64,000 nucleotides of DNA, taken from positions 2,232,001 through 2,296,000 of the forward strand of contig NZ_CP031148.1 in NCBI RefSeq assembly GCF_003342675.1, in the 5' to 3' direction. Below the pieces are notes generated by a model, which worked only from the letters and a program-made list of their open reading frames with translations, made no database searches and had not been told where the DNA came from. The position numbers were made by a program, and so were the translations under genes. Shown here piece after piece: positions 1-64,000 of the stretch (positions are counted from its first letter, which is position 1; each line of letters opens with the position of its first letter). The stretch comes from Haloplanus rubicundus. GTDB taxonomy: Archaea; Halobacteriota; Halobacteria; Halobacteriales; Haloferacaceae.

Positions 1-380
1 AGTCCGGCGTCGGCGAGTTTCGAGAGGTGCCACGAGACGGTCGACTGGGCCTTCTCCAGTCGGTCGCTCAACTCGGTCGTCGAGAGTGGGCCATCGACGA
101 GGAGGTGGGCGAGAATGCGGCGACTGTACTCCCGCCGGAGCGCGTTCATCACGGTCCGGTCGGCGTCGTCGAACTCCGCAGCAGGGTAGTACCGCGTGTA
201 CTTGCCGTCCTCGGAGACGTCGATCAACCCTTCGTCGGCCAGCCAGCGGAGCTGGTACTGGAGCGTTCCCTGTGCGTAGTCGAGTTCGTCGAGTAGGGCA
301 CGGAAGTGACTGCCGGGGGTGTCGGCGATCTCCCGATAGATCGCTCGTCGAGATTCTAATTCGAGGTCGGGCTCCGGCAT
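1..380 (-). CDS. Double winged-helix transcriptional regulator (partial)
   Basis: The gene reads leftward from an ATG at 378-380 and runs off the left edge, so the C-terminus is missing. About 126 residues are visible. They hold two consecutive winged-helix units, residues about 6-55 (ending RWLADEGLIDVSEDGKYTRY) and about 70-126 (with SRRILAHLL and STVSWHLSKLADAGL). This is the ArsR/TrmB-like double-wHTH pattern also seen at 36658-37173. It should be a cytoplasmic DNA-binding regulator; the ligand is unknown. The small membrane protein gene at 384-671 ends 3 bases upstream, so the two form an operon. A near-perfect palindrome at 684-703, before the operon, is a possible autoregulatory operator. 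The fold is clear and the target is not. Confidence 0.85.
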   Translation of the reverse strand, partial: MPEPDLELESRRAIYREIADTPGSHFRALLDELDYAQGTLQYQLRWLADEGLIDVSEDGKYTRYYPAAEFDDADRTVMNALRREYSRRILAHLLVDGPLSTTELSDRLEKAQSTVSWHLSKLADAG

Positions 381-383
381 TGC

Positions 384-671
384 TCAGTCCCGTGTGAGCG
401 CGAGGAAGAACGCGACGAGGCCCCCGAGGATGAGGACTGCACTCCCGTGTTCGAGTAACTCGAGCGTCGCATACGGAACGTACGGAAGCAGGGGATATTC
501 GAGAAATACGACGAGGCCGTAGAGGGCGAACATCGCGTAGCCAGCGGTGACGATACCCATTCGGCGGTCGCGTTCGCGACGCCACGCCAGATAGCTGAGC
601 GCACTGAGCGCCGCGGCCACGAGGAAGATGCCGAGGCTGACGTACTGTTCGAGGAGTTGTGCGAGGGGCAT
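384..671 (-). CDS. Small three-helix membrane protein, partner of the wHTH regulator
   Basis: A 95-residue protein beginning MPLAQLLEQYV. The ORF extends further upstream, but this is the first ATG followed by plausible membrane-protein sequence. Three hydrophobic segments lie at about 9-29, 38-57 and 68-92, with a basic RRERDRR loop between the first two. There is no catalytic motif. Haloarchaeal genomes often pair a small membrane protein of this kind with a winged-helix regulator in one transcription unit (general knowledge). The tight spacing here, stop at 384 and next start at 380, agrees with that. A role in sensing or in tethering the regulator is inference. Confidence 0.75.
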   Translation of the reverse strand: MPLAQLLEQYVSLGIFLVAAALSALSYLAWRRERDRRMGIVTAGYAMFALYGLVVFLEYPLLPYVPYATLELLEHGSAVLILGGLVAFFLALTRD

Positions 672-979
672 ACGAGTCGAACGGACCGCGATGGATCGCG
701 GTCGAATTGTGGTGCACGAGGCGGCAATCGGGTAAAACGGTTGGCGTACAAGTGTCGAATTGGACGCCGATTCCTCGGCCGAGGCGCATCGAAATCGGTC
801 GAACCGATTGGGAGTTCCGTCGCGGCCCTCCATTGGGGCCGGTGTCAACGACGCCTCCGCACTCACGACGTCGACTCACCGTCGGCTGGTACGTAGCTTG
901 CAGGCTTCCCAACCGACACTGACGATGCATCCAGTAGCCGGTCTCCCAGTTGCCAGATCGTGATCCCCGTCACCAGTCG
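672..979. other. Intergenic stretch without a convincing gene
   Basis: About 308 bases between the stop of the small gene at 980 and the start of the gene at 671, both leftward. Besides the palindrome at 684-703 it holds a second inverted repeat at about 793-809 (aatcggt, cga, accgatt). Open frames crossing it are Arg/Pro/Ser-rich and look like non-coding GC-rich sequence. Confidence 0.5.
684..703. promoter_or_regulatory. Palindrome upstream of the wHTH operon, possible operator
   Basis: gaccgcgat, then gg, then atcgcggtc form an inverted repeat with 9-base arms. It sits 13-32 bases upstream of the ATG at 671, where the promoter or first transcribed bases of a leaderless haloarchaeal gene would be. 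A dimeric winged-helix repressor encoded by the same operon could bind here; that is inference. Confidence 0.35.
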
Positions 980-1150
980 TTACCACGATTCGAGTGGCCC
1001 ACCCGCAGTCACTCGAACGGCCGCCACGTATCGGTCGTGGACGACGCAGGCGGCGGTGGCGAGCAGTGCGGCCCCGATCTCGGCGACTCCGACCGGCCCG
1101 GCGAGGAGAGTGCCCGCACCGGTGAGGTAGACGAGCGAGAGCGACGCCAC
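980..1150 (-). CDS. Small membrane protein of about 56 residues
   Basis: A short leftward frame from a GTG at 1148-1150 to a TAA at 980-982. After MASLSLVYLTGAGTLL it is hydrophobic, with two membrane segments, residues about 2-18 and 22-40, and ends RVTAGGPLESW. Composition is normal for a haloarchaeal membrane protein, unlike the Arg-rich readings of the other frames. It starts 13 bases after the stop of the gene at 1163-1702, so the two are probably co-transcribed. Function unknown; the start is a best guess. Confidence 0.5.
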   Translation of the reverse strand: MASLSLVYLTGAGTLLAGPVGVAEIGAALLATAACVVHDRYVAAVRVTAGGPLESW

Positions 1151-1162
1151 GGCGTTCGTCGG

Positions 1163-1702
1163 TCACGACGAGTCGAGTCGGCTAGCCCCGTCTTCGTCGA
1201 CGGCCACGCTGTAGTTCCCCGAGAGCGTGCGGAACGTGGCGAACGAGTCCTCTGGGTGCTCGACTTGCGTCACGACGGCCCCGTCGAGGACGACTGTTAC
1301 CGTCCGGAAGTCGCCGGGAAGCGAGACGAGTGCGTCGAATGTGGTCTGCGGCGTACAATCCGCCGAGGGCTGGCCCTTCACCCCGTCGCCGGGCGCGACT
1401 TCGACGGTGAAGCGGTAGTGCCCCGGACTCGACTCCGTGAGATTCGCCCGAACGTTCACGTCGGTCACGTCGTGTGTGAACGTGAGATTGAGGGCCACCG
1501 TCCGCGTCTCTCCGCTAGGGGCCTGTCCGACCCAGCCGCCGGTCGCGGGGTTGCTCACACAACCCGTCCCAGTCGAAGTCGAGAACGTCGGCGAGGAGAC
1601 GCTCTGAGTCGGAACGAGCGCGGCACCGGCCGCTGCGCCCCCCGCCGCACCGACGATCAGACCGACGACGAGTCCGACAGCGAGAGCGAGTCTGGTGTCC
1701 AT
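1163..1702 (-). CDS. Exported or membrane-anchored hypothetical protein
   Basis: A 179-residue protein from an ATG at 1700-1702. The N-terminus MDTRLALAVGLVVGLIVGAAG is a hydrophobic, glycine-rich anchor or uncleaved signal to about residue 30. A Ser/Thr-rich stretch follows (about 33-46), then a soluble domain with alternating beta-like sequence such as TRTVALNLTFT and HYRFTVEVAPGDG. Two cysteines (in TGCVSN and ADCTPQ) could form an exported disulfide. No lipobox or enzymatic motif is seen. The domain is most likely outside the cell. No family recognised. Confidence 0.7.
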   Translation of the reverse strand: MDTRLALAVGLVVGLIVGAAGGAAAGAALVPTQSVSSPTFSTSTGTGCVSNPATGGWVGQAPSGETRTVALNLTFTHDVTDVNVRANLTESSPGHYRFTVEVAPGDGVKGQPSADCTPQTTFDALVSLPGDFRTVTVVLDGAVVTQVEHPEDSFATFRTLSGNYSVAVDEDGASRLDSS

Positions 1703-1908
1703 GCGTGGATAGTACGCGGAATCGGGATAAATAGCGTCGGAGGGCGAGTCTCAACTGCGATGCCAAGACGGAGTGTGTCTCCGCGTGGCTCGTTCAGTCC
1801 GTGTCGACGTTCCAGGGCCCCGTCTTCGAACTGGTCGGCGCGCTCTTCCGCCGAAAACAGTACTGGAAGAGGTCACTTGACGACAATTAGAAATCGCAAG
1901 TCGCGGGA

Positions 1909-3342
1909 CTAATCCCGATAGCGACCGCTTCCGACCTCCAGTTCGCCTTGCACGAAGTACCAGCCTTGGCCCGGGCCCAGCAGTTCCGTGTGGGCCCACT
2001 CGCGGTACTCGTTGCCCGTCCACTCGCCGGCGACCCACTCGTTGCGACCGTCGAGTTGCGCGGAGACGTACACCGTCGTGTCCTCGGGGGCTCCGTAGGT
2101 GGCGTACACGCGGGTGTCGTACTCGAAACAACGGTGGCGTTCCTGTTGACCATACCTGCACTCGACCCCCGTGCGGTTGAACTGCGGCGTGAGCAGTGGC
2201 TCCGTTCCGAACGGCGCTGCCGTATCGATACTCTCCTCGCTCGTGGCGGTCACGGAGAACGTGAAAGTGCCGTCGTCGACCACCCCCATCGAGGGGTTGG
2301 AGGGGTCGTACTGCGACTCGGGGATCGGTTCGCGCCACCCCATCGTTTCGTTCTCCACCTCACGGTAGTAGGCGCGCTGAACTTCGATACGGTCTGCACT
2401 GATGGCGAGCATCCGTCCGTGCTCCGTGTCGACGAGTTCGTAGGTGAAGTTCACACGCGCCGGGGTGACGTCGGACCCACGAATGGCGGGAGTCTCGCGG
2501 CTGTACTGGACGTCCTCGACGAACCGCTCGCCGAGTTCCGCGTCGCCGTTCGTCTCCGGAACCGGCACGTAAAACGTCGCGTTGGTCAGCGTCTGGTTTG
2601 TCGCGATCGTCACCTGATACTCGTAGGTACTCTGCTCTGATTGCTCGGCGCGTTGCTGGCCCAGCGCGTAGACGCCACCGAGCAGTAACGCGAAGACGAC
2701 GACGACGGCGACGACGCCGATACCGACACCACGCCAGTTGACGCTGCTGTCGGGGGCGCGCGTGACGTAGCGGTACCCGAGGACGGCGACACCGGCACCA
2801 GCGACGAATCCGATCGGAAGGGCGACGAGCAGCGACAACCAGATGAACGCTTCGAGCACGACGGCGACGACGACGGTGACGACGGCGAACGTCAGAATCC
2901 CGGCGACTAAGCTTCCGACGACGACGCTCCAGTTACGCTCGTGACCTTCACCCGCAGCGTCTTTGGACGGATGGGCGCCTGCGAGGAGACTGCCGAACGC
3001 ACCGCCGATGCTCGCAACGAGGACTTGCCCAATGGTGGCCGCAAGCGACAGCAGTGCAGCGATACCGAGGCCTGCGAGCGGCGTTTCCGGGCCGAACGGC
3101 AACTCGCCGAAGCGTGTGAAGAGAATCACGCCCGTGACGACGGTGCTGAGTGCTGCCATGACGACGCCAGCGACGGCACCCGCCACTAATCCCCCTTTAG
3201 TATCGTCGCGTTCGAGGTACCCCGCGACACCGCCACCCAACAGTGGCGCGACGAGGAGGACGAGTGGGACGAAGCCGAGCGCGGACCCAACCACGCCACC
3301 GATGACTCCGTTCTGGATGGTCTTGCGCGTCAGCAGAGACAT
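1909..3342 (-). CDS. Multi-pass membrane protein with large extracellular domain
   Basis: A 477-residue protein starting MSLLTRKTIQNGVIGGVVGS. Residues 1-230 contain about six hydrophobic segments with Gly/Val/Ala-rich helices and one short soluble loop (about 118-140, GAHPSKDAAGEGHERN). The N-terminal half resembles the glycine-rich DUF5518-type membrane modules of haloarchaea. Residues from about 240 on are soluble, acidic and contain several N-x-T/S sites and two close cysteine pairs (ECRYGQ and RHRCFEY), typical of exported domains. A TATA-like stretch lies about 27 bases upstream (about 3366-3375), which favours a leaderless transcript. Function unknown. Confidence 0.75.
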   Translation of the reverse strand: MSLLTRKTIQNGVIGGVVGSALGFVPLVLLVAPLLGGGVAGYLERDDTKGGLVAGAVAGVVMAALSTVVTGVILFTRFGELPFGPETPLAGLGIAALLSLAATIGQVLVASIGGAFGSLLAGAHPSKDAAGEGHERNWSVVVGSLVAGILTFAVVTVVVAVVLEAFIWLSLLVALPIGFVAGAGVAVLGYRYVTRAPDSSVNWRGVGIGVVAVVVVFALLLGGVYALGQQRAEQSEQSTYEYQVTIATNQTLTNATFYVPVPETNGDAELGERFVEDVQYSRETPAIRGSDVTPARVNFTYELVDTEHGRMLAISADRIEVQRAYYREVENETMGWREPIPESQYDPSNPSMGVVDDGTFTFSVTATSEESIDTAAPFGTEPLLTPQFNRTGVECRYGQQERHRCFEYDTRVYATYGAPEDTTVYVSAQLDGRNEWVAGEWTGNEYREWAHTELLGPGQGWYFVQGELEVGSGRYRD

Positions 3343-3466
3343 ATCTGAGATGACACTACGCGATTACAAAAATTTGAGCCGTAATGAGACCCACCAACTG
3401 AACAGTTGCTCGTTCGAATCGTAACCTCACTCTCCGCACCGCTGTCTGGGAGTCACACCTGTTTCG

Positions 3467-4291
3467 CTAGGGACGAACGAGCAGGCGTTCCGAACCGACG
3501 AGGATGACGAAGGCGACGAGAGCGGTCACCAAGAGCGGCACGAGTGGTTGTTGGTACGTTCCGAGTTGCCCTGCTTCCGCGAGCGACGAGACGATACCGA
3601 ACAGCGCCATGAGATTGTGGAAGAGGAGCGCACCGTAGAACGATCCGCCCACGAAGTAAATCAGGCCCGTTCCGACACCAACGACCGTGAGGAGGCCGAC
3701 CATCTCGAGCGAATTGAACGGCGGGCTATGTGCGACGTGGTACACTCCGAAGAGAACACTCGAGAGTACGAGCGCACTCCCGCGTGCGAGGTACTGATTC
3801 AGACCACGAGAGCGCAACAACGCTGCAACGCTTCCCCCAACGACGACCCAGCAGACGGCGACTTCGGCGATGGAGACCGGAAGCACCTGCGCAAACACGT
3901 TCATGACGACGACGGGGTCGGTCGTTGGCGGTTGCTGGAGTGCGTAGAGAGCGAATCCAATGATTCCTGCGAGGAGGACAGCCACGAGGGTACGAGGGAC
4001 CGAGCGGAAGCCGAGTTCTGCCCGGGAACTGAACTCGGAGTCGACGAATTCTCGGACGAGGAGTAGGGCGAGAATTGTTCCGACGAAGACGTTGGCAACC
4101 CCCGTGTACACGAGGCGGTCGGTCACGGCTTCGGGGTGGAGGAAGGTTTGAATGCGGCCTTCCAGCAGCCACGTGATCACCGTCCATGTGGCGTACGTTC
4201 CCAGAGCGACGAGCGCTTTCCCGAACGGAGAGAGGCCAGCGATAAGGGGGAGTCTCGGTGCGCTTCTCGCGAATCGGCCGATCGAGGTCAT
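3467..4291 (-). CDS. CPBP-like intramembrane protein lacking the first catalytic motif
   Basis: A 274-residue polytopic membrane protein with about eight hydrophobic segments. The C-terminal half resembles the CPBP (CAAX protease/bacteriocin-processing, ABI) family: an H-containing segment FGVYHVAHSPP and a later FHNLMALFG at the positions of motifs 2 and 3. The usual EExxxR motif is not present; the corresponding place reads SIAEVAVCWVVVGG, with one Glu and no Arg. It may be an inactive or divergent member. Two intact CPBP genes lie nearby at 6418-7302 and 9693-10589. It starts at an ATG at 4289-4291 after an AT-rich promoter-like region. Confidence 0.65.
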   Translation of the reverse strand: MTSIGRFARSAPRLPLIAGLSPFGKALVALGTYATWTVITWLLEGRIQTFLHPEAVTDRLVYTGVANVFVGTILALLLVREFVDSEFSSRAELGFRSVPRTLVAVLLAGIIGFALYALQQPPTTDPVVVMNVFAQVLPVSIAEVAVCWVVVGGSVAALLRSRGLNQYLARGSALVLSSVLFGVYHVAHSPPFNSLEMVGLLTVVGVGTGLIYFVGGSFYGALLFHNLMALFGIVSSLAEAGQLGTYQQPLVPLLVTALVAFVILVGSERLLVRP

Positions 4292-4393
4292 GGTTCATAT
4301 ACTATCGGGAATATCCATAGCAATTCAGTATAGTTCTCTTCGAGAGGAACGACGCGAAGTTGTCCGTGTCTCTGTGTTCGTTCCGTTACTATC

Positions 4394-4540
4394 AGTCAAG
4401 TTGCTACACATGCAATAGCCGCAGTGAGTGCGACACAGGTTGTACTGGACGCTATTGGCCCGTTCGCTGGGTACCTGATGGGAACGGTGCCCGACCCCGT
4501 CACAGCCGACTTCGAACGGACGACGATCGCGGTCGAGTGA
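4394..4540 (+). pseudogene. Possible remnant of a membrane protein C-terminus
   Basis: Between the genes at 4291 and 4545 a rightward frame ends at a TGA at 4538-4540. It reads as plausible haloarchaeal protein: THAIAAVSATQVV followed by LDAIGPFAGYLMGTVPDPV and an acidic end. There is no credible start, and the frame is closed by a TAG at 4331-4333. I read it as the tail of a degraded gene; chance coding-like sequence cannot be excluded. Confidence 0.25.
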
Positions 4541-4544
4541 CGGA

Positions 4545-5561
4545 TTATCGTTCCGGATCTCGCGATGGTTCGATCCATCTCGTCGGTACCAGTGCAGCCA
4601 GAAGCAGTACTGCTGGGCCGACGATGAACCCGGCCCACGTCACCAGAGTCGCCGCGCCTGCAACCGCAAGACCGATCCGCGTTCTGAACCCCAACACGAA
4701 ATCGTCGCGGAGCGTGAACCGTAGCACCCACCCGCCACACACCGCCGGGACGGCGATGAATACCGCCGTGACGAGCATTCCCGCCGTGGGGCCGATCGAA
4801 GACAACGCAATCCCCATCTGGACGAGCGTACTCACGCCCGTCCCGAGAACTAACGTTCCCGCGCCGATCAACCCGTAGCGAATTACTGGACGTGTCCAGC
4901 CATCGTGTCGTCGAGCGCGAAGCAGTACGGCACCACCGACAAGCGTGACGAGCCAGGGACCGGCGACGACGAGTGGATGCTGGCCTTCCCAGAGGTGGAC
5001 TCGAACGAGGTCGAACGGGACGGTTAGGTACTCGGCCGGCGAGAACTCCTCCTCGTAACCGATGGTTACGCCGACCGGACCGCTCGCGTTTCGGGGCGCG
5101 TAGACGGCCAGCAGGTACACCCCGCCCTCCTCGACGGTCCGCTCGACGCTGATCGTGTGATAGTTCGCGGATGGGGTGAACGGCTCGTAGGTCGCTGTGT
5201 CAGGACGGTCACCCTCGAACACCACCGCACCCATTCCCTCCGGTATGGACACTCCGCTCGGCACCCGATCGGTCCGATTCAACGACTCGCTCATCAGGAC
5301 TACCGAGGGGGTAAACTCACCGCTCGACGGCGTAAAGGTCCCGAATCGTAGCCGCTGTCCATCTCTGAGGGTCAATCTGTAGTACTTGACCTGTCCACGC
5401 TCTAGGCGGTCGTAGAACGACCACGATTTGGTCGCGTCCGGAACCGCAAGTGCCCGGTCGGGATCCGTGTTGTCGCCGGGAAACGCCGGCACGTGTGCGA
5501 GCGCTGGCGTCGCCACGAAGGTGAGCACGAGCACGACGATTGCAATCCGGGCGGCGTCCAT
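4545..5561 (-). CDS. Signal-peptide protein with N-terminal extracellular domain and C-terminal membrane helices
   Basis: I chose the ATG at 5559-5561 (338 residues), because from there MDAARIAIVVLVLTFVATPA forms a clean signal peptide with an ALA-H cleavage site; a longer frame adds 19 unconvincing residues. Residues about 25-200 form a soluble, probably extracellular beta-rich domain (SWSFYDRLERGQVKYYRL, YLLAVYAPRNASG). At least four membrane helices follow from about residue 210 to the end. The layout, an exported sensor-like domain on a membrane bundle, suggests a surface protein. No specific family recognised. It is divergent from the pseudogene at 5663. Confidence 0.7.
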   Translation of the reverse strand: MDAARIAIVVLVLTFVATPALAHVPAFPGDNTDPDRALAVPDATKSWSFYDRLERGQVKYYRLTLRDGQRLRFGTFTPSSGEFTPSVVLMSESLNRTDRVPSGVSIPEGMGAVVFEGDRPDTATYEPFTPSANYHTISVERTVEEGGVYLLAVYAPRNASGPVGVTIGYEEEFSPAEYLTVPFDLVRVHLWEGQHPLVVAGPWLVTLVGGAVLLRARRHDGWTRPVIRYGLIGAGTLVLGTGVSTLVQMGIALSSIGPTAGMLVTAVFIAVPAVCGGWVLRFTLRDDFVLGFRTRIGLAVAGAATLVTWAGFIVGPAVLLLAALVPTRWIEPSRDPER

Positions 5562-5662
5562 CTCTAACGCCGTCCCATTGGTCGCCAAGAGGCATAGATT
5601 CAGCGAGTACGGGTTCACGACTATGTCGTCAACGCGACTATCTTGAGTCAGGAGGCAATCGT

Positions 5663-6290
5663 ATGACCACAGCTGGGGAGCGTGATCAGTTCGAATCGGA
5701 CAACACGGCCTCGACGACGATGGGACGATGGCGGCGACGAATCGGACGGATGTTCGGGGTCGTACTCCTCGGTACCGTCTATTGGGTGCTAGTCCGTCCG
5801 CGAATGTTGAACTGGGGCGCGACGCCCGCGGAGGTTAGCCGGTCGCTCCCAGGTGACGACCTGCTCCCGAACGCAGACGCCGAGTCGACCATGGCTATAA
5901 CCATCGACGCCCCGCCCGACGCTATCTGGCCGTGGCTGCGTCAGCTCGGCCAAGAGCAAGGCGGATTCTACAGCTACGAGTGGGCAGAGAATCTCGTCGG
6001 ACTCGATATCCACAACGCGGAGCGGATCATTCCGGACTGGCAGACCCTCAAGATCGGCGATGCGGTCCGGCTCGGCCGTGCCGATCGACGAAACGACGAC
6101 ACGACTGCTCGTTCGCTCGCGGATCCGTCTGCCTGAGAACCCCGTGATCAGAGCCACCTCTCTCGCAGTCCTCGACCCGGTGTCGTCGCTGATGACCGAC
6201 GGGATGTTGCGGGGAATCCAGCGCCGAGCCGACCGACTCGTCGGGACGGAAACGGACGCGACGGGGAGTGGCCCGAACCGGGAGCGGTAA
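5663..6290 (+). pseudogene. Broken SRPBCC-family protein gene (frameshift with internal deletion)
   Basis: A good start (ATG at 5663, GGAGG at 5651-5655) opens a frame with one membrane anchor (about residues 30-50) and the start of an SRPBCC ligand-binding fold: TMAITIDAPPDAIWPWLRQL, then GQEQGGFYSYEWAENLVGLD and IGDAVRLG. The frame then turns to nonsense and stops at 6134-6136. From about 6080 a different frame gives the C-terminal part of the same family (VPIDETTTRLLVRSR, LRGIQRRADRL) and runs to the TAA at 6288-6290. The roughly 50 residues that normally lie between these parts are missing, so this is a deletion plus a frameshift, not a sequencing slip of one base. The product is probably non-functional. 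Confidence 0.75.
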
Positions 6291-6381
6291 CCGCGACACT
6301 CGGGGTTCCCGCCGCAGTCTCCCGTTACGTGGGCTCGGTCTATCGACCGGTTCCGACGATTCCTATCGTTCGAAAAACATA

Positions 6382-6387
6382 TTTATA
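6382..6387 (+). promoter_or_regulatory. TATA box of the CPBP gene
   Basis: tttata lies in an AT-rich stretch (aaaaacatatttatag) about 31 bases before the ATG at 6418, the distance expected for a leaderless or nearly leaderless archaeal transcript. Confidence 0.6.
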
Positions 6388-6417
6388 GTATACCCACCCG
6401 ATATCTGATGTGTCGAT

Positions 6418-7302
6418 ATGGTCTCTATGGGGAATTGGATACGAAGCCACCGCGTGGCGTCCTTCTTCCTTCTCGCGTACGCCATCTCCTGGAGTTTGGA
6501 CGCCGCGGTCTTGGTACTCGGAATGGAACCCTCCTGGACGCGATGGATCATCAGTGGATTCCTCAGCGCCCTCGGACCGGCAATCGCCGCGGGGATCGTC
6601 CTCTCCATCAGCGGTGAGAGTCTTCGGGGCTGGCTTAGGCGCGTCGTCCGCTGGCGTGTGCATCCGAAGTGGTACGCGGCGGCCATCGGGGTCCCCGTGA
6701 TCGTCGCGCTGGGGTCCGGTGCCGTCCTCCAACTGGTCGGCGGCCCGGTCGAGTTCGCGTCGTTCGCGTTCGATCCGGTTTCCCTGGGTATCGGAATCCT
6801 CCTCGGAACCACCATCGGCGGCGGTCAGGAGGAACTCGGCTGGCGTGGCTTCGCCCAACCCGAACTGCAGGAGCAGTACGGGGGACTGCGGGCCGCCGTA
6901 ATCGTCGGGGTACTCTGGGGTAGCTGGCACCTGCCGCTCTTTTTCGACCCGACGGTAATCCACTCGCAGTGGCCGCTGCAATCACAGCTCGCCTACTTCG
7001 TCGGTATCGTCGCGTTTTCGATCCTGATCGCGTGGGTGTACAACGGCTCCGGCGGAAGTATCCTCCTTGCGATGCTCATGCACGGGACGGAGAACGCTGC
7101 CGGCGGACTGGTCCCGCTGGATCTGGAGCGGGCGATCGTCGAAGGCGTTCCGGACTGGGTGGCTCTCGCGCCGATGAACGTCTCCCACGCCGTGTTCATG
7201 TGGCTGCTCGCCCTCGTGGCCATCGGCGCCACCGGGACGGGGTTGCTGGCTCGGCGTGAGATGCGGGAGCGTCGTGATTCGTCGACCACACGCGGCGTGT
7301 GA
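6418..7302 (+). CDS. CPBP family intramembrane metalloprotease
   Basis: A 294-residue protein with about eight membrane helices. It carries the full CPBP signature: GGQEELGWRGF (EExxxR motif) at about residue 137, WGSWHLPLF (motif 2) at about 164 and LMHGTENA (motif 3) near residue 220. Family members are membrane-embedded glutamate/histidine proteases or their relatives; the substrate here is unknown. The start at 6418 fits the TATA box at 6382; a second ATG three codons on is possible. The C-terminus ends in a charged RREMRERRD tail. It is a paralogue of the gene at 9693-10589, with the same motifs and similar spacing. Confidence 0.85.
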   Translation: MVSMGNWIRSHRVASFFLLAYAISWSLDAAVLVLGMEPSWTRWIISGFLSALGPAIAAGIVLSISGESLRGWLRRVVRWRVHPKWYAAAIGVPVIVALGSGAVLQLVGGPVEFASFAFDPVSLGIGILLGTTIGGGQEELGWRGFAQPELQEQYGGLRAAVIVGVLWGSWHLPLFFDPTVIHSQWPLQSQLAYFVGIVAFSILIAWVYNGSGGSILLAMLMHGTENAAGGLVPLDLERAIVEGVPDWVALAPMNVSHAVFMWLLALVAIGATGTGLLARREMRERRDSSTTRGV

Positions 7303-7355
7303 CTCCGGGGAACCGACCGGAACGCACAGCGCCTCCGAACCAACGTCCAAATCAG

Positions 7356-8279
7356 ATGCCGAACATCCACGAACTCCTCGATGTCGGAACCATACAAGTC
7401 AGTGCCCTCCTCCTGCGTGATGCGACGTTCTTCGCTCGATCGCTCGACTCACGACCGCTCGTCGAGGTGGCGAGTGAATCGGAGGCCACCGTCGACGACC
7501 TCGGTCGTGCTGGCGAGCGGTCCGTGACCGTCGACACACCGATCGGGACGTTCGAGACGGCGTATATGCCCTGGCAGTGGCGTGGCCCGGACTATCCGAC
7601 GCTCATCTATCACCACGGGAGTGGCGAGCGGCCGTTCGACTTCGGGCGGTTCAGTTCGAACTCGTTTCGGCGGTTGTTCGTCACGGCCGACGAAGCGATC
7701 CCGGCCAACGTCATCGCCGTCAGGGCTCCGTTCCACGACGGGTCGAACACGGAGTACGCCCGGGCGATGGGCGACCTCGAGAACTTCGTGGGGATGCTCT
7801 CCGCTTCGGTCGGCCTCATCGACGCGCTCGCGACACAGGCGAACGATCGTACCAGTTGCCCAGTCCTCGCTTCGGGTCTCAGCCTCGGTGGCTGGGCCGT
7901 CAACCTCCACCGGGCGTGCTTCGACATTGTCGACCGATACGTCCCGATCTTCGCCGGGGCGGCGCTCGGCGAGATGTTCGTCTCGTCCATCTATCGGAAG
8001 ATGACTGCCGAACCGGCTCGGAGACGGCCGGACTACCTCCGCGAGATACTCGATTTCGAGGCGGAGTTCAGTGCCGTCGGGACGGATGATTGTTCCCCAT
8101 TACTCGCCCGGTACGACCGTATCATCGAGTACGACCGACAACGCCCGGCCTACGCGGGAATGTCACTGTCCGTACTGGAGAACGGCCATGTCACTGGATC
8201 GCTTGCGACCGATCGGCTCCGCGAGCACGTCCTCTCAGTTCTCTCGACGTGTAGTACCGACCGGATCAGTCGCGAGTAG
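7356..8279 (+). CDS. Alpha/beta-hydrolase-like protein
   Basis: A 307-residue protein read from the ATG at 7356. A longer frame starts at a GTG overlapping the previous stop, but its extra 19 residues look untranslated. GLSLGG at about residue 175 is the nucleophile elbow (G-x-S-x-G); the strand before it (TLIYHHGSGE) resembles the oxyanion region. The candidate acid is in the 270s; the late ENGHVTGS provides a possible catalytic histidine. No signal peptide, so probably cytoplasmic. The substrate cannot be told from sequence. It lies downstream of the CPBP gene with a gap of about 50 bases. Confidence 0.7.
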   Translation: MPNIHELLDVGTIQVSALLLRDATFFARSLDSRPLVEVASESEATVDDLGRAGERSVTVDTPIGTFETAYMPWQWRGPDYPTLIYHHGSGERPFDFGRFSSNSFRRLFVTADEAIPANVIAVRAPFHDGSNTEYARAMGDLENFVGMLSASVGLIDALATQANDRTSCPVLASGLSLGGWAVNLHRACFDIVDRYVPIFAGAALGEMFVSSIYRKMTAEPARRRPDYLREILDFEAEFSAVGTDDCSPLLARYDRIIEYDRQRPAYAGMSLSVLENGHVTGSLATDRLREHVLSVLSTCSTDRISRE

Positions 8280-8281
8280 TA

Positions 8282-8316
8282 TCGAGCAGTCGCAAGCTCA
8301 ACCTCCGACTGCTCGA
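8282..8316. terminator. Inverted repeat between convergent genes, bidirectional terminator candidate
   Basis: tcgagcagtcg (8282-8292) and cgactgctcga (8306-8316) are perfect 11-base arms around a 13-base loop. The repeat lies directly after the stop at 8279 and before the convergent stop at 8337. No T-run follows, so it may act as an RNA 3'-end stabiliser instead of a classical terminator. Confidence 0.5.
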
Positions 8317-8336
8317 CGCTGGCCACGACAGTCTCC

Positions 8337-8693
8337 TCAGGCGAGTTTGACAGCCGTCCCATAGGCGATCACTTCCGAAGCGCCTTGGGTAACCTCGGAC
8401 GTTTCCATCCGGACGTTCACGACGGCGTCAGCCCCCATCTCGAGTGCATTCGCTTCCATCCGCTCGATCGCCTGATCCCGAGCATCGGCGAGCAGCGTCG
8501 AGTAGGCCTTGAGTTCTCCGCCAGCGAGATTGCGGAGCCCCTGGGTGATGTCGCGTCCCACATTCCGTGCTCGGACGGTGTTGCCGCGAGCGATACCGAG
8601 CACCTCCACGATCTCGTGGCCAGGGACGGTCTCGGTGGTGACGGTGGCGACGAGCGACTGCTCTACATCCGTCGAAATGGCTGTTGAGGACAT
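8337..8693 (-). CDS. YbjQ/UPF0145 family protein
   Basis: A 118-residue protein. I chose the ATG at 8691-8693 (MSSTAISTDVEQ) over a GTG three codons earlier. It has the family core: ETVPGHEIVEVLGIARGNTV near the start, then LRNLAGGELKAYSTLLADAR and GADAVVNVRMETSEV. YbjQ-like proteins form small pentameric rings with a putative heavy-metal-binding cavity; the cellular role is not established. Length is normal for the family. It converges on the hydrolase gene and shares the inverted repeat at 8282-8316. Confidence 0.85.
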   Translation of the reverse strand: MSSTAISTDVEQSLVATVTTETVPGHEIVEVLGIARGNTVRARNVGRDITQGLRNLAGGELKAYSTLLADARDQAIERMEANALEMGADAVVNVRMETSEVTQGASEVIAYGTAVKLA

Positions 8694-8799
8694 ATCTACC
8701 ACTAGGACGGTGGGAGAGATAATAAACCAGTAGTGACCCGTGCGTTCACGTGGTGGGCTACGGCCTCAATCGAGGCGCAGGTCACCCTGCGAACGACTG

Positions 8800-8879
8800 T
8801 AGTAGCGTTTGTAAGTCATCGCACACCCTATCGCAGGACTTCGTGCAATCGGGTGTGCAAACAGTTACAAACGCTACTA
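8800..8879. repeat. 80-bp palindromic MITE-like element
   Basis: tagtagcgtttgtaa at 8800-8814 is the exact reverse complement of 8865-8879. A nested inverted pair gcacaccc (8821-8828) and gggtgtgc (8851-8858) lies inside, so the whole element could fold into one long hairpin. It contains no ORF and lies in a non-coding gap between two leftward genes (8694-8959). Terminal inverted repeats with a foldable middle are typical of miniature non-autonomous elements. I see no second copy in this window. Confidence 0.65.
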
Positions 8880-8959
8880 TAGCGACCACGCTCGGCATCT
8901 CGCTGTTCTCGTAACTCAACAGGGACAACCCATCCGGAGTCACACGATCGCGGTTCCGC

Positions 8960-9616
8960 TCACCCGGCGATCTGTGCTATCGCGACCGCCTCGCGGTAGC
9001 ACGCGACTGCCAACAGCAGATACCCACCGATCAGCAGTGCCCACTCGCGTTGTGTCAGCGACCAGTCGCTGGGCGACTGCACGCGATCGAACTCTTCCCG
9101 CCACCGTGGGCCGGACGGCTGATGCCAGATCATGACGCCTCTGGTGGCGACCACGATGGCGACGATGGCGGTGATCTCCATCGGCCCGCTCCGCTCGACG
9201 AGTACGGTCAGCGACGGCACGATGCGCGCTCCCGTCCCGATGGCGAGCGACCCGGTCCCCCAGACGGCCCCGTACCAGGGCGCCTGGACGACCTCGATGA
9301 CGTATCCCATCGGCGTGTTCACCGAGCGGAGCGTGTTCGCGCCGATAGCGATCAGGGAGACGCCGACGTTCCACCCGAACAGCCACAGGAACTCCCGTGT
9401 GATACTCCCCGCGTACCCCGTAGATGCGCCCGGATTCCCGCCGCGTAACAGCCCCTGGGGAAAGAAGAGGTAGCTGAGGATCCACGCCGCGGTGAACACG
9501 CTCGCGACGACGATCCACAGGGAGACGAATCGGACGAGGACGTCGTCGTGGTTGACGTAGCGCCCGATTCGTTTCGACACCCGACCGATCGGTCCGGTCG
9601 GGTTCGATGCTGCCAT
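8960..9616 (-). CDS. Integral membrane protein, possibly SpoIIM-like
   Basis: A 218-residue protein with about five membrane segments, starting MAASNPTGPIGRVSKRIGRY. The stretch FLWLFGWNVGVSLIAIGANT followed by the glycine-rich YGAVWGTGSLAIGTG is reminiscent of the archaeal SpoIIM/DUF95 membrane family; the match is weak and judged by eye. A soluble loop WHQPSGPRWREEFDRV separates the last segments. No catalytic residues are evident. Confidence 0.6.
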   Translation of the reverse strand: MAASNPTGPIGRVSKRIGRYVNHDDVLVRFVSLWIVVASVFTAAWILSYLFFPQGLLRGGNPGASTGYAGSITREFLWLFGWNVGVSLIAIGANTLRSVNTPMGYVIEVVQAPWYGAVWGTGSLAIGTGARIVPSLTVLVERSGPMEITAIVAIVVATRGVMIWHQPSGPRWREEFDRVQSPSDWSLTQREWALLIGGYLLLAVACYREAVAIAQIAG

Positions 9617-9692
9617 ACGGAGGACAGTCGTGTGGTCGCGACAAATACGTTGGCGACCGTCACCCGCCCGTACTAACCGACGTCCCCGTTGG

Positions 9693-10589
9693 TTACGTGA
9701 TCGCTTCCGCTTCGGTCTCGGGCGGAAGGCCGGCGTCTTGGGGGGTTGGTGGGTCGCGATTTGCGAGGCGATCCGAACCGTAGACGACGACTAGGAGAAG
9801 TGCGATCAACACGAGGGGAAGCGCCCCCGTGACTTCGGCGAGCAGGTTCAGCCAGGGATCGGGCACGCCGTTCGGGACGAGCGCCTCCGGGTCGGCGGGG
9901 TGAAAGATGCCCATGGCGTTGACGCCGGCGTGGAAGACCGCGACGGCGAGGACGCTTCCGCCAGTGCTGTTGTACATCCACGTCCAGAGGATCGAGCCAG
10001 CGAGGATGGAGACCATCCAGAGGAGTTGCTGGGAGAGCGGCCAGCCGCCGTGGGTGGTCGTCGCGTTCAGGAACAGTGGGAGGTGCCAGGCGGCCCACGT
10101 GACGCCCACGATGGCACTCGATACCAGCGCGCTGAAGGAATCCTGGAGTATGGGCAGCATGAACCCACGCCAGCCGAGATCCTCTTGGCCGCCACCCCAC
10201 ACGGTCCCCCACGCCATCGCGAAGAGGTAGATGAACGGCGACTCGAACTCGCCGAGATCGATCGGACCACCGGCGGCGACGAACAGCAAAACGCCGAGCG
10301 AGAGGATGACGAACGGGAGTCCAATCGCGAGCGCCCACCATTTCGCGCCGATGCGCCACTTGAACATCTGCCCGATCCAGGTGCGGAGACTGCCACCGGA
10401 GGCCCAGACGACGACCGCCGCGCCGATGGGCGGGCCGAATCCGCCGAAGCCGATCAGAATCGAGTGCGTCCAGGAGGCTTCCATCCCAGAATACGCGAGT
10501 GCGCCCTGAATCGTCCAGGTGAACGCATACGCGATCGCGACGAAGCTCAGGAGGCGATGCTGATCGATCCACGTACGGAGACTAGACAT
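9693..10589 (-). CDS. CPBP family intramembrane metalloprotease
   Basis: A 298-residue polytopic protein read from [16 protein letters not shown] (ATG at 10587-10589); upstream in-frame sequence is hydrophilic and Ser/Thr/Arg-rich and unlikely to be translated. The three CPBP motifs are present: [11 protein letters not shown] at about residue 140, WAAWHLPLF at about 170 and [10 protein letters not shown] at about 223. Eight or so membrane helices are followed by a soluble acidic tail. It is closely related to the protein at 6418-7302 in motif sequence and order. No partner gene that would reveal the substrate is adjacent. Confidence 0.85.
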
Positions 10590-10683
10590 ACCTCCGATTG
10601 TGGGCACATCGCAGTTAACCGTACTCCGAGCCGCCGAATTTTCGGCACTACACTCTTCTCGACGCGTCTCGGAATCCACGCGT

Positions 10684-10922
10684 ATGCGCGACGACGTTCT
10701 CGTCGCCGTCGGCGACGTGTTCGTCGTCCGCCCCGGCGACAAGATTCCGCTCGACGGCGTCGTCGCGTCGGGCGAGGGAACGGTCGATCAGGCGTCGCTC
10801 ACCGGTGAATCAGTTCCCGTGCCGAAGGATTCGAACCACACGAGACGAGCGAAGGGGTGAATTCCGGCACGGTGTTTCTGAGCCAGAATCAGGAAGTAAC
10901 ACTAAACGCACGTCCGAACTAA
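10684..10922 (+). pseudogene. Fragment of a heavy-metal P1B-type ATPase
   Basis: From 10684 the frame reads [20 protein letters not shown] and ends in the actuator-domain motif [15 protein letters not shown]. This is the A-domain of a ZntA/CopA-type metal pump. It breaks down after about 10836. A second frame from about 10845 ([16 protein letters not shown]) may continue the domain and stops at 10920-10922. The membrane helices, the phosphorylation domain (DKTGT) and the ATP-binding domain are absent. The remnant sits between the divergent genes at 10589 and 11027. Confidence 0.7.
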
Positions 10923-11026
10923 CGTGGGGATATGAGTGTCGTTCGGCCCCGTGCTCGGTGGTCTGACGATCGGTCGGCGGGATCGGCGGTCTCGCGGCGG
11001 ATTCACGGGGGGACTACAGGCGACCG

Positions 11027-12124
11027 ATGATAGACGAGCGCCATGCGGCGATTTCGCTGAACGAGTTCCCCGATCCCGTCCTCGCCTACGCCGTGGAGGG
11101 TCGCGACGCCCGCGTAACGACGGTGAACGAGGCCTTCGAGCGACGGTTCGACGACGTCACGCCCGACGCGCCAGTCTCGACGGTGTTCGACCGATTCGGC
11201 ACTATCGAGACGTCCGGTGACGAGGATCCACTCACCCACCTCGTTCGGGGTGATCGTGTCGGAATATATCTCGACGGTGAGCGAGGCTCGTTCTTCGGAC
11301 GGGTGATCCCGTCGGACGAGAACGCCGGGTATCTCGTCCTCTCCGATCTGGGGCAGTGCCCCGACGTCGCAGACTCGCCCGCCGTCGACCAGGTCAGTAG
11401 CGTGATCAGCCACGACCTCCGGAATCCGCTCGATGTCGCCAAGGCACATCTCCAGGCCGCACGGGAGACGGGCGATCCGGAACACTTCGAGTCGATATCG
11501 AGCGCCCACGACCGGATGGAACGGATCATCCGCGACGTCCTCACCCTCACGCGGGGGGATGCCGTCGTGGACCCGTCGGAACGGGTCTCGATCGAAACCG
11601 CCGCGACGGATGCGTGGCAGTCGGTCGATACCGAACGAGCCACGCTCGATCTTTCGGACCCGCTTCCGGCGACGACCGCCGACCCCGACCGCGTCCGGCG
11701 GTTGTTCGAGAACCTGTTTCGGAACAGCGTCGAACACGGTTCGACGAGCAGTCGGTCGGAGGCCGACGATAGCGTGGAGCACAGCTCCACGGACGACCGG
11801 CGCTTCCGCGCCGGTAGCACCGTAGAGCGCGGCTTGGAAGGCGAGGATGTCCCCGACAGAGACGGCGAAGTGACGCCCGGAAGCAGCGTGACGATCACCG
11901 TCGGCACGTTGGAAGACGGGTTCTACGTCGCCGACGATGGCCCCGGTATTCCCCCCGAAGAGCGGGAGGTGGCCTTCGAGCCGGGATACTCCACGAGAGA
12001 GGGTGGGACTGGACTCGGCCTCGCAATCGTCGAGCGCATCGTCGCTGCACACGACTGGGAGATGAGCCTCACCACCGCCGAACACGGTGGCGTGCGATTC
12101 GAAATCCGATTCCAACCCCGATGA
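11027..12124 (+). CDS. Soluble sensor histidine kinase with tandem palindromic insert
   Basis: A 365-residue cytoplasmic kinase. Residues about 1-110 look like a divergent PAS-type input domain. The dimerisation/phosphoacceptor site is SVISHDLRNPLDVA with His129. The ATPase domain shows the N-box (LFENLFRNSVEHG, about 225-237), G1 (DDGPGIPPEE, about 303) and G2 (GGTGLGLAIVERI, about 325). Between N-box and G1 there is a roughly 55-residue hydrophilic insert encoded by tandem copies of the hairpin element at 11729-11790 and degenerate followers. The next gene, an HTH_10 activator, starts 46 bases downstream, and a HalX response regulator is convergent at 13728, so the three probably form one signalling locus. 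Confidence 0.9.
   Translation: MIDERHAAISLNEFPDPVLAYAVEGRDARVTTVNEAFERRFDDVTPDAPVSTVFDRFGTIETSGDEDPLTHLVRGDRVGIYLDGERGSFFGRVIPSDENAGYLVLSDLGQCPDVADSPAVDQVSSVISHDLRNPLDVAKAHLQAARETGDPEHFESISSAHDRMERIIRDVLTLTRGDAVVDPSERVSIETAATDAWQSVDTERATLDLSDPLPATTADPDRVRRLFENLFRNSVEHGSTSSRSEADDSVEHSSTDDRRFRAGSTVERGLEGEDVPDRDGEVTPGSSVTITVGTLEDGFYVADDGPGIPPEEREVAFEPGYSTREGGTGLGLAIVERIVAAHDWEMSLTTAEHGGVRFEIRFQPR
11729..11835 (+). repeat. Tandem in-frame double-hairpin element (histidine kinase)
   Basis: Unit 1 is gtcgaacacggttcgac (11729-11745), spacer gagca, then gtcggtcggaggccgac (11751-11767), encoding VEHGSTSSRSEAD. Unit 2 starts with gtggagcacagctccac (11774-11790), followed by a 5-base spacer and a different hairpin (accggcgc, ttcc, gcgccggt). 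A third, degenerate unit begins gtagagcgcggc near 11822. The 39-bp architecture is the same as at 27059-27097 and 61351-61389. Confidence 0.8.
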
Positions 12125-12170
12125 CCGAACACCTCACCGAAACCGACGGATCGAGGCGGTGGTCGTAGCG

Positions 12171-13724
12171 ATGGACGACCGACTCCAGCGGGCACCGATC
12201 GGCATGCTCGACGTCTCGGCCGACGGGACCGTCTCGGACATCAACGAGACCGGTCGGACACTGATCGGCGTCACGACCGATCCGACTGGCGCCACGCTCG
12301 ACGACGTGGTTCCGCGGTCCGTCGACGACACGCTCCTCACTGCATTCGAGGGGGCGTCCGTCACCGAGGCGGAGTTCGAGGAGTACTATCCCGACCTCGA
12401 CCGGTGGCTCGCCGTCTCCGTCGTCGGGATCGACGGGGGAGGGATCGTCTATCTCCGGGACGTGACGGCACGGCGCCGCGAGAAACGGTCCCTCGAACAG
12501 CTACGCCAGGAACGCAAACGAACCGGGCTCATCGACGACGTGCTGTCGGACATCCTCGCAGCACTCGTCGATGCCACGTCTCGTGAGGAGATTGCCGAAA
12601 CGATCTGCCGAGGGCTCGGTGAGACCGAACTGTACGAATTCGCCTGGGTTGGAGAGCGCGACATGGGACGCGACGAACTCGTCGTCCGCGCCGTCGCGGG
12701 CGAGACCGGCAAGACCTTCGAGGCCGTCCGTGACGCGGTCGACGATGGAACCGTGACGACGCCCGAGGAGCGTGCCGTCGAGAACGGCCGACTGCGGGAC
12801 GTTCAGCCACTCACTGCCAGTGTTTCGGTCCCCGAATCGGTGCGGACGGCCGGCTTCGCCGACGGCGTCCAGTCGGCGTTGGCGATTCCGCTCGTCTACG
12901 GGCCGAACGTCCACGGCGTGGTCGGGGTCTATGCCGACGGCACCGAGACGTTCTCCGACCGGGAGCGCGCCAGTTTCGAGACGCTGGGCGAGGTGGCCGG
13001 GTTCGCGATCACGGCGGTTCGGAATCGGAACCTGTTGCTCTCGGACCGCGTCGCGGAGATCACGTTCGAACTCGGCGAGGGATCGGTGCTGACTGGACTG
13101 AGTCGGTCACTCGACGCGACGTTGCAACTCGAAGGCATGGTGCCACAGGACGACGATACGCTGCTCTGTTTCGTCTCGGTGGAGGATGGCGACGTGGAGC
13201 GGATCGAGCACGAGGCCGCGGACGTCGAGGCGATAGCGAAGACACGTATCATCGACGACTCCGAGTCCGGTGGGACCGTCGGCATCACCGTCCGAGGTGG
13301 GACGCCCTTGCTCGCCGTCGCCGCGCTGGGTGGGACCGTTCGACGCGCGACCTTCGAGGGTGGAACGGGACGCCTCGTGGCCGATCTGCCCCCGGACGGC
13401 GACGTTCGCCGGATCGTGGAGACGATCAGCCACGAGTACGACGCCGAGTTCGTCGCCAAGGAGGAACGGGAGCGGTCGGTGACGACTGCCCGCGAGTTCC
13501 GCGACGAGTTGGACGACCGGCTGACCGAGCGCCAGCAGACGGTGCTTCGAACCGCGTACCTCGCCGATTACTTCGAGTCGCCGCGGGGAAGCACGGCCGA
13601 AGAAGTCGCCGCCTCGCTCGACATCACGGGGTCGACGCTCCTGCACCACCTCCGTGCCAGTCAGCGGAAGCTCCTGGATGCGTATCTCGCGGAGCGGACG
13701 GGGGCGGCCAGCGGGTCGAAGTGA
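12171..13724 (+). CDS. PAS-GAF-HTH_10 transcriptional activator (bacterio-opsin activator-like)
   Basis: A 517-residue protein read from MDDRLQRAPIGMLDVSADGT (ATG at 12171). The order is a PAS domain (about 1-95), a linker, a GAF domain (about 120-285, with SALAIPLVYGPNVHGVVGVY), a Bat-type middle domain (about 290-430) and a C-terminal HTH_10 (LTERQQTVLRTAYLADYFES and SLDITGSTLLHHLRASQRKL). It is a cytoplasmic ligand- or redox-responsive activator; the signal is unknown. It starts 46 bases after the histidine kinase stop on the same strand and is followed after 3 bases by the convergent HalX regulator. Confidence 0.9.
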   Translation: MDDRLQRAPIGMLDVSADGTVSDINETGRTLIGVTTDPTGATLDDVVPRSVDDTLLTAFEGASVTEAEFEEYYPDLDRWLAVSVVGIDGGGIVYLRDVTARRREKRSLEQLRQERKRTGLIDDVLSDILAALVDATSREEIAETICRGLGETELYEFAWVGERDMGRDELVVRAVAGETGKTFEAVRDAVDDGTVTTPEERAVENGRLRDVQPLTASVSVPESVRTAGFADGVQSALAIPLVYGPNVHGVVGVYADGTETFSDRERASFETLGEVAGFAITAVRNRNLLLSDRVAEITFELGEGSVLTGLSRSLDATLQLEGMVPQDDDTLLCFVSVEDGDVERIEHEAADVEAIAKTRIIDDSESGGTVGITVRGGTPLLAVAALGGTVRRATFEGGTGRLVADLPPDGDVRRIVETISHEYDAEFVAKEERERSVTTAREFRDELDDRLTERQQTVLRTAYLADYFESPRGSTAEEVAASLDITGSTLLHHLRASQRKLLDAYLAERTGAASGSK

Positions 13725-13727
13725 TCG

Positions 13728-14306
13728 TCACACCTCTTCGCGGTCGATTGCGTCGAACCGATCGAGGACGTCGTCGTCGGTCAGCAGCCGCCGGACGCGG
13801 CGTTCGAGTCGCTCCGCTCGCTCGGCCACGTCCGTGTACTTCCCGTGTTCCCGGCGTTTCTCGGTGCCCAGTTCGGCTTCGAGCACCGCTCGTTTGGCTT
13901 CGGCGCTGAAGTACTCCCCGAGCGTCTCGTACGCGAGAATCCGTCGCTGTTGATCGATGACGGCGCGGATGTCCTCGCGGTCGACCGGCTTACACAGATA
14001 GTCGTCGAACGGCATATCGAGGACTTCGATCCCGGGGTCGACGGCGGTGACCATGACGACGCGTCCGTAGTAGTCGCGGTCGACGAGTTCCGACAGCACG
14101 TCGTCGCCCGACAGCCCCGGCATGTGCCGGTCCAGCAGGACGATGTCGATGGACGAGTCCTCCACGGCCGAGAGCGCCGCCTCGCCGCTGTAGGCCGTCT
14201 CGATATCACAGTGATCACGCAGTCGCAGTGCGTACGCGTCCGCTACTTCCTGCTCGTCGTCGACGACGAGCGTGCGTACGTCCGCCGCGCTGTCGGTTCC
14301 GGACAT
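13728..14306 (-). CDS. HalX-domain response regulator
   Basis: A 192-residue protein read from MSGTDSAADVRTLVVDDEQE (ATG at 14304-14306). The receiver domain spans about 1-120: acidic pair D16/D17, phosphoacceptor D59 in IVLLDRHMPGLSGDDV, and the conserved lysine in YLCKPVD. The remaining 70 residues are the helical HalX domain (EYFSAEAKRAVLEAELGTEK), a haloarchaeal output module of unknown mechanism. It is convergent with the kinase/activator pair and is a likely phosphotransfer partner of the kinase at 11027; that pairing is inference. Confidence 0.9.
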   Translation of the reverse strand: MSGTDSAADVRTLVVDDEQEVADAYALRLRDHCDIETAYSGEAALSAVEDSSIDIVLLDRHMPGLSGDDVLSELVDRDYYGRVVMVTAVDPGIEVLDMPFDDYLCKPVDREDIRAVIDQQRRILAYETLGEYFSAEAKRAVLEAELGTEKRREHGKYTDVAERAERLERRVRRLLTDDDVLDRFDAIDREEV

Positions 14307-14459
14307 CGGTTTCGGGTACTCACATGGGCGTCGATACTGGATCACCATAACTGATGGCCTTCGTCGAGCGTCGCTATCTGCACTCCTAGAGTCGCGGGTA
14401 TCGCGCCGTCTGCATACCTAGCCACGCACTCCAGTAGGGAGGGACCGCTTTCCGGTAGT

Positions 14460-14807
14460 ATGTCCGCTCAGTCACCCCCTCGACCGACTCACCGGACGGA
14501 TCGAACGGACGACGTCTGCCTCTCGGCGGCCGAACTGTTCGACCTCTTCGGGGACGAGTACACCCGGCGCGTGTATCAGGCCGTCACGGCGCAGCCACGA
14601 AGCGGCCGCGCCGTCGCCGAGGCGGCGGGCGTCTCACGGGCAACGGCGTATCGCCGCCTCAACGAACTGCGTGATGCGGGGCTCGTCCGGACGGAGACGA
14701 TGGTCTGTGACGACGGCCACCACAAGGAGCGGTTCGAGGGCGTCGCCACGTCGCTCTCTATCTCCCTCGACGACGGCCTCGAGACGGCGGTCGACGTCGC
14801 CGACTGA
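14460..14807 (+). CDS. Winged-helix transcriptional regulator (ArsR-like)
   Basis: A 115-residue protein. A hydrophilic N-terminus precedes one winged-helix domain: AAELFDLFGDEYTRRVYQAV, recognition region AAGVSRATAYRRLNELRDAG, wing LVRTETMVCDDGHHKERF. The end resembles the GVATSLSISLDDG tail found in many small haloarchaeal ArsR-like regulators; the protein at 23731-24102 has the same design. It is divergent from the HalX gene, sharing an upstream region of about 150 bases. Target unknown. Confidence 0.8.
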   Translation: MSAQSPPRPTHRTDRTDDVCLSAAELFDLFGDEYTRRVYQAVTAQPRSGRAVAEAAGVSRATAYRRLNELRDAGLVRTETMVCDDGHHKERFEGVATSLSISLDDGLETAVDVAD

Positions 14808-14830
14808 GAGGGTTCTCCGACGTCGTCGGA

Positions 14831-14876
14831 GATTCTCGCCGGGGCGTCGCGGCGAGAATCTCTGGACAGGTACGAT
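14831..14876 (+). repeat. Dispersed hairpin repeat, copy 1
   Basis: gattctcgccg pairs with cggcgagaatc around a short loop. The hairpin is followed by tctggacaggtacgat. A second copy at 57693-57738 matches at about 39 of 46 positions, including the tail after the hairpin, so the two are homologous. Here it lies 24 bases after the stop of the gene ending at 14807. Confidence 0.6.
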
Positions 14877-15251
14877 ACCTCTAAGTTCCCTCGCCCAGGG
14901 ATCGACCCGAGCGTCGGACCGGGACTGTTTCCGACGGTGAAACAGGGGAGCGCCTTCTATTATCGTCGGGCCACACCGTTCTCGTGCCCGTTCCCTCCGA
15001 CGGGTGATCGGTCGTCACAGCGTGCCTCCACTGACCGCGCGTCCCCCCGCGGATCGGCCCTCCATGGCTGTGGGGTTCGCCTCCTCCGAATCTTCTAACG
15101 GATCGAGACCAGCGCGTCGTCGGGACGGTCGTTGTCGCCGCGGAGATGCACGCTCGGTCCCGGCGGGACCGCGTCACCGACGAAATTAAGACTCTCGTGC
15201 GGTATCGTCGCATATGATCGGGGTTGGCGAGGAACCGCACTGGATGCCGGT
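14877..15251. other. Intergenic stretch without a convincing gene
   Basis: About 375 bases between the dispersed repeat and the sensor kinase at 15252. All frames are rich in Arg, Ser and Pro and show no domain or hydrophobic pattern. A possible promoter (gaaattaag, about 15182-15190) precedes the kinase. I see no RNA gene. Confidence 0.4.
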
Positions 15252-17099
15252 ATGAGTCTCGAATCCTACCTTCCCGACCCTGTCCGCTCGCGCTACGCGC
15301 TGAAACTGCTCGGCGTCTCGCTGCTCATCGTCCTCCTGATCACGGCGCTCACCACGGTGACCGTGTTCCAGGTGTCCGATCGCGTTCGTGACAACCAGCT
15401 TCGGTCGGTCGAGACGAACGCCGAACTCGAAGCGCGTGCGCTCGGCCAGTGGATCGACGGCAAACAGCAGGTGGTGCGGACGCTCTCGAACCACGAGGGG
15501 CTGACGCCGGTCGCCGACGACCGAACGCAAGCCACGCTCACGACCGAACTCGACGCGCTCTCCCCGGAGACGGCGTCGCTCTCGATCGTCGAGCGGAGCC
15601 CCCACGTACACTCCAACGGGACGACCGAGACCATCGTCGCCAGCACCGACTCGCAGTTCGTTGGCCGGCCGCTGTCGGTGACGGACGCCAACTGGAAACC
15701 GACGGTCGGGTTCAACTTCGAGGACACCGACGACGTGATCCTCTCGCTGGTGTATACGGACGGCGACGAAACCTTCGTCGCGCTGGCGTCGCCGATGCCG
15801 GACGGGGAACACGTCCTCGTCGCCGAGTACCAGACCAGCGTCCGGGCCGAACGCTTCACCAGCGCGATCAACGGCACCGACACGCTCGTCCTCGGGGGGT
15901 ACACCGCCTACGTCCTGTTCGACGAGAACGAGTCCGACGGGATTACCCCCTACGAGGGCGACCGGGCGAACACGACCATCGGGCGAACGATCCTTCAGTC
16001 CGATCCGACCACCGACATCCACGGGGCCGTGCTCACCGACACGGAGGTGAAAGGGTACTACAGCGTCCCCGGTGAGAAGGTCGACTGGGTGGTCGTCAAG
16101 GAAGTGCCGCGCTCGAAGGCCCTGGCGGTGACCGACCGGGTGCAGCGTGACCTCTGGCTGGTGGTCGGCATCGTGATGGCCGGCTTCCTGCTCATCGGCG
16201 CCGTCATCCAGCTAGGGCCGATCCGATCGATCAAGCGGCTGTCGAAACAGGGCAACGCCATCGCCGAGGGTAATCTCGGCGTCGATATCGACCGCGGCGA
16301 TCGAAACGACGAGGTCGGGGAGGTCCAGTCGGCCTTCGACAACATCAGAGCCTACGTCGAGACGATCACCGAACAGGCCGAAGCCCTCTCCCGGCAGTCG
16401 TTCGACGACGACGTCTTAGACGCCGACGTTCCCGGTCGCGTCGGCGAGTCGGTCGCGACGATGCACCACGACCTGCAACAGTTCATCACGCGGCTCGACG
16501 TCCTCAATCGCATCCTCCGTCACAACCTCCGGAACCAACTCGACGTCATCGACAGCCACGCCGAGGTCCTCGACGAGAGCGAGCATCGAGCGGCGATCCT
16601 CGCGGCCACCGAGACGTTGGCGGGGCTGGGCACTCGCGCCCGCCACATCGACCACATCCTCTCGAAGGACCCCCAGCCGACGCGGATCGATCTCGCCGAC
16701 CGGATCGAGGCGGTGCTGCGTGACGTCGAGACCGACGGCGTTACGATCAGTACCTCGATCCCCGGCGACGCGACGGTGGTTACCGACGCCGAAATCCTCA
16801 CCACCGTCCTCCGGAGCCCGCTGGAGAACGCGGTCGAATACACCGACTCGGGCGTCGGCGTCTCGGTCGAGTCGACCGATTCGGGCTGTACCATCGAAAT
16901 CCGTGACGACGGGCCGGGGATCCCCGACTCCGAACTGGAACCGCTGGCGACCGATCAGGAGACCCCGTTACAGCACAGCCGCGGACTCGGTCTCTGGGAA
17001 CTGAAGTGGGGAGTCGACGAACTCGACGGCGACCTCTCGTTCGTGACCGACGACGGGACGACCGTGGTGATCCGGCTGCCGGATCTCGACTCGACGTGA
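15252..17099 (+). CDS. Membrane sensor histidine kinase with extracellular sensor and HAMP domain
   Basis: A 615-residue protein read from MSLESYLPDPVRSRYALKLL (ATG at 15252). One membrane helix at about 20-45 is followed by an extracellular sensor of about 260 residues, probably Cache-like. A second helix (about 303-325, LWLVVGIVMAGFLLIGAVI) leads into a HAMP domain (about 326-380). The phosphoacceptor helix reads LNRILRHNLRNQLDVIDSHA with the His near residue 424. The ATPase domain has the N-box SPLENAVEYTDSG and G1 DDGPGIPDSE; the second glycine box is abbreviated (SRGLGLWELKW). No cognate receiver gene is adjacent. Confidence 0.9.
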   Translation: MSLESYLPDPVRSRYALKLLGVSLLIVLLITALTTVTVFQVSDRVRDNQLRSVETNAELEARALGQWIDGKQQVVRTLSNHEGLTPVADDRTQATLTTELDALSPETASLSIVERSPHVHSNGTTETIVASTDSQFVGRPLSVTDANWKPTVGFNFEDTDDVILSLVYTDGDETFVALASPMPDGEHVLVAEYQTSVRAERFTSAINGTDTLVLGGYTAYVLFDENESDGITPYEGDRANTTIGRTILQSDPTTDIHGAVLTDTEVKGYYSVPGEKVDWVVVKEVPRSKALAVTDRVQRDLWLVVGIVMAGFLLIGAVIQLGPIRSIKRLSKQGNAIAEGNLGVDIDRGDRNDEVGEVQSAFDNIRAYVETITEQAEALSRQSFDDDVLDADVPGRVGESVATMHHDLQQFITRLDVLNRILRHNLRNQLDVIDSHAEVLDESEHRAAILAATETLAGLGTRARHIDHILSKDPQPTRIDLADRIEAVLRDVETDGVTISTSIPGDATVVTDAEILTTVLRSPLENAVEYTDSGVGVSVESTDSGCTIEIRDDGPGIPDSELEPLATDQETPLQHSRGLGLWELKWGVDELDGDLSFVTDDGTTVVIRLPDLDST

Positions 17100-17100
17100 C

Positions 17101-17223
17101 TGTGGGGACGCGGGCGTCGGCGCCTCGACGTTCGTCGCGTCACACGGCCCGGCGGTCGAGGGGCTCGTCGCCGCGGCGTTCGACGACCTGCACGGGCAGG
17201 TCGAGGAGTTGACGACCGATTAG
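17101..17223 (+). pseudogene. Possible C-terminal gene remnant
   Basis: Directly after the kinase stop, a frame in the same direction but another phase ends at a TAG at 17221-17223. It gives coherent acidic haloarchaeal-looking sequence (GASTFVASHGPAVEGLVAAA, then FDDLHGQVEELTTD). It has no start codon and no clear family. It may be the tail of a lost gene; the evidence is only compositional. Confidence 0.25.
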
Positions 17224-18368
17224 TCGATCAGGGTGTGTCCGGTGCGTCGGCGCTCGACGAACGCCCAGTCGATGTCGACGCCCAACCCCGGGCCGTCGGG
17301 GACGGCCATCCGTCCGTCGTCGTCGATCGATTCCGGTTCGCCCTCGAATCCCTGATTCAGAATCCACGTACTCTCGGGGTTGAGAAGGCCGTGCTCGAAG
17401 AAGCTCGAGTTGCGAAGCGCGCTCATGAGATGCATGTGTGCCGGGCCGCCGAGCAGGAGTTCCACGTCGGTGCCGAACGCCTCGGCGGCCTCGGCTGTCT
17501 TGAGCGCGCCCGTGATCCCGCCGTCCATGTGGGCGCTGGCGCGGACGAGGTCGGTGGACTCGCTGGCGAGACTGTCGACGGCGCCGTACGGCCCGGTCCG
17601 GACGTGTTCGAGGCCGAGCATCGGCGTATCGAGCGTCGCGGCGAGATTCTTCGTCGTCCGTTCGCTCACGCCGCCGTCGTGCATCGGGTCCTCGTACCAG
17701 AAGAAGTCGAGGTCGTCGAGCGCGCGGCCGACCTGCAGCGCGTCCGCGTAGGTGCGATAGAGGCTGGAACTGTCGATCATCAGCGCCATCTCCGAACCGA
17801 CGCGGTCGGCGAGGGCCTCGCAGATGGCGACGTCCACGTCCGGACGCACGTCGGGGTGGCCGTGGAACTTGAAGCCGTCGTAGCCGTGGTCCAGACAGTC
17901 CTCGGCGTAGTCGGCGAAGGCTTCGGGGCCGTCGAGGCCGCCATTGTCGTCGACGAACATCGTCGAGGCGTAGGTGGGGAGGCTGTCGCGGTACCCACCG
18001 AGGAGGGTCGAGACGCTAGCGTCGTGGTGGTTGCCGGCGAGATCCCAGAGCGCCACGTCGACGGCGCCGAGGCCGAAGTGGTCGGTGTGTCTGAGCGCGC
18101 GCCAGCAGTCCTGCCAGATGCCCCGCCGTTCGAGGGGGTCGCGGCCGAGCAGGTGCTCCTCGGCGACCATCTTCACCTGTGCGATACTCGGCGGCGTGAA
18201 CGCGAAACCGCGGTAGTGACCTTCGGTCCCGTCGGCGGTGCGGACGGTGAGGACGAACCCCGGCGGTTCGAGCGTCGAATCGGGGTCGTACACCCAGTTG
18301 CCACCGACGGTGCCCGTTCGCTCGACGCGGTAGTCGAACTCGTCGATCTCGATTTCGCTGATGCGCAT
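17220..18368 (-). CDS. Enolase-superfamily enzyme (mandelate racemase/muconate lactonizing type)
   Basis: A 382-residue protein read from MRISEIEIDEFDYRVERTGT (ATG at 18366-18368). It has the two-domain enolase-superfamily layout, a capping domain (1-130) and a barrel. Metal-ligand candidates are D in LMIDSSS, E in FFWYEDPM and E in MLGLEHVR; a barrel lysine lies in GYDGFKFHGHPD, and H in GGPAHMHLMSA may act later. Members dehydrate, racemise or lactonise carboxylate substrates such as sugar acids; the substrate here cannot be assigned. The genes around it do not form a sugar pathway. Confidence 0.8.
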   Translation of the reverse strand: MRISEIEIDEFDYRVERTGTVGGNWVYDPDSTLEPPGFVLTVRTADGTEGHYRGFAFTPPSIAQVKMVAEEHLLGRDPLERRGIWQDCWRALRHTDHFGLGAVDVALWDLAGNHHDASVSTLLGGYRDSLPTYASTMFVDDNGGLDGPEAFADYAEDCLDHGYDGFKFHGHPDVRPDVDVAICEALADRVGSEMALMIDSSSLYRTYADALQVGRALDDLDFFWYEDPMHDGGVSERTTKNLAATLDTPMLGLEHVRTGPYGAVDSLASESTDLVRASAHMDGGITGALKTAEAAEAFGTDVELLLGGPAHMHLMSALRNSSFFEHGLLNPESTWILNQGFEGEPESIDDDGRMAVPDGPGLGVDIDWAFVERRRTGHTLID

Positions 18369-18436
18369 TCGAACACCGTCGGCGGCGGGAGGCAAAACGG
18401 TTGGCCCGACGTGCGCCCGCGCCGACCACCTCCCGA

Positions 18437-18601
18437 CTACTCGGGGCGCGGACGGCTGAGGTTCTGCAGGACGCCGCCGCAGCCGGGACACGCAGTGGGC
18501 GACGCCGCGCTACAGAGGCGTTTCCCACACTCCAGACATTCGTAGAGCTGTTCGTCCTGGTTACACGGGGCGGGGTCGGATGGCGTTGGCATATCGTTCA
18601 T
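18437..18601 (-). CDS. Zinc-ribbon microprotein (rubrerythrin-like domain)
   Basis: A 54-residue protein from an ATG at 18599-18601 (a second ATG is three codons on) to a TAG at 18437-18439. It contains LYECLECGKRLCS and ACPGCGGVLQNLSRP: two CxxC pairs spaced as in a rubredoxin/rubrerythrin zinc ribbon. An AT-rich gagttaac about 25 bases before the first ATG supports a leaderless start there. Such small zinc-ribbon proteins are frequent in haloarchaea and are mostly uncharacterised. It is transcribed away from the stress protein at 18724. Confidence 0.75.
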   Translation of the reverse strand: MNDMPTPSDPAPCNQDEQLYECLECGKRLCSAASPTACPGCGGVLQNLSRPRPE

Positions 18602-18723
18602 TCGTTGCCGCTGGCGGGTGTTAACTCTTGTCAGGGAGAGTCCCGAAGTTCGGCGTTCGTGGAGTTCGGACGGGACCGTGGCCGACGCCCCGTTTTTTGT
18701 TCCGGGCCCGCGTTAGGTGTCGT

Positions 18724-19599
18724 ATGTTCGACAAGCTGCTCTTTCCCACCGACGGGAGCGACGGGGCGACCGCCGTCTTCGATCACGTTCTCGACGTGGC
18801 CGAGGCCCACGACGCGACGGTTCACGTCCTCAACGTGGCGGACACGACCCGTGATAGCGTCACGCAGATTCGGGGCCAGGTCGTCGACGCCCTCGAACAG
18901 AGTGGCGCCGAGACGGTCCGGGAGGCGGCGACCCGGGGACGCGACCGGGGCGTCCCCATCGTCACCGAGGTGTTACAGGGGGAGCCGTACCGCACCATCG
19001 TCGACTACGCCGAGACGTACGATATCGACCTCGTGGTCATGCCGACCCACGGGCGGCGTGGTCTCCAGCGCTTCCTTCTCGGGAGCACGACCGAACGGGT
19101 CGTCAGGCGATCGGAGGTGCCCGTGTTGACGATCCGCCCGGACGACGACGTGACCGTCCGGTATCCGTACCGGACGGTTCTGATCCCGACCGACGGAAGC
19201 GACCCCGCGAACGCGGCCCTCGATGTCGGCTTCGGCGTGGCGGACGCTGCCGGGGCCGCCGTCCACCTGCTCTCGGTCGTCGACGTGACGAGCCTCGGCG
19301 TCGACGTGCGCGCGGACATTCAGGTGGATGCGCTCGAAGAGAGCGCCAACGAAATCGTCGAGACGGCCGCGGAACGGGCGAGTGCGGTCGGGATCGATCC
19401 CACCACCGCCGTCGAGTTCGGCGGGTCGATCCCTCGCGTGATCCGGACGTACGTCGCCGACCACGACGTCGACCTCGTGGTCGTCGGCACGCACGGGCGG
19501 ACGGGGTTCGACCGGTACGTTCTCGGGAGCGTCGCGGAGGCGCTCGTCCGGACGGCGCCGGTGCCGGTGCTGACGGCCCGCGGCCCGGTGTCGGAGTGA
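18724..19599 (+). CDS. Tandem universal stress protein (two UspA domains)
   Basis: A 291-residue protein read from MFDKLLFPTDGSDGATAVFD (ATG at 18724). Two UspA domains follow each other, about 1-140 and 147-290. Each begins with the strand before an ATP-binding aspartate (LLFPTDGSD; VLIPTDGSD) and ends with the nucleotide-binding signature G-x2-G-x9-G-S/T (THGRRGLQRFLLGST; THGRTGFDRYVLGS). ATP-binding type is therefore likely. A single-domain UspA gene lies at 35526-35906. Confidence 0.9.
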   Translation: MFDKLLFPTDGSDGATAVFDHVLDVAEAHDATVHVLNVADTTRDSVTQIRGQVVDALEQSGAETVREAATRGRDRGVPIVTEVLQGEPYRTIVDYAETYDIDLVVMPTHGRRGLQRFLLGSTTERVVRRSEVPVLTIRPDDDVTVRYPYRTVLIPTDGSDPANAALDVGFGVADAAGAAVHLLSVVDVTSLGVDVRADIQVDALEESANEIVETAAERASAVGIDPTTAVEFGGSIPRVIRTYVADHDVDLVVVGTHGRTGFDRYVLGSVAEALVRTAPVPVLTARGPVSE

Positions 19600-19680
19600 C
19601 GCGTCCGGCGTCGAGCGGCCAATTATCACGCAGTGGAGACTGACGAGAGGATTTATTTCGGCGACCGGTCGATGGCGTCC

Positions 19681-21201
19681 ATGCAGGATTTCGCGGCCGC
19701 GTTCGGGCAGGGCGGGCTGAACGAGCACCTGTCCGTCGACGACCTCATGACGGAGTGTGGACTGGACGAGGCGGAAATCGAGTGGCGAAAGGAGTTCGTC
19801 GGCTTCGACGAGCGCGACGCCGAGCGACTGTCGGATCTGGAGGGCGTGTTCCGCGCGCACGCCGACGACGTCGCCGACGACTTCTACGACAACCTGACGA
19901 GCTACGAGGAGACGGTCGAGGTGATCGACCGCTCGGAGAAGACCGTCGACCAGTTGAAGCGGACGCAGTCGGCCTATCTGATCTCGCTGGCTGCCGGCGA
20001 CTACGGAATGGACTATTTCCGCAACCGCGCCCGGATCGGGAAGCTCCACGACCTGCTGGAGATGCCGATGAAACAGTACATCGGCCAGTACGGCGTCTAC
20101 TACGACCTCCTCGTCCCACTCTTGCTGGATCGGATGGAGGAGCGGCTGGCCGACCGGCTGCTGGCGGAGACAGACGCCGACGAGGCGGCCGTCGAGCGGG
20201 CCATCGGCGGGACGCGTGACGAGACGGAAGGGGAGTTACTCGCGACCCTCAGAGCCATCAACCTCGACATGCAGGTGGTCGCGGACACCTACATCCACTC
20301 GTACAGCCGGAAACTCGAGGAGACGGTCGAGGACCGCGAGCGGCTCATGGCCGACGTCGAGGCGGACCTGGCCGCACCGATCGGGGAGCTACGCGATTCG
20401 GTGGAACAGGTGGCGGAGCGCACGACGTCCATCGACGAGCGGACCGACGACCAGGTCGAGTCGATGTCGGAGGTGGCCGGCGAAGTGTCGAACATGAGCG
20501 CGACGGTCGAGGAGATCGCGTCGACGGCGGACGAGGTGGCGGCCACGAGCGAGCGCGCGGCGGCCCTGGCTACCGAGGGACAGGAGGCGGCGACGGAGTC
20601 CATCGCGGCGATGGAACGGGTGAACGAAGCCTCACGGGACGTGGCGAGCGACGTCGACGCGCTCGAGAGCCGGATCGACGAAATCGACGACGTGGTCGAG
20701 GTGATCAACGACATCGCGGATCAGACGAACCTGCTGGCGCTGAACGCGTCCATCGAGGCGGCGCGGGCGGGCGAGAGCGGCGACGGCTTCGCCGTCGTCG
20801 CCGACGAGGTGAAGAGCCTCGCCGGCGAGTCACAGCGCCACGCGAGCGACATCGAGGAGATGGTGGGTGACATCAAAGCGGAGACGGCCGAAACTGTCGA
20901 CAGTCTCGAGGCGACGACCGAAGAGATCGATCGTGGGATGGCACGGATCGAGTCGGCGATGTCGAAACTGGAGGACATCGTCGACGCCGTACAGGACGCC
21001 TCGCGCGGCATTCGAGAGGTGTCGGAGGCGACGGACGACGGGGCGGCGTCGACCGAGGAAGTCGCGAGCATGATCGACGGTCTCGTCGACCAGGCCGAAC
21101 GCGTCTCGGCCGAGGTCGAACGGGTCGCGGAGATCAACGGCACACAGACGGCCAAGATCCGCGACATCGACGAGGCGGTACAGCGCCTCGGCGCCGACTG
21201 A
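19681..21201 (+). CDS. hemAT: Globin-coupled methyl-accepting transducer (HemAT-like aerotaxis sensor)
   Basis: A 506-residue soluble transducer. I chose the ATG at 19681, about 25 bases after the TATA-like atttatttc; ATGs at 19672 and further upstream are alternatives. Residues about 20-190 form a globin sensor: the EWRKEFVGFDERDAERL start, then RIGKLHDLLEMP with the proximal haem ligand His123 by this numbering, as in known HemAT. Residues about 225-500 form the MCP signalling coiled coil, whose hairpin tip is DIADQTNLLALNASIEAARA. No membrane segment is present. The protein should bind O2 through haem and signal to CheA. No che genes are in the window. Confidence 0.9.
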   Translation: MQDFAAAFGQGGLNEHLSVDDLMTECGLDEAEIEWRKEFVGFDERDAERLSDLEGVFRAHADDVADDFYDNLTSYEETVEVIDRSEKTVDQLKRTQSAYLISLAAGDYGMDYFRNRARIGKLHDLLEMPMKQYIGQYGVYYDLLVPLLLDRMEERLADRLLAETDADEAAVERAIGGTRDETEGELLATLRAINLDMQVVADTYIHSYSRKLEETVEDRERLMADVEADLAAPIGELRDSVEQVAERTTSIDERTDDQVESMSEVAGEVSNMSATVEEIASTADEVAATSERAAALATEGQEAATESIAAMERVNEASRDVASDVDALESRIDEIDDVVEVINDIADQTNLLALNASIEAARAGESGDGFAVVADEVKSLAGESQRHASDIEEMVGDIKAETAETVDSLEATTEEIDRGMARIESAMSKLEDIVDAVQDASRGIREVSEATDDGAASTEEVASMIDGLVDQAERVSAEVERVAEINGTQTAKIRDIDEAVQRLGAD

Positions 21202-21282
21202 ACGGCGTCGCTCGGCCTCAATCTTCAAGACCGGCGGCGCCGAACCGGAAGACGTACGCATGTTCGTGGAGGCCGAGACGGC

Positions 21283-22110
21283 GTGGTAGTCGCCGGTGTC
21301 ATCCAGCTGTTCGGGGGGGACCCCGTCGTCAACGGCTTCATCGGCGGCGTCGTCATCGCGGCGCTCAACCTGCTGGGGGCGTCGCTCGTCTTCGTCTGGC
21401 GCGACCCCTCGGAGCGCGCGCTCGACGGGGCGCTCGGCTTCGCCGCCGGCGTCATGCTCGCGGCTGCCTTCACCAGCCTCATAATCCCCGGTATCGAGAC
21501 GTACTCGAACGGCAATCCCATTCCCGTCCTGCTGGGCGTGGGACTCGGCGCGCTCTTTCTGGATCGCTCGGACATCCTGATCCCACACGCTCACTACCTC
21601 GTCACCGGGCGCCGACGAGCCGACGCCGCGGCGCCGGGGGAGAGCCTCCCCATCGACGACGAACGACTCGCGGGCGTCGTGCTGTTCGTCCTCGCCATCA
21701 CCCTCCACAACATGCCGGAGGGACTCGCGGTCGGCGTTGGATTCGGGAGCGGTGACCTCGGGACGGCCATCCCGCTGATGCTCGCCATCGGCATCCAGAA
21801 CGTGCCGGAGGGGTTGGCCGTCTCGGTGGCGGCGATCAACGCCGGCCTCGACCGTCGCGCCTACGCCGTGTTCGCCGGGATTCGGTCGGGCGTCGTCGAG
21901 ATTCCGCTCGCGGTGCTCGGGGCGTACGCCGTCGGAACGGTGTCCGCGCTCCTGCCGTACGCGATGGGTTTCGCCGCGGGCGCGATGCTCTTCGTCATCA
22001 GCGACGAAATCGTTCCCGAGACGCATACGCGGGGCCACGAGCGCGTCGCGACGCTGGGGACGATGCTCGGCGTGATCGTGATGCTGTATCTCGACATCTC
22101 ACTGGGGTGA
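21283..22110 (+). CDS. ZIP-family metal ion transporter
   Basis: A 275-residue membrane protein with about eight helices, started at the GTG at 21283; an ATG at 21260 opens a nine-codon frame that stops. Metal-site motifs are in the paired helices: ITLHNMPEGLAVGVG and IGIQNVPEGLAVSVA, both with the P-E-G of the ZIP binuclear centre. The cytoplasmic loop (about 108-140) carries a His pair in PHAHYLVTG and acidic residues. The likely substrate is Zn2+ or another divalent metal. Downstream, 82 bases away, is a small zinc-ribbon gene; a functional link is speculative. Confidence 0.85.
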   Translation: MVVAGVIQLFGGDPVVNGFIGGVVIAALNLLGASLVFVWRDPSERALDGALGFAAGVMLAAAFTSLIIPGIETYSNGNPIPVLLGVGLGALFLDRSDILIPHAHYLVTGRRRADAAAPGESLPIDDERLAGVVLFVLAITLHNMPEGLAVGVGFGSGDLGTAIPLMLAIGIQNVPEGLAVSVAAINAGLDRRAYAVFAGIRSGVVEIPLAVLGAYAVGTVSALLPYAMGFAAGAMLFVISDEIVPETHTRGHERVATLGTMLGVIVMLYLDISLG

Positions 22111-22192
22111 TAACCGCCGACGCGAACGGTGTTCCCAACGGGTTGGAACGATAGGGGTTCATATATCGCTGGTTCACGTACGACCATATACG

Positions 22193-22339
22193 ATGAGTGG
22201 CGGCGGCAACCTCAGGTTCCACTGTCCCGACTGTGGCGAGGACATGTCGGTAAACGAGCCGATGCGAGACGCCTTACTCGACCACGGCTGTGTCGTCTGT
22301 GGGACCACGGTGTCGGCGAGTGCGTTCGCCCCCGAGTGA
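22193..22339 (+). CDS. Zinc-ribbon microprotein
   Basis: A 48-residue protein, MSGGGNLRFHCPDCGEDMSV, later HGCVVCGTTVSASAF, from an ATG at 22193 to a TGA at 22337-22339. Two CxxC pairs about 25 residues apart make a treble-clef or zinc-ribbon fold. A TATA-like ttcatatatc at 22158-22167 lies about 30 bases before the ATG. The function is unknown; such proteins may bind nucleic acid or partner proteins. Confidence 0.75.
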   Translation: MSGGGNLRFHCPDCGEDMSVNEPMRDALLDHGCVVCGTTVSASAFAPE

Positions 22340-22460
22340 GCGGACACGGTAGCCCTTCCGGCCCGCCACATCGACAGCCTCGTCTTTCCGGCCCGCTTCC
22401 GCGGACTGCAGGTGGACAAATATAAACCGTCCCCCCGCCATTCCCCGGCAGACGACACGC

Positions 22461-22916
22461 ATGACCGTCGAGCAACAGACCGCGATGACGGACGCCGAAA
22501 CCGACGCGCTCCTCGGCCGCCGCGAAACCGGCGTGCTCTCGCTCGCTCGCGACGACGAACCGTACGCGATCCCGATTTCGTACGGCTACGACGCGTCCGA
22601 ACGGCAGTTCGTCATGCGGCTGGTGTCGACGCCCGGGGGGGAGAAGGAGCGATTCCTCACCGACTCGCCACGGGTCCGGTTCGTCGTGTACGAGGAAGAC
22701 GGACCGACCTACCGGAGCGTGATCGCGAACGGTCGGCTCGAACTCCTCCCGCGGTCGGCGCTCACGCCGAGCCACGTCGAACGGTTCGGCGCGGCCAAGC
22801 GCCCGCTCTTCGAGATGTGGGACCGGGCGAAAGACGAACTCGACGTTCGGCTCTACGAACTCGACCCCGACGAACTGAGCGGGCGTCGGATCGACGTGGA
22901 CGATAGTAGCGACTGA
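22461..22916 (+). CDS. Pyridoxamine 5'-phosphate oxidase-family flavin-binding protein
   Basis: A 151-residue protein with the split-barrel flavin-reductase fold common in haloarchaea: ETGVLSLARDDEPYAIPISY at the N-terminus and RFVVYEEDGPTYRSVIANG in the middle. Family members bind FMN or F420 and are usually oxidoreductases or nitroreductase-like; true PNPOx activity is not implied. A TATA-like aaatataaac lies at 22419-22428. No operon partner is evident. Confidence 0.8.
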   Translation: MTVEQQTAMTDAETDALLGRRETGVLSLARDDEPYAIPISYGYDASERQFVMRLVSTPGGEKERFLTDSPRVRFVVYEEDGPTYRSVIANGRLELLPRSALTPSHVERFGAAKRPLFEMWDRAKDELDVRLYELDPDELSGRRIDVDDSSD

Positions 22917-22930
22917 AAGTCAAACCGGTT

Positions 22931-23596
22931 TCACGCGCCACTATCGCCCTCCAGAATCGCATCGAGCAGCTTCGTCTGTGCGGCCGCCAGATGCTCCGCG
23001 AACGTCGACCGCGAGATGTCGAGTGCGTCGGCAACCTCCCCCGCGTTCGCTCCCTTCGGGCGCTCGAAATACCCCATCCGGTGGGCCGTCTCCAGTACCT
23101 CCCGCTGTCGCTCGGTGAGTCGTCCGCGGTCGACGAACACGAGGTCGTTGTCGGGGTGCTCGCCCCGAGACCGGAGCAGCCGCTGGATGTCGACCTGTGG
23201 GAACTCCTCCCGGAGCGTCGTGATGATATCGCGTAGCTGGGCCATATCGGCCGCGTGAAAGACCAGAGACAACATCCCGTCGCGCGCGTGGATGTCGACG
23301 ACGGGGCAGCCGAACTGCTCGACGCACTCGCAGGGACAGCCCTGTCCCCGGCTGCGTGTGAAGCGATAGACGGTTTTCGAGCCGTAGGTGAACACCGACT
23401 GCAGCCCCTCGTCGACGTTCGGCGTGTCGGTCGCCGTCTCGTCGAGCATGAACTCCTCGGTGACCGTGCCCGTTCCGTCGGGATCGACGCCTCTGGAGAC
23501 GGAGAGGGTGGACGTTCCGGCGTCCGCCGCGGCCGTCGCCACGGGACAGGTTCCGTCGGCGTCGACCCGTAGCTCCGCGCGAATCCCCGTTCCCAT
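22931..23596 (-). CDS. HTH_10 (bacterio-opsin activator-type) regulator with Cys-rich site
   Basis: A 221-residue protein. The N-terminal domain (1-150) resembles the haloarchaeal DmsR/Bat-like sensor: a cluster of cysteines GCPCECVEQFGCP at about residue 106 could bind a metal or sense redox. The C-terminal HTH_10 (about 155-221) reads LTERQREVLETAHRMGYFER and ADALDISRSTFAEHLAAAQT. It is convergent with the flavin protein at 22461, whose stop lies 14 bases away. The signal and targets are unknown. Confidence 0.85.
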   Translation of the reverse strand: MGTGIRAELRVDADGTCPVATAAADAGTSTLSVSRGVDPDGTGTVTEEFMLDETATDTPNVDEGLQSVFTYGSKTVYRFTRSRGQGCPCECVEQFGCPVVDIHARDGMLSLVFHAADMAQLRDIITTLREEFPQVDIQRLLRSRGEHPDNDLVFVDRGRLTERQREVLETAHRMGYFERPKGANAGEVADALDISRSTFAEHLAAAQTKLLDAILEGDSGA

Positions 23597-23667
23597 CGCC
23601 AGTCAGGTTCGGGACGAACACGGGTAAGTGTGTCTCTCGCTCCGTCGTGGGGGGAAGGGGTATAAAC

Positions 23668-23687
23668 CACCCACAGTATCGTGGGTG
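23668..23687. promoter_or_regulatory. Inverted repeat just downstream of a TATA box
   Basis: A TATA-like ggtataaacc at about 23658-23667 is directly followed by cacccac (23668-23674) and gtgggtg (23681-23687), a 7-base inverted pair. It lies about 44-63 bases before the start of the regulator at 23731, near the expected transcription start. It could be an operator for that gene; inference. Confidence 0.35.
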
Positions 23688-23730
23688 TAGACTGGTTGTG
23701 GCCCCGGCCGTTCGTCCGGATAGAACGACG

Positions 23731-24102
23731 ATGGCTATCGCCACTCCACCCCGCGTCGAACGCTCACCCGACGAAACGACAGTCGCCGACGCCGACGAGG
23801 TGCAGGCGATTCTGTACGCGCTCCAGGACGACGGCTGCCGGGCCGTTCTCGATGCGACCGGCGAGGCGTCGATGTCCGCGAACGAACTCGCCGATGCCTG
23901 CGACCTGCCGCTGTCGACGACGTACCGCAAACTCGACACGCTCACCGAAACCGGACTGCTCGCCGAACGGACCCGGCTCTGCCCCGACGGCAAACACACC
24001 AGCGAGTACGTGCGTGCGGTCGACGAGATACTCGTCGACGCCGACGCCGGCTTCGAACTCACCGTCACCCGACGGGACCCCACCGACCGCGACGTACGCT
24101 GA
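23731..24102 (+). CDS. Winged-helix transcriptional regulator (ArsR-like)
   Basis: A 123-residue protein read from MAIATPPRVERSPDETTVAD (ATG at 23731). One winged helix: IQ-type helix VQAILYALQDDGCRAVLDAT, recognition helix LPLSTTYRKLDTLTETG, wing LLAERTRLCPDGKHTSEY. The C-terminal tail is acidic. It has the same small ArsR-like design as the protein at 14460. The operon for 2-oxoacid dehydrogenase starts 97 bases downstream on the same strand, making it a candidate local regulator. Confidence 0.8.
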   Translation: MAIATPPRVERSPDETTVADADEVQAILYALQDDGCRAVLDATGEASMSANELADACDLPLSTTYRKLDTLTETGLLAERTRLCPDGKHTSEYVRAVDEILVDADAGFELTVTRRDPTDRDVR

Positions 24103-24199
24103 GGCCGGCGACGTCCACAGTCGGCCGCCCGGCTCCCACCGCCGAGACGTGCATTCTCACCTACACAATTATGTATGACAGTCCCGACATCTAGAGAGT

Positions 24200-25249
24200 A
24201 TGATATCCGAACAGCGACTTCGGAGGATGTACGCCGACATGGTGACGGCGCGGTACTACGAGGAGCGCCTGCAGGAGGAGTATCTGGAGGGTAAACAACC
24301 GAAATTCGACATCTCGGCCGGCCCGATTCCCGGCGAACTCCACCTCGCCGCGGGACAGGAGGCGGCCGCCGTCGGCGTCTGTCACCACCTGCGCGACGAC
24401 GACGTGGTAACGGCCCCGCACCGCCCTCACCACGTCGCCATCGCGAAAGGTGTCGACCTGAATCGGATGACGGCGGAGATATTCGGCCGCGAGACGGGGC
24501 TCGGACGGGGGAAGGGCGGTCACATGCACCTGTTCGACCCCGACGTGAACTTCGCGTGTAGCGGCATCATCGCGCAGGGCTGTCCGCCCGCGGCGGGCGC
24601 CGGCCTCGCGGCGAAAAAGCGCAACACCGACAGCGTCGCCGTCGCCTACCTCGGCGAGGGCGCCGTGGACCAGGGTGGGTTCCTCGAATCCCTGAACTTC
24701 GCCGCCGTCCACGACCTGCCCGTCGTGTTCGTCGTCGAGGACAACGACTGGGCGATCAGCATGCCTCAAGAGCGCGTGACCGACGTGGAGTTCGCCTCGA
24801 AGCGCGCCGACGGCTTCGAGATGGCGGGGGTCCACGTCGACCGCGACGACGCCGTCGCCGTCTACGAGGCGGCCGCCGAGGCAGTCGGCCGCGCCCGCGA
24901 CGGCAACGGTCCCACCGTCCTCTCCGTGCAGGTCCACCGCCGGATGGGACATTTCATGGGCGACCCGCAGAGCTACCGCTCCGACGAGGATCAGGAAGCG
25001 GCGATGGACCGCGACTCCATCGAGCGCATGGCGGCCCACCTCCGGGACCACGGCGTCGACGACGAGGCGATGGCCGAGATTCGCGAGGACGCCCACGCCC
25101 GCGTCGACGACGCCATCGCGTGGGCGAAAGACCAGCCGAAACCCGACGCCGAGAGCGCCTACGAGGACGTCTTCACCAATCCCCCCTCGGGCGTGACCGA
25201 CACGGAACCGGAGTTCGACCTCGCGGAGACGGGGGGTGAGGGGGAATGA
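24200..25249 (+). CDS. 2-oxoacid (or acetoin) dehydrogenase E1 alpha subunit
   Basis: A 349-residue thiamine-diphosphate enzyme subunit. The TPP motif is GEGAVDQGGFLESLNFAAVH with the distal acidic-Asn (VVEDNDWAIS). Substrate-channel motifs include HRPHHVAIAKG and GKGGHMHLFD, the latter common to the E1-alpha of acetoin and branched-chain complexes. It decarboxylates a 2-oxoacid and passes the acyl group to lipoate with the beta subunit. The next gene overlaps by four bases (start at 25246). A TATA-like aattatgta lies about 30 bases before the start. The true substrate cannot be told. Confidence 0.9.
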   Translation: MISEQRLRRMYADMVTARYYEERLQEEYLEGKQPKFDISAGPIPGELHLAAGQEAAAVGVCHHLRDDDVVTAPHRPHHVAIAKGVDLNRMTAEIFGRETGLGRGKGGHMHLFDPDVNFACSGIIAQGCPPAAGAGLAAKKRNTDSVAVAYLGEGAVDQGGFLESLNFAAVHDLPVVFVVEDNDWAISMPQERVTDVEFASKRADGFEMAGVHVDRDDAVAVYEAAAEAVGRARDGNGPTVLSVQVHRRMGHFMGDPQSYRSDEDQEAAMDRDSIERMAAHLRDHGVDDEAMAEIREDAHARVDDAIAWAKDQPKPDAESAYEDVFTNPPSGVTDTEPEFDLAETGGEGE

Positions 25250-26250
25250 CCGTCGACCGCGAACTGACGATGAGTCGCGCCGTCGTCGAGGCCATCGGGA
25301 CCGAGATGCGCGAGAACGACGAGGTGTTCTACATGGGCGAGGACGTGGCCGACTACGGCGGCATCTTCGACAGCACCCAGGGGCTCTTGGAGGAGTTCGG
25401 CTACGACCGCATCATGGACGTGCCGATCAGCGAGACGGCTTACCTCGGTGCGGCCGTCGGCGCCGCCCAGCAAGGAATGCGCCCCATCGCGGAACTGATG
25501 TTCGTCGACTTCTTCGGCGTCGCGATGGATCAGATCTACAACCAGATGGCGAAGAACACCTACATGAGCGGGGGGTCGGTGAGCGTGCCGATGGTCCTGA
25601 CCACCGCCGTGGGCGGCACCTACAGCGACGCCGCCCAGCACTCCCAGACCCTCTACGGCACCTTCGCGCACCTGCCGGGGATGAAGGTGGTCGTCCCCTC
25701 GACGGCCTACGACGCCAAGGGGCTGATGCACAACGCCATCCGCGACGACGACCCGGTGGTCTACATGTACCACAAGCGCCTGATGGGGCTGGGCTGGTTG
25801 CCCTCCCCGACGGGGCCGAAGACGCCCGTCCCCGAGGCGGAGTACACCATCCCCTTCGGCCGGGCGGACGTGAAACGCGAGGGCGCCGACGCCACGGTGG
25901 TCACCCTCGGCCTGCACGTCCACCGCGCCCTCGACGCGGCGGCGACGCTGGCCGAGGAAGGCATCGATTGCGAGGTGATCGACCTGCGGACGCTCGTGCC
26001 GCTGGACCGCGAGACGGTGATCGAGAGCGTCGAGAAGACCGGCCGCCTCGTCGTCGTCGACGAGGACTACCGCTCCTTTGGCCTGACGGGCGAAATCGTC
26101 TCCAGCGTCGCCGAGGAGGCGCTCGACGCCCTGGAGGCGGTCGAACGCGTGGCGATGCCCGACGTGCCCATCCCCTACGCCCGCGAACTGGAGACCGAAG
26201 TGATGCCCGCCGCGGCCGACATCGAAGCCGCGGTCCGGAACGTCCAATGA
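25246..26250 (+). CDS. 2-oxoacid (or acetoin) dehydrogenase E1 beta subunit
   Basis: A 334-residue protein overlapping the alpha gene by four bases (atga), so translation is probably coupled. It has the E1-beta hallmarks: EVFYMGEDVADYGGIFDSTQ, the TPP-binding glutamate region VPISETAYLGAAVGAA, LMFVDFFGVAMDQIYNQM and the C-terminal transketolase domain with EDYRSFGLTGEIV. Length is normal for the family. Its alpha partner is upstream and lipoyl carrier downstream. Confidence 0.9.
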   Translation: MTVDRELTMSRAVVEAIGTEMRENDEVFYMGEDVADYGGIFDSTQGLLEEFGYDRIMDVPISETAYLGAAVGAAQQGMRPIAELMFVDFFGVAMDQIYNQMAKNTYMSGGSVSVPMVLTTAVGGTYSDAAQHSQTLYGTFAHLPGMKVVVPSTAYDAKGLMHNAIRDDDPVVYMYHKRLMGLGWLPSPTGPKTPVPEAEYTIPFGRADVKREGADATVVTLGLHVHRALDAAATLAEEGIDCEVIDLRTLVPLDRETVIESVEKTGRLVVVDEDYRSFGLTGEIVSSVAEEALDALEAVERVAMPDVPIPYARELETEVMPAAADIEAAVRNVQ

Positions 26251-26504
26251 GCGAGGGTGACCGCGTGGCTGTCGTCGCCGACGCGCCCGACGACGTCGAC
26301 GAGGAGGAGGGCGTCGTCGTCAACTGGTTCGCGAAGCCGGGGCGGCGCGTCTCCGCCGGTGAAAGCATCTGCGAGGTGCAGGTGGAGAAGGTGAGTATCG
26401 ACGTGCCCGCGCCCGTCGACGGCGAACTCGTCGAAATCGTCCGCGACGAGGACGACGAGTTCACCATCGGCGACACGCTGGCGTGGATCCAGCCGGAGGG
26501 GTGA
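26247..26504 (+). CDS. Stand-alone lipoyl-domain protein (E2 carrier)
   Basis: An 85-residue protein whose ATG overlaps the E1-beta stop by four bases. It is a single biotinyl/lipoyl domain: VNWFAKPGRRVSAGE, then the lipoylation site CEVQVEKVSIDVPAPVDGE with the modified Lys in VEK, and ending DTLAWIQPEG. The usual E2 enzyme carries this domain in the same chain as the acyltransferase; here it is separate. The next gene starts at 26501, overlapping the stop. Confidence 0.85.
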   Translation: MSEGDRVAVVADAPDDVDEEEGVVVNWFAKPGRRVSAGESICEVQVEKVSIDVPAPVDGELVEIVRDEDDEFTIGDTLAWIQPEG

Positions 26505-27229
26505 GCGTGGGGGACCAGCCCGCCCCGCGGACCCTCCGCGAGGAGCGTCGGCCGAGTCCGATGCGGCGGACCATCGCGGACCGGCTGGGGAAGAGCTACC
26601 GCGAGGCCGTCCACGTGACCGTCAGCCGCGAGGTGGACGCCGGGGCGCTGGTCGCGGCCGCCGACGCCGCGGGCGTCTCGCTCGTCGACGTCCTCGTTCG
26701 CGCGCTCTCGGACGCCCTCGACGCCCACCCGGCATTCAACGCCACGTTCGAGGACGGCACCCACCGGATCTACGAGGAGCACAACGTCGGCATCGCCGTC
26801 GCCATCGAGGACGGACTGGTCGCGCCGGTCGTCGCCGACGTGCGGGGGCGCGATCCGAACGACATCGCCGCCGAGCGCGAGCGCCTGTCCGAGGCCGTCC
26901 GATCGGGCGACTACGCGATGGCCGACCTCCGTGGGGGGACGTTCACCGTCTCGAATCTCGGTCCCCTCGGCGTCGACGGGTTCACGCCGATCATCAACCC
27001 GCCGGAGGTTGCCATCCTCGGCGTGAGCCGGGTTCGGAAGCGAGCACGACCGGCGGGCGTGGAACGACGTTCCACGGAGAGTCGGCCGGAGGCCGACGAC
27101 GGCGTGGCGTTCCGCGAGACGCTCCCCCTCGATCTGAGCTTCGATCACCGGGTCGTCGACGGCGCCGACGCCGCCCGCTTCCTCGGGACGCTGGCGGAAC
27201 GGATCGAAGACGCCGAGGCGTCCGTCTAG
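26501..27229 (+). CDS. Stand-alone E2 acyltransferase catalytic domain
   Basis: A 242-residue protein from a GTG at 26501 that overlaps the lipoyl-protein stop (gtga). It has the 2-oxoacid dehydrogenase acyltransferase catalytic fold: SPMRRTIADRLGKSYREAV at the start, FTVSNLGPLGVDGFTPIINP and the active-site LSFDHRVVDGADAARFL (HxxxDG). No lipoyl or peripheral subunit-binding domain is present. An in-frame hairpin element at 27059-27097 inserts VERRSTESRPEAD shortly before the active-site segment. The operon ends here, with no E3 gene. Confidence 0.85.
   Translation: MSVGDQPAPRTLREERRPSPMRRTIADRLGKSYREAVHVTVSREVDAGALVAAADAAGVSLVDVLVRALSDALDAHPAFNATFEDGTHRIYEEHNVGIAVAIEDGLVAPVVADVRGRDPNDIAAERERLSEAVRSGDYAMADLRGGTFTVSNLGPLGVDGFTPIINPPEVAILGVSRVRKRARPAGVERRSTESRPEADDGVAFRETLPLDLSFDHRVVDGADAARFLGTLAERIEDAEASV
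27059..27097 (+). repeat. In-frame double-hairpin element (E2 catalytic protein)
   Basis: gtggaacgacgttccac (17 bp), spacer ggaga, gtcggccggaggccgac (17 bp): 39 bases, 13 codons. It sits in a surface-type linker between ARPAG and DGVAFRETLPL. The same layout is at 11729-11767 and 61351-61389. Confidence 0.8.
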
Positions 27230-27279
27230 GGCGTCCGCTATCGGTGCACGTTTGCCGGGGGGCCGAGTAGCGCCGGCCG

Positions 27280-28305
27280 ATGACCCTCGCCACCGGGGTG
27301 TGGTACGCCGCCGTCGTCGCCGGATCGGCGGCCGTCGTCTGGAAGGGAAGCGGCCTCCTCGACCGCGCGAGCGAGCGGCTGGCGGGACATTACGGGTTGC
27401 CGCCCATCGTCCGCGGGGCCATCGTCGCCGCCGTCGGATCGAGCATGCCCGAACTGTCGAGTACCGTCCTCGCGACGCTCCTGCACGGTCAGTTCGACCT
27501 CGGCGTCGGCGCCATCGTCGGCTCGGCCGTCTTCAACATCCTCGTGATTCCGGCCGCGAGCGCCCTCTCCCGCGGGCGCGAACTCGAAGCGAGCCGGACG
27601 CTCGTCTACAAGGAAGCGCAGTTCTACATGCTCGCGGTGTCGGTCCTCCTGTTGACCTTCGCCTTCGCCGTCATCTACGATCCGGCGGGGAACGGGCGAC
27701 TCGTCGGGACGATGACGCGGCCGCTCGCGTTCGTCCCCGTCGCCCTCTACGGCCTCTACGTCTTCATCCAGTATCAGGACCTCTCGGAGTACGACGGCGA
27801 ACCGGTCGAGTCGGTCGCGGTCGGGCGACGGTGGCTGGAACTGTGCGTCGGACTCGTCCTCATCGTCGTCGCCGTCGAGGGGCTGGTCCGGGCGGCCATC
27901 GGCCTCGGCGACCTGCTCGATACGCCCAGCTTCGTCTGGGGGCTCGTCGTCGTCGCCGCGGGGACGAGCCTCCCCGACCTGTTCGTGAGCCTCCGGGCCG
28001 CGTCGGAAGGGCCGGATGGCGGGGTGACGAGCCTCGCCAACGTCCTCGGGAGCAACACGTTCGACCTGCTCGTGGCCGTCCCCGCAGGCGTGTTGATCGT
28101 CGGGACGACGACCGTCGACTTCGCCGCCGCCGTTCCGATGATGGCCTGTCTGACCGTCGCGACGCTCGTCCTGTTCACCTTGCTCCGGACCGACCTGTCG
28201 CTCACCGACCGGGAGGCCTACGTCTTGCTCGCGGCCTACGTCGCCTTCGTCGGCTGGGTCGCGCTCGAAACCGTCGGCGCGGTGGGGCTACTCCCCGTCG
28301 CCTGA
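27280..28305 (+). CDS. Na+/Ca2+ exchanger-family antiporter
   Basis: A 341-residue protein with about ten membrane helices arranged as two repeats. The alpha motifs are present: AAVGSSMPELSSTVLATLLH at about residue 45 in the first repeat and VVVAAGTSLPDLFVSLRAAS at about 225 in the second. Such proteins exchange Na+ or H+ for Ca2+. The gene stands alone on its strand, and its end overlaps the convergent small gene at 28288 by 18 bases. Confidence 0.85.
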   Translation: MTLATGVWYAAVVAGSAAVVWKGSGLLDRASERLAGHYGLPPIVRGAIVAAVGSSMPELSSTVLATLLHGQFDLGVGAIVGSAVFNILVIPAASALSRGRELEASRTLVYKEAQFYMLAVSVLLLTFAFAVIYDPAGNGRLVGTMTRPLAFVPVALYGLYVFIQYQDLSEYDGEPVESVAVGRRWLELCVGLVLIVVAVEGLVRAAIGLGDLLDTPSFVWGLVVVAAGTSLPDLFVSLRAASEGPDGGVTSLANVLGSNTFDLLVAVPAGVLIVGTTTVDFAAAVPMMACLTVATLVLFTLLRTDLSLTDREAYVLLAAYVAFVGWVALETVGAVGLLPVA

Positions 28306-28494
28306 CGACTTTGATCGCGACCGGCGGAGCGCCCACAGCACGAGGAAGACGCCCTCGATCCGAGCGGCCGTGTAGACCCACGGGCGGAGCGATACGTCGT
28401 CGCTGGTCGCGAGGTTCATCCAGAAGTCGACGACGCTGCGGGGCCGGAGCAGTTCGAGGAGGCCCAGTACGAACGCGGCGAGACGGAGGAGCAT
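28288..28494 (-). CDS. Small membrane protein
   Basis: A 68-residue protein read from MLLRLAAFVLGLLELLRP (ATG at 28492-28494). One N-terminal hydrophobic segment, a middle DFWMNLATSDDVSLRPW and a second hydrophobic segment EGVFLVLWALRR. AT-rich sequence on its strand about 27 bases upstream (aaaagttaag) fits a leaderless promoter. Its last 18 bases overlap the end of the exchanger gene. Function unknown. Confidence 0.65.
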   Translation of the reverse strand: MLLRLAAFVLGLLELLRPRSVVDFWMNLATSDDVSLRPWVYTAARIEGVFLVLWALRRSRSKSSGDGE

Positions 28495-28650
28495 ACCGAA
28501 ACCGACGGCAGCGATGGACTTAACTTTTGTTGGATTGTCAATAGTATCGGCAGAAGAACCGTTCCTGCTACCTGGGAACCAGGGCACAGTTAAACCGCAG
28601 GCGGCCCGGAGATCCACCGATCCGCTCACCGACCCCCACAGAGCCCACCT

Positions 28651-30066
28651 ATGGTTGATCCAGTCATCGCCAGCCGACTCCAGTTTGCGCTTACGACCAT
28701 CGTCCACATCATCTTCCCCGTGGTCAGTATGGGTCTCGCACCCTTCCTGCTCTACTTCACGTGGAAGGACATCCGAACCGGCGAACCGGTGTACGAGCAG
28801 TTACGCCGGTTCTGGACGCGCATCTTCGCCGTCAGTTTCGTCGTCGGAACCGTGACGGGCATCGTCCTCGAGTTCGAGTTCGGGACCAACTTCGCCGCCT
28901 TCGCGACGACGGCCGGTCCGCTGTTCGGCGGCCCACTCGCCGTCGAGGGGATGATGGCGTTCATGCTCGAAGCCACCTTCCTCGGCGTCTTCGTCTTCGG
29001 CCGGGAGCGCGTCGGCGACGCGCTCTACATGATTTCTGCCGTTGCCGTCGGTCTCGGCACCTGGCTCTCCGCGGTCTGGATTCTCATCGCTAACTCGTGG
29101 ATGCAGATGCCGCGGGGGTACGAGCTGGTCACCCGGAACGGCGAGCAGGTGATCCACCTCGTCGACCCCATCGCGGCCTACGCCACCCCCCGATTCTTCT
29201 GGATGTTCGTCCACATGCAGAACGCCTCGGTCGAGTCGGTGTCGCTCGCGATGGCGGGGCTGAGCGCCTACTTCGTCTTCAAACACCACGTCTGGGAACG
29301 CCCAGTCGACCACGTGACCTTCTGGGAGACGACGCTCAAAATCGCCGTCGTCGGCCTACTGATCACCGCGCCACTGCAGGTGTTTCACGGTGACCTCTAC
29401 GCCCGCCACGTCTACGAGACCCAGCCCCAGAAGTTCGCGGCGATGGAGGCCGTCTGGGAGACGGACTCCTACGTCCCCGAGTATCTGATCGCGTTCCCGA
29501 CGAGCATAGAGAGCCTGCTCGATCCGCGGGCGAAGGAAATTTTCGGTATCGGCATCCCCGGCGGCGCCTCGTGGCTCGCGAGCGGCGGCGACCCGCAGGC
29601 GACCATCCGGGGCTTGGAGGAGTTCGAGGGACCACAACCCCCCGTCGCGGTCGTCTTCTGGTCGTTCCGTATCATGGTCGCGCTCGGGTTCTGGTTCGTC
29701 ACGCTCGCGTTCTGGAGCGGCTACCGCTGGTACCGGGGTGAACTCTTCGCGGACGACCTGTTGCACAAGGCGCTGATGGCGTCGTCGCCACTCGGCGTCC
29801 TCGCGGTCGAACTCGGCTGGGTCGTCACCGAAGTCGGCCGTCAGCCGTGGATCATCCAGGGAGTGATGAAGACGAGCGAGGGGGTCTCGCCCGGCCTCAC
29901 CGGCGCCGAGGCGACGGCCACGCTCGTCGGCTTCGCCGCCGCCTATCTCGGCTTGCTCACGCTCTATGGCTACGTGATCACCCGTCTGATCCGGGCCGGC
30001 CCGCCGGATCGGGCCGACCTCGTGACGACGGCGCCGACCGAGAGCGAGGTGGCCGCCGATGACTAG
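28651..30066 (+). CDS. cydA: Cytochrome bd-type quinol oxidase subunit I
   Basis: A 471-residue membrane protein with about nine helices. The high-spin haem ligand is His19 in TIVHIIFPVVSMG. MMAFMLEATFLGVF carries the conserved Glu of helix 3, and WMFVHMQNASVESV the haem b558 His. GRQPWIIQGVMKTSEGVS is the late conserved GRQPW segment. The quinol loop is short (GDLYARHVYETQPQKF). It reduces O2 to water with quinol electrons at high affinity without pumping protons. CydB overlaps its end by eight bases. A TATA-like gttaaac lies about 60 bases upstream. Confidence 0.95.
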   Translation: MVDPVIASRLQFALTTIVHIIFPVVSMGLAPFLLYFTWKDIRTGEPVYEQLRRFWTRIFAVSFVVGTVTGIVLEFEFGTNFAAFATTAGPLFGGPLAVEGMMAFMLEATFLGVFVFGRERVGDALYMISAVAVGLGTWLSAVWILIANSWMQMPRGYELVTRNGEQVIHLVDPIAAYATPRFFWMFVHMQNASVESVSLAMAGLSAYFVFKHHVWERPVDHVTFWETTLKIAVVGLLITAPLQVFHGDLYARHVYETQPQKFAAMEAVWETDSYVPEYLIAFPTSIESLLDPRAKEIFGIGIPGGASWLASGGDPQATIRGLEEFEGPQPPVAVVFWSFRIMVALGFWFVTLAFWSGYRWYRGELFADDLLHKALMASSPLGVLAVELGWVVTEVGRQPWIIQGVMKTSEGVSPGLTGAEATATLVGFAAAYLGLLTLYGYVITRLIRAGPPDRADLVTTAPTESEVAADD

Positions 30067-31060
30067 CGTCGAAACGCTGTCGAGCGGCCCGCTCTTTGGC
30101 CTCCCGCTTCCCGACCTCTGGTTCGGCCTCCTCTTTTTCATCTTCGCGACCTTCCTCTTTCTCGATGGCTTCGACTTCGGCGTCGGCGCCCTCTTCGTCA
30201 CTCGCGAGGACGCGGCCGAACGGGAGCAGTTTCTCGCCGCCATCGGCCCGTTCTGGGACGGCAACGAGGTGTGGCTGGTCGTCTTCGGCGGCGCCCTCTT
30301 TGCCGCCTTTCCCCCCGTCTACGCCAACCTGTTCAGCCGCCACTATCTGCTGATGTTCGCCATCCTCGGGGCGCTCCTGCTCCGCGGCCTCGCGCCCGAG
30401 ATGTACGAACAGCGCCACGACGAGCGGTGGCAGCGCTGGTGGGGACGGTCGTTCGTCGCCGGCAGCCTCGCCACCCCATTTTTCCTCGGGCTGTTCACCG
30501 CCAACTGGCTCCTCGGCTCGACGGCGCTCGTCACGCTCCCGGGCGTCCTCGTCGGCCTGACCGTCGTCGCGCTGACCGTCGTCGACGGCGTCGCCTTCCT
30601 GCGCTTGAAGACTCGCGGTGACCTGCGCGCCGACTTGCAGGCCGACGGCTACCGTGCCCTCGCGGCCTACCTCGTACTGGTGGTCGCGACGCTCGCCGGC
30701 ATCTACGCCCTCGCGCCCAGTCTCCGGGCGACGATGCGCTCGCCGCTCGTCCTCGGCCTCGTGGGACTCACGCTCGTCCTCGCCGCCGCGTACGCGCTAG
30801 CGACGCGACGGAATCGGTACTACCTCGCCTTCGTCGCGGCTGCGGGCCTCGTGTTCGCCCTCGTCGCCGTCGTCGCGGCGCTTCTCTACCCGTCGGTCGA
30901 CCCCGCGACGGGGCTGACCGTCGAGGCGGCCATCGTGCCGACGCTCTCGCTCAACCTCATGTCCATCGGCGCCGCGCTCCTCCTGCCGCTGGTGTTCGTC
31001 TACTTCGTCGTCCTCTATTCCGCGTTCAGCGGCCCGATCGAGGCGGAGGAGTCGTACTGA
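30059..31060 (+). CDS. cydB: Cytochrome bd-type quinol oxidase subunit II
   Basis: A 333-residue membrane protein with about eight helices, starting inside the last codons of cydA. It has the subunit II pattern: LWFGLLFFIFATFLFLDGFD, FGVGALF and IGPFWDGNEVWLVVFGGALF. It forms the structural partner of CydA and does not carry haems itself in most bd oxidases. The next small gene overlaps its stop by one base (start 31060), so a third subunit is likely. Confidence 0.95.
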   Translation: MTSVETLSSGPLFGLPLPDLWFGLLFFIFATFLFLDGFDFGVGALFVTREDAAEREQFLAAIGPFWDGNEVWLVVFGGALFAAFPPVYANLFSRHYLLMFAILGALLLRGLAPEMYEQRHDERWQRWWGRSFVAGSLATPFFLGLFTANWLLGSTALVTLPGVLVGLTVVALTVVDGVAFLRLKTRGDLRADLQADGYRALAAYLVLVVATLAGIYALAPSLRATMRSPLVLGLVGLTLVLAAAYALATRRNRYYLAFVAAAGLVFALVAVVAALLYPSVDPATGLTVEAAIVPTLSLNLMSIGAALLLPLVFVYFVVLYSAFSGPIEAEESY

Positions 31061-31296
31061 TGGGCGACGTGTCGGACGCGATACCCGGCCCGCGGCTCGG
31101 CTCCCGAATCTTGGTGACGTGGATCGAACTCACGCTCGTCGGCATCACCGGCGGCCTCCTCGGCGACACCGTCGGCGGCCCGCCGGGCTTTATCATCTAC
31201 CTTCTTACGACGCTGCTCACCGTCGCTATCCTCTTTTACAACGTGAACGCGCTCGTGGCGTGGTGGGTGCGAGCGGCCGGCGCCGGAGACGACTGA
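31060..31296 (+). CDS. Small membrane protein of the cytochrome bd operon
   Basis: A 78-residue protein whose ATG shares a base with the cydB stop. Two hydrophobic segments: LVTWIELTLVGITGGLLGDT (about 20-39) and GFIIYLLTTLLTVAILFY (about 44-61). CydX/CydS-type subunits of bacterial bd oxidases are shorter, single-helix peptides, so homology is not claimed; the position in the operon makes it a candidate haloarchaeal third subunit or assembly factor. Confidence 0.7.
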   Translation: MGDVSDAIPGPRLGSRILVTWIELTLVGITGGLLGDTVGGPPGFIIYLLTTLLTVAILFYNVNALVAWWVRAAGAGDD

Positions 31297-31371
31297 GCCG
31301 GACGCCGCACCCGTTCTTGCCGATCGGAAACGAACTCCGGATATTTGAGTCTCCACGTCGTACGGTAGCGT

Positions 31372-32016
31372 ATGCCACCTGGTGAGCGTTTCGCCGACCG
31401 AACCGACGCGGGGGAGCGGCTGGCGGCCGAACTCGTCGACCGGGGGATCGGCGCGGACCTCGTGCTGGCGATTCCGCGCGGCGGCCTTCCGCTCGGCCGA
31501 GAGGTGGCGGACGCCCTCGACGCACCCCTCGACATCGTGGTCGCGTCGAAAATCGGCGCCCCCGGCAACCCGGAGTACGCCATCGGCGCCGTCTCGAGCG
31601 ACGGGCACGTCTGGCTCGACGACGAAGCAACTGCCCGACTGGGCGTGGCCGACGCGTACGTAGAGCGGGAGCGCGAACGCGAACTCGAGGCGGCCCGCGA
31701 GAAGGCGTCGCGCTACCGCGGTGACCGCGATCCACCCGACCTGACCGGAAAACGGGTCGTCGTCGTCGACGACGGCGTCGCCACGGGGTCGACCGCCATC
31801 GCCGCCCTCCGTCTCGTCCGCGAGGGTGGCGCCGAGCGGGTCGTCCTGGCCGTCCCCGTCGGCCCGCCGGACACGGTGTCGGAACTCGACGGCGTCGCCG
31901 ACGAGGTGGTCGTCCTGCGGGCGCCCGCCTCCTTCGGCGCCGTCGGCGCCTTCTACGACCGCTTCGATCAGGTGACCGACGAGGAGGCGATGACGTATCT
32001 GGACGAGCGTCCCTGA
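31372..32016 (+). CDS. Phosphoribosyltransferase-like protein
   Basis: A 214-residue protein with the type I PRTase fold: ADLVLAIPRGGLPLGREVAD at the start (flexible-loop region) and the PRPP-binding motif RVVVVDDGVATGSTAIAAL at about residue 130. Proteins of this type in haloarchaea lack an assigned substrate base. Clear start (ATG 31372), 75 bases after the preceding gene; probably its own transcript. Confidence 0.8.
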   Translation: MPPGERFADRTDAGERLAAELVDRGIGADLVLAIPRGGLPLGREVADALDAPLDIVVASKIGAPGNPEYAIGAVSSDGHVWLDDEATARLGVADAYVERERERELEAAREKASRYRGDRDPPDLTGKRVVVVDDGVATGSTAIAALRLVREGGAERVVLAVPVGPPDTVSELDGVADEVVVLRAPASFGAVGAFYDRFDQVTDEEAMTYLDERP

Positions 32017-32126
32017 GCGACCGCCGCACCCCTCAGCATGAACGATCGGTATGATTCTCGAATGTCAGGAACGGTGGGCGTGATTTTCGGTGCCGAGCAC
32101 GTAGTTTTGGGGGAGCGTGCCAACCC

Positions 32127-33179
32127 ATGCAGACCGTTACTCGCCCGTTCACGCCGGACCTCCCGTCGGGATACGTGGTCAGACGCGCCCACGAGACGGA
32201 CACACCGGCCATCGCGCGGGTGTACGGGGCCGCGTACCCGTCGGCGACCGACTACCCGCTGGTCGAGGCGTCGGCCGTCCGGGAGACGTTCGTCGAGGAC
32301 GACGCCATGGCGGCGTTCGTCGCCGAGACGGACGGCCGGGTCGTCGGCGTCGCCGCCGTCGAGTACGACTCCTTCGACGAGGGGAACGCCCAGATCTGTA
32401 AGCTGGCGGTCCACCCCGACCACCAGGGACGGGGGCTGGGTCGCGAGCTCCTGAAACACCGGCTGAACGTCCTGCACGCCGACCCCACGTTCGACGGTCT
32501 CGTCTACTCCGCGGCCGTCACCTCGCATCCGGCCTCCCAGCACAACCTGATCGCGCGCGGATTCGAACCGTACTCGGTTCACAAACACTTACAGGAGGGC
32601 TACTTCGGGCCGGACGCCGAGAGCGAGGCGATCATGCTCTACACCCCGAGCATCGGCTACGCCGAACGCGACGTGTACGTCCCCGCGCGCTACCGCCACA
32701 TCGTCGAGCGGACGCTGGCGCAGGCGTCGCTCGACCTGCTGGGGCGCCGGATTCGGACGGTCAACACGGTCACGTACCCCACTGCGGCCCAGCTTCGGAT
32801 GGCGCTCTCGCACGAAGCCGGCTTCCTCTGGGAGGTGACGCCGGAGGGGAGCGAGCCGTGGGCGGAGACGAAGTCGGAGCTTCTGGCGGCCGTTCGCGAC
32901 GACGACGAACATCTGATGGTCCCCATCGACGCCAACGCGAGACAGCTCGTCGCGCTGTACGAGCCGCTCGAACGGGCGGGGTTCTACCCCGCTGGCTTCA
33001 TCCCCGACTGGCTGACTCGCGAGGGTGAGCAACGCGACGCCTTCGTCTTCCAGCATCCGCCGACCGAGGCGCCGACGACTATGCACGTCGTCGAGGACGT
33101 GAAGGCGCTGCTGGACGTGTTGGGGCTCGAGTATCGCGTCGTCGCGGCCCACGACCGTTACTGGGAACTCGAACTGTAG
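32127..33179 (+). CDS. GNAT family N-acetyltransferase
   Basis: A 350-residue protein. The N-terminal half is a GNAT domain: YVVRRAHETDTPAIARVYGA, acetyl-CoA motif CKLAVHPDHQGRGLGRELLK at about residue 90, then ASQHNLIARGFEPYSVHKH. The C-terminal half (about 170-350) is a second, degenerate GNAT-like domain. The acceptor substrate is unknown. Its last 22 bases overlap the convergent M20 peptidase gene. Confidence 0.85.
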   Translation: MQTVTRPFTPDLPSGYVVRRAHETDTPAIARVYGAAYPSATDYPLVEASAVRETFVEDDAMAAFVAETDGRVVGVAAVEYDSFDEGNAQICKLAVHPDHQGRGLGRELLKHRLNVLHADPTFDGLVYSAAVTSHPASQHNLIARGFEPYSVHKHLQEGYFGPDAESEAIMLYTPSIGYAERDVYVPARYRHIVERTLAQASLDLLGRRIRTVNTVTYPTAAQLRMALSHEAGFLWEVTPEGSEPWAETKSELLAAVRDDDEHLMVPIDANARQLVALYEPLERAGFYPAGFIPDWLTREGEQRDAFVFQHPPTEAPTTMHVVEDVKALLDVLGLEYRVVAAHDRYWELEL

Positions 33180-34339
33180 GGCGCGCCCTCGGCGAAGGCC
33201 GCGAGCGTCCGGCAGTAGTCGGGGACGCTGTCGAGGACGAGATACTCGTAGCCCTCGTGGGAGCCGTAGGCCTCCGGCCCGAACGCCACGCCCGGAACGC
33301 CGTGGGCGGCGAAGTGACGCAGGTCGCTCGTGTGCGGTTTTCGGACGAGGTTCACGTCCCGGCCGATCACCCGTTCGGCGTGGCGCTGGAGGCCACGGAC
33401 GTACGGGTCGTCGGGGTCGGTGTCGACCGGCGCCCCGTGGCCGGCGCTCTCGACGGTCAGACCGTCGATGGCCCGGAGCGCGGTCAACACTCGGTCTCGG
33501 GCGTCGGCGTCGGGATACCGTACGTCGAGTCGGAGCGTCGCCGTGTCCGGCACCTGATTGACGGACGTGCCGCCCTCGATCAGGCCGTAGTTGACGGTCG
33601 TCGGCCAGTCGTCGTCCTCGGCCGCGAACACCGCCCGTATCTCGGGGTTGGCGTCCATGAGGGCCGCGATGGCGTTCTCGCCCTGTTCCGGCGTCGCCGC
33701 GTGGGCCGACGCCCCGGTCGCGGTCAGATCGAGCCGAATCACCCCCTTCTGTCGGTGGACGATATCCAGGTAGCCGTCGAGGTTGTTGGGTTCGCCCGTG
33801 ATACAGAAGGCGGGGTCGTAGCCGGCCTCGTCGAGGAGGTAGCGGGCGCCGTGGTGGCCGCCGCGTTCCTCGTCGGTGACGACCATCAGCGCGAGCGACG
33901 GCGGATCGGCGCGCCGCGACAGGTCGCGTACGACGTGCATCATGGCCGCCAGCCCGCCTTTCATGTCGGCCGTCCCGCGACCCGAGAGTTCGCCGTCGTC
34001 GATGTATCGCGGCGTGAACAGGGAGTCGGCGGCCGACACCACGTCGAGGTGACCGTGGAAGACGAGTTCCGGCGACCGCGACCCATCGAGCGAGACGACG
34101 GCCGAGGGGACGCCCGCGTGGTCGAACCGCTCGACGTCGACCGCCTCGTCCGCGAAGAAGTCGAGGACGTGCGAGAGGCAGGCGTCGATCTCCGCGGGGC
34201 GGTCCTCGGTCGTGCGGTACTCCACGAGATCGGCCGTCAGCGACGCCACCCGTTCCCCGAGCGACGCTCCCGACTCCCCGGCGTCGGTTACCATTCGTCG
34301 GACGTTCGCGGCGTCGGCATTTGTATCTGTCCCGCTCAC
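33158..34339 (-). CDS. M20-family metallopeptidase (ArgE/DapE-like)
   Basis: A 393-residue dizinc amidohydrolase. Metal site: LVFHGHLDVVSAADS (His-x-Asp), GRGTADMKGGLAAMM (bridging Asp), VVTDEERGGHHGARYL (catalytic Glu pair) and KPHTSDLRHFAAHGVPG. The lid domain includes ASAHAATPEQGENAIAAL. It hydrolyses an N-acyl amino acid or similar amide. Its start overlaps the stop of the PfkB kinase by four bases, so they are translationally coupled; its end overlaps the convergent GNAT gene by 22 bases. Confidence 0.85.
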   Translation of the reverse strand: MSGTDTNADAANVRRMVTDAGESGASLGERVASLTADLVEYRTTEDRPAEIDACLSHVLDFFADEAVDVERFDHAGVPSAVVSLDGSRSPELVFHGHLDVVSAADSLFTPRYIDDGELSGRGTADMKGGLAAMMHVVRDLSRRADPPSLALMVVTDEERGGHHGARYLLDEAGYDPAFCITGEPNNLDGYLDIVHRQKGVIRLDLTATGASAHAATPEQGENAIAALMDANPEIRAVFAAEDDDWPTTVNYGLIEGGTSVNQVPDTATLRLDVRYPDADARDRVLTALRAIDGLTVESAGHGAPVDTDPDDPYVRGLQRHAERVIGRDVNLVRKPHTSDLRHFAAHGVPGVAFGPEAYGSHEGYEYLVLDSVPDYCRTLAAFAEGAPYSSSSQ

Positions 34340-35274
34340 TCAGTCCGGAACGCCCGCACCTCGTCGAGGGTCGGAATCCCCGCCCGAGCACCCGCCGTCC
34401 GCGTCGCCATCGATCCGGCGACGACGGCCGTCTCGACGGCGTCCCGCAACGACGCGCCGGCGGCGAGACGCGCCGCGAGATAGCCGTTCAACACGTCGCC
34501 GGCGCCGGTGGTGTCGGCGGGGTCGACGGTCGGGGGGTCGACCGTGAATCGGTCGTCGCCCGCCGTCACGATCAGCGGGTCGCCGCCGCGTTTGCGGACG
34601 ACGACCCCGTCGTACGCGTCGAGGGCGTCGGCGAGGGCCGCGTACTCGCCCTCGTTCGGCGTGAGATAGTCGACTGCGTCGCGACCGAGCAACGGGTCGA
34701 CGCCCGCCGGCGGCGCGGGGTCGAGGATCACCGTCGGCCGGGTCGACTCGGCCGCCAGGTCGTCGAGCAACGCCGCGACCGGTTCGGCCGGAATCTCGTT
34801 CTGGAGGAGCAGACAGTCCGCGTCGCGGACGGCGTCGTAGTGGGCGTCCACGTACGCGTCGTCTACGGCCGCGTTGGCGCCGGGGTTGACGACGATGCGG
34901 TTGTCGCCGCTCGGGTCGACGAAGACGTATGCCGCCCCGGTCGGGGCGTCGGCGACGCCGACCCGGTCGGCGTCGACGCCGGCGTCGGTGAGGGCGGGGC
35001 GGACGCCGAACCGCTCGTGGTCCGTGCCGACGACGCCGAGCATCGTCGTCGTGGCGCCGGCGGCGGCGGCCGCCACGGCCTGATTCGCGCCCTTGCCACC
35101 GTGAGTTATCTCGTCGGTATCGGGGGCGAACTCGTCCGGAAGCGTCTCGACGCGGACGGTCTGTCCCTGTCTCGGAAACCAGTCGTACCGCTCCGCGAGC
35201 GACGCGAGTTCGGCGTCGGACGCCCGCCGAACGTGGTCGACGTTGATGCTCCCGAGGCTGACGACCCGACCCAT
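34336..35274 (-). CDS. PfkB-family sugar kinase (ribokinase-like)
   Basis: A 312-residue protein read from MGRVVSLGSINVDHVRR (ATG at 35272-35274). It has the PfkB signatures: THGGKGANQAVAAAAAGA near the N-terminus and the C-terminal ATP/anion-hole motif DTTGAGDVLNGYLAARLAAG. The GSINVD and GGKGANQ sequence resembles ribokinase most. It phosphorylates a sugar or nucleoside at the expense of ATP. First gene of a two-gene operon with the M20 peptidase. Confidence 0.85.
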   Translation of the reverse strand: MGRVVSLGSINVDHVRRASDAELASLAERYDWFPRQGQTVRVETLPDEFAPDTDEITHGGKGANQAVAAAAAGATTTMLGVVGTDHERFGVRPALTDAGVDADRVGVADAPTGAAYVFVDPSGDNRIVVNPGANAAVDDAYVDAHYDAVRDADCLLLQNEIPAEPVAALLDDLAAESTRPTVILDPAPPAGVDPLLGRDAVDYLTPNEGEYAALADALDAYDGVVVRKRGGDPLIVTAGDDRFTVDPPTVDPADTTGAGDVLNGYLAARLAAGASLRDAVETAVVAGSMATRTAGARAGIPTLDEVRAFRTE

Positions 35275-35474
35275 CGTACCCGTATCGCGGCCGGGAGTCA
35301 CCTATACGTTCGGGTGAACGACTGCCGCTCCGACGGCGCCCGTGCCAGTATCGGTCCGGAAACGGGTTCGATAACCAGTAGCTCGTCTGATAATATCTCG
35401 GATCGGAGGATGACAGGAGAGTCGGCCGCTCCGGGTGGCCGGAGCGGACGGCGGCGTCAGATATTCTCTAGAAA

Positions 35475-35486
35475 TGATAATTATCA
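35475..35486. promoter_or_regulatory. Perfect palindrome before the UspA promoter
   Basis: tgataattatca is a perfect 12-base palindrome located 7 bases before the TATA-like tttattta (35493-35500), that is, at the upstream edge of the promoter. The ATG of the stress protein is at 35526. AT-rich palindromes of this kind can be repressor sites (for example for DtxR- or Fur-like proteins); the binder is unknown. Confidence 0.45.
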
Positions 35487-35525
35487 CCAATGTTTATTTA
35501 AACGCCGATACGACAGCCGTATGCT

Positions 35526-35906
35526 ATGTCAATCCTGGCTGCGGTCGACGATCCGGAGAACACCGATGTCGTACAGCGCGGCTACGAACTCGCGCAGGCG
35601 TTCGGCGAGGAGCTGGTGGTGCTCCACGTCCTGCCCGAGACGGAGACCCGGGAGGAGGCGGAAGAAGTGGCGAACAACGCCATCCGACTGGCGCTCGACG
35701 ACCCCGAGAACGTCTCGGTGGCGGGGGCGCTCGGCGACCCGGCGCCGCGCATCCTCAGTGAGGCCGACAGGCGGGATGCCAGCTACATCGTCCTCGGTCC
35801 GCACAAGCAGACGCCCATCGGAAAGGCCCTGATGGGAAGCGTCTCCCAGCTCGTCCTGCTGAACGCCGACTGCACCGTCGCGTTCGTCGCCGAAGACGAG
35901 GAGTAG
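35526..35906 (+). CDS. Universal stress protein (single UspA domain)
   Basis: A 126-residue protein, one UspA domain: MSILAAVDDPENTDVVQRGY, ELVVLHVLPETE and the C-terminal signature PHKQTPIGKALMGSVSQLVL. The glycine motif is G-x3-G-x-A-x2-G-S, so ATP binding is uncertain. An ATG five bases upstream (35521) is out of frame. Strong promoter features: palindrome at 35475-35486 and TATA at 35493. It is the first rightward gene before nosL. Confidence 0.85.
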   Translation: MSILAAVDDPENTDVVQRGYELAQAFGEELVVLHVLPETETREEAEEVANNAIRLALDDPENVSVAGALGDPAPRILSEADRRDASYIVLGPHKQTPIGKALMGSVSQLVLLNADCTVAFVAEDEE

Positions 35907-36009
35907 CGCCGCTTCGACCGATCTTTTCGGCGCCGCCGACCCACACAGCGCCGCGGTTCTTCGACGCCCACACCACGATAACTAAAGGTGACAGGTCCGT
36001 ACTCGCCGT

Positions 36010-36576
36010 ATGGACGGACACGCTCGCAACACGTCGCGCCGACGCGTCCTCCTCGGCACGGCAACCGCCCTCGGCGTCGGGATCGCCGGCTGTCTGGGTT
36101 CCTCGGACCGCCCGGCACCCATCTCGCTGGACGCATCGCTGAGTTGCGACCAGTGTGGGATGGTCATCGACCAGCAGCCGGGGCCGTCCGGACAGACCTA
36201 CTACCGCGACAACAGCCCCGAGGGACACGACCCACCCGCGCGCTTCTGTAGCACGGTGTGTACCTTTCGTCACCGATTCGCGACCGAGGGCCGTGGCTGG
36301 CAGCCACAGGTGACGTATCTCACCGACTACGCTACCGTCGACTACCGAGTCCGCCGGGAGGGTGGCGCGCAGGTCATCTCGGCACATCTCGCCGCCGAGC
36401 ACTTCGCCGCCACCGAGGACCTAGAGGTGGTGGTCGGGTCGGACGTGGAGGGGGCGATGGGACCCGCCATCGTCCCCTTCGGCGACGGCGACGCCGCCGC
36501 GGAGTTCGCGTCGACGTACGGCGGTGACGTCATCGCCGCGGAGGCCGTCTCGCGGGAACTGGTCGCGCAGGGCTGA
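36010..36576 (+). CDS. nosL: NosL-family copper-binding lipoprotein
   Basis: A 188-residue protein with a Tat signal and lipobox: NTSRRRVLLGTATALGVGIA then GC (Cys28 as lipid anchor). The mature part has the NosL copper site ASLSCDQCGMVIDQQPG and a later RFCSTVCTFRHRF cysteine pair, so it has more potential ligands than minimal NosL. NosL delivers Cu(I) for the Cu-S centre of nitrous oxide reductase. The other maturation genes, nosY, nosF and nosD, lie on the opposite strand at 37170-40632, separated by one regulator. nosZ is not seen. Confidence 0.85.
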   Translation: MDGHARNTSRRRVLLGTATALGVGIAGCLGSSDRPAPISLDASLSCDQCGMVIDQQPGPSGQTYYRDNSPEGHDPPARFCSTVCTFRHRFATEGRGWQPQVTYLTDYATVDYRVRREGGAQVISAHLAAEHFAATEDLEVVVGSDVEGAMGPAIVPFGDGDAAAEFASTYGGDVIAAEAVSRELVAQG

Positions 36577-36657
36577 TCGGCGCCGACTGGCCGACGCCGT
36601 TCCCAGCGACCGGGAATCGTCGCGGTAGAATTGTTTATAGAGCACAATATCGAGAGT

Positions 36658-37173
36658 ATGACCGACGTTCGCCGGCGGGTGCGCGAACACGTCCGGGCCA
36701 ACCCCGGCGTCCACTTCAACGCCCTCGCGCGGAACCTCGACATCGCGACCGGGCAGGCGCAGTACCACCTCCACCGCCTCGGCCGGCGCGACGACGTCGT
36801 CGCCGAGCGGATTCGGGGACGGACTCACTACTTCCTCCCCGAATACGACGCCTGGGAGCGTCGGACGCTCGCGCTCTACCGTCGAGAGACCGACCGTGAA
36901 CTCGTCACGCTCCTGCTCGACGAGGGCCGACTCCCGGCCGCGACGCTCGCCGACCGCCTCGGCCTCGCGCGGAGTACGGTCTCCTGGCATCTCGATTCGC
37001 TGTCGAACGCCGGCGTCGTCGAGACGAGTCGTGGCGCCCGGGGACGGATCGAGGTGTCGCTCGCCCGACCCGCGGCGACCGACCGGCTCCGCCGAGAGGT
37101 GGCGCCCTCGGTCGCTGGGGGGGCCGCCCCCGCCGACGGCGGGGGCTACGGCGTCGCCGACGCGGACGACTAG
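36658..37173 (+). CDS. Double winged-helix transcriptional regulator
   Basis: A 171-residue protein started at the ATG at 36658, about 20 bases behind gtttata (36634-36640). Two winged-helix units: REHVRANPGVHFNALARNLD with AQYHLHRLGRRDDVVAERI (about 5-60) and ETDRELVTLLLDEGRLPAAT with STVSWHLDSLSNAGVVETS (about 75-130), the same design as the protein at the left edge. The last residues are Gly/Ala-rich. It sits between nosL and the nosYFD operon and ends in a 4-base overlap with convergent nosY, so it may regulate denitrification genes. Confidence 0.85.
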   Translation: MTDVRRRVREHVRANPGVHFNALARNLDIATGQAQYHLHRLGRRDDVVAERIRGRTHYFLPEYDAWERRTLALYRRETDRELVTLLLDEGRLPAATLADRLGLARSTVSWHLDSLSNAGVVETSRGARGRIEVSLARPAATDRLRREVAPSVAGGAAPADGGGYGVADADD

Positions 37174-37991
37174 GCGCGCCGACTCCCCACGGCGAGGGTG
37201 GCGACGAGGAGCGAGGCGAGGCTCCACGCGAGGAGGCCGGTGGCAGCGACGGGCACCGAGACGAAGCCTGCACGCTCCGAGAACGCGACGTAGAGCACCG
37301 TCTCGAACACCAGCCCGCGGTAGGCGCTCGCGGGCGAGACGCCGAGGAGCGTGCCGAGGTCGGCGTCGACGAGACCGCCCGCCAACGCTCGCAGGACGGT
37401 CACGTCGGCGCCGACGGCCACGACCAGCAGACCGACGAGCGCCAAGAGGATGGCCCGCCGACGGGAGTCGGCGAGCGCGGAGATGGCGACGGCCATCGCC
37501 AGTGCCGTGAGCGCGAAGCCGGCGGTGAGCGCCAGGAATCGGACGAACAGCAGCGGCGAGTCGACGCCACGGTGGGTGGCGAACACCGCCGTGTCGGGAC
37601 CGGCACTCACGGCGACGACGCCGCCGAGAACCAGGAGCGGCACCAGCACGACCGACAGGAGGGCAACGGCACGGCCGGCGTAGACGCCGACGACGTACGC
37701 CCACGGCGGGAGCGGATACGTCGCGAGGACGTCCAGCGTCCCGCGGACCGCGTCGTCGGTGATCGATCGGTAGCCGACGGCGAAGGCGACGGCCGGGACG
37801 AGCACCTCGACGACGAGTAACACGTCCACCACCGTCGGGACGTAGCCCGCGGACGGCCCGTTCCCGGCCCCCGCGAGGCCGAAGACGACGAGCGCCAGCG
37901 CCAGCGCCAGCAGGAGATACGTTCGACTCCGGGCGGCGCCGCGGACCTCGCGGGCGAAGACCGCCCAGAACGCATCCAGGGGGCCGGTCAT
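37170..37991 (-). CDS. nosY: ABC transporter permease for nitrous-oxide-reductase maturation
   Basis: A 273-residue membrane protein with about six helices (AFWAVFAREVRGAARSRTYL at the N-terminus, then alternating hydrophobic segments). It has the NosY architecture, with ITDDAVRGTLDVLATYPLPP in the first cytoplasmic loop. It is the permease of the NosFY transporter, which is needed to supply sulfur-bearing material or to drive assembly of the copper centre of NosZ. It starts four bases inside the nosF end (37988). Assignment rests on the nosF and nosD neighbours. Confidence 0.85.
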   Translation of the reverse strand: MTGPLDAFWAVFAREVRGAARSRTYLLLALALALVVFGLAGAGNGPSAGYVPTVVDVLLVVEVLVPAVAFAVGYRSITDDAVRGTLDVLATYPLPPWAYVVGVYAGRAVALLSVVLVPLLVLGGVVAVSAGPDTAVFATHRGVDSPLLFVRFLALTAGFALTALAMAVAISALADSRRRAILLALVGLLVVAVGADVTVLRALAGGLVDADLGTLLGVSPASAYRGLVFETVLYVAFSERAGFVSVPVAATGLLAWSLASLLVATLAVGSRRA

Positions 37992-38710
37992 CGCGTCACC
38001 TCCGTCCGAACGGAGACGGCGTCGTCGGCCTCGACGAGGCTCGCGAACGTCTCGTGGAGCGGGCCGCCGGTGCGGTCACGGAGCGCCGCGGGCGTGTCGG
38101 CCGCGACGACGGCGCCGCGATCGAGGACGATCACCCGATCGGCCGACCGCTCGACCAGCGGCAGGTCGTGTGACGTGACGACGACGGCGTGGCCGTCCTC
38201 GGCGAGCGACTCGAGGATGTCGAACACCCGTCGGCTCATCACCGGGTCCAGCCCGCTGGCCGGTTCGTCGAGCGCGAGCACCGGCGGATCGCCGGCGAGC
38301 GCCTGTGCGATGCCGAGGAGGCGCGTCATGCCGCCCGAAAGCGCCTCGACGCGGCGGTCCGGGACGCTCCCGAGCCCCACCCGGTCGAGCAGGTCGGTCG
38401 GATCGTCGTCGACGAGACGCGCGTAGAACGCCGCCGTCTCGGCCGTCGTAAACCCCGGCCGGAACGCCGGTTCCTGGGGCAGATAGCCGAGCGGACGGGT
38501 CGCCGACGGCCCCTCGTAGGTCACGTCGCCGTCGGTGGGGGAGAGGAGCCCGGCGAGCACCCGCAGGAGCGTGGTCTTTCCCGAGCCGTTCGGGCCGATC
38601 AGCGCGACGACGCTTCCCCCCGGGATCTCGACCGAGACGTCGGCGAGGGCGGTCACGTCGCCGAAGGTCCGGTCCACCCCCGTCGCGCGCAGGTAGGTCT
38701 CGTCGGTCAC
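37988..38710 (-). CDS. nosF: ABC transporter ATP-binding protein
   Basis: A 240-residue ATPase started at a GTG at 38708-38710 that overlaps the nosD stop (GTGA). Walker A is LIGPNGSGKTTLLRVLAG, the signature EALSGGMTRLLGIAQAL, Walker B VLALDEPASGLDP and the switch His in VVVTSHDLPL. Together with NosY it forms the Nos maturation transporter. A longer upstream frame exists but overlaps nosD in a non-coding phase. Confidence 0.9.
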   Translation of the reverse strand: MTDETYLRATGVDRTFGDVTALADVSVEIPGGSVVALIGPNGSGKTTLLRVLAGLLSPTDGDVTYEGPSATRPLGYLPQEPAFRPGFTTAETAAFYARLVDDDPTDLLDRVGLGSVPDRRVEALSGGMTRLLGIAQALAGDPPVLALDEPASGLDPVMSRRVFDILESLAEDGHAVVVTSHDLPLVERSADRVIVLDRGAVVAADTPAALRDRTGGPLHETFASLVEADDAVSVRTEVTR

Positions 38711-40632
38711 GCGGCCCGTCCCTCCACGTCGACGGCCGTCTCGTTTCGCGCCCGTGCGAGCAGGTCGGGGTTCGCCGGTCGCCGGAGCGGCGCGAGGTCG
38801 ACGATGCTCGCCTTCCGGAAACCGGGCGTCGTCCCGCGGAACGCCCGCAGGCCGCGGACCGACGGCGCGGCGCTCAGCGTCACCGCCGCGTCGGTCCGGT
38901 GGAGCCGCCGGTCGAGTTCGTCCGTCGGCGAGTAGGCGCGGTCCAGCGTCGGCGACCCGTCCGCCGCGAGGCTGGTGTCGTAGGCGCCGTCCCAGTAGTT
39001 GCCGCGGCCGTCCGCGGTGAAGATGCGGAGTGGCCCGGGACCGGCAGTGGCGTGGCGGTCGTTGTCCACGAAGTCGTTCGCCACGACGCGGTTCGAGGGG
39101 ACCACCGTCGAGGCGGCGAAGCCCACCTCGTTGCCGTAGAGGACGTTGTGTTCGTACCGCGACTGGGTGGCGTAGGCCACCATCCCGCGGTCGGCGTCGA
39201 CGACGACGTTGCGGGCGACGTAGCTCCGCGAGCCGCCGACGAAGATGCCCCCGTTGGCGTGGCGCACGTCGTTGCCGACGACTGCGTTCGCCGTCGGCCG
39301 CGTCATGACGACCACGCCGCTGCCCTCCTGCCCGCGGGCGACGTTGTCCGCGATCAGCGTCTCGGAGGTGTACATGAGGTGGACGCCGAAGCGCTGGTCG
39401 AGAAAGGTGTTGTTCCTGACGACGGTGCCGTGTGCGCGGTGGAGGTAGACGCCGTCGCGGCCCCCCTCGATCCGCGAGTCCTGCACGACGACCGGTTCGT
39501 GCATCGCCATGACGCCCATGAAGCCGTCGAGCCACTCCGCCGAGCCGTCCACCCGAAGGTCGGAGACGACGGCGCCCGGCACGCCGCGGAGCAACACCCC
39601 GTTGGCCGGCGTGTGGATCGTGACGTTCCGGACGTACGTCCCCGAGACGTTCACCGCGGCGACGCCCGCGTCGCCCTCGCCGTACCCCTGCTGGATCGGG
39701 GCGTCCCAGTCGTCGCTCGCGGACGCGTTCTCGGCGCGGGTCGCGTTGCCCACGCCGCGGATCGTCAGCCCGGTCACCGCCACGTCGTCCGCGCGGACGT
39801 CGATCACCGTTCCCTCGCCCTCGCCGTCGACCGTCGCCGCCCGGCCGCGAATGGTGAGGGGCTTCTCGACCGTGACGCGTTCGGCGTACGTCCCCGGCGG
39901 TACGACGACGGTCGTGTTCGGCGGCGCGGCGGCCACGGCCGCCCGAATCGTCGGTGCGTCGCGGCCGACCACCACCGACACCTCGCGGTCGAGAAGCGAC
40001 GCCGCGGCCGCGACCTGGCGATCAGCGCGCGCCCGCCGGTCGTCGATGGACGACTCCACGCCCGCCGCACTCGGCACGGCTGGCGGGTCCCGACGGAGAG
40101 CCTCCCAGTCGACGACCCGCCCGCCACACGCGTCGGCGAAGGCCCGCGCGTCGGCGGCCTCGGAGAACGGGACGACGACGGACTCGCCGGCCAGCGTCGC
40201 GCGACTCCCGACGACGAACTGCGCCTCCGTCACCGACACCCAGTCGGGCTTGGTGGCGCTGGTGAGCGTGCCGTCCGTACACCGCGGTGACCGGCCCGCG
40301 TAATCGGAGGCGTAGACGGCGAGCGGGTAGCCGAACTGTCGTTCGCGTCCGGGTTCGTCGAGCGCCGAAATCGCCGCCGCGACCCCCGTGTAGCCGACCA
40401 CGTACCGGTACTGGGAGTAGAAGATTTCGACGCGAGGGATCGTGGCGCCCTCGGCTTCGGCGGTCTGTTCAGTCTCCGCGGTCGCGCCGAGCTTGACCGT
40501 GTCGGCGTACGGGACCGGATCGGGGCGCGCCGCTCCGAGGTCGACGGCGAAGGCACCGACCGCCGTGGCGACCAGAAGGATCGAGCAGGCGGCCGCCACG
40601 AACTGCCACGTCCGCGTCTCCCCGGCGTTCAT
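38707..40632 (-). CDS. nosD: NosD-like periplasmic copper-processing protein
   Basis: A 641-residue exported protein: signal/anchor WQFVAAACSILLVATAVGAF, a region of about 150 residues before the carbohydrate-binding-like repeats, then a right-handed beta-helix of NosD/CASH type (GTYAERVTVEKPLTIRGRAA, IEGGRDGVYLHRAHGTVVRN, NTFLDQRFGVHLMYTSETLI). NosD assists assembly of the copper centre of nitrous oxide reductase outside the membrane. The N-terminal part also contains a NosL-like piece (VPFSEAADARAFADACGGRV), suggesting a fused copper-handling domain. First gene of nosD-nosF-nosY, each overlapping the next. Confidence 0.85.
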   Translation of the reverse strand: MNAGETRTWQFVAAACSILLVATAVGAFAVDLGAARPDPVPYADTVKLGATAETEQTAEAEGATIPRVEIFYSQYRYVVGYTGVAAAISALDEPGRERQFGYPLAVYASDYAGRSPRCTDGTLTSATKPDWVSVTEAQFVVGSRATLAGESVVVPFSEAADARAFADACGGRVVDWEALRRDPPAVPSAAGVESSIDDRRARADRQVAAAASLLDREVSVVVGRDAPTIRAAVAAAPPNTTVVVPPGTYAERVTVEKPLTIRGRAATVDGEGEGTVIDVRADDVAVTGLTIRGVGNATRAENASASDDWDAPIQQGYGEGDAGVAAVNVSGTYVRNVTIHTPANGVLLRGVPGAVVSDLRVDGSAEWLDGFMGVMAMHEPVVVQDSRIEGGRDGVYLHRAHGTVVRNNTFLDQRFGVHLMYTSETLIADNVARGQEGSGVVVMTRPTANAVVGNDVRHANGGIFVGGSRSYVARNVVVDADRGMVAYATQSRYEHNVLYGNEVGFAASTVVPSNRVVANDFVDNDRHATAGPGPLRIFTADGRGNYWDGAYDTSLAADGSPTLDRAYSPTDELDRRLHRTDAAVTLSAAPSVRGLRAFRGTTPGFRKASIVDLAPLRRPANPDLLARARNETAVDVEGRAA

Positions 40633-40680
40633 CGACGAATCGTTGACCGGGGGCGTATTTACTTGGTGTGGTGTGGCCGT

Positions 40681-41106
40681 CTAACCCGAATACTCCGCGT
40701 AGCTCACGCAGTAGGCCTCGGGCGCGATGTTGCCGGCGACGATGGCACACGCCCCCATCCCGTCGCCGTTCTTGTCCTCGATGTAGAACTGGCAGTTCGA
40801 ACACTGCTGGCCGTCCTGGGGCTCCTCCTGGTAGTTCACCGCCGACTTCGCGGAGAGGGAGTCGGGGTTGCGTTGCGTCCCACCGAGGCTCGTCGCCGTC
40901 TCGTACGCTGCGGGAACGGTGTCGTCCCCACCCGTCGAAGTAGCCGTCGCCGTCGCGGTTGCCGTGGCCGTTGCTCCGCCACCACCCCCGTCGCCTCCGT
41001 CACCGCCACCGCCCCCACCACCACAGCCGGCCAGTCCGGCGGTGAGTCCACTTCCGATCAGTGCGAGTAGTCGGCGTCGGTCAGGCTCCGTCAGTCGCTT
41101 GCCCAT
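40681..41106 (-). CDS. HiPIP-like iron-sulfur lipoprotein
   Basis: A 141-residue protein with a Tat lipoprotein signal (RRRLLALIGSGLTAGLAGC), a long low-complexity Gly/Asp then Ala/Thr linker (about 28-60) and a C-terminal high-potential iron-sulfur protein domain. Its cysteines follow C-x2-C-x14-C-x12-C (QQCSNCQFYI, GACAIVAGN, AYCVSYAEY). It should be a surface-anchored electron carrier. It lies 48 bases before nosD on the same strand and could feed electrons to the Nos system; inference. Confidence 0.85.
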   Translation of the reverse strand: MGKRLTEPDRRRLLALIGSGLTAGLAGCGGGGGGGDGGDGGGGGATATATATATATSTGGDDTVPAAYETATSLGGTQRNPDSLSAKSAVNYQEEPQDGQQCSNCQFYIEDKNGDGMGACAIVAGNIAPEAYCVSYAEYSG

Positions 41107-41211
41107 AATCGTTCGTTATATTCCCGCCGGGGAATAAACTCTGGTGTACCCGTCGAAATCTGCGATCCGGGGATACCGACCTTTTTACCGACATCCCGTC
41201 TACGGCCGGCA

Positions 41212-41284
41212 GGGCGTGTGGCCTAGCGGATAGGGCGAGAGGTTCCTAACCTCTCGATCGCGGGTTCGAATCCCGCCACGCCCG
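41212..41284 (+). tRNA. tRNA-Arg: tRNA-Arg (anticodon CCT)
   Basis: The 73-base gene has acceptor arms gggcgtg (41212-41218) and cacgccc (41277-41283) with discriminator g at 41284. The anticodon stem/loop is agagg-ttcctaa-cctct with anticodon CCT; the T-arm is gcggg-ttcgaat-cccgc. CCA is not encoded. A TATA-like ctttttacc lies about 25 bases upstream. Its last 20 bases recur at 46335-46354 with one change, marking it as an integration target. Confidence 0.95.
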
Positions 41285-41670
41285 TTCCGGAATCGAACGG
41301 TGCGGAGTCACAGGACGGCGTCGGGGTTCTTATAAACCCGGCGCTCAGACCGCGAGCGCGATCGTTCCATTTGTGAACGGGGGTCGTCGCTGTCATGCGA
41401 TTCGCTAAGAGCTAATTGGTGGATTGGTGATATAATCGTTGGGGTGGACCTGTGATTGTGTGGGCTACTTGCTTACTGAAGAATACAAGAAAAACGTCGT
41501 ACAATCCGCCCCAACCCATTCGTAATTCGTACGGTTCGTAACAACCCAGTCTTACAGCGTCATAGAACTCTCCACACGGATCTGCGTTCCTCCCCAAGCT
41601 GGAGAGACAGCTGTTCGGATGAGTCTACGTGTCCGTTAGTTGGTTATCTCAATCTTCGTTAGACCCCGGC
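41285..41670. other. AT-rich leader of the integrated element
   Basis: A stretch of about 385 bases, clearly lower in GC than the flanks. It holds a promoter-like ttataaac at about 41332-41339 and attgg repeats at 41413-41430 that are the inverse of the CCAAT repeats at 42174-42202. Short frames here are not convincing. Confidence 0.4.
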
Positions 41671-41838
41671 TCAGATATCAAATACGGCAATCAAGACGAG
41701 AATCGTACCAACAATCCCGAGAACGAATGCGACGATATCGAACGGAGACACTTCTCCGAACAACGTTCCGAGAAGCAAGCCGACGAGAGTGACCTGAACA
41801 CCAAGTATACCTCGCTGTATGTTGTTCACAGTCCGCAC
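41671..41838 (-). CDS. Small two-helix membrane protein within the element
   Basis: A 55-residue frame from GTG at 41836-41838 (or a second GTG three codons later) to TGA at 41671-41673. After a short polar start it reads GILGVQVTLVGLLLGTLFGE and then VSPFDIVAFVLGIVGTILVL, two clean membrane helices, ending AVFDI. An in-frame TGA directly precedes the start. The other strand in the same place gives a polar frame of atypical composition. Function unknown; such microproteins are common in integrated elements. Confidence 0.55.
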   Translation of the reverse strand: MRTVNNIQRGILGVQVTLVGLLLGTLFGEVSPFDIVAFVLGIVGTILVLIAVFDI

Positions 41839-42003
41839 TCACGGTGCAGGCCAATCAAACACGGGTGCATATGACCCGTTCTGCGGCACCCGTTATATCG
41901 GCAATGCCGGGTTCGCCATCATCAGCAATCCCGGGATTGCTAACCTCCGAGTTCCGGGATTACCAATCGCCGGGCAGCTGCGATCACTTCTACTAACAGA
42001 GCC

Positions 42004-42246
42004 GTGGTCCTGGGAGGCCTAACAGCGCGAGCCATTACTGAGTTAGCGAATGAGGCAGCGAGTAGCCTCGTGTCTCGGGTGTGTGAATACAAACATCAGA
42101 GGCCCGAGCCACCGGTCCAACTGGAGGCGACAGTGTTTCGAAACAGGATTTGCCAATTATTCTACCCTCGTCACCAATCTCGCCAATTCCACCAATCCCA
42201 ATTAATTGGACCGTATTTAGGTGTCGGAATTAACGCTCAGATATGA
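42004..42246 (+). CDS. Doubtful small ORF in the integrated element
   Basis: An 80-codon frame from a GTG at 42004. The start (LTARAITELANEAASSLVSR) is plausible protein, but the end is made from the CCAAT repeat array (YPRHQSRQFHQSQ) and reads as low-complexity sequence. No domain is recognisable. It may be a remnant. Confidence 0.2.
   Translation: MVLGGLTARAITELANEAASSLVSRVCEYKHQRPEPPVQLEATVFRNRICQLFYPRHQSRQFHQSQLIGPYLGVGINAQI
42174..42202. repeat. CCAAT iteron-like repeats
   Basis: CCAAT occurs at 42174, 42183, 42192 and 42198, three of these at 9-base intervals. The reverse-complement form attgg occurs twice near 41415 and 41423. The array lies before the first recombinase gene, where recombinase arm sites or a replication/regulatory site could be. 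Confidence 0.4.
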
Positions 42247-42411
42247 GGTCTTCATCCTCAGCAACGTCCGCACCTCGTCCGCTAGCCGCCGACATCGTCC
42301 GACGATCGAGGTGGTCCCGTGTAAGGGATCGCCCGACGAATCTCCTGCCACGACGTGTAGTGAATCTCCTGACAGTGTGGCCAACAAAACGGGAGCCCTC
42401 TCGGGGTAGCC

Positions 42412-43527
42412 ATGAGTAACGAGGTCCCCGATATCGCGGAGGAGGCAGATCTCGAAGACCGCCTCGCAGACCTGCTGGAGCAAACCACCGACCCACTCGA
42501 ACCGACCACGCCCGAACACGCGCTCGAACTCTATCTAAACGACAAGATCCGAGGCTGCCAGCAAGCGACAGTCACCTCTCATCGGTCGCGGCTCGGATTC
42601 TTGATTGACTGGTGTGAGGAAAACGGTATCGACAATCTCAACGACCTCACTGCCCGCGATCTCCACGAATTTCGCGTGTGGCGTCGGCAGGATTTGAAGA
42701 CCGTCAGCGAAAAGACCCAGATGGACACACTTCGCGTGTTCATCCGCTGGTGTGAGAGCATCGGTGCAGTGACTCCCAACCTCTATCGCAAGGTCGACTC
42801 ACCGGATCTCGAAGCCGGCGAGAGCGCTCGCGATACTGTGCTCCACGCGGAGCGGGCCCGAGAGATACTGACGTACTTAGAGCAGTACGAGTACGGCACC
42901 GTCGACCACGTCTGCTGGCTCACCCTTGCCGAGACGGGGATGCGACTCGGTGGTGCGCGAGCGCTCGACATCAGAGACTTCCATCCGGACGCTGAGACGC
43001 CCCACTTCGACGTTCGGCACCGACCGGAGGCAGATACTCCAATCAAGAACAAATCCCGGGGAGAGCGGCGAATCGCCGTCTCGGCGGAAGCCTGCAAGAT
43101 TATCGAGGACTATTTGCAGCACCAACGGCCGGACGTGGAAGACGAGTACGGGCGGGAGCCGCTCCTCGCGACGTCACACGGTCGCGTCGCCCGCTCGACG
43201 ATCCGAACGTACATCTACCGGTGGTCACGGCCCTGTGTCCGTGATACTGAGTGTCCACACGACCGTGACCCGGACGAGTGTGAAGCGGCCACCGACCGCG
43301 ACAGAGTCGCACAGTGCCCGTCGAGCGTCACACCCCACCCGATTCGGCGAGGGTACATTACGCAACTCCTCCGTGCCGGCGTTCCAGTCGAGACCGTGAG
43401 CGAGCGGTGTAACGTCTCGCCGGCGATTATCGACCAGCACTACGACGTCCGGTCCGAGGAAGACAAAATGCGCCAGCGCCAGCAAGTTCTCGACGACGTG
43501 CAAGGGGGCGGCACTAGGTATACGTGA
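42412..43527 (+). CDS. Tyrosine recombinase (integrase) A
   Basis: A 371-residue site-specific recombinase. The SAM-like N-terminal core-binding domain (about 35-125) is LNDKIRGCQQATVTSHRSRL and WCEENGIDNLNDLTARDLHE. The catalytic domain has Arg in ETGMRLGGARALD, Lys in IKNKSRGERRIA, His-x-x-Arg in TPHPIRRGYIT and the nucleophile Tyr in IIDQHYDVRSEEDK. Before the HxxR box is a Cys/His-rich loop (ECPHDRDPDECEA with a later QCPSSV) that may bind zinc. It is about half identical in visible motifs to the recombinase at 43592 and points toward it. Confidence 0.9.
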   Translation: MSNEVPDIAEEADLEDRLADLLEQTTDPLEPTTPEHALELYLNDKIRGCQQATVTSHRSRLGFLIDWCEENGIDNLNDLTARDLHEFRVWRRQDLKTVSEKTQMDTLRVFIRWCESIGAVTPNLYRKVDSPDLEAGESARDTVLHAERAREILTYLEQYEYGTVDHVCWLTLAETGMRLGGARALDIRDFHPDAETPHFDVRHRPEADTPIKNKSRGERRIAVSAEACKIIEDYLQHQRPDVEDEYGREPLLATSHGRVARSTIRTYIYRWSRPCVRDTECPHDRDPDECEAATDRDRVAQCPSSVTPHPIRRGYITQLLRAGVPVETVSERCNVSPAIIDQHYDVRSEEDKMRQRQQVLDDVQGGGTRYT

Positions 43528-43591
43528 CTCCTGCTCCGCAACACGCAGCGACTGACCGACGAGCAAAATAATAATTCAGGCGAAGACGAAC

Positions 43592-44602
43592 TTAGAGGTC
43601 GTCGAGATACTGCCGGCGGAGTTCCATCTTTTCGCGGTCGGTGCGCCTGTCGTAGTGCTGGTCGAGGACCTCTTGACTGACGTTCGCCCTGTCACCCACG
43701 GCGGTCTCGGGCACGTCTTGATTCAGGGAGTAGGTGATACTCCCGCGCCGAATCGCGTGGGGGCTGACGCTCGACGGACACTTCGATGCGTGCCCGTGCT
43801 GAACGGCATCACACGTTTCTGGATCGCGGTCGTGCGGGCACGGTTCGTCGTACCTGCACGGCTGCGTGTATCGATAGCAAGCCCGTGCAATCGTGGCCTT
43901 CGAAACGCGTCCCTGTGCAGTCGCCAGCAGCGGTTCGCGCCCGTGCTCATCGGTCACATCCGGACGCTTGTTCTGAATCCAGTCGTCGAGGAGTACACAC
44001 ATACGGTCCGAAAGCGCAATCAGCCGCTCGCCGTTCTTGCCATTCTTGATTCGGGTCCCTGTCTCCGGGCGACTGACGACCGACAAACACTGCTCCTCCC
44101 GCTGGTAATCCTCGACATCGAGGGATCGCGCACCGCCACGACGCATCATCGTGTGCCAGAGAAGCGAGAGCGTGACATGCCGACGGGACGCGTACTCGTA
44201 TTTCTCCAGATGGTCGAGCATCGCCTCGGCGTCCTCACTTTCGAGCATGACGTGACGAGTGTTCTGCTCCGCCGAGACACTCGGTGACTGGACTTTCTGA
44301 TGCAGTTCGGGCGGCACACCATCGATGGACGCCAGCCACCGAGTGAAGACGCGCACGGTGTCCATCTGGGTCTTCTCGCTCGCCACGGAGAGGTCGCCCT
44401 CGTTCCGTCGCCAGATGCGGTATTCGTGAAGCCGCCGACCGGTAAGGTGGTTCAGGTTGTCGATGTCGTTCTCCTCGCACCAGCGGACTAGGTGGCCGAG
44501 TCGCGACCGATGCGAGCGGACCGTCGCGTCTGCGTACTGGGTTTCTCTCTCTGCGAGGTACAGTTCGACTGCCTTCTCGGGTTCGATTGGTTCCAAATTC
44601 AT
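43592..44602 (-). CDS. Tyrosine recombinase (integrase) B
   Basis: A 336-residue recombinase read from MNLEPIEPEKAVELYLAERE (ATG at 44600-44602; the ATG at 44624-44626 would add 8 residues). Its far upstream frame translates the direct repeat and is not coding. Catalytic residues: Arg in HTMMRRGGARSLD, Lys in IKNGKNGERLIAL, HAIRRG and DQHYDRRTDREK. It shares WCEENDIDNLNHLTGRRLHE and the Cys/His loop CPHDRDPETCDAV with recombinase A. It lies beside the tRNA-end copy at 44691-44703, the normal place for an integrase of a tRNA-inserted element. Confidence 0.9.
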   Translation of the reverse strand: MNLEPIEPEKAVELYLAERETQYADATVRSHRSRLGHLVRWCEENDIDNLNHLTGRRLHEYRIWRRNEGDLSVASEKTQMDTVRVFTRWLASIDGVPPELHQKVQSPSVSAEQNTRHVMLESEDAEAMLDHLEKYEYASRRHVTLSLLWHTMMRRGGARSLDVEDYQREEQCLSVVSRPETGTRIKNGKNGERLIALSDRMCVLLDDWIQNKRPDVTDEHGREPLLATAQGRVSKATIARACYRYTQPCRYDEPCPHDRDPETCDAVQHGHASKCPSSVSPHAIRRGSITYSLNQDVPETAVGDRANVSQEVLDQHYDRRTDREKMELRRQYLDDL

Positions 44603-44729
44603 GGTTCGCTCGGTGGCGAACCGCATGACTATCGACCCCGACCACGCGCACCGACTTGAATGGCCAATTTTTCCGGCACACGCCCTGTCTCCCGCCACGC
44701 CCGTCTCGTTCACGTTGTTCACTCGACGG

Positions 44730-44787
44730 GCGTGGCTGAGTCCCCCTCGCTCACTGCGTTCGCTCGCGGGACTCCCGCCACGCCCGC
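44730..44787. repeat. 58-bp direct repeat, copy 1
   Basis: Starts gcgtggctgagtccccctcg and ends with cccgccacgcccgc. Copy 2 at 46377-46434 differs at one base. Each has an internal inverted layout: gggcgtggc/tgagtccc at one end against gggact/gccacgccc at the other, the arms matching the tRNA-Arg(CCT) acceptor end. The pair brackets the VWA gene. Confidence 0.7.
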
Positions 44788-44995
44788 CTTCCGTCCACCG
44801 GCGATCCAACCCTACGTCCTGAATAAAGCCGGATTACGCTCGGATTTCGTTGGCAGGATCGAACTACCAGTTTCTGACCCATGGAGACGCGATATCATAC
44901 CTAACCGTGCCCCTCGCGTGGCGGTTTGTGGTAAGCGTGCCGCATACCCGTTCGCCGAGCCGCGAACAACGAGTGCGCTACACCGTGATCGAACT
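44788..44995. other. Intergenic region upstream of the VWA gene
   Basis: About 208 bases after the direct repeat. Frames are open but without recognisable protein. No clear TATA box is seen at leaderless spacing from the ATG at 44996. Confidence 0.3.
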
Positions 44996-46231
44996 ATGTC
45001 CACCGAAACAGACCGATATACGAGCAGCATCAACCGGCGAACCATCCTCCGGGGCGCGGCACTCACGTCCGTCGTGGGCTTCGTCGGCGTCCCGGCGTTC
45101 TCGACCCGCGCGCTCGCGACCGACGGGATACTCGACACCTGTGGCACACTCGACGTCGTCTGTGCCATCGACACCTCGGGGTCGCTGAGTGGCTCCGAAG
45201 TAGCCAACCTCGAAGCAGGGATCAACGCCTTCATCGACGAACTCCCGACGGACGGGAGCGTGCTGGTCGGGACGGTCGAGTTCGGAAACAACGGGGTCCG
45301 GAACAAGAACGACCTCCAGAACCCGAACGGGCTCACGGTTAGCGTCAGTTCGCCTCGGGGGAACACGCCGATGGCTGGCGTCATCGACCTCGCCGATCAG
45401 GCGGTGTACGGCGATTCCGCGGCGCGGAGCGACGCGGTGAAACTCGTCGTCCTGTTCACCGATGGCGGCCCGAACTACACGAACACCACCTACTCGGTGG
45501 GCGGGTACACCGCGCCTCGTGACGCCAGTTCGGACTGGTCCGCCGCGAGCGGCAACGGTACGTACGACAACGCCGACACGGCGTCCGCCACCGTCTCGGA
45601 GGGGGAGATGGCCGAAACGGCGCTCGTCGCGGCGTCGGTCAAGAGCCCGTCCGTCGGCGACGGCGACACCCTCATCGCGACGGTTTACGTCGGTGACAGC
45701 GACACCGAGGCGATGACGAGCGGTGCGATCACTCAGTACACCGACCTCCCGACGTACATGGCCGACCGGATTGCCAGCGGGCCGGAGTTCGCCATCGACG
45801 TCGACGTAGCCAACGTCCAGCGGCTCGTCGACGACTTAGTGGCCATCCTGGATGACCTGTGCTGTGCCCCGTGCCCTGCAGCCTTCCCGCTCAAGTACGA
45901 GTGGGTCGAGACCGACGACGCCGAGGGCGACTGCGCGGGCGAGTTCGTCGTCTACGACGCGGACGACCGGGTCGTCCCCGAAGTCGACGGTCTCAGACTC
46001 GTCTCGGTTACCTGTGACGAGGACGGCGAACCGCAGGAAGCCTGCTTCGAGACGACGCTCTGCGAACTCAGCTACGTGGTGAAGGCCGGTCGCGACACCG
46101 AGAGCGACACCGTGACGCCCGCTGACACCGACGGCGTGGTCTGCGTCTCGGGCATCGAGTTGGCCAATCCCCGTGGGAAGGTCGTCTCGCACGCCATCAG
46201 CAACGTCGTGTTCACCTGCCCGGAGGCGTGA
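44996..46231 (+). CDS. Tat-exported von Willebrand factor A-domain protein
   Basis: A 411-residue protein read from MSTETDRYTSSINRRTILRG (ATG at 44996). NRRTILRGAALTSVVGFVGV is a Tat signal with cleavage after about residue 42 (ALA). The VWA domain (about 50-270) has the MIDAS residues DTSGSLSGSE and the later LFTDGGPNYT, so divalent-metal-dependent adhesion is possible. The C-terminal 120 residues are Cys-rich (DDLCCAPCPAAFP, TTLCELSYV, FTCPEA), probably a disulfide-stabilised surface domain. It lies between the two 58-bp repeats and is a candidate cargo gene. Confidence 0.8.
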   Translation: MSTETDRYTSSINRRTILRGAALTSVVGFVGVPAFSTRALATDGILDTCGTLDVVCAIDTSGSLSGSEVANLEAGINAFIDELPTDGSVLVGTVEFGNNGVRNKNDLQNPNGLTVSVSSPRGNTPMAGVIDLADQAVYGDSAARSDAVKLVVLFTDGGPNYTNTTYSVGGYTAPRDASSDWSAASGNGTYDNADTASATVSEGEMAETALVAASVKSPSVGDGDTLIATVYVGDSDTEAMTSGAITQYTDLPTYMADRIASGPEFAIDVDVANVQRLVDDLVAILDDLCCAPCPAAFPLKYEWVETDDAEGDCAGEFVVYDADDRVVPEVDGLRLVSVTCDEDGEPQEACFETTLCELSYVVKAGRDTESDTVTPADTDGVVCVSGIELANPRGKVVSHAISNVVFTCPEA

Positions 46232-46282
46232 CCGGCGTCCGCTATCAGTAGGTATACCCGCCGATAAAGCCAGCCGCTTGCG

Positions 46283-46354
46283 GGTTACGAGAGGGTCGGG
46301 GACTACCCCTTTGTTCCGGAGCTGGGGGCCGCCGTTCGAATACCGCCACGCCCG
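46283..46354 (+). pseudogene. Degenerate tRNA-Arg-like gene with att core
   Basis: The stretch keeps a D-arm (gggt...accc around cggggact), a ttccgga loop identical to that of tRNA-Arg(CCG), and the exact T-loop plus 3' end of tRNA-Arg(CCT) except one base. Stem pairing of acceptor, anticodon and T arms is broken. Upstream, atcagtaggtatacccgccg (46244-46263) resembles the promoter region of the tRNA-Arg(CCG) gene (atcaataggtatatacgtcg, 49756-49775) at nearly the same distance (49 vs 52 bases to the D-arm). It is best read as a decayed tRNA gene used as attachment site. Confidence 0.5.
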
Positions 46355-46376
46355 CCTCACTCACTTCGTTCGACGC

Positions 46377-46434
46377 GCGTGGCTGAGTCCCCCTCGCTCA
46401 CTGCGTTCGCTCGCGGGACTCCCGTCACGCCCGC
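46377..46434. repeat. 58-bp direct repeat, copy 2
   Basis: Differs from 44730-44787 only by t for c in cccgtcacgcccgc. It lies 23 bases after the tRNA-end copy at 46335-46354 and closes the segment with the VWA gene. The gap from here to the esterase stop at 46528 holds no gene. Confidence 0.7.
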
Positions 46435-46527
46435 TTTCTGGCCGAATGAAGCGAGGTTGAAAACGGTGACCGGCGATTCGACCCACACGAATCCGAGCGC
46501 CAGCGTGAAGCGCCGTCCGCTCCCGAC

Positions 46528-47910
46528 TCACCCGTCGCCCACGAACGCTGCCGGCGACACCCGCCGGACGAACACCACCCCGTCGTAGACGACGCCGGGG
46601 GACGCCGGCAGCGGGACGGCGCCTCGCTCGGCGGCCCGCGGCACCGAGAACTGGACCGACGAGAGGCCGTCGAGCCACGTCCCGAGCGACGCGTCCGCCC
46701 GAGCAGTCTCGAAATCGAGGAAGAATCGGGGGTGATCGACCTCGGCGAGGGTCGCTTCGAGCGTCCCCTCGACCGGCCCGTCGAGGGCGTACGTCTCGAA
46801 CGCCATCCGATCGTGGTTCGTCGGGGCGGCGAACGTGCCGGTGCCGAACAGCAGCCCGAGTGAGTAGTAGTCGTCACCGAACTCGTCGGTCAGATGCTGT
46901 CCCATCCGCTTCGGGCCGTCGCCGTCCGTTCGCATCGTGTGATTCGCGTTGCCGAGGACGACGACGCGGTCCGAGCCGGTCCAGTCGCGCAACCACGAGA
47001 CGTTCGCCGCCATGGCGGCGTCACGGACGCGCTTTCCAGCCGCGTACGCCTCCGCATGCAGGTGTTTCTGGAACTGGAGGGCGCGTTCGAGGGTCCAGAC
47101 GTGCCGGCGGGCGAGTCGCCACGCCGATTCGGAGCTTCGCTCGACGTATTCGGATCGCCTCGACCGGAGTCGCTCGCGGAGCGACTCGACGAGCGACTCC
47201 TGTGACGGGGTCATGTACGCGGGATCGGCCCGTTCGTAGCGCGGTTCCGTGAGCGGGTCGAGGTCGGCCTCGACCGTGGACAGGTACGCCGGATCGACCC
47301 GGTCGATATAGTCCCGAATCGCCGTCGCGTTCGCGTCGTGAAACTGGGTGTCGTAGCCGCGGACGGTCACCCGCTCGGCGTCGGGCCGGCCGTCGTTGAA
47401 CTCGCGGAGCCACGCGAAGAGGCGCCGAACGCCCTCGGTCCGCCAGAAGTAGAAGTCGAGTGCGGCCATCGCGTCGTCGAGTGAGGTGTCGCCGCCGGCA
47501 ACGTAGTCGTCGACGGGGGCGAAGTCGCCGAGCGTCCCTTCCATGGCGAGCAGGCGATAGTCGTGAGTCTCGACGAGTCGGCGGACGAGGAGTTGCGGTA
47601 CCGTCTTGAACGCGGCAACACCGTGGGAGTTCTCGCCGATGCCGATCAGATCGGACCCGGCGAGCTGGGCGGCGACGGTGTCGAGACCGGGGGAATCGGC
47701 GGTCAGTTCCACGGGGACCGCAGCCCGCTCGATGGCGTCGGCGGGCGGGTCGGTGTCTGCGGGGGCGGAGGTGTCGGTCGGCGTCTCCGTCGCCGTCGCG
47801 GTCCGCGACGGCGAAGTATCGGTTCGAGTCGCACAGCCAGCGAGCGCCGCGGCGCCGGTGCCGGCCAGTGCCAGAAACCGGCGGCGCGTGCTCTCGTCGG
47901 TGGAGGGCAT
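46528..47910 (-). CDS. Erythromycin esterase-family lipoprotein
   Basis: A 460-residue protein read from MPSTDESTRRRFLALAGTGA (ATG at 47908-47910; a GTG five codons earlier is an alternative). RRRFLALAGTGAAALAGC is a Tat lipoprotein signal, followed by a Thr-rich linker. The esterase-like core has the catalytic Glu/His pair in LIGIGENSHGVAAFKTV, the helix LLAMEGTLGDFAPVDDY and a late active-site histidine in VVLGNANHTMRTDGDGP. Family members hydrolyse cyclic esters or related bonds; macrolide substrate is not implied in an archaeon. A TATA-like tatgatataat lies upstream on its strand. Confidence 0.85.
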   Translation of the reverse strand: MPSTDESTRRRFLALAGTGAAALAGCATRTDTSPSRTATATETPTDTSAPADTDPPADAIERAAVPVELTADSPGLDTVAAQLAGSDLIGIGENSHGVAAFKTVPQLLVRRLVETHDYRLLAMEGTLGDFAPVDDYVAGGDTSLDDAMAALDFYFWRTEGVRRLFAWLREFNDGRPDAERVTVRGYDTQFHDANATAIRDYIDRVDPAYLSTVEADLDPLTEPRYERADPAYMTPSQESLVESLRERLRSRRSEYVERSSESAWRLARRHVWTLERALQFQKHLHAEAYAAGKRVRDAAMAANVSWLRDWTGSDRVVVLGNANHTMRTDGDGPKRMGQHLTDEFGDDYYSLGLLFGTGTFAAPTNHDRMAFETYALDGPVEGTLEATLAEVDHPRFFLDFETARADASLGTWLDGLSSVQFSVPRAAERGAVPLPASPGVVYDGVVFVRRVSPAAFVGDG

Positions 47911-47976
47911 GACGACAGTCGTCACGGTTCGGCGGGCAGGGGATTATATCATACGAAGTCGTCCCGCAGGACGGGG

Positions 47977-49572
47977 TCACCCCTCGTCGTACAGCGCACC
48001 GACCTCGCTCGCCGCGAGAGGACGGGCGTAGACGTGCACGTCGTGAATCCGGCCACGGAACCGACGGTCCGACTCGTCGCTCGCGTCGGTTTCGCCACCG
48101 ATGGTCGTGGGGCCGGCGTCGGTCCCCCACGGGCCGGTGTCGGACGGGAGCGTCGCTTCGAGACGCCCGTCGACGTAGAGTCGCCGCGTCTCGGCCGCGT
48201 CGTCGTAGACACCGGCGACGTGGTGCCAGGTGTCGGCGTCGACGACGCCGGTGGGCGTATCGAGGCTGATCGTGTCCTTGGCACGGCTGTAGAACCGCAC
48301 CGCGCCGGGTCCCGGGTCGCCGAGCGACAGGGCGTAGCCCCCCGCGTCGTTCTCGTCGGCGGCGAAGATTCGCTGTCCGACTTCGGCGGGATCGACCGTC
48401 CTGATCCACGCGGTGATCGTCAGGCCGGTCCCGACCGGATCGGTCGGGAAGTCGGGGATAGCGACGTAGCCGTCCCTGCCGGGCACGTCGAACGTCGCCG
48501 CCTTCCCGCTGGGGCCGGGAACGAAGGCCACGTCCCCGACGACTGTCCCGTCGTAGTCGTTGCCGCTCGCGTCGTCGGCGGTGCCGTCGAGCGGGTAGTG
48601 CCCGAGAAGCCCCGTCGTCAGTCCCACGCCGTCGTTGCGCCGGCACTGCTCGGTGTAAAAGCCCAGATCGAACGTGACGCCGTCGCTCTGGAGGGCGTTC
48701 GCGGTTCCCGGGGGGACAGCCCACGCGAAGGCGACGGAGTGGGTGGTCGCGGTGTCGCCCCCGTCGGTCCCCGAGAAGCAGTTTCGGCCGGTGCCGCCGC
48801 CCGCCTCGGCCGCGAGGTTGCCGGCGAGGTCGACGCCGACGCCCGTCCCGAGCGTCGCGAGGACGTTGCGGAGCGAATCGACCAGCACCGTCGGCTCGGT
48901 CGCCGCAAGCGTCCCGTCCCCGTCGTCGACCCAGAGGAGCGCTAGCGTCCCGTCCAGCAACTCCACCGTCGCCGCGTCCTCTGTCGGGTCGTCACGCTCC
49001 GGTTCGGTGACGCCGTTCTCACTGCTGGCGCTCGCGCCGGCGTTCAGCCAGACGTAGCCGGGGTTGTCACAGAGGGCGAACTCGAAGGAGACCATCCCGA
49101 AGTCGCCGGGTTTCACGTCCTCGATGTCGACGACTGGGCGGTCGTCGCCCTGATTCGCCAGCCCCTCGGGCACGTTCAGGCCGTCGCACGGGGACTCCGC
49201 CATGGCGACGCCTTCCTCCCGTGCGTTGGCCATGAACTGGGTCGGGTCGTCGACGGCGATCAACCACGCGTCGTCGGCCGGGAGGCCGGTTTCGCCCTCT
49301 TGGAGGTCGGTCGCGTCACCGATCCGCTCCGCTCCGTCGTACATGCGAACCGAGACGCCGTCCCCCTCGTCGGCCGACCAGTCGGAGTACGTTTCGGTCC
49401 AGCCGACGGTCATATCGAGGGTCCCCGCGGTGAGTTGATTGTTCGCGAACGTCTCCGCGTCGCTGAAGAACGCGCTCGTCCCGAGTCCCGCGCCCGCCGA
49501 CGCGATACCGACGCTGCCCAGCGCGGCGAGGGCCGTCCGTCTCGTGATGTCGAGTGTGTCGTCGTCGTCCAT
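47977..49572 (-). CDS. Exported SipW-type/LamG-domain surface protein
   Basis: A 531-residue protein. The N-terminus DITRRTALAALGSVGIASAG followed by AFFSDAETFANNQLTAGTLD is a Tat signal joined to a SipW-cognate (TasA/camelysin-like) region, with the L-T-A-G-T-L-D motif after the cleavage site. Residues about 35-305 form one exported domain with few cysteines. Residues about 330-531 form a LamG/concanavalin-like lectin domain (GLLGHYPLDGTADDASGNDY, TWHHVAGVYDDAAETRRLYV, GRIHDVHVYARPLAASEVGA). Likely a surface or matrix protein binding polysaccharide. Confidence 0.8.
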   Translation of the reverse strand: MDDDDTLDITRRTALAALGSVGIASAGAGLGTSAFFSDAETFANNQLTAGTLDMTVGWTETYSDWSADEGDGVSVRMYDGAERIGDATDLQEGETGLPADDAWLIAVDDPTQFMANAREEGVAMAESPCDGLNVPEGLANQGDDRPVVDIEDVKPGDFGMVSFEFALCDNPGYVWLNAGASASSENGVTEPERDDPTEDAATVELLDGTLALLWVDDGDGTLAATEPTVLVDSLRNVLATLGTGVGVDLAGNLAAEAGGGTGRNCFSGTDGGDTATTHSVAFAWAVPPGTANALQSDGVTFDLGFYTEQCRRNDGVGLTTGLLGHYPLDGTADDASGNDYDGTVVGDVAFVPGPSGKAATFDVPGRDGYVAIPDFPTDPVGTGLTITAWIRTVDPAEVGQRIFAADENDAGGYALSLGDPGPGAVRFYSRAKDTISLDTPTGVVDADTWHHVAGVYDDAAETRRLYVDGRLEATLPSDTGPWGTDAGPTTIGGETDASDESDRRFRGRIHDVHVYARPLAASEVGALYDEG

Positions 49573-49798
49573 GGGCGGTCCGGGACGTGGTGTCAGCCCC
49601 GTGATCGGTCACACCCACTCGTCCGACCGAATTAGTTACTGGTTCGTTATTGGTGTTAATCCCCGACTAAGCGGCGGTAAGACTTCCCTAACGGGACGAG
49701 CGATCCGCCAGTGGACCGAGGAGCACCGTGGAGTCACCCGAACGCCCCGGCGACGATCAATAGGTATATACGTCGCTCCGGCAAACCCCGGAACGCGA

Positions 49799-49871
49799 GT
49801 CCCGATAGGGTAGTGGACTATCCTCTTGGCTTCCGGAGCCAGGGACCGGCGTTCAAATCGCCGTCGGGACG
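49799..49871 (+). tRNA. tRNA-Arg: tRNA-Arg (anticodon CCG)
   Basis: A 73-base gene: acceptor gtcccga (49799-49805) with tcgggac and discriminator g at 49871; anticodon stem/loop ttggc-ttccgga-gccag gives CCG; T-arm cggcg-ttcaaat-cgccg. CCA is not encoded. TATA-like ggtatata at 49763-49770 is about 30 bases upstream. Its 3' end is repeated downstream in direct and inverted form (49852-50172). Confidence 0.95.
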
Positions 49872-50172
49872 TTCTGGCGACACAATAACGCCGAGCGACA
49901 GCGAGGCGTCCGTGTCGCCAGAACGGAGACACGGCGATTTGAGCAGCGAACGAGCGAAGCGAAGTGAGTGAGTTCAAATCGCCGTCGGGACGCTCACTTC
50001 AGTCGTGACCTGACTTCGTCAGGTCACTCCTTCGTTCGGTCCCGACGAGCCCCACGCTCGCTAGCGCTCGCGTGGGACGCCGTCGGGACGCTCACTTCGT
50101 CGCTGGCGCTTCGCGCCGGCTGCCCGAGGGACCGGAGGTCCCTCGCTGCTCGCGTGGGACGCCGTCGGGACG
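49852..50172. repeat. Ladder of tRNA-Arg(CCG) 3'-end copies (att scars)
   Basis: ttcaaatcgccgtcgggacg in the tRNA (49852-49871) recurs intact at 49973-49992; cgccgtcgggacg recurs at 50078-50090 and 50160-50172. An inverted copy of the tRNA end with its flank lies at 49912-49942 (arms cgttctggcgacac 49870-49883 and gtgtcgccagaacg 49912-49925 plus acggcgattt to 49940). The sequence after the last copy resembles that after the tRNA (about 30 of 37 bases), as expected if a segment with att sites at both ends inserted and decayed. No gene is present in 49873-50254. Confidence 0.7.
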
Positions 50173-50254
50173 TTCCATCGACACAATGACACCGAGCAAC
50201 AGCGAAGCGATCAACTCAACCTATTTCTGCATCGGCCACCAAAGAGCGGTCACC

Positions 50255-50533
50255 ATGCGCACGCTCCGCGAGGTGAACAGACAGCTTCTGAAGGCGATCG
50301 AGGCCCCACCGGACACGGGCGAAGAGGAGCGACTGGATCGGCTCGCGGCGAGTTTCTGGGCCCGGACGCGTCACGAGGAGTATCCGCTCGATCCGGGGAG
50401 CCTCTGTCGCCTGCGGTACAAGCTCCGACGCATCGCCGAACGGACACACGAGGAGCGGGCACACCACCTGTGGCGCGCTCGGGAGTTGCTCGACGAATAC
50501 GCGGCAGAACACCCGCCACGACGGCAGACGTAG
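50255..50533 (+). CDS. Small hypothetical helical protein
   Basis: A 92-residue protein, MRTLREVNRQLLKAIEAPPD, later LCRLRYKLRRIAERTHEERA and WRARELLDEYAAEHPP. It is charged and predicted mostly helical, without cysteines in pairs or membrane segments. The start at 50255 follows the att ladder, so upstream sequence is not conserved coding. Next gene on the strand is argS, 55 bases on. No family recognised. Confidence 0.6.
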   Translation: MRTLREVNRQLLKAIEAPPDTGEEERLDRLAASFWARTRHEEYPLDPGSLCRLRYKLRRIAERTHEERAHHLWRARELLDEYAAEHPPRRQT

Positions 50534-50588
50534 CCCGGTGGCGATGTAGTGAGGTTTATGCGGGCGTAGGGGCGAGAACGGAGCAACG

Positions 50589-52487
50589 ATGCTCTCATCT
50601 ACGAGACGCGGGCTCGTCGATGGCCTCCGCGTCGCCGTCGGCGAGGCGGGCTACGACCGCGACGTGGCGCCGTCGGATATCGAACTGGAGGCCTTCGACG
50701 ACGAGGAGAAAGGCGAGTTCTCGTCCGCCATCTCGTTCGCTATCGGCGCTGCTGCCGGCGAGAACCCGATGGAAGTCGCCCACACGATCGCCGACGCCCA
50801 CCGCGACCACGGTCTCCCGGAGGGCGTCGCGCGCGTCACCGTCGAGAACGGCCACATCAACTACCACCTCGACGCGACGGCGATGGCCCGGCTGACGCTC
50901 GGCGAAATCGACGCCGAGGGGGCGACGTACGGCGCCCGCGAGCGGGCCGATCCCGACCGAATCGTCGCGGACGTCTCCTCGCCCAACATCGCCAAACCCC
51001 TCCACGTCGGCCACCTCCGGAACACCATCCTCAGCGACGCGCTCATGAACGTCTTGGAGGAGCGGGGTCACGACGTGACCCGCGACAACCACCTCGGCGA
51101 CTGGGGGACGCAGTTCGGAAACCTCCTCCACGAGTACGTCGAGTTCGGCGACGAGGCGGCCTTCGAGGACGACCCCATCGCCCACCTGCTCGAACTCTAT
51201 CAGCAGTTCGAGCAGCGGGACGGGATGCTCGAGGACGTGGCCGACTTCGGTGCGCTGACCGAGGAGTTCGAGGACGCCATCGCCGCGGAGCGGGCGTACC
51301 ACACCGACGACGGCAAGGCGTGGTTCGCACGTCTCGAGGAGGGCGACGCGGAGGCGGTCGACCTCTGGGAGGGGTTCCGCGAGGCGAGCATCGAGCGCTT
51401 CGAAGCCATCTACGCCGAACTCGGCGTCGATTTCGACCTCTGGTTGGGGGAGAGCTTCTACGCCCGCGAGGGGTGGAACGACGTGGTCATCGAGAAGGCC
51501 CTCGAGAACGACGTGGCGATGCGCGGTCCCGACGACTCCGTCTTCATCCCCATCTACGACGACGACTACGACGACGCCGGCGACCCGGACCGAGCCGACG
51601 TGGATCCGTCGCTCGACCGCGCCCGCGAGATGCTGGCGGAGGCCGGAAGCGTCGAGGAGGCCGACTTCGACGCCTTCTACATCGTCAAGTCGGACGGCTC
51701 GACGGTCTACGGCACCCGCGACCTGGCGACCATCGAATACCGGATTCGGGAGTTCGACGCCGACCAGTCGGTGTACGTCGTCGCGAGCGAGCAGAACCGC
51801 TACTTCCAGCAGCTGTTCGTCGCGGCGCGGAAGATGGGCTACGTCGACATCCACCTCGAACACATCGACTACGGGATGATCAGCCTGCCAGAGGGGAGCA
51901 TGTCGACCCGGGGCGGACAGATCGTCACGGTGCGGGAGGTGCTCGACGCCGCTCAGGAGCGCGCCCGCGACATCGTCCGTGAGAAGGGCCGCAACGTCGC
52001 CGAGGACGAAATCGACGCCATCGCTCGGAAGATTGCCCTCGCGACGGTCAAGTACGGCATGGTCGGCGCGAACCGAGGCAAGGACATCACCTTCGACATC
52101 GACGAGGCGGTCTCGCTGGAGGGCGACACGGGCCCGTACGTCCAGTACGCGACGACCCGTGCGTACAGCATCCTCGACGCCGCCGAGGGCGTCCCGGCCG
52201 TCGACGACGTGGACCCGACGGCGTTCAACGACACGGACTACGACCTGATCTACCACCTCGGTCGCTACCCGCTCGTTCTCGACCGGTGTGAGGAGCGCTA
52301 CGACGCCGCGCCGCTCGCCCACTACCTCCTCGAACTCGCGCACGTCTTCAACTCCTTCTACCACAAGAATCGGGTGCTCGACGCCGAGACGGCGGCCGAG
52401 GAGCGACTCGTCCTCACCGACGCCACGGCGCAGGTGTTCGAGAACGGTCTCGGCCTGCTGGGTATCGAGACGCTGGCCGAGATGTAA
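50589..52487 (+). CDS. argS: Arginyl-tRNA synthetase
   Basis: A 632-residue class I synthetase. N-terminal additional domain (about 1-110), then the HIGH motif in NIAKPLHVGHLRNTILSDAL, the Rossmann fold, a KMSKS-like loop SMSTRGGQIVT at about 445 and the alpha-helical anticodon-binding domain (about 480-632, with PYVQYATTRAYSILDAAEG and HVFNSFYHKNRVLDAET). It charges tRNA-Arg with arginine using ATP. It lies 0.7 kb from tRNA-Arg(CCG). Confidence 0.95.
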   Translation: MLSSTRRGLVDGLRVAVGEAGYDRDVAPSDIELEAFDDEEKGEFSSAISFAIGAAAGENPMEVAHTIADAHRDHGLPEGVARVTVENGHINYHLDATAMARLTLGEIDAEGATYGARERADPDRIVADVSSPNIAKPLHVGHLRNTILSDALMNVLEERGHDVTRDNHLGDWGTQFGNLLHEYVEFGDEAAFEDDPIAHLLELYQQFEQRDGMLEDVADFGALTEEFEDAIAAERAYHTDDGKAWFARLEEGDAEAVDLWEGFREASIERFEAIYAELGVDFDLWLGESFYAREGWNDVVIEKALENDVAMRGPDDSVFIPIYDDDYDDAGDPDRADVDPSLDRAREMLAEAGSVEEADFDAFYIVKSDGSTVYGTRDLATIEYRIREFDADQSVYVVASEQNRYFQQLFVAARKMGYVDIHLEHIDYGMISLPEGSMSTRGGQIVTVREVLDAAQERARDIVREKGRNVAEDEIDAIARKIALATVKYGMVGANRGKDITFDIDEAVSLEGDTGPYVQYATTRAYSILDAAEGVPAVDDVDPTAFNDTDYDLIYHLGRYPLVLDRCEERYDAAPLAHYLLELAHVFNSFYHKNRVLDAETAAEERLVLTDATAQVFENGLGLLGIETLAEM

Positions 52488-52518
52488 GGTTAAGTTTCGG
52501 TCGCCCGAGTCTCACGTC

Positions 52519-53082
52519 GTGCGCCGACGCGACGCCGCCCTCGTCCTGTGCTGTGTTCTCGCCGTGAGCGCCGGCTGTCTCGGGGTCGAGGTGGACACCG
52601 CGCCGTCGACGGCGACGCCGACGCCGGGGTCCGAAACGACCGTCCGCGTGACCGACGTCGTCGACGGCGACACGATTGACGTGCGCTTCCCCGACGGCTC
52701 GACGGACACGGTGCGACTCCTCGGCGTCGACACGCCGGAGGTCCACGTCGAGAACGACCCCGCGGAGTTCGAGGGAGTGCCCGACACCGAGGCGGGGCGG
52801 TCGTGTCTGCGCCGCCACGGGGAGCGGGCGAGCACGTTCGCCGTCGACCGACTCGCCGACCGCCGCGTGACCCTCCAGTTCGACGCCGCGGCCGGACGGC
52901 GCGGCGGCTACGACCGCCTCCTCGCGTACGTCGTCGTCGACGGAGCGTCGTTCAACGCCGCCCTCCTCGAACGCGGCCACGCTCGGCTCTACGACTCGTC
53001 GTTCCGGGAACGCGACCGCTACACGGCGCTGGAACGGGAGGCGCGCGACGCGGGACGTGGCGTCTGGGACTGTGCCTCGTGA
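52519..53082 (+). CDS. Thermonuclease-family (SNase) lipoprotein
   Basis: A 187-residue protein started at a GTG at 52519, 31 bases after argS. VLCCVLAVSAGC is a lipoprotein signal. The mature part has the staphylococcal-nuclease fold: VRVTDVVDGDTIDVRFPDG, RLLGVDTPEVHVEND, then AAGRRGGYDRLLAYVVVDG and an ALLERGHARLYDSSF tail. Catalytic Arg, Asp and Glu equivalents are present in these motifs. It should be a surface-attached Ca2+-dependent nuclease. Confidence 0.85.
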   Translation: MRRRDAALVLCCVLAVSAGCLGVEVDTAPSTATPTPGSETTVRVTDVVDGDTIDVRFPDGSTDTVRLLGVDTPEVHVENDPAEFEGVPDTEAGRSCLRRHGERASTFAVDRLADRRVTLQFDAAAGRRGGYDRLLAYVVVDGASFNAALLERGHARLYDSSFRERDRYTALEREARDAGRGVWDCAS

Positions 53083-53253
53083 CGGGGATAGAGTGTGCGA
53101 GACGGTGACTACGGTGGCAAATTAATTACTACTACGCATTCACAAAGACTTTAGTATAACCAGAGAATATCCCGTGACGAGGATGACACCCACAGGGTTC
53201 CGCGCGAACGTGACGACGGACGGACGGACGGGGTGGGGGCAGGCGGTGGCGCG

Positions 53254-53880
53254 ATGACGGCGACCAAGGCCGGACTCGCCGGGCAGTTGGCGGTGGTCGC
53301 CGGCTTCGAGAACCCGCAGGCCGCTCTCGAACAGTATCCGACGCCGCCGGAGTTGGCGGCGCACGTCGTCCACATCGCCGACCTGAACGGTGACGTGGAG
53401 GGACGGACCGTCGTCGACCTGGGCGCGGGGACGGGGATGTTCACGCTTGGCGCGGCGCTGCGCGGGCCGAAGCAGGCGGTCGGTGTCGAAATCGACCGCG
53501 ACGCCCTCGAAATCGCCCGCGAGAACCGGCGACGGGTGGGCACCCGAACGGAAATTCACTGGATACAGGCCGACGCGACGCAGGCCCCCCTGTGTCCCGA
53601 CGGCCCCACGACGGTCGTGATGAACCCGCCCTTCGGCGCCCAGGACGGCAACGAACACGCCGACCGCGCCTTTCTCGCCACCGCCGCCGACGTGGCGGAC
53701 GTGTCCTACTCCGTCCACAACGCCGGGAGCCGGGAGTTCGTCGAGGCCTTCGCCGCCGACAACGGCGGCGAGGTGACACACGCCTTCGCCGCGGAGTTCG
53801 ACCTCGACCGGCAGTTCGACCACCACGCCGCCGACCGGCGGGAGATCGACACCGAGGTCTTCCGGATCGTGTGGTCGTAG
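53254..53880 (+). CDS. METTL5-like RNA N6-adenine methyltransferase
   Basis: A 208-residue SAM-dependent methyltransferase read from MTATKAGLAGQLAVVAGFEN (ATG at 53254). SAM motif DLGAGTGMFTLGAALRG, motif II VGVEIDRDALEIARENRR, then DATQAPLC and the N6-adenine motif MNPPFGAQDGNEHADRAFL. Archaeal METTL5 homologues probably modify an adenine of small-subunit rRNA, as human METTL5 does. Its ATG overlaps the stop of a 24-codon frame. It precedes a membrane protein gene by 50 bases. Confidence 0.85.
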   Translation: MTATKAGLAGQLAVVAGFENPQAALEQYPTPPELAAHVVHIADLNGDVEGRTVVDLGAGTGMFTLGAALRGPKQAVGVEIDRDALEIARENRRRVGTRTEIHWIQADATQAPLCPDGPTTVVMNPPFGAQDGNEHADRAFLATAADVADVSYSVHNAGSREFVEAFAADNGGEVTHAFAAEFDLDRQFDHHAADRREIDTEVFRIVWS

Positions 53881-53929
53881 GTTTATTGTCGACCGGTGAG
53901 TGACGCCGATCGGGACCTGCCCGTCACCG

Positions 53930-55510
53930 ATGGCACTTCGAGACCGGGTCGCGAGGGGACTGCTCGCGGTGTACGCGGCGGTGGAACTCGTCCGCGGCGT
54001 GACGGGGGAAGTGCTGTCCGTCGGCCTCTCGGTGGCCGTCACCCTCGGCGTCACGTCGACGACGCTCGGGACCGTCGTCGATGCGGGGTTCTTCTTTGTC
54101 ACCTTCTACGTGTTCACGCCCGACGTGTTTCCGGCGGCGACCGACCGCCGCGACGACCCGGGGTTTCGAATCCTCGTCGCGGCCGTCTCGCTGGCGTTCG
54201 CGCTCCCCGCGTCGCTGGCGCTGTCGGCTTTCGGGCGGCTGACCGTCCCCTACGCACTCGTCGGTGGCTACCTGCTCGCGGCGACTCTCGTCGGTATCGC
54301 GACCTTCGCGGCGTACTTCCGACTCACCCAGTCCGTGCCGGTCGCCGATCCCCGTGGGGATGCGTTCGCGCTCGTTCGGGTCCGAAGCGAGGACGCCGCC
54401 ACGGAACAGCGTCGGTATCTGCGACGGCTAGAGGCGCAGTCGGCGTGGCTCGGCACCGTCGTGCGCCTCCTCGCGGTCGTCGCGGCGGCCGCGACACATC
54501 TCGGCCCGTGCATCCTCTTCGGCGTCGCGGCCGCGACGCTCGGGAGCCTCTTTCCCCTCCTCGAACTGCTGGTCGTCGTCGGCCTCGTGTTGCAGGCCGG
54601 CCGCCGAATGGGCGTCATCGATCGATCCGCCCCCGACCTCGAATCGAGGGTTTACGACCGCCTGACCGCGGCGACACGGAGCGTCCGTGGCACCGCGGCC
54701 GTCCTGATGATCGTCGTCGGTACCCTGCTCGCGGTGTTCGTCGCCCTCCTCTGGCTTCGGATCGGAACGCGGCCGTGGCCGCTCGTGAACGCCCTCCGCG
54801 GCCTCGCGGCGAGTCTCGATCCGGCGTCAATCCACGACCCGCTCGCGGAAGCGGTCGCGCTCGTCGCCGCCGTCGGTCGGATCGTCGCCGTTCCGGTCGC
54901 CAGCGGGTACGCCATCTGGTACTGGATCCGCGCGCTCCGGTGGGTCGCGGCCGTCGAACGGGAATCCGGACCGTATCGGGTCGACGCCCCCCGTCCGCCG
55001 GGGCTACTGCTCGCCGCGACGGGGCTGACGGTCGGCTGGTTCGCCAACGCGGCGGCCTACCGGGTTGCCGGTCCGGCGGAGCCGGCTTTCGCCGCGGCGT
55101 GGCCCCTCCTCTCGCTGGTCGCACTCCACAGCGTCCGCCGGGAACGGTCGTCGACCGCGACGCCGGCGAGTGAGGCCCGCTGGCCCCTTCCGGCGGCGTT
55201 CGCAATCTACGCAGGCGGAGTGACGGCGTCGCTGGCGGCGACTTTCGACATCGAGTGGCGCATCGTCCTCGGCGTCGTCTTCCCGCTGTGGCTGTACTCA
55301 CTCGGCGAGCTCCGCGAGCGGACGACGGGCGCGCGCGGCCGGCTACTCCGGCTCTGTCACGGCGCCCTCCTGTTCGCGAGCGTGTTCGCGCTCCGGGACC
55401 CGCTGGGCGTCACGCCGTTCATGCTTTGGCTGCTCGCGGGGGCCGTCGGTCTGCTGGCTGCCGGACAGTGGCTCTCCGAAGCCTTCGAACCGCCGAACAC
55501 TGGCCGCTGA
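53930..55510 (+). CDS. Polytopic membrane protein of unknown function
   Basis: A 526-residue protein read from MALRDRVARGLLAVYAAVEL (ATG at 53930), preceded by a TATA-like gtttattg at about 53881. About twelve hydrophobic segments, in three blocks separated by soluble loops (about 140-185 and 280-315). No transporter, kinase or protease signature recognised. It is convergent with the rhomboid gene (stop at 55529). Confidence 0.75.
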   Translation: MALRDRVARGLLAVYAAVELVRGVTGEVLSVGLSVAVTLGVTSTTLGTVVDAGFFFVTFYVFTPDVFPAATDRRDDPGFRILVAAVSLAFALPASLALSAFGRLTVPYALVGGYLLAATLVGIATFAAYFRLTQSVPVADPRGDAFALVRVRSEDAATEQRRYLRRLEAQSAWLGTVVRLLAVVAAAATHLGPCILFGVAAATLGSLFPLLELLVVVGLVLQAGRRMGVIDRSAPDLESRVYDRLTAATRSVRGTAAVLMIVVGTLLAVFVALLWLRIGTRPWPLVNALRGLAASLDPASIHDPLAEAVALVAAVGRIVAVPVASGYAIWYWIRALRWVAAVERESGPYRVDAPRPPGLLLAATGLTVGWFANAAAYRVAGPAEPAFAAAWPLLSLVALHSVRRERSSTATPASEARWPLPAAFAIYAGGVTASLAATFDIEWRIVLGVVFPLWLYSLGELRERTTGARGRLLRLCHGALLFASVFALRDPLGVTPFMLWLLAGAVGLLAAGQWLSEAFEPPNTGR

Positions 55511-55528
55511 CGGCGCCACCCGGTCGCG

Positions 55529-57193
55529 TCACTCGTAGGTCTCCTGTCGCGCGACTCGCACCCGCGTCGCGCCGTTGATGGCGTAGACCCGTCCCTCGAC
55601 GTTGGCGAACTCCAATCCGCCGATAGACGCCGTCTCGTTGACCGCGGGCACGGGACCGGTGGCGGAGCGGTTCCCCAGCGAGACGTTGAGTCGGAACCCC
55701 TCGGGTGCGGCTTCGACGGTGACGTTCCGGCCGGCGACTACGGGGTCGGCGCGCACGGGCGGCGAGGTGTACGCGGTCACGTTCCGGTCGCCGTAGGCGA
55801 GGAACACTTTGTAGACGGTGCCGCCGCCGATGGCGTTCCAGCCGCGGCGCTGGACCCGGACCGTCTCGCGCCAGCCGACGCCGCCGACGAGTACGCCCCT
55901 CTCCCCGTCGAAGTCGAGTCGACCCTTCGAGACGGCGGTCATCCAGATGCCGCGCTCGCGGTTCCGGACGATCACCCCCGAGGTGTTGACCTGCGTCGTC
56001 TCGCCGAACGCCTCCACGTCGATCACCGACACCATCCCGTTGGGCACGTCCTCGGCGTAGGTCACCTCGTAGCCGCGCACCTCGATCGGGTCGCTCCCGC
56101 CGGGGAGGTCACCGCTCGAAGTCGTCGTCAGGTTGACCGGGACGGCGGGGCCGGCGAGCGCGGCCGTACAGAGCAAGAGCACCGTCGCGCCGACCTGCCA
56201 GCGGGGAACAGCCCTCACCGCCTTCGGGTCGTCGGGGGTCGGCAGGAGCGGGCGATCCGACGTCGCCACCGTCGCCGCCACGAGCGTCGCCAGCGCGACG
56301 ACGAGCGCGACCCCGGCGGCGCGATAGAGGACGTACGTCTCGCCGCCGCGGTACCAGTAGACCGCCCACAGCGACTGGGCGACGCCGAACAGGGCGACGC
56401 CCACGGCGACCCGCGCGGCCGACGGACGGTCGTCACCGCGGGTACGGGCCAGCCAGACGCCGAGAAGCAGGCCCGTGAGGAGGCCGATAGCGTGGCCCTG
56501 GATGGCGATGTCGGCCCACCACGGCGAGGAGTACGAGGGGCCGGCGCTCGCCGACAGCGTCGGCTGTTGGAGCGCGCCGTAGAGCGTCCGGAGGCCGTTG
56601 CCGGCGGTGACCGCGACCACCGTCGTGATCGGATACCGAACCAGGGCAAAGCCCGCGAACGCGAAGACGACGCCCGAGAAGCCGATGACGGGACCGATGG
56701 CGAACAGCGCGGTGAAGAGACCGACGCCGACGACGGCCGCCGGGAAGACGACGAGCGCTCGCACGTACGGGTTCGTCAGCGGCGACGTGAACGTCTGGAC
56801 GCCACGTTTCCGCGGGTAGTGCCCCCACGCGTACTCGGCGATGGGGGCGAGCACGAGCGTCCCGACGAGGTTGCCGATCAGGTGGCCGGCGCCGGAGTGG
56901 GAAAAGGCCGCCGTCGCCATCCCCAGCGGATAGAAGTACGACCACGCGCGGAAGGGGATGGTGACGGGGCGGTACCAGTGTCCCCAGCCACCCTGGACGA
57001 GTAGGTAGACGGCGAGAATCAACACGACGGAGACGAGCGTCCCCCACGGCACGCCGAGGACGAACCGTGCCCGGAGGACCCGCCCCCAGCGGCCGCGTGG
57101 ACGGTCGAGGAGGGCAATAGCCACGAGCGCGACGAGAACCGACGAGAGAAGCGCCAGCCGAAAGAGCGTCGCCGCATCCGGGAGACCGAGCAT
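55529..57193 (-). CDS. Rhomboid-family intramembrane serine protease
   Basis: A 554-residue protein with a rhomboid core in its first 260 residues: HSGAGHLIGNLVGTLVLAPI (HxxGN), GFSGVVFAFAGFAL with the catalytic Ser in GxSG, and GHAIGLLTGLLLG with the His of the dyad. More membrane helices follow, and residues from about 350 form a large exported domain (RRGWNAIGGGTVYKVFLAYG, PEGFRLNVSLGNRSATGPV). The substrate is unknown. The C-terminal extracellular domain is larger than in minimal rhomboids. Confidence 0.85.
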   Translation of the reverse strand: MLGLPDAATLFRLALLSSVLVALVAIALLDRPRGRWGRVLRARFVLGVPWGTLVSVVLILAVYLLVQGGWGHWYRPVTIPFRAWSYFYPLGMATAAFSHSGAGHLIGNLVGTLVLAPIAEYAWGHYPRKRGVQTFTSPLTNPYVRALVVFPAAVVGVGLFTALFAIGPVIGFSGVVFAFAGFALVRYPITTVVAVTAGNGLRTLYGALQQPTLSASAGPSYSSPWWADIAIQGHAIGLLTGLLLGVWLARTRGDDRPSAARVAVGVALFGVAQSLWAVYWYRGGETYVLYRAAGVALVVALATLVAATVATSDRPLLPTPDDPKAVRAVPRWQVGATVLLLCTAALAGPAVPVNLTTTSSGDLPGGSDPIEVRGYEVTYAEDVPNGMVSVIDVEAFGETTQVNTSGVIVRNRERGIWMTAVSKGRLDFDGERGVLVGGVGWRETVRVQRRGWNAIGGGTVYKVFLAYGDRNVTAYTSPPVRADPVVAGRNVTVEAAPEGFRLNVSLGNRSATGPVPAVNETASIGGLEFANVEGRVYAINGATRVRVARQETYE

Positions 57194-57290
57194 GCCTTCC
57201 GTTCACAGGCCGCCGGTAATGAATCCGACGGGCGACGGCGGGGGAGCGCGGTCGCTACCGTGTGTCGGCTGCCGGACGACTCCGCCCCGC

Positions 57291-57569
57291 TCAGAGTTTG
57301 TTCTCGGCGTCCTCCGCGAGTTCGGCCATCCGCTTGCCGACCCGACCGGCGTCCGAGAACTCGTCTTCGCTCATCGCCGTCGCGAGCGCGTTTCCGAGGA
57401 CGAACACCGCGTGTTTGTGCTCGCTTTTCGACTTGTGGACGTGCGAGGGGTCGACGCTCAGGGATTCGTACGGCTCGAAGATACTCTCGTCGACCGTCTC
57501 CTGGCTCCGGAAGTAGTTCATGATCGTCACCATCTGCTCGTGGAGTTCGAGGAGTTCCTCCTTGTGCAT
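57291..57569 (-). CDS. UPF0058-family protein
   Basis: A 92-residue acidic helical protein: MHKEELLELHEQMVTIMNYF, then SVDPSHVHKSKSEHKHAVFV and LGNALATAMSEDEF. This is the conserved archaeal UPF0058 signature and full length. Its function is not known. It sits between the rhomboid gene and the RHH gene, on the same strand. Confidence 0.85.
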   Translation of the reverse strand: MHKEELLELHEQMVTIMNYFRSQETVDESIFEPYESLSVDPSHVHKSKSEHKHAVFVLGNALATAMSEDEFSDAGRVGKRMAELAEDAENKL

Positions 57570-57692
57570 ACGCCCGTCTACGGCGGTTGCCCGGTTAAGG
57601 ATTATTGCGGTGGTCTCGCATGGTGACGGCCGGGTGACGTATCGAGCGCTCCAACACCCCCGCGTTCGTAGGGACTTTCGGAAGTCAGCAGC

Positions 57693-57738
57693 GATTCTCG
57701 CCGGGACGGTCCGGCGAGACTCTCTGGACAGTTACGAT
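57693..57738 (+). repeat. Dispersed hairpin repeat, copy 2
   Basis: gattctcgccgg and ccggcgagactc form the hairpin; tctggacagttacgat is the tail shared with copy 1 at 14831-14876. It lies between the leftward genes at 57569 and 57748, ending nine bases after the end of the RHH gene on that strand, so in the orientation of neighbouring genes it is inverted relative to copy 1. Confidence 0.6.
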
Positions 57739-57747
57739 GACCCCCTA

Positions 57748-57960
57748 TCAGAAGACGTACTCGTCCTCGTGTCCCATCATCCCCTCGTCCTCGAACCCCG
57801 GTTCCTCCTCCTCGATCGGCCCACTCGTCTTGTAGGCGCGCAGTCCCGTCGAGAGCAGTTCCTGAATCGCCTCCTCCCGGTTGACGAACTCCCCCTGTTC
57901 GATCAGTTGGGCGATCTGCATCTCCAGATGTTCCGGGACCGTTATTTCCACGTTGGGCAT
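57748..57960 (-). CDS. Ribbon-helix-helix (CopG-like) protein
   Basis: A 70-residue protein read from MPNVEITVPEHLEMQIAQLI (ATG at 57958-57960): beta strand NVEITVPE, helix A EMQIAQLIEQGEF and helix B NREEAIQELLSTGLRAY, then an acidic tail. The upstream ORF extension is not coding. A TATA-like atttaaat is about 30 bases upstream on its strand. It should be a dimeric DNA-binding regulator, perhaps autoregulatory. Confidence 0.8.
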   Translation of the reverse strand: MPNVEITVPEHLEMQIAQLIEQGEFVNREEAIQELLSTGLRAYKTSGPIEEEEPGFEDEGMMGHEDEYVF

Positions 57961-58130
57961 TTGAACGTCCGACGGTTTGGAAGGGGCGTATTTAAATTCT
58001 GCGGGCGGGATTCGGAGTTCGACAACTGTCCCTTTGATCAAGCGAGTAAAATCCCGGCGAGGACGAACTGGAGTTGGGGAATCGTGTAGTCGACCGACAA
58101 CCATAGGACGGTCGAACGTTCACCACGGGT

Positions 58131-58727
58131 ATGGACAGGGACGTCACGGACGTCTACCGCGAGTTCGGCGACGAGCGTCTGCCGCCGGGACAGCACCGAA
58201 CGGACTCGTTTCCGGTGCTTTCGAAGGGATCGGTTCCGCGGGTGGACCGCGACGAGTGGACGCTCTCGGTGAGCGGCGCGGTGGAGAATCCAGTCACGTT
58301 GGACTGGGACGAGTTCAGGGAGCTGGGCGTCGAGACACAGAAGCAAGACTTCCACTGCGTGACCGGCTGGAGCAAGTTCGACTGTGCGTTCACCGGCGTC
58401 CCCTTCCGCACCCTCGCCGACCACGTCGGCGTCGACCCGGACGCGGTACAGGTCATGTTCGCCGCCGCGGACGACTACACGACGAACGTGCCCCTCGAGG
58501 ACTGTCTGCGGCCGGGGACCCTCTTCGCCTACGAGTTCGACGGCGAGCCACTCGCCCGTGACCACGGCGGCCCCGTCCGGGTCGTCACGCCCAACAAGTA
58601 CGCCTACAAGGGGGCGAAGTGGGTGACTGGGGTGGAGTTCCTGACCGAGCCGGAACGCGGGTTCTGGGAGCGCCGAGGCTACTCCGTGAGCGCGAACCCC
58701 TGGCGCGAGGAGCGATACAGCGGCTAA
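58131..58727 (+). CDS. Sulfite-oxidase-like molybdopterin oxidoreductase
   Basis: A 198-residue protein with the molybdopterin-binding fold of the YedY/sulfite oxidase family: EWTLSVSGAVENPVTLDWDE, the Mo-ligand Cys in DFHCVTGWSKFDCAFTGVP, RLVTP-equivalent VRVVTPNKYAYKGAKWVTGV and EFLTEPERGFWERRGYS. It lacks haem and dimerisation domains and has no signal peptide, so probably cytoplasmic. The substrate is unknown. Confidence 0.8.
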   Translation: MDRDVTDVYREFGDERLPPGQHRTDSFPVLSKGSVPRVDRDEWTLSVSGAVENPVTLDWDEFRELGVETQKQDFHCVTGWSKFDCAFTGVPFRTLADHVGVDPDAVQVMFAAADDYTTNVPLEDCLRPGTLFAYEFDGEPLARDHGGPVRVVTPNKYAYKGAKWVTGVEFLTEPERGFWERRGYSVSANPWREERYSG

Positions 58728-58840
58728 ATCTTCGGCCGTCACGACCGCCGTTCGTGGTGGCGTTCTCCGACGGGAACCGCCGATCGATCCGGTGGCCCCT
58801 AATAGTTAGGTAAAAGAGTGCGGCGCCCTCATGGCGTGTA

Positions 58841-60187
58841 ATGGGTATCCCGCGAAGCGACGAGGCAGGTCCGCGTCTCGTCAGTCGGTCGGTTCGGGCG
58901 TCGGTCCCGTCCCTCCGTGCCGCGCTCGACGCCATGCCCGCTCCCCGCACGTTCTGGACCGCTCCCGACGAGGCGACGGTCGTCGCCGGCGGTGCCGCGG
59001 CGACCCTCAGCGCCGACGGTCGGGATCGATTCGCCGCGATCAAGGAGGGCATCGGCCGGGTCCTGCGCTCGGGCGACGTGCACGCCGGCACCGAGGCCGC
59101 CTGCCCTCGGCTGTTCGGCGGCTTCGCCTTCCACGACGAGGGGACCGACGACGACACCTGGGCCGGCTTCCCCGGAGCGCGGTTCGTCCTGCCGCGGGTG
59201 CAGGTGACCGACACCGACCGCGGAACGTGGCTGACCGTCAACGCCGCCGGCCCGGACGCGGCCCCCGAAGCCGTCGAGGACCGCCTCGACGCGGAGCGCG
59301 ACCGGTTCGAGGCGCTCGACGACCCCGACCCGACGCCGCCGCCGGAAATCGTCTCGCGGACGCGAACGACCCCGCGCGAGGCGTGGTGTGACTCCGTCGA
59401 CGCCGCCGTCTCGCGCATCCACGCCGGCGACCTGCGGAAGGTCGTCCTCGCGCAGGCGCTCGAGGTGACGCTCGACCGCCCGCTCTCGGTGCCCGACGTC
59501 CTCGCTCGTCTCGGCGAGACCTACCCGGACTGCTACCGATTCCTCGTGGAGCCGACGGCCGACGCGTCCGCCGACCGGCCGGCCTTCTTCGGCGCGACGC
59601 CCGAACGGCTGGTCAGCCGACACGGCCGCACGGTCACGACCGACGCGCTCGCGGGCACGACCGGCCGCGGCGACACGCCCGCCGAGGACGATTGGCTCGC
59701 CGAAGAGTTGCTCGGGGACGAGAAGAACCTGCACGAACACGAACTCGTCGCGGAGACCATCCGCGAACAGCTCGCCCCCTTCGCGTCGTCGATTTCCGCG
59801 GGCCAGCGGCGGGTCCGACGGCTGGCGACCGTCCAACATCTCTTCACCCCCATCACCGCGACGCTCGACAGCGACACGCACGTCCTCGACCTGGTGGAGG
59901 CGCTGCATCCGACGCCCGCCGTCGGCGGCCTCCCACCCGAACGCGCGCTCGCCACCATCCGCGAGACGGAGCCGTTCGACCGGGGCTGGTACGCCGCACC
60001 CGTCGGCTGGATCGACGCCGCCGGCAACGGCACCTTCGCCGTCGCCATCCGCTCGGCGCTCGCGCGCGGCGCCGAGACGACGCTCTTTGCCGGCGTTGGC
60101 GTCGTCGCCGACTCAGACCCCGACCGCGAGTGGGACGAGGTACAGCTGAAGTATCGGCCGATCCTCGACGAACTCGAACGAGCATGA
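58841..60187 (+). CDS. menF: Isochorismate synthase
   Basis: A 448-residue chorismate-binding enzyme. Motifs: AGDLRKVVLAQALEVTLDRP, FFGATPERLVSRHGRTVTTD, DALAGTTGRGDTPAEDDWLA, the Mg-binding ELLGDEKNLHEHELVAETIR and LHPTPAVGGLPPERALATIR with FDRGWYAAPVGWIDAAGNGT. It converts chorismate to isochorismate, the first committed step to menaquinone. menD overlaps its stop by four bases. A promoter-like ttaggtaaaagagt lies just upstream (about 58806-58819). Confidence 0.9.
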   Translation: MGIPRSDEAGPRLVSRSVRASVPSLRAALDAMPAPRTFWTAPDEATVVAGGAAATLSADGRDRFAAIKEGIGRVLRSGDVHAGTEAACPRLFGGFAFHDEGTDDDTWAGFPGARFVLPRVQVTDTDRGTWLTVNAAGPDAAPEAVEDRLDAERDRFEALDDPDPTPPPEIVSRTRTTPREAWCDSVDAAVSRIHAGDLRKVVLAQALEVTLDRPLSVPDVLARLGETYPDCYRFLVEPTADASADRPAFFGATPERLVSRHGRTVTTDALAGTTGRGDTPAEDDWLAEELLGDEKNLHEHELVAETIREQLAPFASSISAGQRRVRRLATVQHLFTPITATLDSDTHVLDLVEALHPTPAVGGLPPERALATIRETEPFDRGWYAAPVGWIDAAGNGTFAVAIRSALARGAETTLFAGVGVVADSDPDREWDEVQLKYRPILDELERA

Positions 60188-61995
60188 GTGCGCCGAATCG
60201 CAACGTCCTCTGGGGGCGGGCGATAGCCGACGAACTCGCGCGCAGCGGCGTCGAGAGCGTCGTCGTCTCCCCCGGCAGTCGCTCGACGCCGCTCGTCACC
60301 GCCGTTTCGGAACACGACGACCTGCACGTCTTCTCCGTCCTCGACGAGCGCTCGGCCGCCTACTTCGCGCTCGGCCGTGCCCGCCGTACCGGCGAGGTGA
60401 CCCCCCTGATCTGTACCTCCGGCACCGCGGCCGCGAACTACCACCCCGCGGTGATCGAGGCGGACCGCGGGCGCGTCCCCCTCCTCCTGCTCACCGCCGA
60501 CCGCCCGCCCGAACTCCGCGACAGCGGCGCCAACCAGACCGTCGACCAGGAGAAGTTGTACGGCGACGCCACCCGCTGGTACAAGGACCTGCCCGAACCC
60601 GAAGCCGACGAGCGGAAACTCCGCTCGCTCCGGACGGACGTGGCCCGCGCGCTCGCGGCGGCGACGGGCACCCCGTCCGGTCCGGTCCACCTCAACTGTC
60701 CGTTCCGCAAGCCCCTGGAGCCGACGCCCGTGCCGGGCGACGTGCCCGCGGACCTCGACCCCCTCGCCGCCGCCGGCCGCGACGGCGACCGTCCGTTCGT
60801 GACGACGACGGCCGGCGTGCCACGGCTCGACCGCGCCGACCTCCAGCGACTGGCCGAGGCGCTCACCGTGGACCGCGGGCTGATCGTCGCCGGCCCCGCC
60901 GACCCGCCGGGCGTCGATCCGCAGGCGGTCACCGCCCTCGCTCACGCCACCGGCTTCCCCATCGTCGCCGACCCGCTCTCCGGCCTGCGCTTCGGCGGCC
61001 ACACCCGCGTGACGACCACCGTCGGCGGCTACGACGGCTACCTCGACCCGCGCGTGACCGACGACTGGCCCGCGCCGGAAGCGATCCTTCGGATCGGCGC
61101 CTCACCCACCTCCAAGCGCCTCCGGAAGTACCTCGCGCGGACCGACGCGCGGGAGTTCGTCGTCGACCCCGCCGGCGCGTGGCGGGAGGCGGAGTTCACC
61201 GCGTCGGATCTCGTCGTCGCCGACCCGTCCCGCCTCGCCGCCCGCCTCGCGGAAGTCGTTCGCGGCGCCGGCGACGCGGACTGGCGCGACCGCTGGGCGG
61301 CCGCGGACCGAACCCACCGCGAGGTGGTCGCCGACGCGACCGGCGACGGCGTGGAGCCACGCTCCACGAGCAATCGGCTGCAAGCCGATGACGGCGCGGG
61401 CGGCTACTTCGAAGGGGCGATCCTCGCCGACGTGGCCGACCTCGCGCCCGAACCGTCGACGCTCGTCGTCTCGAACTCGAACCCCGTCCGCGACGCCGAC
61501 CGATTCGTGGCGCCCAGCGACGCCGGCTACACCGTCATCGGCAACCGCGGCGCGTCGGGCATCGACGGCGTCGTCTCCACCGCCCTCGGCGCCGGGAGCG
61601 CGACCACCGACCACCTGACGCTCGTGATCGGTGACCTCGCGTACTACCACGACGGCAACGGCCTGCTCTCGGCGCTCCGCTGTGGCGTCGAGGCGACCAT
61701 CGTCCTGATACAGAACGACGGCGGCGGCATCTTCCATCGCCTCCCCATCGAGTCGTTCGATCCCCCCTTCACCGAGTCGTTCCGGACGCCCCACGGTCTC
61801 GACTTCGAGCCGACGGGTGAGCTCTACGACCTCGACTACACCGCCGTCGACGACCGCGAGTCGTTCCGCGAGGCCTACGCCGACTCGGTCGCGAGCGACG
61901 GGACGGACGTGATCGACGTGCGGACGGACGGCGAGGCGAGCCAGCGCACGCGTGAACGGCTGGTCGAGGAGACGGTCGCCGAACTGACCGAGTGA
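60184..61995 (+). CDS. menD: 2-succinyl-5-enolpyruvyl-6-hydroxy-3-cyclohexene-1-carboxylate synthase
   Basis: A 603-residue thiamine-diphosphate enzyme starting MSAPNRNVLWGRAIADELAR, coupled to menF (ATGA at 60184-60187). N-terminal VVSPGSRSTPLVTAVSEHDD, the pyrimidine domain DERSAAYFALGRARRTGE and TSGTAAANYHPAVIEADRGR, and the TPP motif VIGDLAYYHDGNGLLSAL with INDGG-type QNDGGGIFHRLPIESFDPP. It makes SEPHCHC from isochorismate and 2-oxoglutarate. At 61351-61389 the hairpin element adds VEPRSTSNRLQAD within a loop after the substrate-binding middle domain. Confidence 0.9.
   Translation: MSAPNRNVLWGRAIADELARSGVESVVVSPGSRSTPLVTAVSEHDDLHVFSVLDERSAAYFALGRARRTGEVTPLICTSGTAAANYHPAVIEADRGRVPLLLLTADRPPELRDSGANQTVDQEKLYGDATRWYKDLPEPEADERKLRSLRTDVARALAAATGTPSGPVHLNCPFRKPLEPTPVPGDVPADLDPLAAAGRDGDRPFVTTTAGVPRLDRADLQRLAEALTVDRGLIVAGPADPPGVDPQAVTALAHATGFPIVADPLSGLRFGGHTRVTTTVGGYDGYLDPRVTDDWPAPEAILRIGASPTSKRLRKYLARTDAREFVVDPAGAWREAEFTASDLVVADPSRLAARLAEVVRGAGDADWRDRWAAADRTHREVVADATGDGVEPRSTSNRLQADDGAGGYFEGAILADVADLAPEPSTLVVSNSNPVRDADRFVAPSDAGYTVIGNRGASGIDGVVSTALGAGSATTDHLTLVIGDLAYYHDGNGLLSALRCGVEATIVLIQNDGGGIFHRLPIESFDPPFTESFRTPHGLDFEPTGELYDLDYTAVDDRESFREAYADSVASDGTDVIDVRTDGEASQRTRERLVEETVAELTE
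61351..61389 (+). repeat. In-frame double-hairpin element (MenD)
   Basis: gtggagccacgctccac (61351-61367), spacer gagca, atcggctgcaagccgat (61373-61389). It lies between ATGDG and DGAGGYFEGAIL and could be removed precisely without breaking the frame. Same architecture as at 11729 and 27059. The second hairpin differs in both arms together (a compensated change), showing that pairing, and not only protein sequence, is kept. Confidence 0.8.
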
Positions 61996-62032
61996 ACAGG
62001 TTTTATGCGGCCGTGGCGAGCAGTCGTCGTCG

Positions 62033-62380
62033 ATGCCCTCCAGCGATCCGACGTGGAGACTCCCCGTCGCCATCGTCGCCCTCCTCGTCGTCCTCTACGC
62101 GTTCGAGGTGAGCGGCAACGTCCTCTTCGGCGTGTTCCTCGCCGCCGTCCTGTATCTCGTCGCGTGGCTCGTCGCCCGCGTTTCGCCGGGCAACCCGCTC
62201 GACGACATGACGCGCGAGCGACGGCTGGTGACCGGCGCCGTCGTCCTCGTCGTCCTCGCGTACGCGGTGGTCATCGCGGGCTCCATCCTGCTCGGGGTGC
62301 TCGTCGCGGCGACGGTGGCCCTCGTCGCGTGGCTCACCAGCCCGGTCGGGCCCGTCGCGCGGTGGTTGGATCGGGTGTGA
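62033..62380 (+). CDS. Small membrane protein within the men cluster
   Basis: A 115-residue protein with four hydrophobic segments (LPVAIVALLVVLYAFEVSG, LFGVFLAAVLYLVAWLVARV, VTGAVVLVVLAYAVVIAGSI, LLGVLVAATVALVAWLTSPV) in two similar pairs. It lies between menD and menB on the same strand, so it is probably co-transcribed. There is no catalytic motif. A role in quinone membrane steps is only inferred from position. Confidence 0.7.
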   Translation: MPSSDPTWRLPVAIVALLVVLYAFEVSGNVLFGVFLAAVLYLVAWLVARVSPGNPLDDMTRERRLVTGAVVLVVLAYAVVIAGSILLGVLVAATVALVAWLTSPVGPVARWLDRV

Positions 62381-62417
62381 CCTGCATCTTTTTGCGCGCG
62401 CCGCCCCCGAAGCCGAT

Positions 62418-63350
62418 ATGGTTTCCGACCTCTTCGACCCCGACCGGTGGACGGCCGTCACCGACGCCTTCGACGACGTGACCTACCACCGCGCGGACGA
62501 CGTGCCCGCCGTTCGCGTCGCCATCGACCGCCCCGAGGTGCGCAACGCCTTCCGCCCCAAGACCGTCGACGAACTCTACGCGGCGCTGGATCACGCCCGC
62601 CAGCAGGCCGACGTGGGCTGTGTGCTCCTGACCGGCAACGGCCCGTCGCCGAAGGACGGTGGCTGGGCCTTTTCCGCGGGTGGCGATCAGGCCATCCGCG
62701 GCGAGTCGGGGTACGAGTACCGCGAGGACGACGAGGGGGACGCCCCCGACGGCGCCGACACCGGGGACACCGAACTCGACACGGAGACGCCGACCGTCGG
62801 CCGCCTCCACATCCTCGAAGTCCAGCGGCTCATCCGGTTCATGCCGAAACCCGTCGTCGCCGTCGTCCCCGGGTGGGCCGTCGGCGGCGGCCACTCCCTC
62901 CACGTCATCTGCGATCTGACGCTCGCGAGCGAGGAGCACGCGAAGTTCCTCCAGACCGACCCCGACGTGGCCTCCTTCGACGGCGGGTTCGGCTCCGCCT
63001 ACTTGGCCCGGCAGGTCGGGCAGAAGAAAGCCCGCGAAATCTTCTTCCTCGGGAAGACGTACGACGCCACGGAGGCGGCAGAGATGGGCATGGTGAACGA
63101 GGCGGTGCCTCACGAGGAGTTGGAGCGCGTCGCCCTCGACTGGGCCGAGACGATGACGGGCAAGAGCCCGACGGCGATGCGGATGCTGAAGTACGCGTTC
63201 AACCTCGCGGACGACGGACTGGTCGGTCAGCAGGTGTTCTCTGGTGAGGCGACCCGGTTGGCGTACATGACCGACGAGGCGAGCGAGGGACGGGACGCCT
63301 TCCTCGACGGCCGGGAGCCGGACTTCTCGGACGTGCCGTGGCACTACTGA
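62418..63350 (+). CDS. menB: 1,4-dihydroxy-2-naphthoyl-CoA synthase
   Basis: A 310-residue crotonase-fold enzyme. VRVAIDRPEVRNAFRPKTVD, the oxyanion loop SAGGDQAIRGESGYEY, PGWAVGGGHSLHVICDLTLA and the MenB-specific DVASFDGGFGSAYLARQVGQ with KKAREIFFLGKTYDATEA. It cyclises o-succinylbenzoyl-CoA. An acidic linker of about 25 residues (around DEGDAPDGADTGDTELD) interrupts the loop after the oxyanion region. A TATA-like atctttttg lies upstream. Confidence 0.9.
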   Translation: MVSDLFDPDRWTAVTDAFDDVTYHRADDVPAVRVAIDRPEVRNAFRPKTVDELYAALDHARQQADVGCVLLTGNGPSPKDGGWAFSAGGDQAIRGESGYEYREDDEGDAPDGADTGDTELDTETPTVGRLHILEVQRLIRFMPKPVVAVVPGWAVGGGHSLHVICDLTLASEEHAKFLQTDPDVASFDGGFGSAYLARQVGQKKAREIFFLGKTYDATEAAEMGMVNEAVPHEELERVALDWAETMTGKSPTAMRMLKYAFNLADDGLVGQQVFSGEATRLAYMTDEASEGRDAFLDGREPDFSDVPWHY

Positions 63351-63442
63351 CCGGTTCGTGACGGGGGCGTCCCACCTCCGTCGGACGACCGAACAGGAGG
63401 TAGTATATGTCCGGGGACTCAACTCAACGTACGTGGTGATCG

Positions 63443-63934
63443 ATGAATCCGAATCGTGTTGACTTTCTGGTGGACCTGGCCTACGGCATGGTCATCCTGC
63501 TCTCCGTCGCCCTCATTCTCGTCGTGGGAACTGGCGTCGGGGTGGCGTTCGGTATCGGGGCGATGGTTTCCTACGCGATTCACGTCGTCTGGAAGATGGC
63601 GCGGTTCGATCCCGAGTGGATGACCCGCGAGGTGACCGAGAAGGTCGAGGAGACGATTACCGAAGAGGTGACCGAGGAGGTCACCGAAAGCGTCGAGCAG
63701 ACGGTGGCCGAGGAAGTCACCGAGGAGGTCACGGAAAAGGTCGAACAGACGGTGACGGAGGAAGTCACCGAGAACGTCGAGCGGACCATCACCGACGAGA
63801 TGAACGACATCATCGAGCAGTTGGAGGAAGTGAACCAACGCGTCGACCGACGACCCCGCAGCGACGAACTCGACGAGATGCAACGCGAGTTGACGACGGA
63901 CAAAGACGAGGACGAGGACGAGGCGAAGCGATGA
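63443..63934 (+). CDS. Membrane-anchored coiled-coil protein with E/V/T repeats
   Basis: A 163-residue protein. Two hydrophobic segments (LVDLAYGMVILLSVALILVV, GVAFGIGAMVSYAIHVVWK) precede a repetitive region (about 58-120) built from EVTE/VEQTV-type units (REVTEKVEETITEEVTEEV, then ESVEQTVAEEVTEEVTEKV). It resembles an amphipathic helix with valine in register. The end is charged and acidic. A promoter-like gtagtatatg lies at about 63399. No family recognised. Confidence 0.7.
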   Translation: MNPNRVDFLVDLAYGMVILLSVALILVVGTGVGVAFGIGAMVSYAIHVVWKMARFDPEWMTREVTEKVEETITEEVTEEVTESVEQTVAEEVTEEVTEKVEQTVTEEVTENVERTITDEMNDIIEQLEEVNQRVDRRPRSDELDEMQRELTTDKDEDEDEAKR

Positions 63935-63980
63935 GCGGCGCATCGACGACCGACCGGCAGACGGTACACGACGGCCACGT

Positions 63981-64000
63981 ATGATCGGGGGGCTCCTGCT
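63981..64000 (+). CDS. Start of a gene cut by the right edge
   Basis: An ATG at 63981 begins MIGGLLL before the window ends. It overlaps by four bases the stop of an 18-codon frame (63931-63984) that itself starts inside the previous stop. Too little remains for identification; position after menB suggests, but does not prove, menaquinone-related function. Confidence 0.3.

Follow-up and report, generated by a model that had tools for sequence, protein, structure and literature searches.

Why does a histidine kinase gene carry at its N-box a tandem repeat that folds into paired hairpins, and why does the same repeat lie, in the same reading frame, within two unrelated enzymes? We examined the window, a 64,000-nt stretch of the Haloplanus rubicundus genome, in which a preliminary description had placed 39-bp cores at 11729, 27059 and 61351; coordinates, frame and peptide all proved correct on re-reading. 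Copy 1 is a 45-bp unit, AGC-39-GAC (11726–11770, plus strand, as are all copies and hosts in the window), with a core at 11729–11767 (59.5 bits, E = 1.2e-13) that encodes VEHGSTSSRSEAD; it occupies the N-box of the histidine kinase at 11027–12124 (HisKA and HATPase_c, Pfam). The adjoining copy 2 is a 48-bp variant unit (11771–11818) with a 42-nt core (11774–11815; E = 2.7e-7) and AGC instead of GAC as its right flank; its own second hairpin, already recognized in the preliminary description, has an 8-bp stem, ACCGGCGC/GCGCCGGT. Copies 3 and 4 are both GGC-39-GAC units. Copy 3 (27056–27100, core 27059–27097, E = 3.7e-13, peptide VERRSTESRPEAD) lies in the E2 catalytic domain of a 2-oxoacid dehydrogenase acyltransferase (26483–27229; Pfam PF00198, E = 4.9e-61), and copy 4 (61348–61392, core 61351–61389, E = 1e-12, peptide VEPRSTSNRLQAD) lies in menD, encoding SEPHCHC synthase (60184–61995, start codon inferred), whose top PDB match is MenD 2x7j (E = 5.6e-112), with the insert falling in an alignment gap. 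By Pfam, the hosts of copies 3 and 4 are 2-oxoacid_dh and the TPP enzyme MenD. Core geometry is 7+3+7, 5 and 7+3+7 nt in all three full copies. The first hairpin at 11729 had been credited with 6-bp arms but forms seven perfect pairs, and the second has the near-perfect 7-bp arms described (seven pairs, one of them G·T); a degenerate third copy reported near 11820 gave no model match up to E = 1. The E2 component itself is seemingly split (26250–27229), the stop of a short lipoyl protein overlapping the start of the catalytic-domain ORF.

Searching the window for the double-hairpin geometry alone (at least 13 of 14 Watson–Crick pairs) returned four places, the three full copies and a tRNA, whereas 50 Markov controls gave a mean of 0.06. 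Only a tRNA was matched by Rfam in the window, and the remaining matches of our covariance model there were overlapping reverse-strand echoes or weak. In the whole 3.77-Mb genome, a loose sequence pattern that did not require pairing recovered 38 copies, and the reversed pattern none. Chance or low complexity as the origin of the repeat is ruled out by the Markov and pattern controls. The covariance-model search for scattered in-frame copies, proposed in the preliminary description, yielded approximately 50 in many host genes, a few of the listed matches being reverse-strand echoes. All 12 congeneric genomes carry the element, in 10–54 copies each, and strong matches occur in at least 264 of 391 genomes and at least 60 of 86 genera of a class sample; a phylum sample of 247 genomes gave no match outside the window's own order. 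Because copies are rarely identical (152 distinct 39-mers among 173 copies), no recent burst is visible.

The repeating unit has the form RGC-(hairpin)-GRGCA-(hairpin)-GAC and is usually 45 bp long (core plus constant borders), adding 15 amino acids; the tandem arrays repeat with the same 45-bp period. An architecture search found 147 distinct units versus 5 in a Markov control, which was used because reversed hairpins stay hairpins, making reversed sequence unfit for this purpose. Arm sequences include GTGGARC, GTCGARC, GAGGARC, GCGGARC, GAGGGAC and GAGGGAT, spacers are mainly GAGCA or GGGCA, and the borders are AGC or GGC on the left and GAC or GAT on the right. Units within genes measure 45, 48 or 51 bp, and the length is a multiple of three in 142 of the 147; two non-coding copies are 53 bp long.

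Comparison of 12 conserved host genes of this genome (MenD, enolase, Trm5, MutL, DapB and others) with their orthologues in eleven congeneric species, wherever an orthologue was found, showed that the segment is missing from most of them. The MenD, Trm5, enolase, HerA-like ATPase and sugar dehydrogenase genes exceed their empty orthologues by exactly 45 bp, and an SDR gene by exactly 48 bp, always in frame, so that the insertion polymorphism between species is precise; at sites with ragged flanks (MutS, MutL, DapB, E2, PPK and an asparaginase-like gene) the difference is approximately 36–42 bp. The copy in menD is an exact insertion against ten congeneric menD genes and is also carried by G007, and the copy 3 segment is not found in the E2 orthologues of G001, G003, G005 and G009. 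Because the Trm5, MutL, SDR, enolase, PPK and sugar dehydrogenase copies are missing from all relatives examined, including, where its orthologue was among those compared, G009, the sister of the window's genome in a small tree, these six are probably recent gains. Others are shared patchily (MenD also in G007; HerA also in G009 and G011; DapB also in G004 and G007), and their presence in non-sister species requires losses, transfer or repeated insertion. A 6-bp target duplication, GACGGC, looked attractive at MenD and was discarded because the HerA and TnpB sites show that GAC arrives with the element. One copy lies in each of mutS and mutL, which are neighbouring mismatch-repair genes (L024; own genome 557996 and 558810). 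Scattered in-frame copies, presence and absence among orthologues, and the compensating changes described below all agree with the preliminary reading of a mobile protein-coding palindrome; the opposite picture, a segment in every orthologue with no copies elsewhere and no compensation, is not what we found. Judging from these sequence comparisons, the repeat is very probably a non-autonomous mobile DNA element of approximately 45 bp, consisting of two adjacent hairpins, protein-coding and inserted whole.

Covariation, which the preliminary description had suggested checking, is present in both hairpins. Among 21 copies picked by sequence, 10 of the 14 pairs have two-sided changes, a level that no shuffle reached, and 97.3% of cells are paired, compared with 84.8% in shuffles and 19–42% in slid structures. 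Over the 152 distinct 39-mers, which came from a finder that demanded stems and scored G·T the same as Watson–Crick, the stem cells comprise 2075 Watson–Crick, 24 G·T and 29 mismatched. Strong covariation in both stems would also be expected if the hairpins were kept as functional mRNA structures, acting in regulation or translation pausing with the peptide incidental, but this explanation is very improbable: the hosts are unrelated, hairpin-free orthologues are the rule, G·U intermediates are far rarer than is typical of RNA-level selection, and copies lying antisense to a transposon gene have kept their hairpins. Furthermore, between near-neighbour dispersed copies (four or fewer differences) two-sided change is seen at 10 stem positions and one-sided change at 7, where independent change would predict roughly 0.5 and 26; therefore, coordinated change at the DNA level seems likelier than slow RNA-type compensation. 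In a mobile DNA element, arm-to-arm copying may be what keeps the hairpins perfect.

The antisense copies are among five non-coding ones, in G008 and G009, which lie approximately 57 nt past a tnpB stop codon, or else within the remnant of an end of this type, and run antisense to tnpB; the neighbouring TnpB gene matches Pfam PF07282. Homologous TnpB 3′ ends measure 292–294 bp when they hold the element and 246–247 bp when they do not, a difference in non-coding DNA of exactly 45 bp; it is thus the element, rather than the reading frame, that fixes the insert length. One TnpB 3′ site shows no target duplication, other sites being ambiguous. We take the 3′ region that holds the insert to be the guide-RNA region of the transposon, and an Rfam search of it gave no match. 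The TnpB transposon was considered as the source of the element and rejected, as most homologous ends lack the element and the TnpB end is thus a target. A TnpB lineage whose 3′ end bears the 45-bp insert has itself spread over several genera (L256, L257, L262, L264, L265; L291–L297), and the insert in this lineage shows compensating changes. Two tandem copies lie at a ThiD–ThiN gene end, after the stop codon; ThiD–ThiN end copies (L107, 13057–13140; L285) also provide a TAG stop codon within the first hairpin.

Within genes one reading frame prevails. Among the non-kinase copies with clear coding flanks, 51 are in sense frame 0 and one is antisense, with 24 more unclear; one copy, antisense but in frame, lies inside a uracil-DNA-glycosylase gene. 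The common flank GACGGC falls in sense frame 0 in 28% of its occurrences in coding DNA and in antisense frame 0 in 42%, and most reading frames of the unit are free of stops. Since the element also occurs in non-coding DNA and once antisense, the in-frame bias most likely arises from selection rather than targeting, selection on the peptide being the simplest reason. Survivors in protein genes would then be multiple-of-three copies read in the VE..ST..R..AD frame, kept because they add a tolerated loop, commonly, as the flanking residues suggest, at Asp-Gly turns.

Histidine kinases are the commonest location of the element and hold it in arrays. The recurrence in haloarchaeal kinases, which the preliminary description had put forward, is seen class-wide, with units directly at the N-box and the VEHG of the repeat coinciding with that box. 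The orthologues of the focal kinase in G003 and G005 have no repeats, that in G011 has one and that of the window's genome two, while a paralogue in the same genome holds a larger array of several units. Adjacent units nearly always alternate in codon use: arm positions 3 and 6 both differ in 20 of 24 neighbouring pairs, as against 18% of random kinase pairs, although some arrays may be homologous, which would overstate the significance. Alternating synonymous codons were noted in L066, L068, L069, L073, L079, L083, L201, L208, L212, L214, L216 and L220, and could result from recombinational loss of identical neighbours or from avoided cross-pairing. A fuller version, which we regard as unlikely, is that the arms are rewritten at each copying by fold-back synthesis, drifting fast while the hairpins stay perfect, and that kinase arrays are selected for codon alternation against recombination or cross-pairing. 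Also unlikely is a birth within the kinases, in which a native VEHG was duplicated in tandem at the N-box and the repeat then spread through short homologies such as GACGGC, by ordinary recombination, gene conversion or template switching, with no dedicated enzyme. The kinase predominance and the VEHG coincidence fit such an origin, as do the scarcity of one-sided changes, which suits template switching in palindromes, and the failure to find an enzyme or a known-transposon terminal motif at eight Y1 loci. However, the dispersed copies form a subfamily of their own, unlike the kinase type (loops CAC/GAC; arms GAGGARC, GCGGARC and GAGGGAC), and several unrelated genes, as well as a non-coding transposon end, carry precise 45-bp insertions.

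For a mobile element inserted whole, we envisage the following. The unit would consist of two adjacent perfect hairpins with unpaired RGC on the left, GRGCA between them and GAC on the right; it would insert as a whole, without target duplication as in the one clean non-coding case, and often beside GAC/GGC codons. In histidine kinases it may have landed at, or grown from, the N-box and given rise to tandem arrays, which suggests how selfish DNA could come to remodel a signalling domain. A trans-acting enzyme would use the hairpins as its substrate, most plausibly in single-stranded DNA; a hairpin-recognizing enzyme of this kind would suit the anatomy of the unit and the missing target duplication, although we consider it less likely than not. 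The best candidate, named tentatively, is a Y1/HUH transposase of the IS200/IS605 kind. The genome has nine Y1_Tnp (IS200/IS605) matches; at eight resident loci the ends bore no resemblance to the element, and the one strong match was the known nearby FolD remnant, and resident Y1 insertion sequence ends at these loci were accordingly discarded as relatives of the element.

Rickettsia palindromic elements (RPE), to which the preliminary description compared the repeat, are 105–146 bp long and occur in frame in many genes; those for tmRNA and RNase P RNA hold them too (PMC2229807, PMC10969869), and PMC2996958 cites coding palindromic repeats for Wolbachia and Methanocaldococcus jannaschii. With the RPE and Wolbachia palindromes, the haloarchaeal element shares multi-copy hairpin repeats that sit in frame, with one preferred frame, in unrelated conserved genes whose orthologues are empty, and with RPE it also shares non-coding sites (tmRNA and RNase P RNA for RPE, a TnpB 3′ end here). 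It differs in being 45 bp long, against 105–146 bp for RPE, in its two side-by-side hairpins, in its host class, Halobacteria, and in forming tandem arrays at one protein motif in which adjacent copies alternate codons. The M. jannaschii repeats (2005, cited in PMC2229807 and PMC2996958) are likewise archaeal palindromes fused into protein genes, but their host is a distantly related methanogen, and the likeness comes from the citing papers' description rather than from anatomy. Haloquadratum SMR-A (PMC3119063) inserts into IS605-type transposons at their untranslated ends, as does one copy of our element, and SMR-A and PATE are haloarchaeal mobile repeats without transposase or target duplication whose movement is called 'enigmatic'. 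As described there, SMR-A is approximately 110 bp long with terminal inverted repeats, which our element lacks; PATE have IS605-like ends, and no ends matching the element were seen at the eight resident Y1 loci here; and in-frame protein coding does not appear in that description for either. REP/REPIN sequences with their Y1 enzyme, RAYT, are also short paired hairpins in many copies, making a Y1 enzyme a natural candidate, but they are extragenic and GTAG- or CGTC-tagged, whereas the haloarchaeal element is intragenic, with RGC and GAC flanks in place of such a tag, and no RAYT was found linked to it among the nine Y1_Tnp matches of the genome. By size (45–51 bp) and host (a haloarchaeal order) it lies outside the RPE families proper, the likeness being one of function: the element works like RPE, yet belongs to no named family tested. 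Our literature search found no description of it, though most subscription papers were beyond reach and may hold an earlier one, and the haloarchaeal in-gene palindrome is apparently new to the literature. Selfish palindromes in working genes are thus not peculiar to reduced intracellular bacteria but spread across a class of free-living archaea. The precise empty sites of close relatives allow gain, tolerance and loss to be measured in organisms that are culturable and genetically tractable, and the tiny size of 45 bp sharpens the question of what moves such elements.

Two further forms were observed. Long-armed 53-bp versions (L095, L096; own genome 43251 and 2747336) lie in non-coding repeats, adjoining a CCCCTTTCAGTCCCACCC...GGTGGGACTGAAAGGGG hairpin, and these repeats are possibly a PATE. 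A sister type of 45 bp, with arms GAGGGAT/ATCCCTC and GCCGGC or ACCGGC, encodes EGSEIPREAGKAGD (L074, L238, L252, L340) and often adjoins the main type.

Follow-up and report, generated by a model that had tools for sequence, protein, structure and literature searches.

Within a 2-oxoacid dehydrogenase E2 gene of Haloplanus rubicundus lies a short DNA element, composed of two different hairpins, that recurs in frame within many unrelated genes of this and related haloarchaea. Each unit consists of 39 bp of double hairpin followed by the 6 bp GACRGC, which makes 45 bp or 15 codons in all. Its presence in many unrelated proteins, together with sister genomes in which its sites are empty, supports the conclusion that the element spreads; very probably it is a palindromic element that spreads at the level of DNA and is tolerated within genes.

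The E2 copy was found in a stretch of 64,000 nucleotides (termed here the window), which is the whole of the DNA that was first annotated and to which the positions in Table 1 refer. Copies were also sought in the complete genome of H. rubicundus (3.77 Mb) and in other genomes by means of a covariance model (termed R1) built from 11 copies.

Table 1. Positions in the window of the E2 gene, of the parts of its insert and of related copies
Feature	Position	Strand	Evidence
Host gene: 2-oxoacid dehydrogenase E2 catalytic domain protein	26504..27229	+	PF00198, E=4.4e-61
Double hairpin, 39 bp (7-bp stem, 3-nt loop, 5-nt spacer, 7-bp stem, 3-nt loop)	27059..27097	+	R1 69.9 bits
Hairpin 1, GTGGAAC GAC GTTCCAC	27059..27075	+	pairing 7/7; helix 100% paired in 56 distinct rows
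Hairpin 2, GTCGGCC GGA GGCCGAC	27081..27097	+	pairing 7/7; helix 98.5% paired
Target-side motif: RGC triplet (GGC), hairpins start right after it	27056..27058	+	flank tally, 72 coding copies
6-bp motif GACGGC after hairpin 2; recurs between tandem units	27098..27103	+	empty-site alignments and flank tally
Second copy, in histidine kinase gene (about 11027-12124), directly 3' of native FRNSVEHG box	11726..11770	+	R1 63.7 bits; HisKA, HATPase_c
Degenerate tandem unit after the second copy, same kinase	11771..11818	+	R1 30.8 bits
Third copy, in MenD-like thiamine-diphosphate enzyme gene (about 59692-61995)	61348..61392	+	R1 65.1 bits; TPP_enzyme domains
Weaker relative of the element, apparently intergenic	50099..50147	-	R1 32.5 bits; no open coding frame

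Results

The insert in the E2 protein

The E2 open reading frame spans positions 26483-27229; its true start is uncertain, and the GTG codon at 26504 is used here. The initial annotation had placed a hairpin element at 27059-27097 of this gene, and its coordinates, its bases and the 13 in-frame residues that it encodes (VERRSTESRPEAD) proved to be correct, as did its description as two hairpins, both stems of which pair throughout. The expectation that such a segment would not be universal in the E2 family, and that orthologues would be shorter by a multiple of three bases, was likewise confirmed: the closest same-genus orthologue (L079) and one other (L096) are shorter by 13 residues (39 bp) exactly at the insert point, and a third (L080) is shorter there by 12 residues (36 bp).

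An AlphaFold2 model of the E2 protein, based on 26 aligned E2 sequences, has a mean pLDDT of 82 and a predicted fold that matches solved E2 cores; in printed alignments, the sequences of three solved E2 structures are gapped at the insert position. Within the model the insert (residues 186-198) lies between strands 178-183 and 201-214, with pLDDT values below 50 at residues 188-196, which form a loop. Judged from this prediction, it looks like a flexible loop rather than a structural need, and the element in E2 would be a tolerated passenger rather than a working part. The insert might instead be conceived of as an old loop, already present in the ancestor of the E2 family and since lost in relatives. 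Loop length does vary within the family, and at the insert point two further E2 proteins (L082 and L105) have longer loops of unrelated sequence; but in a search of 79 relatives, which yielded 30 aligned loci (that of H. rubicundus included), the peptide is absent from all 29 other loci, the same element is found in unrelated genes, and other sites of the element are empty in up to five of five sister genomes. An ancestral loop was therefore rejected as extremely improbable.

Copies in this and other genomes

The second and third copies within the window (Table 1) likewise contain the 39-bp double hairpin (at 11729-11767 and 61351-61389, respectively), and a repeat finder grouped the E2 copy with window positions 11727-11777 and 61349-61399. 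We take the thiamine-diphosphate enzyme that harbors the third copy (about 59692-61995) to be MenD. The window also contains two 79-bp direct repeats (repeat family D16), at 44718-44796 and 46365-46443, which are 91% identical.

Across the genome a degenerate pattern for the element finds seven places, versus none for a reversed control; BLAST with 80 nt finds 12 places; and R1 finds 70 matches at E ≤ 0.1, which fall into 56 clusters, and 55 at E ≤ 1e-3. The double-hairpin shape alone is not rare in this GC-rich DNA (loosely defined double hairpins number 8, 6, 4, 18 and 6 in five Markov-random windows); rather, it is the shared sequence family that is significant. All 70 matches lie on contig C2, one of three contigs, the chance of which is 0.0007 if the matches are independent and 0.006 for about 50 independent clusters; contigs C1 and C3 have none of the 70, though C3 carries several TnpB genes.

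At E ≤ 1e-5 the model is positive in 50 of 79 genomes (that of H. rubicundus included) and in all 12 genomes of the genus; at E ≤ 1e-6 it is positive in 14 of 148 genomes of the phylum, all of which belong to the order of H. rubicundus. Among 72,556 plasmid records there are five with a match, each haloarchaeal by name; none of the phage records searched did. Within a single genome, most copies differ from their nearest copy at 5-10 of 45 bases, a divergence that is unlike a recent transposition burst.

Larger relatives of the element were seen in non-coding DNA. Around positions 43248-43300 (L049) and 2747333-2747385 (L050) of contig C2, a double hairpin with longer stems occurs in intergenic stretches with CACCTCGAAAGCCCC upstream; for L050 the far end, GGGGCTTTCGAGGTG, was seen as well. 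By their sequences, both resemble elements a few hundred bp long that have terminal inverted repeats and, internally, a CCCCTTTCAGTCCC / GGGACTGAAAGGGG stem. Four loci of genomes G005 and G006 (L314, L316, L317 and L318) share a repeat of at least 737 bp that is 90-99% identical and that has the double hairpin in non-coding sequence, and with which locus L313 has only shorter pieces in common; this repeat is not a tRNA, and L313 and L316 have no Rfam match. Genome G024 has, at four intergenic places (L322-L325), arrays in which hairpins alternate; these are about 85-94% identical over 126-295 bp and are followed by the inverted pair CTCGCGCGTGC / GCACGCGCCA. In nine non-coding loci that were scanned, no tRNA was found.

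Empty sites and borders of the unit

The site of the MenD-like copy (61348-61392) is empty, that is, exactly 45 bp shorter, in five of five sister genomes. For 17 sites beyond that in E2, the MenD-like one included, the joined flanks (100 + 100 bp) were searched against five same-genus genomes, and 70 of the 96 resulting matches were fetched and aligned, with 26 left out. The sister sequence is exactly one unit shorter in 27 of these 70 rows, which represent nine of the 17 sites: at eight of these the difference is 45 bp, and at site 416742, where the H. rubicundus copy is itself 48 bp long, it is 48 bp. For the other eight sites, no sister exactly one unit shorter occurs among the 70 rows from the five genomes. 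The initial annotation had suggested that the segment moves, rather than being shared through common ancestry of its hosts, and the empty sister sites, along with the many unrelated proteins concerned, bear this out. Its estimate of the unit's size requires revision: the 39-bp double hairpin is real, but the clean unit at other sites is 6 bp longer.

Copies are inherited as well, since at sites 748511, 1996376 and 2339347 the sister genome G005 carries a nearly identical copy. Different versions of the element occupy the same place at the MutS site and at site 2425776, and decayed or partial versions occur at sites such as 192624 and 1031281.

Border sequences were tallied for 72 coding copies (own-genome copies of lengths other than 45 bp or scoring below 40 bits being excluded, so that 30 of 70 were kept). 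The triplet preceding hairpin 1 is AGC or GGC in 61 of the 72, with GAC or AAC ahead of it in 51; the triplet following hairpin 2 is GAC in 62, with AGC or GGC next in 40. Insertion has thus occurred after RGC, and mostly after RACRGC, at many sites. The left and right hexamers are identical in 12 of the 72 copies, versus 8.0 after shuffling, and a site-specific duplication was not found among them; the borders therefore reflect a consensus rather than a proven target-site duplication. The element also forms tandem arrays with a period of 45 or 48 bp.

Stem covariation

Pairing within the two stems was assessed using 57 aligned copies (56 of them distinct), which are mostly coding, high-scoring R1 matches, so that the 99.2% of 784 cells found to be paired should be read in light of a structured model's favoring paired copies. 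Covariation is 0.405, versus 0.135 ± 0.010 after shuffling, and double-change cells number 108 versus 26. Columns 5-19 display four types of pair (in 35, 16, 4 and 1 rows) and columns 31-37 five types (in 33, 15, 3, 3 and 2 rows), with no unpaired case among the 56 rows for either. In the encoded peptide, residues 2 and 7 of the 15-codon unit change jointly (V-T, E-S, A-A, G-P), and a second set of residues is similarly locked (P-A, T-S, A-P, S-T). The stems covary almost without exception, even though each such change replaces two amino acids together, which means that the hairpin is conserved at the level of nucleic acid rather than of peptide.

Reading frame, strand and host proteins

Coding frames were assigned by codon-position GC content, with strict counts requiring a score above 0.25. 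In H. rubicundus 48 of the 55 copies at E ≤ 1e-3 are in the sense orientation and in phase 0 (a count that includes, at a low score, copy 43248, which is intergenic by its surroundings), as are 42 of the 45 with scores above 0.25. Among the exceptions, copies 13054 and 13099 lie at or past a gene's stop, 2747333 and 2282099 are apparently intergenic, 823255 on inspection falls within a plausible sense phase-0 protein, and 921354 is in a different sense frame; copy 189141 is also among the seven outside of sense phase 0. A further 60 copies from twelve other genomes were hand-picked from roughly 150, for the most part in order of score and so as to cover different genomes: sense phase 0 applies to every one of the 48 whose score exceeds 0.25; the remaining 12, which include non-coding families, score 0.25 or less. 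Three of the five plasmid matches (Natrinema NZ_CP082247.1, Salinigranum marinum NZ_CP100462.1 and halophilic archaeon DL31 CP002989.1) are, based on phases derived by hand from their coordinates, sense and in phase with an annotated CDS.

The twenty host proteins that were scanned belong to more than 15 unrelated Pfam families. Hosts include MutS, MutL, enolase, DapB, the tetrahydrofolate dehydrogenase/cyclohydrolase FolD, polyphosphate kinase, a glucose/sorbosone dehydrogenase, an alpha/beta hydrolase, a short-chain dehydrogenase, a NUDIX protein, an asparaginase, a helicase, a class I Glu/Gln tRNA synthetase, a TRM5 methyltransferase, a HerA-like protein, many histidine kinases and the thiamine-diphosphate enzyme. 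In histidine kinases, units come after the native FRNSVEHG box and frequently form tandems with a spacing of 45 or 48 bp; judging from sequence, the N-box appears to be a hotspot, the native box being similar to hairpin 1. Up to four tandem units are seen past this box, as at C2:2182634-2182819; the kinase arrays mix SVEHGST- and SEGRSPSG-type units, and half-units such as DSRTQSGD are seen elsewhere.

Translation of 90 copies in all six frames yields a net acidic peptide (+2.1) for sense phase 0 only, the other five frames being net basic. Haloarchaeal proteins are acidic, and the bias in frame and strand is therefore likely to reflect a selective filter. Two other causes of the frame bias were considered and rejected. 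Target choice cannot produce it alone, since GACRGC is in sense phase 0 at just 84 of the 325 places where it occurs in the window (or of 278 when genic cases alone are counted), versus the 42 of 45 and 48 of 48 observed for the element. Nor can stop codons be responsible: all frames are open in most copies, with the exception of sense phase 2, which is free of stops in 47 of 90. By our own reading of the loci inspected, intergenic copies number five, versus 48 expected from target and filter (p about 1e-5); this deficit could be due to faster decay, to a model trained on coding copies or to a real preference.

Discussion

Comparison with known systems

The Rickettsia palindromic elements (RPEs) are portrayed, in passages of PMC3733652, PMC10969869 and PMC6649704, as in-frame palindromes within many unrelated protein-coding genes, whose hosts tolerate them; the haloarchaeal element too is an in-frame palindromic repeat in unrelated genes that is missing from orthologues. 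Unlike RPEs, whose length in Rickettsia is given as about 150 bp in a passage of PMC10969869, the haloarchaeal unit is archaeal, is 45 bp long, has two different hairpins in a fixed order, and is near-absolutely fixed in strand and frame. Many palindrome copies, some of them inside genes, are also characteristic of the GTAG- and CGTC-tagged REPs, which the relevant passages of Di Nocera 2013 (PMC3733652) describe as palindromes of 20-40 bp present in many copies, some intragenic. There REPs are described in bacteria and as mostly intergenic (the word 'Archaea' occurs in the reference list only), and CGTC REPs as having stems of 8-9 bp that start with A/T (two A/T pairs), loops of 4-5, a CCA tail and, in a further likeness to the present element, no known dedicated transposase. 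The reverse strand of the haloarchaeal unit starts with GCYGTC, that is, with CGTC or TGTC beside the hairpin; its stems of 7 bp and loops of 3, however, differ from those of CGTC REPs, and it is not mostly extragenic, 48 of 55 copies being sense and in frame.

With the PATEs and IS605-type transposons of haloarchaea, as portrayed in parts of PMC3119063, the unit shares a haloarchaeal host, palindromes near both ends, a lack of terminal inverted repeats, a short targeting oligonucleotide and a lack of target duplication; a terminal-only PATE of 52 bp is described there. The unit differs from both in that no sequence relation to the ends of the Y1/TnpB loci examined (4 Y1 and 20 TnpB) was found and in lying in frame within coding genes. 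PARCEL coding repeats resemble it in their dyad symmetry and in being both dispersed and tandem; the passages available in PMC2996958 describe them as amphipathic domains, mainly of membrane proteins, and report none in archaea. It does not show the terminal inverted repeats of a DNA transposon and the target-site duplication that mark a MITE: two different hairpins take the place of inverted ends, and the border hexamers are alike by consensus but not by site. Double-hairpin elements of fungal mitochondria are likewise very short units that seem to be mobile and that contain two GC-rich hairpins, but are mitochondrial; to our knowledge they are not fixed in a reading frame. Among the open-licence papers searched, no title or abstract describes a haloarchaeal coding palindrome, and the peptide VEHGST matches one paper, on a bacteriocin, whose title and abstract concern another subject.

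Mechanism and alternatives

IS200/IS605-type elements have hairpins that are recognised as single strands, and insert 3' of a short target. On balance the element described here is probably a dispersed, non-autonomous and hairpin-dependent palindromic element of haloarchaea that relies upon recognition of this type and upon a peptide filter. When a copy moves, its hairpins would be recognised in single-stranded form, as for IS200/IS605-type (HUH) elements; GACRGC would serve both as the target and as the right-end cleavage site; insertion would occur 3' of this short target; and copies would survive mainly where the added peptide, being acidic and flexible, lands in a surface loop. (A passage of PMC3119063 describes both single-strand hairpin recognition and insertion 3' of a short target for IS200/IS605-type elements.)

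That a transposase is the vehicle has somewhat less than an even chance. Y1 transposase genes, which were sought in 24 genomes, correlate in number with the copies of the element within the genus (rho 0.66, p 0.018, n = 12) and weakly over all genomes (rho 0.38, p 0.065, n = 24); two genomes that carry copies, G003 (13 copies) and G011 (8 copies), lack the Y1 transposase (PF01797), and of these G003 is a single contig that is 99% complete. Significant R1 matches are lacking around four Y1 loci (best E 0.054) and over 20 of 41 TnpB loci (best E 0.017), these comparisons with Y1 and TnpB yielded no mobilising enzyme, and no copy was caught moving in the genomes compared. Spread might instead proceed without a transposase: short single- or double-stranded copies of the unit would be pasted by microhomology at RACRGC, or be copied through template switching at replication forks and gene conversion, with slippage generating the 45-bp arrays and with hairpin-templated correction keeping the stems perfect. 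Haloarchaea are polyploid. Such a process would fit the occurrence of RACRGC at both borders, the tandem period of 39 + 6, the copies in genomes that lack the Y1 transposase, and perfect pairing alongside diverse sequences; it would also fit the kinase copies, whose position coincides exactly with a native AGCGTGGAACACGG similar to hairpin 1, so that homology could guide insertion, and the kinase paralogues L276-L278, which have near-identical arrays within near-identical flanks. Many non-kinase insertions, however, have just 3-6 bp in common with the target, and within the genus the number of Y1 genes tracks copy number, so that spread of this kind seems rather unlikely.

The near-absolute sense phase-0 placement, the net acidic peptide, the paucity of intergenic copies relative to expectation, and the repeated use of the unit past the N-box of histidine kinases would also be expected of a selected protein module, that is, of a useful peptide (a flexible acidic linker in kinases, for example) that is copied between genes and of which the hairpins are a by-product. 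Yet the covariation of columns 5-19 and 31-37, without an unpaired row, locks residues together in pairs for which protein function offers no explanation; the hosts are unrelated enzymes whose orthologues do without the insert; and in E2 the insert forms a low-confidence loop. A protein module is for these reasons quite improbable. Strict stem covariation, together with the fixed sense orientation, would suit a transcribed hairpin that is kept for mRNA processing, stability or pausing, but here too there are points against: the element's place within genes varies, orthologous genes do without it, and a role in RNA needs no fixing of frame beyond a multiple of three. A comparison with 4227 Rfam families gave no match for six related loci (mostly non-coding relatives of the element, the E2 site not being among them). 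Maintenance at the RNA level is accordingly given very little weight.

Conclusions

Coding palindromic elements have so far been familiar chiefly from Rickettsia and, in bacteria, as REPs that lie within genes. The haloarchaeal family does the same with a unit that is small enough to be viewed as a whole, and it brings to the subject empty sites, a target motif, a diversity of paired stems and a nearly absolute rule of frame. Two questions thereby become testable in culturable haloarchaea, namely, how palindromes spread without a known transposase and how short protein insertions originate. The element could also explain why VEHGST-type repeats occur within the histidine kinases of H. rubicundus. 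Taken furthest, and quite tentatively, the hairpin-dependent element may be an exceptionally small, selfish 45-bp hairpin unit that spreads in frame, that moves as DNA, that targets RGC, and whose length, target and acidic frame are built to enter genes without breaking them; if this is true, then a selfish DNA hairpin would be continually supplying the core proteome with 15-residue linkers.
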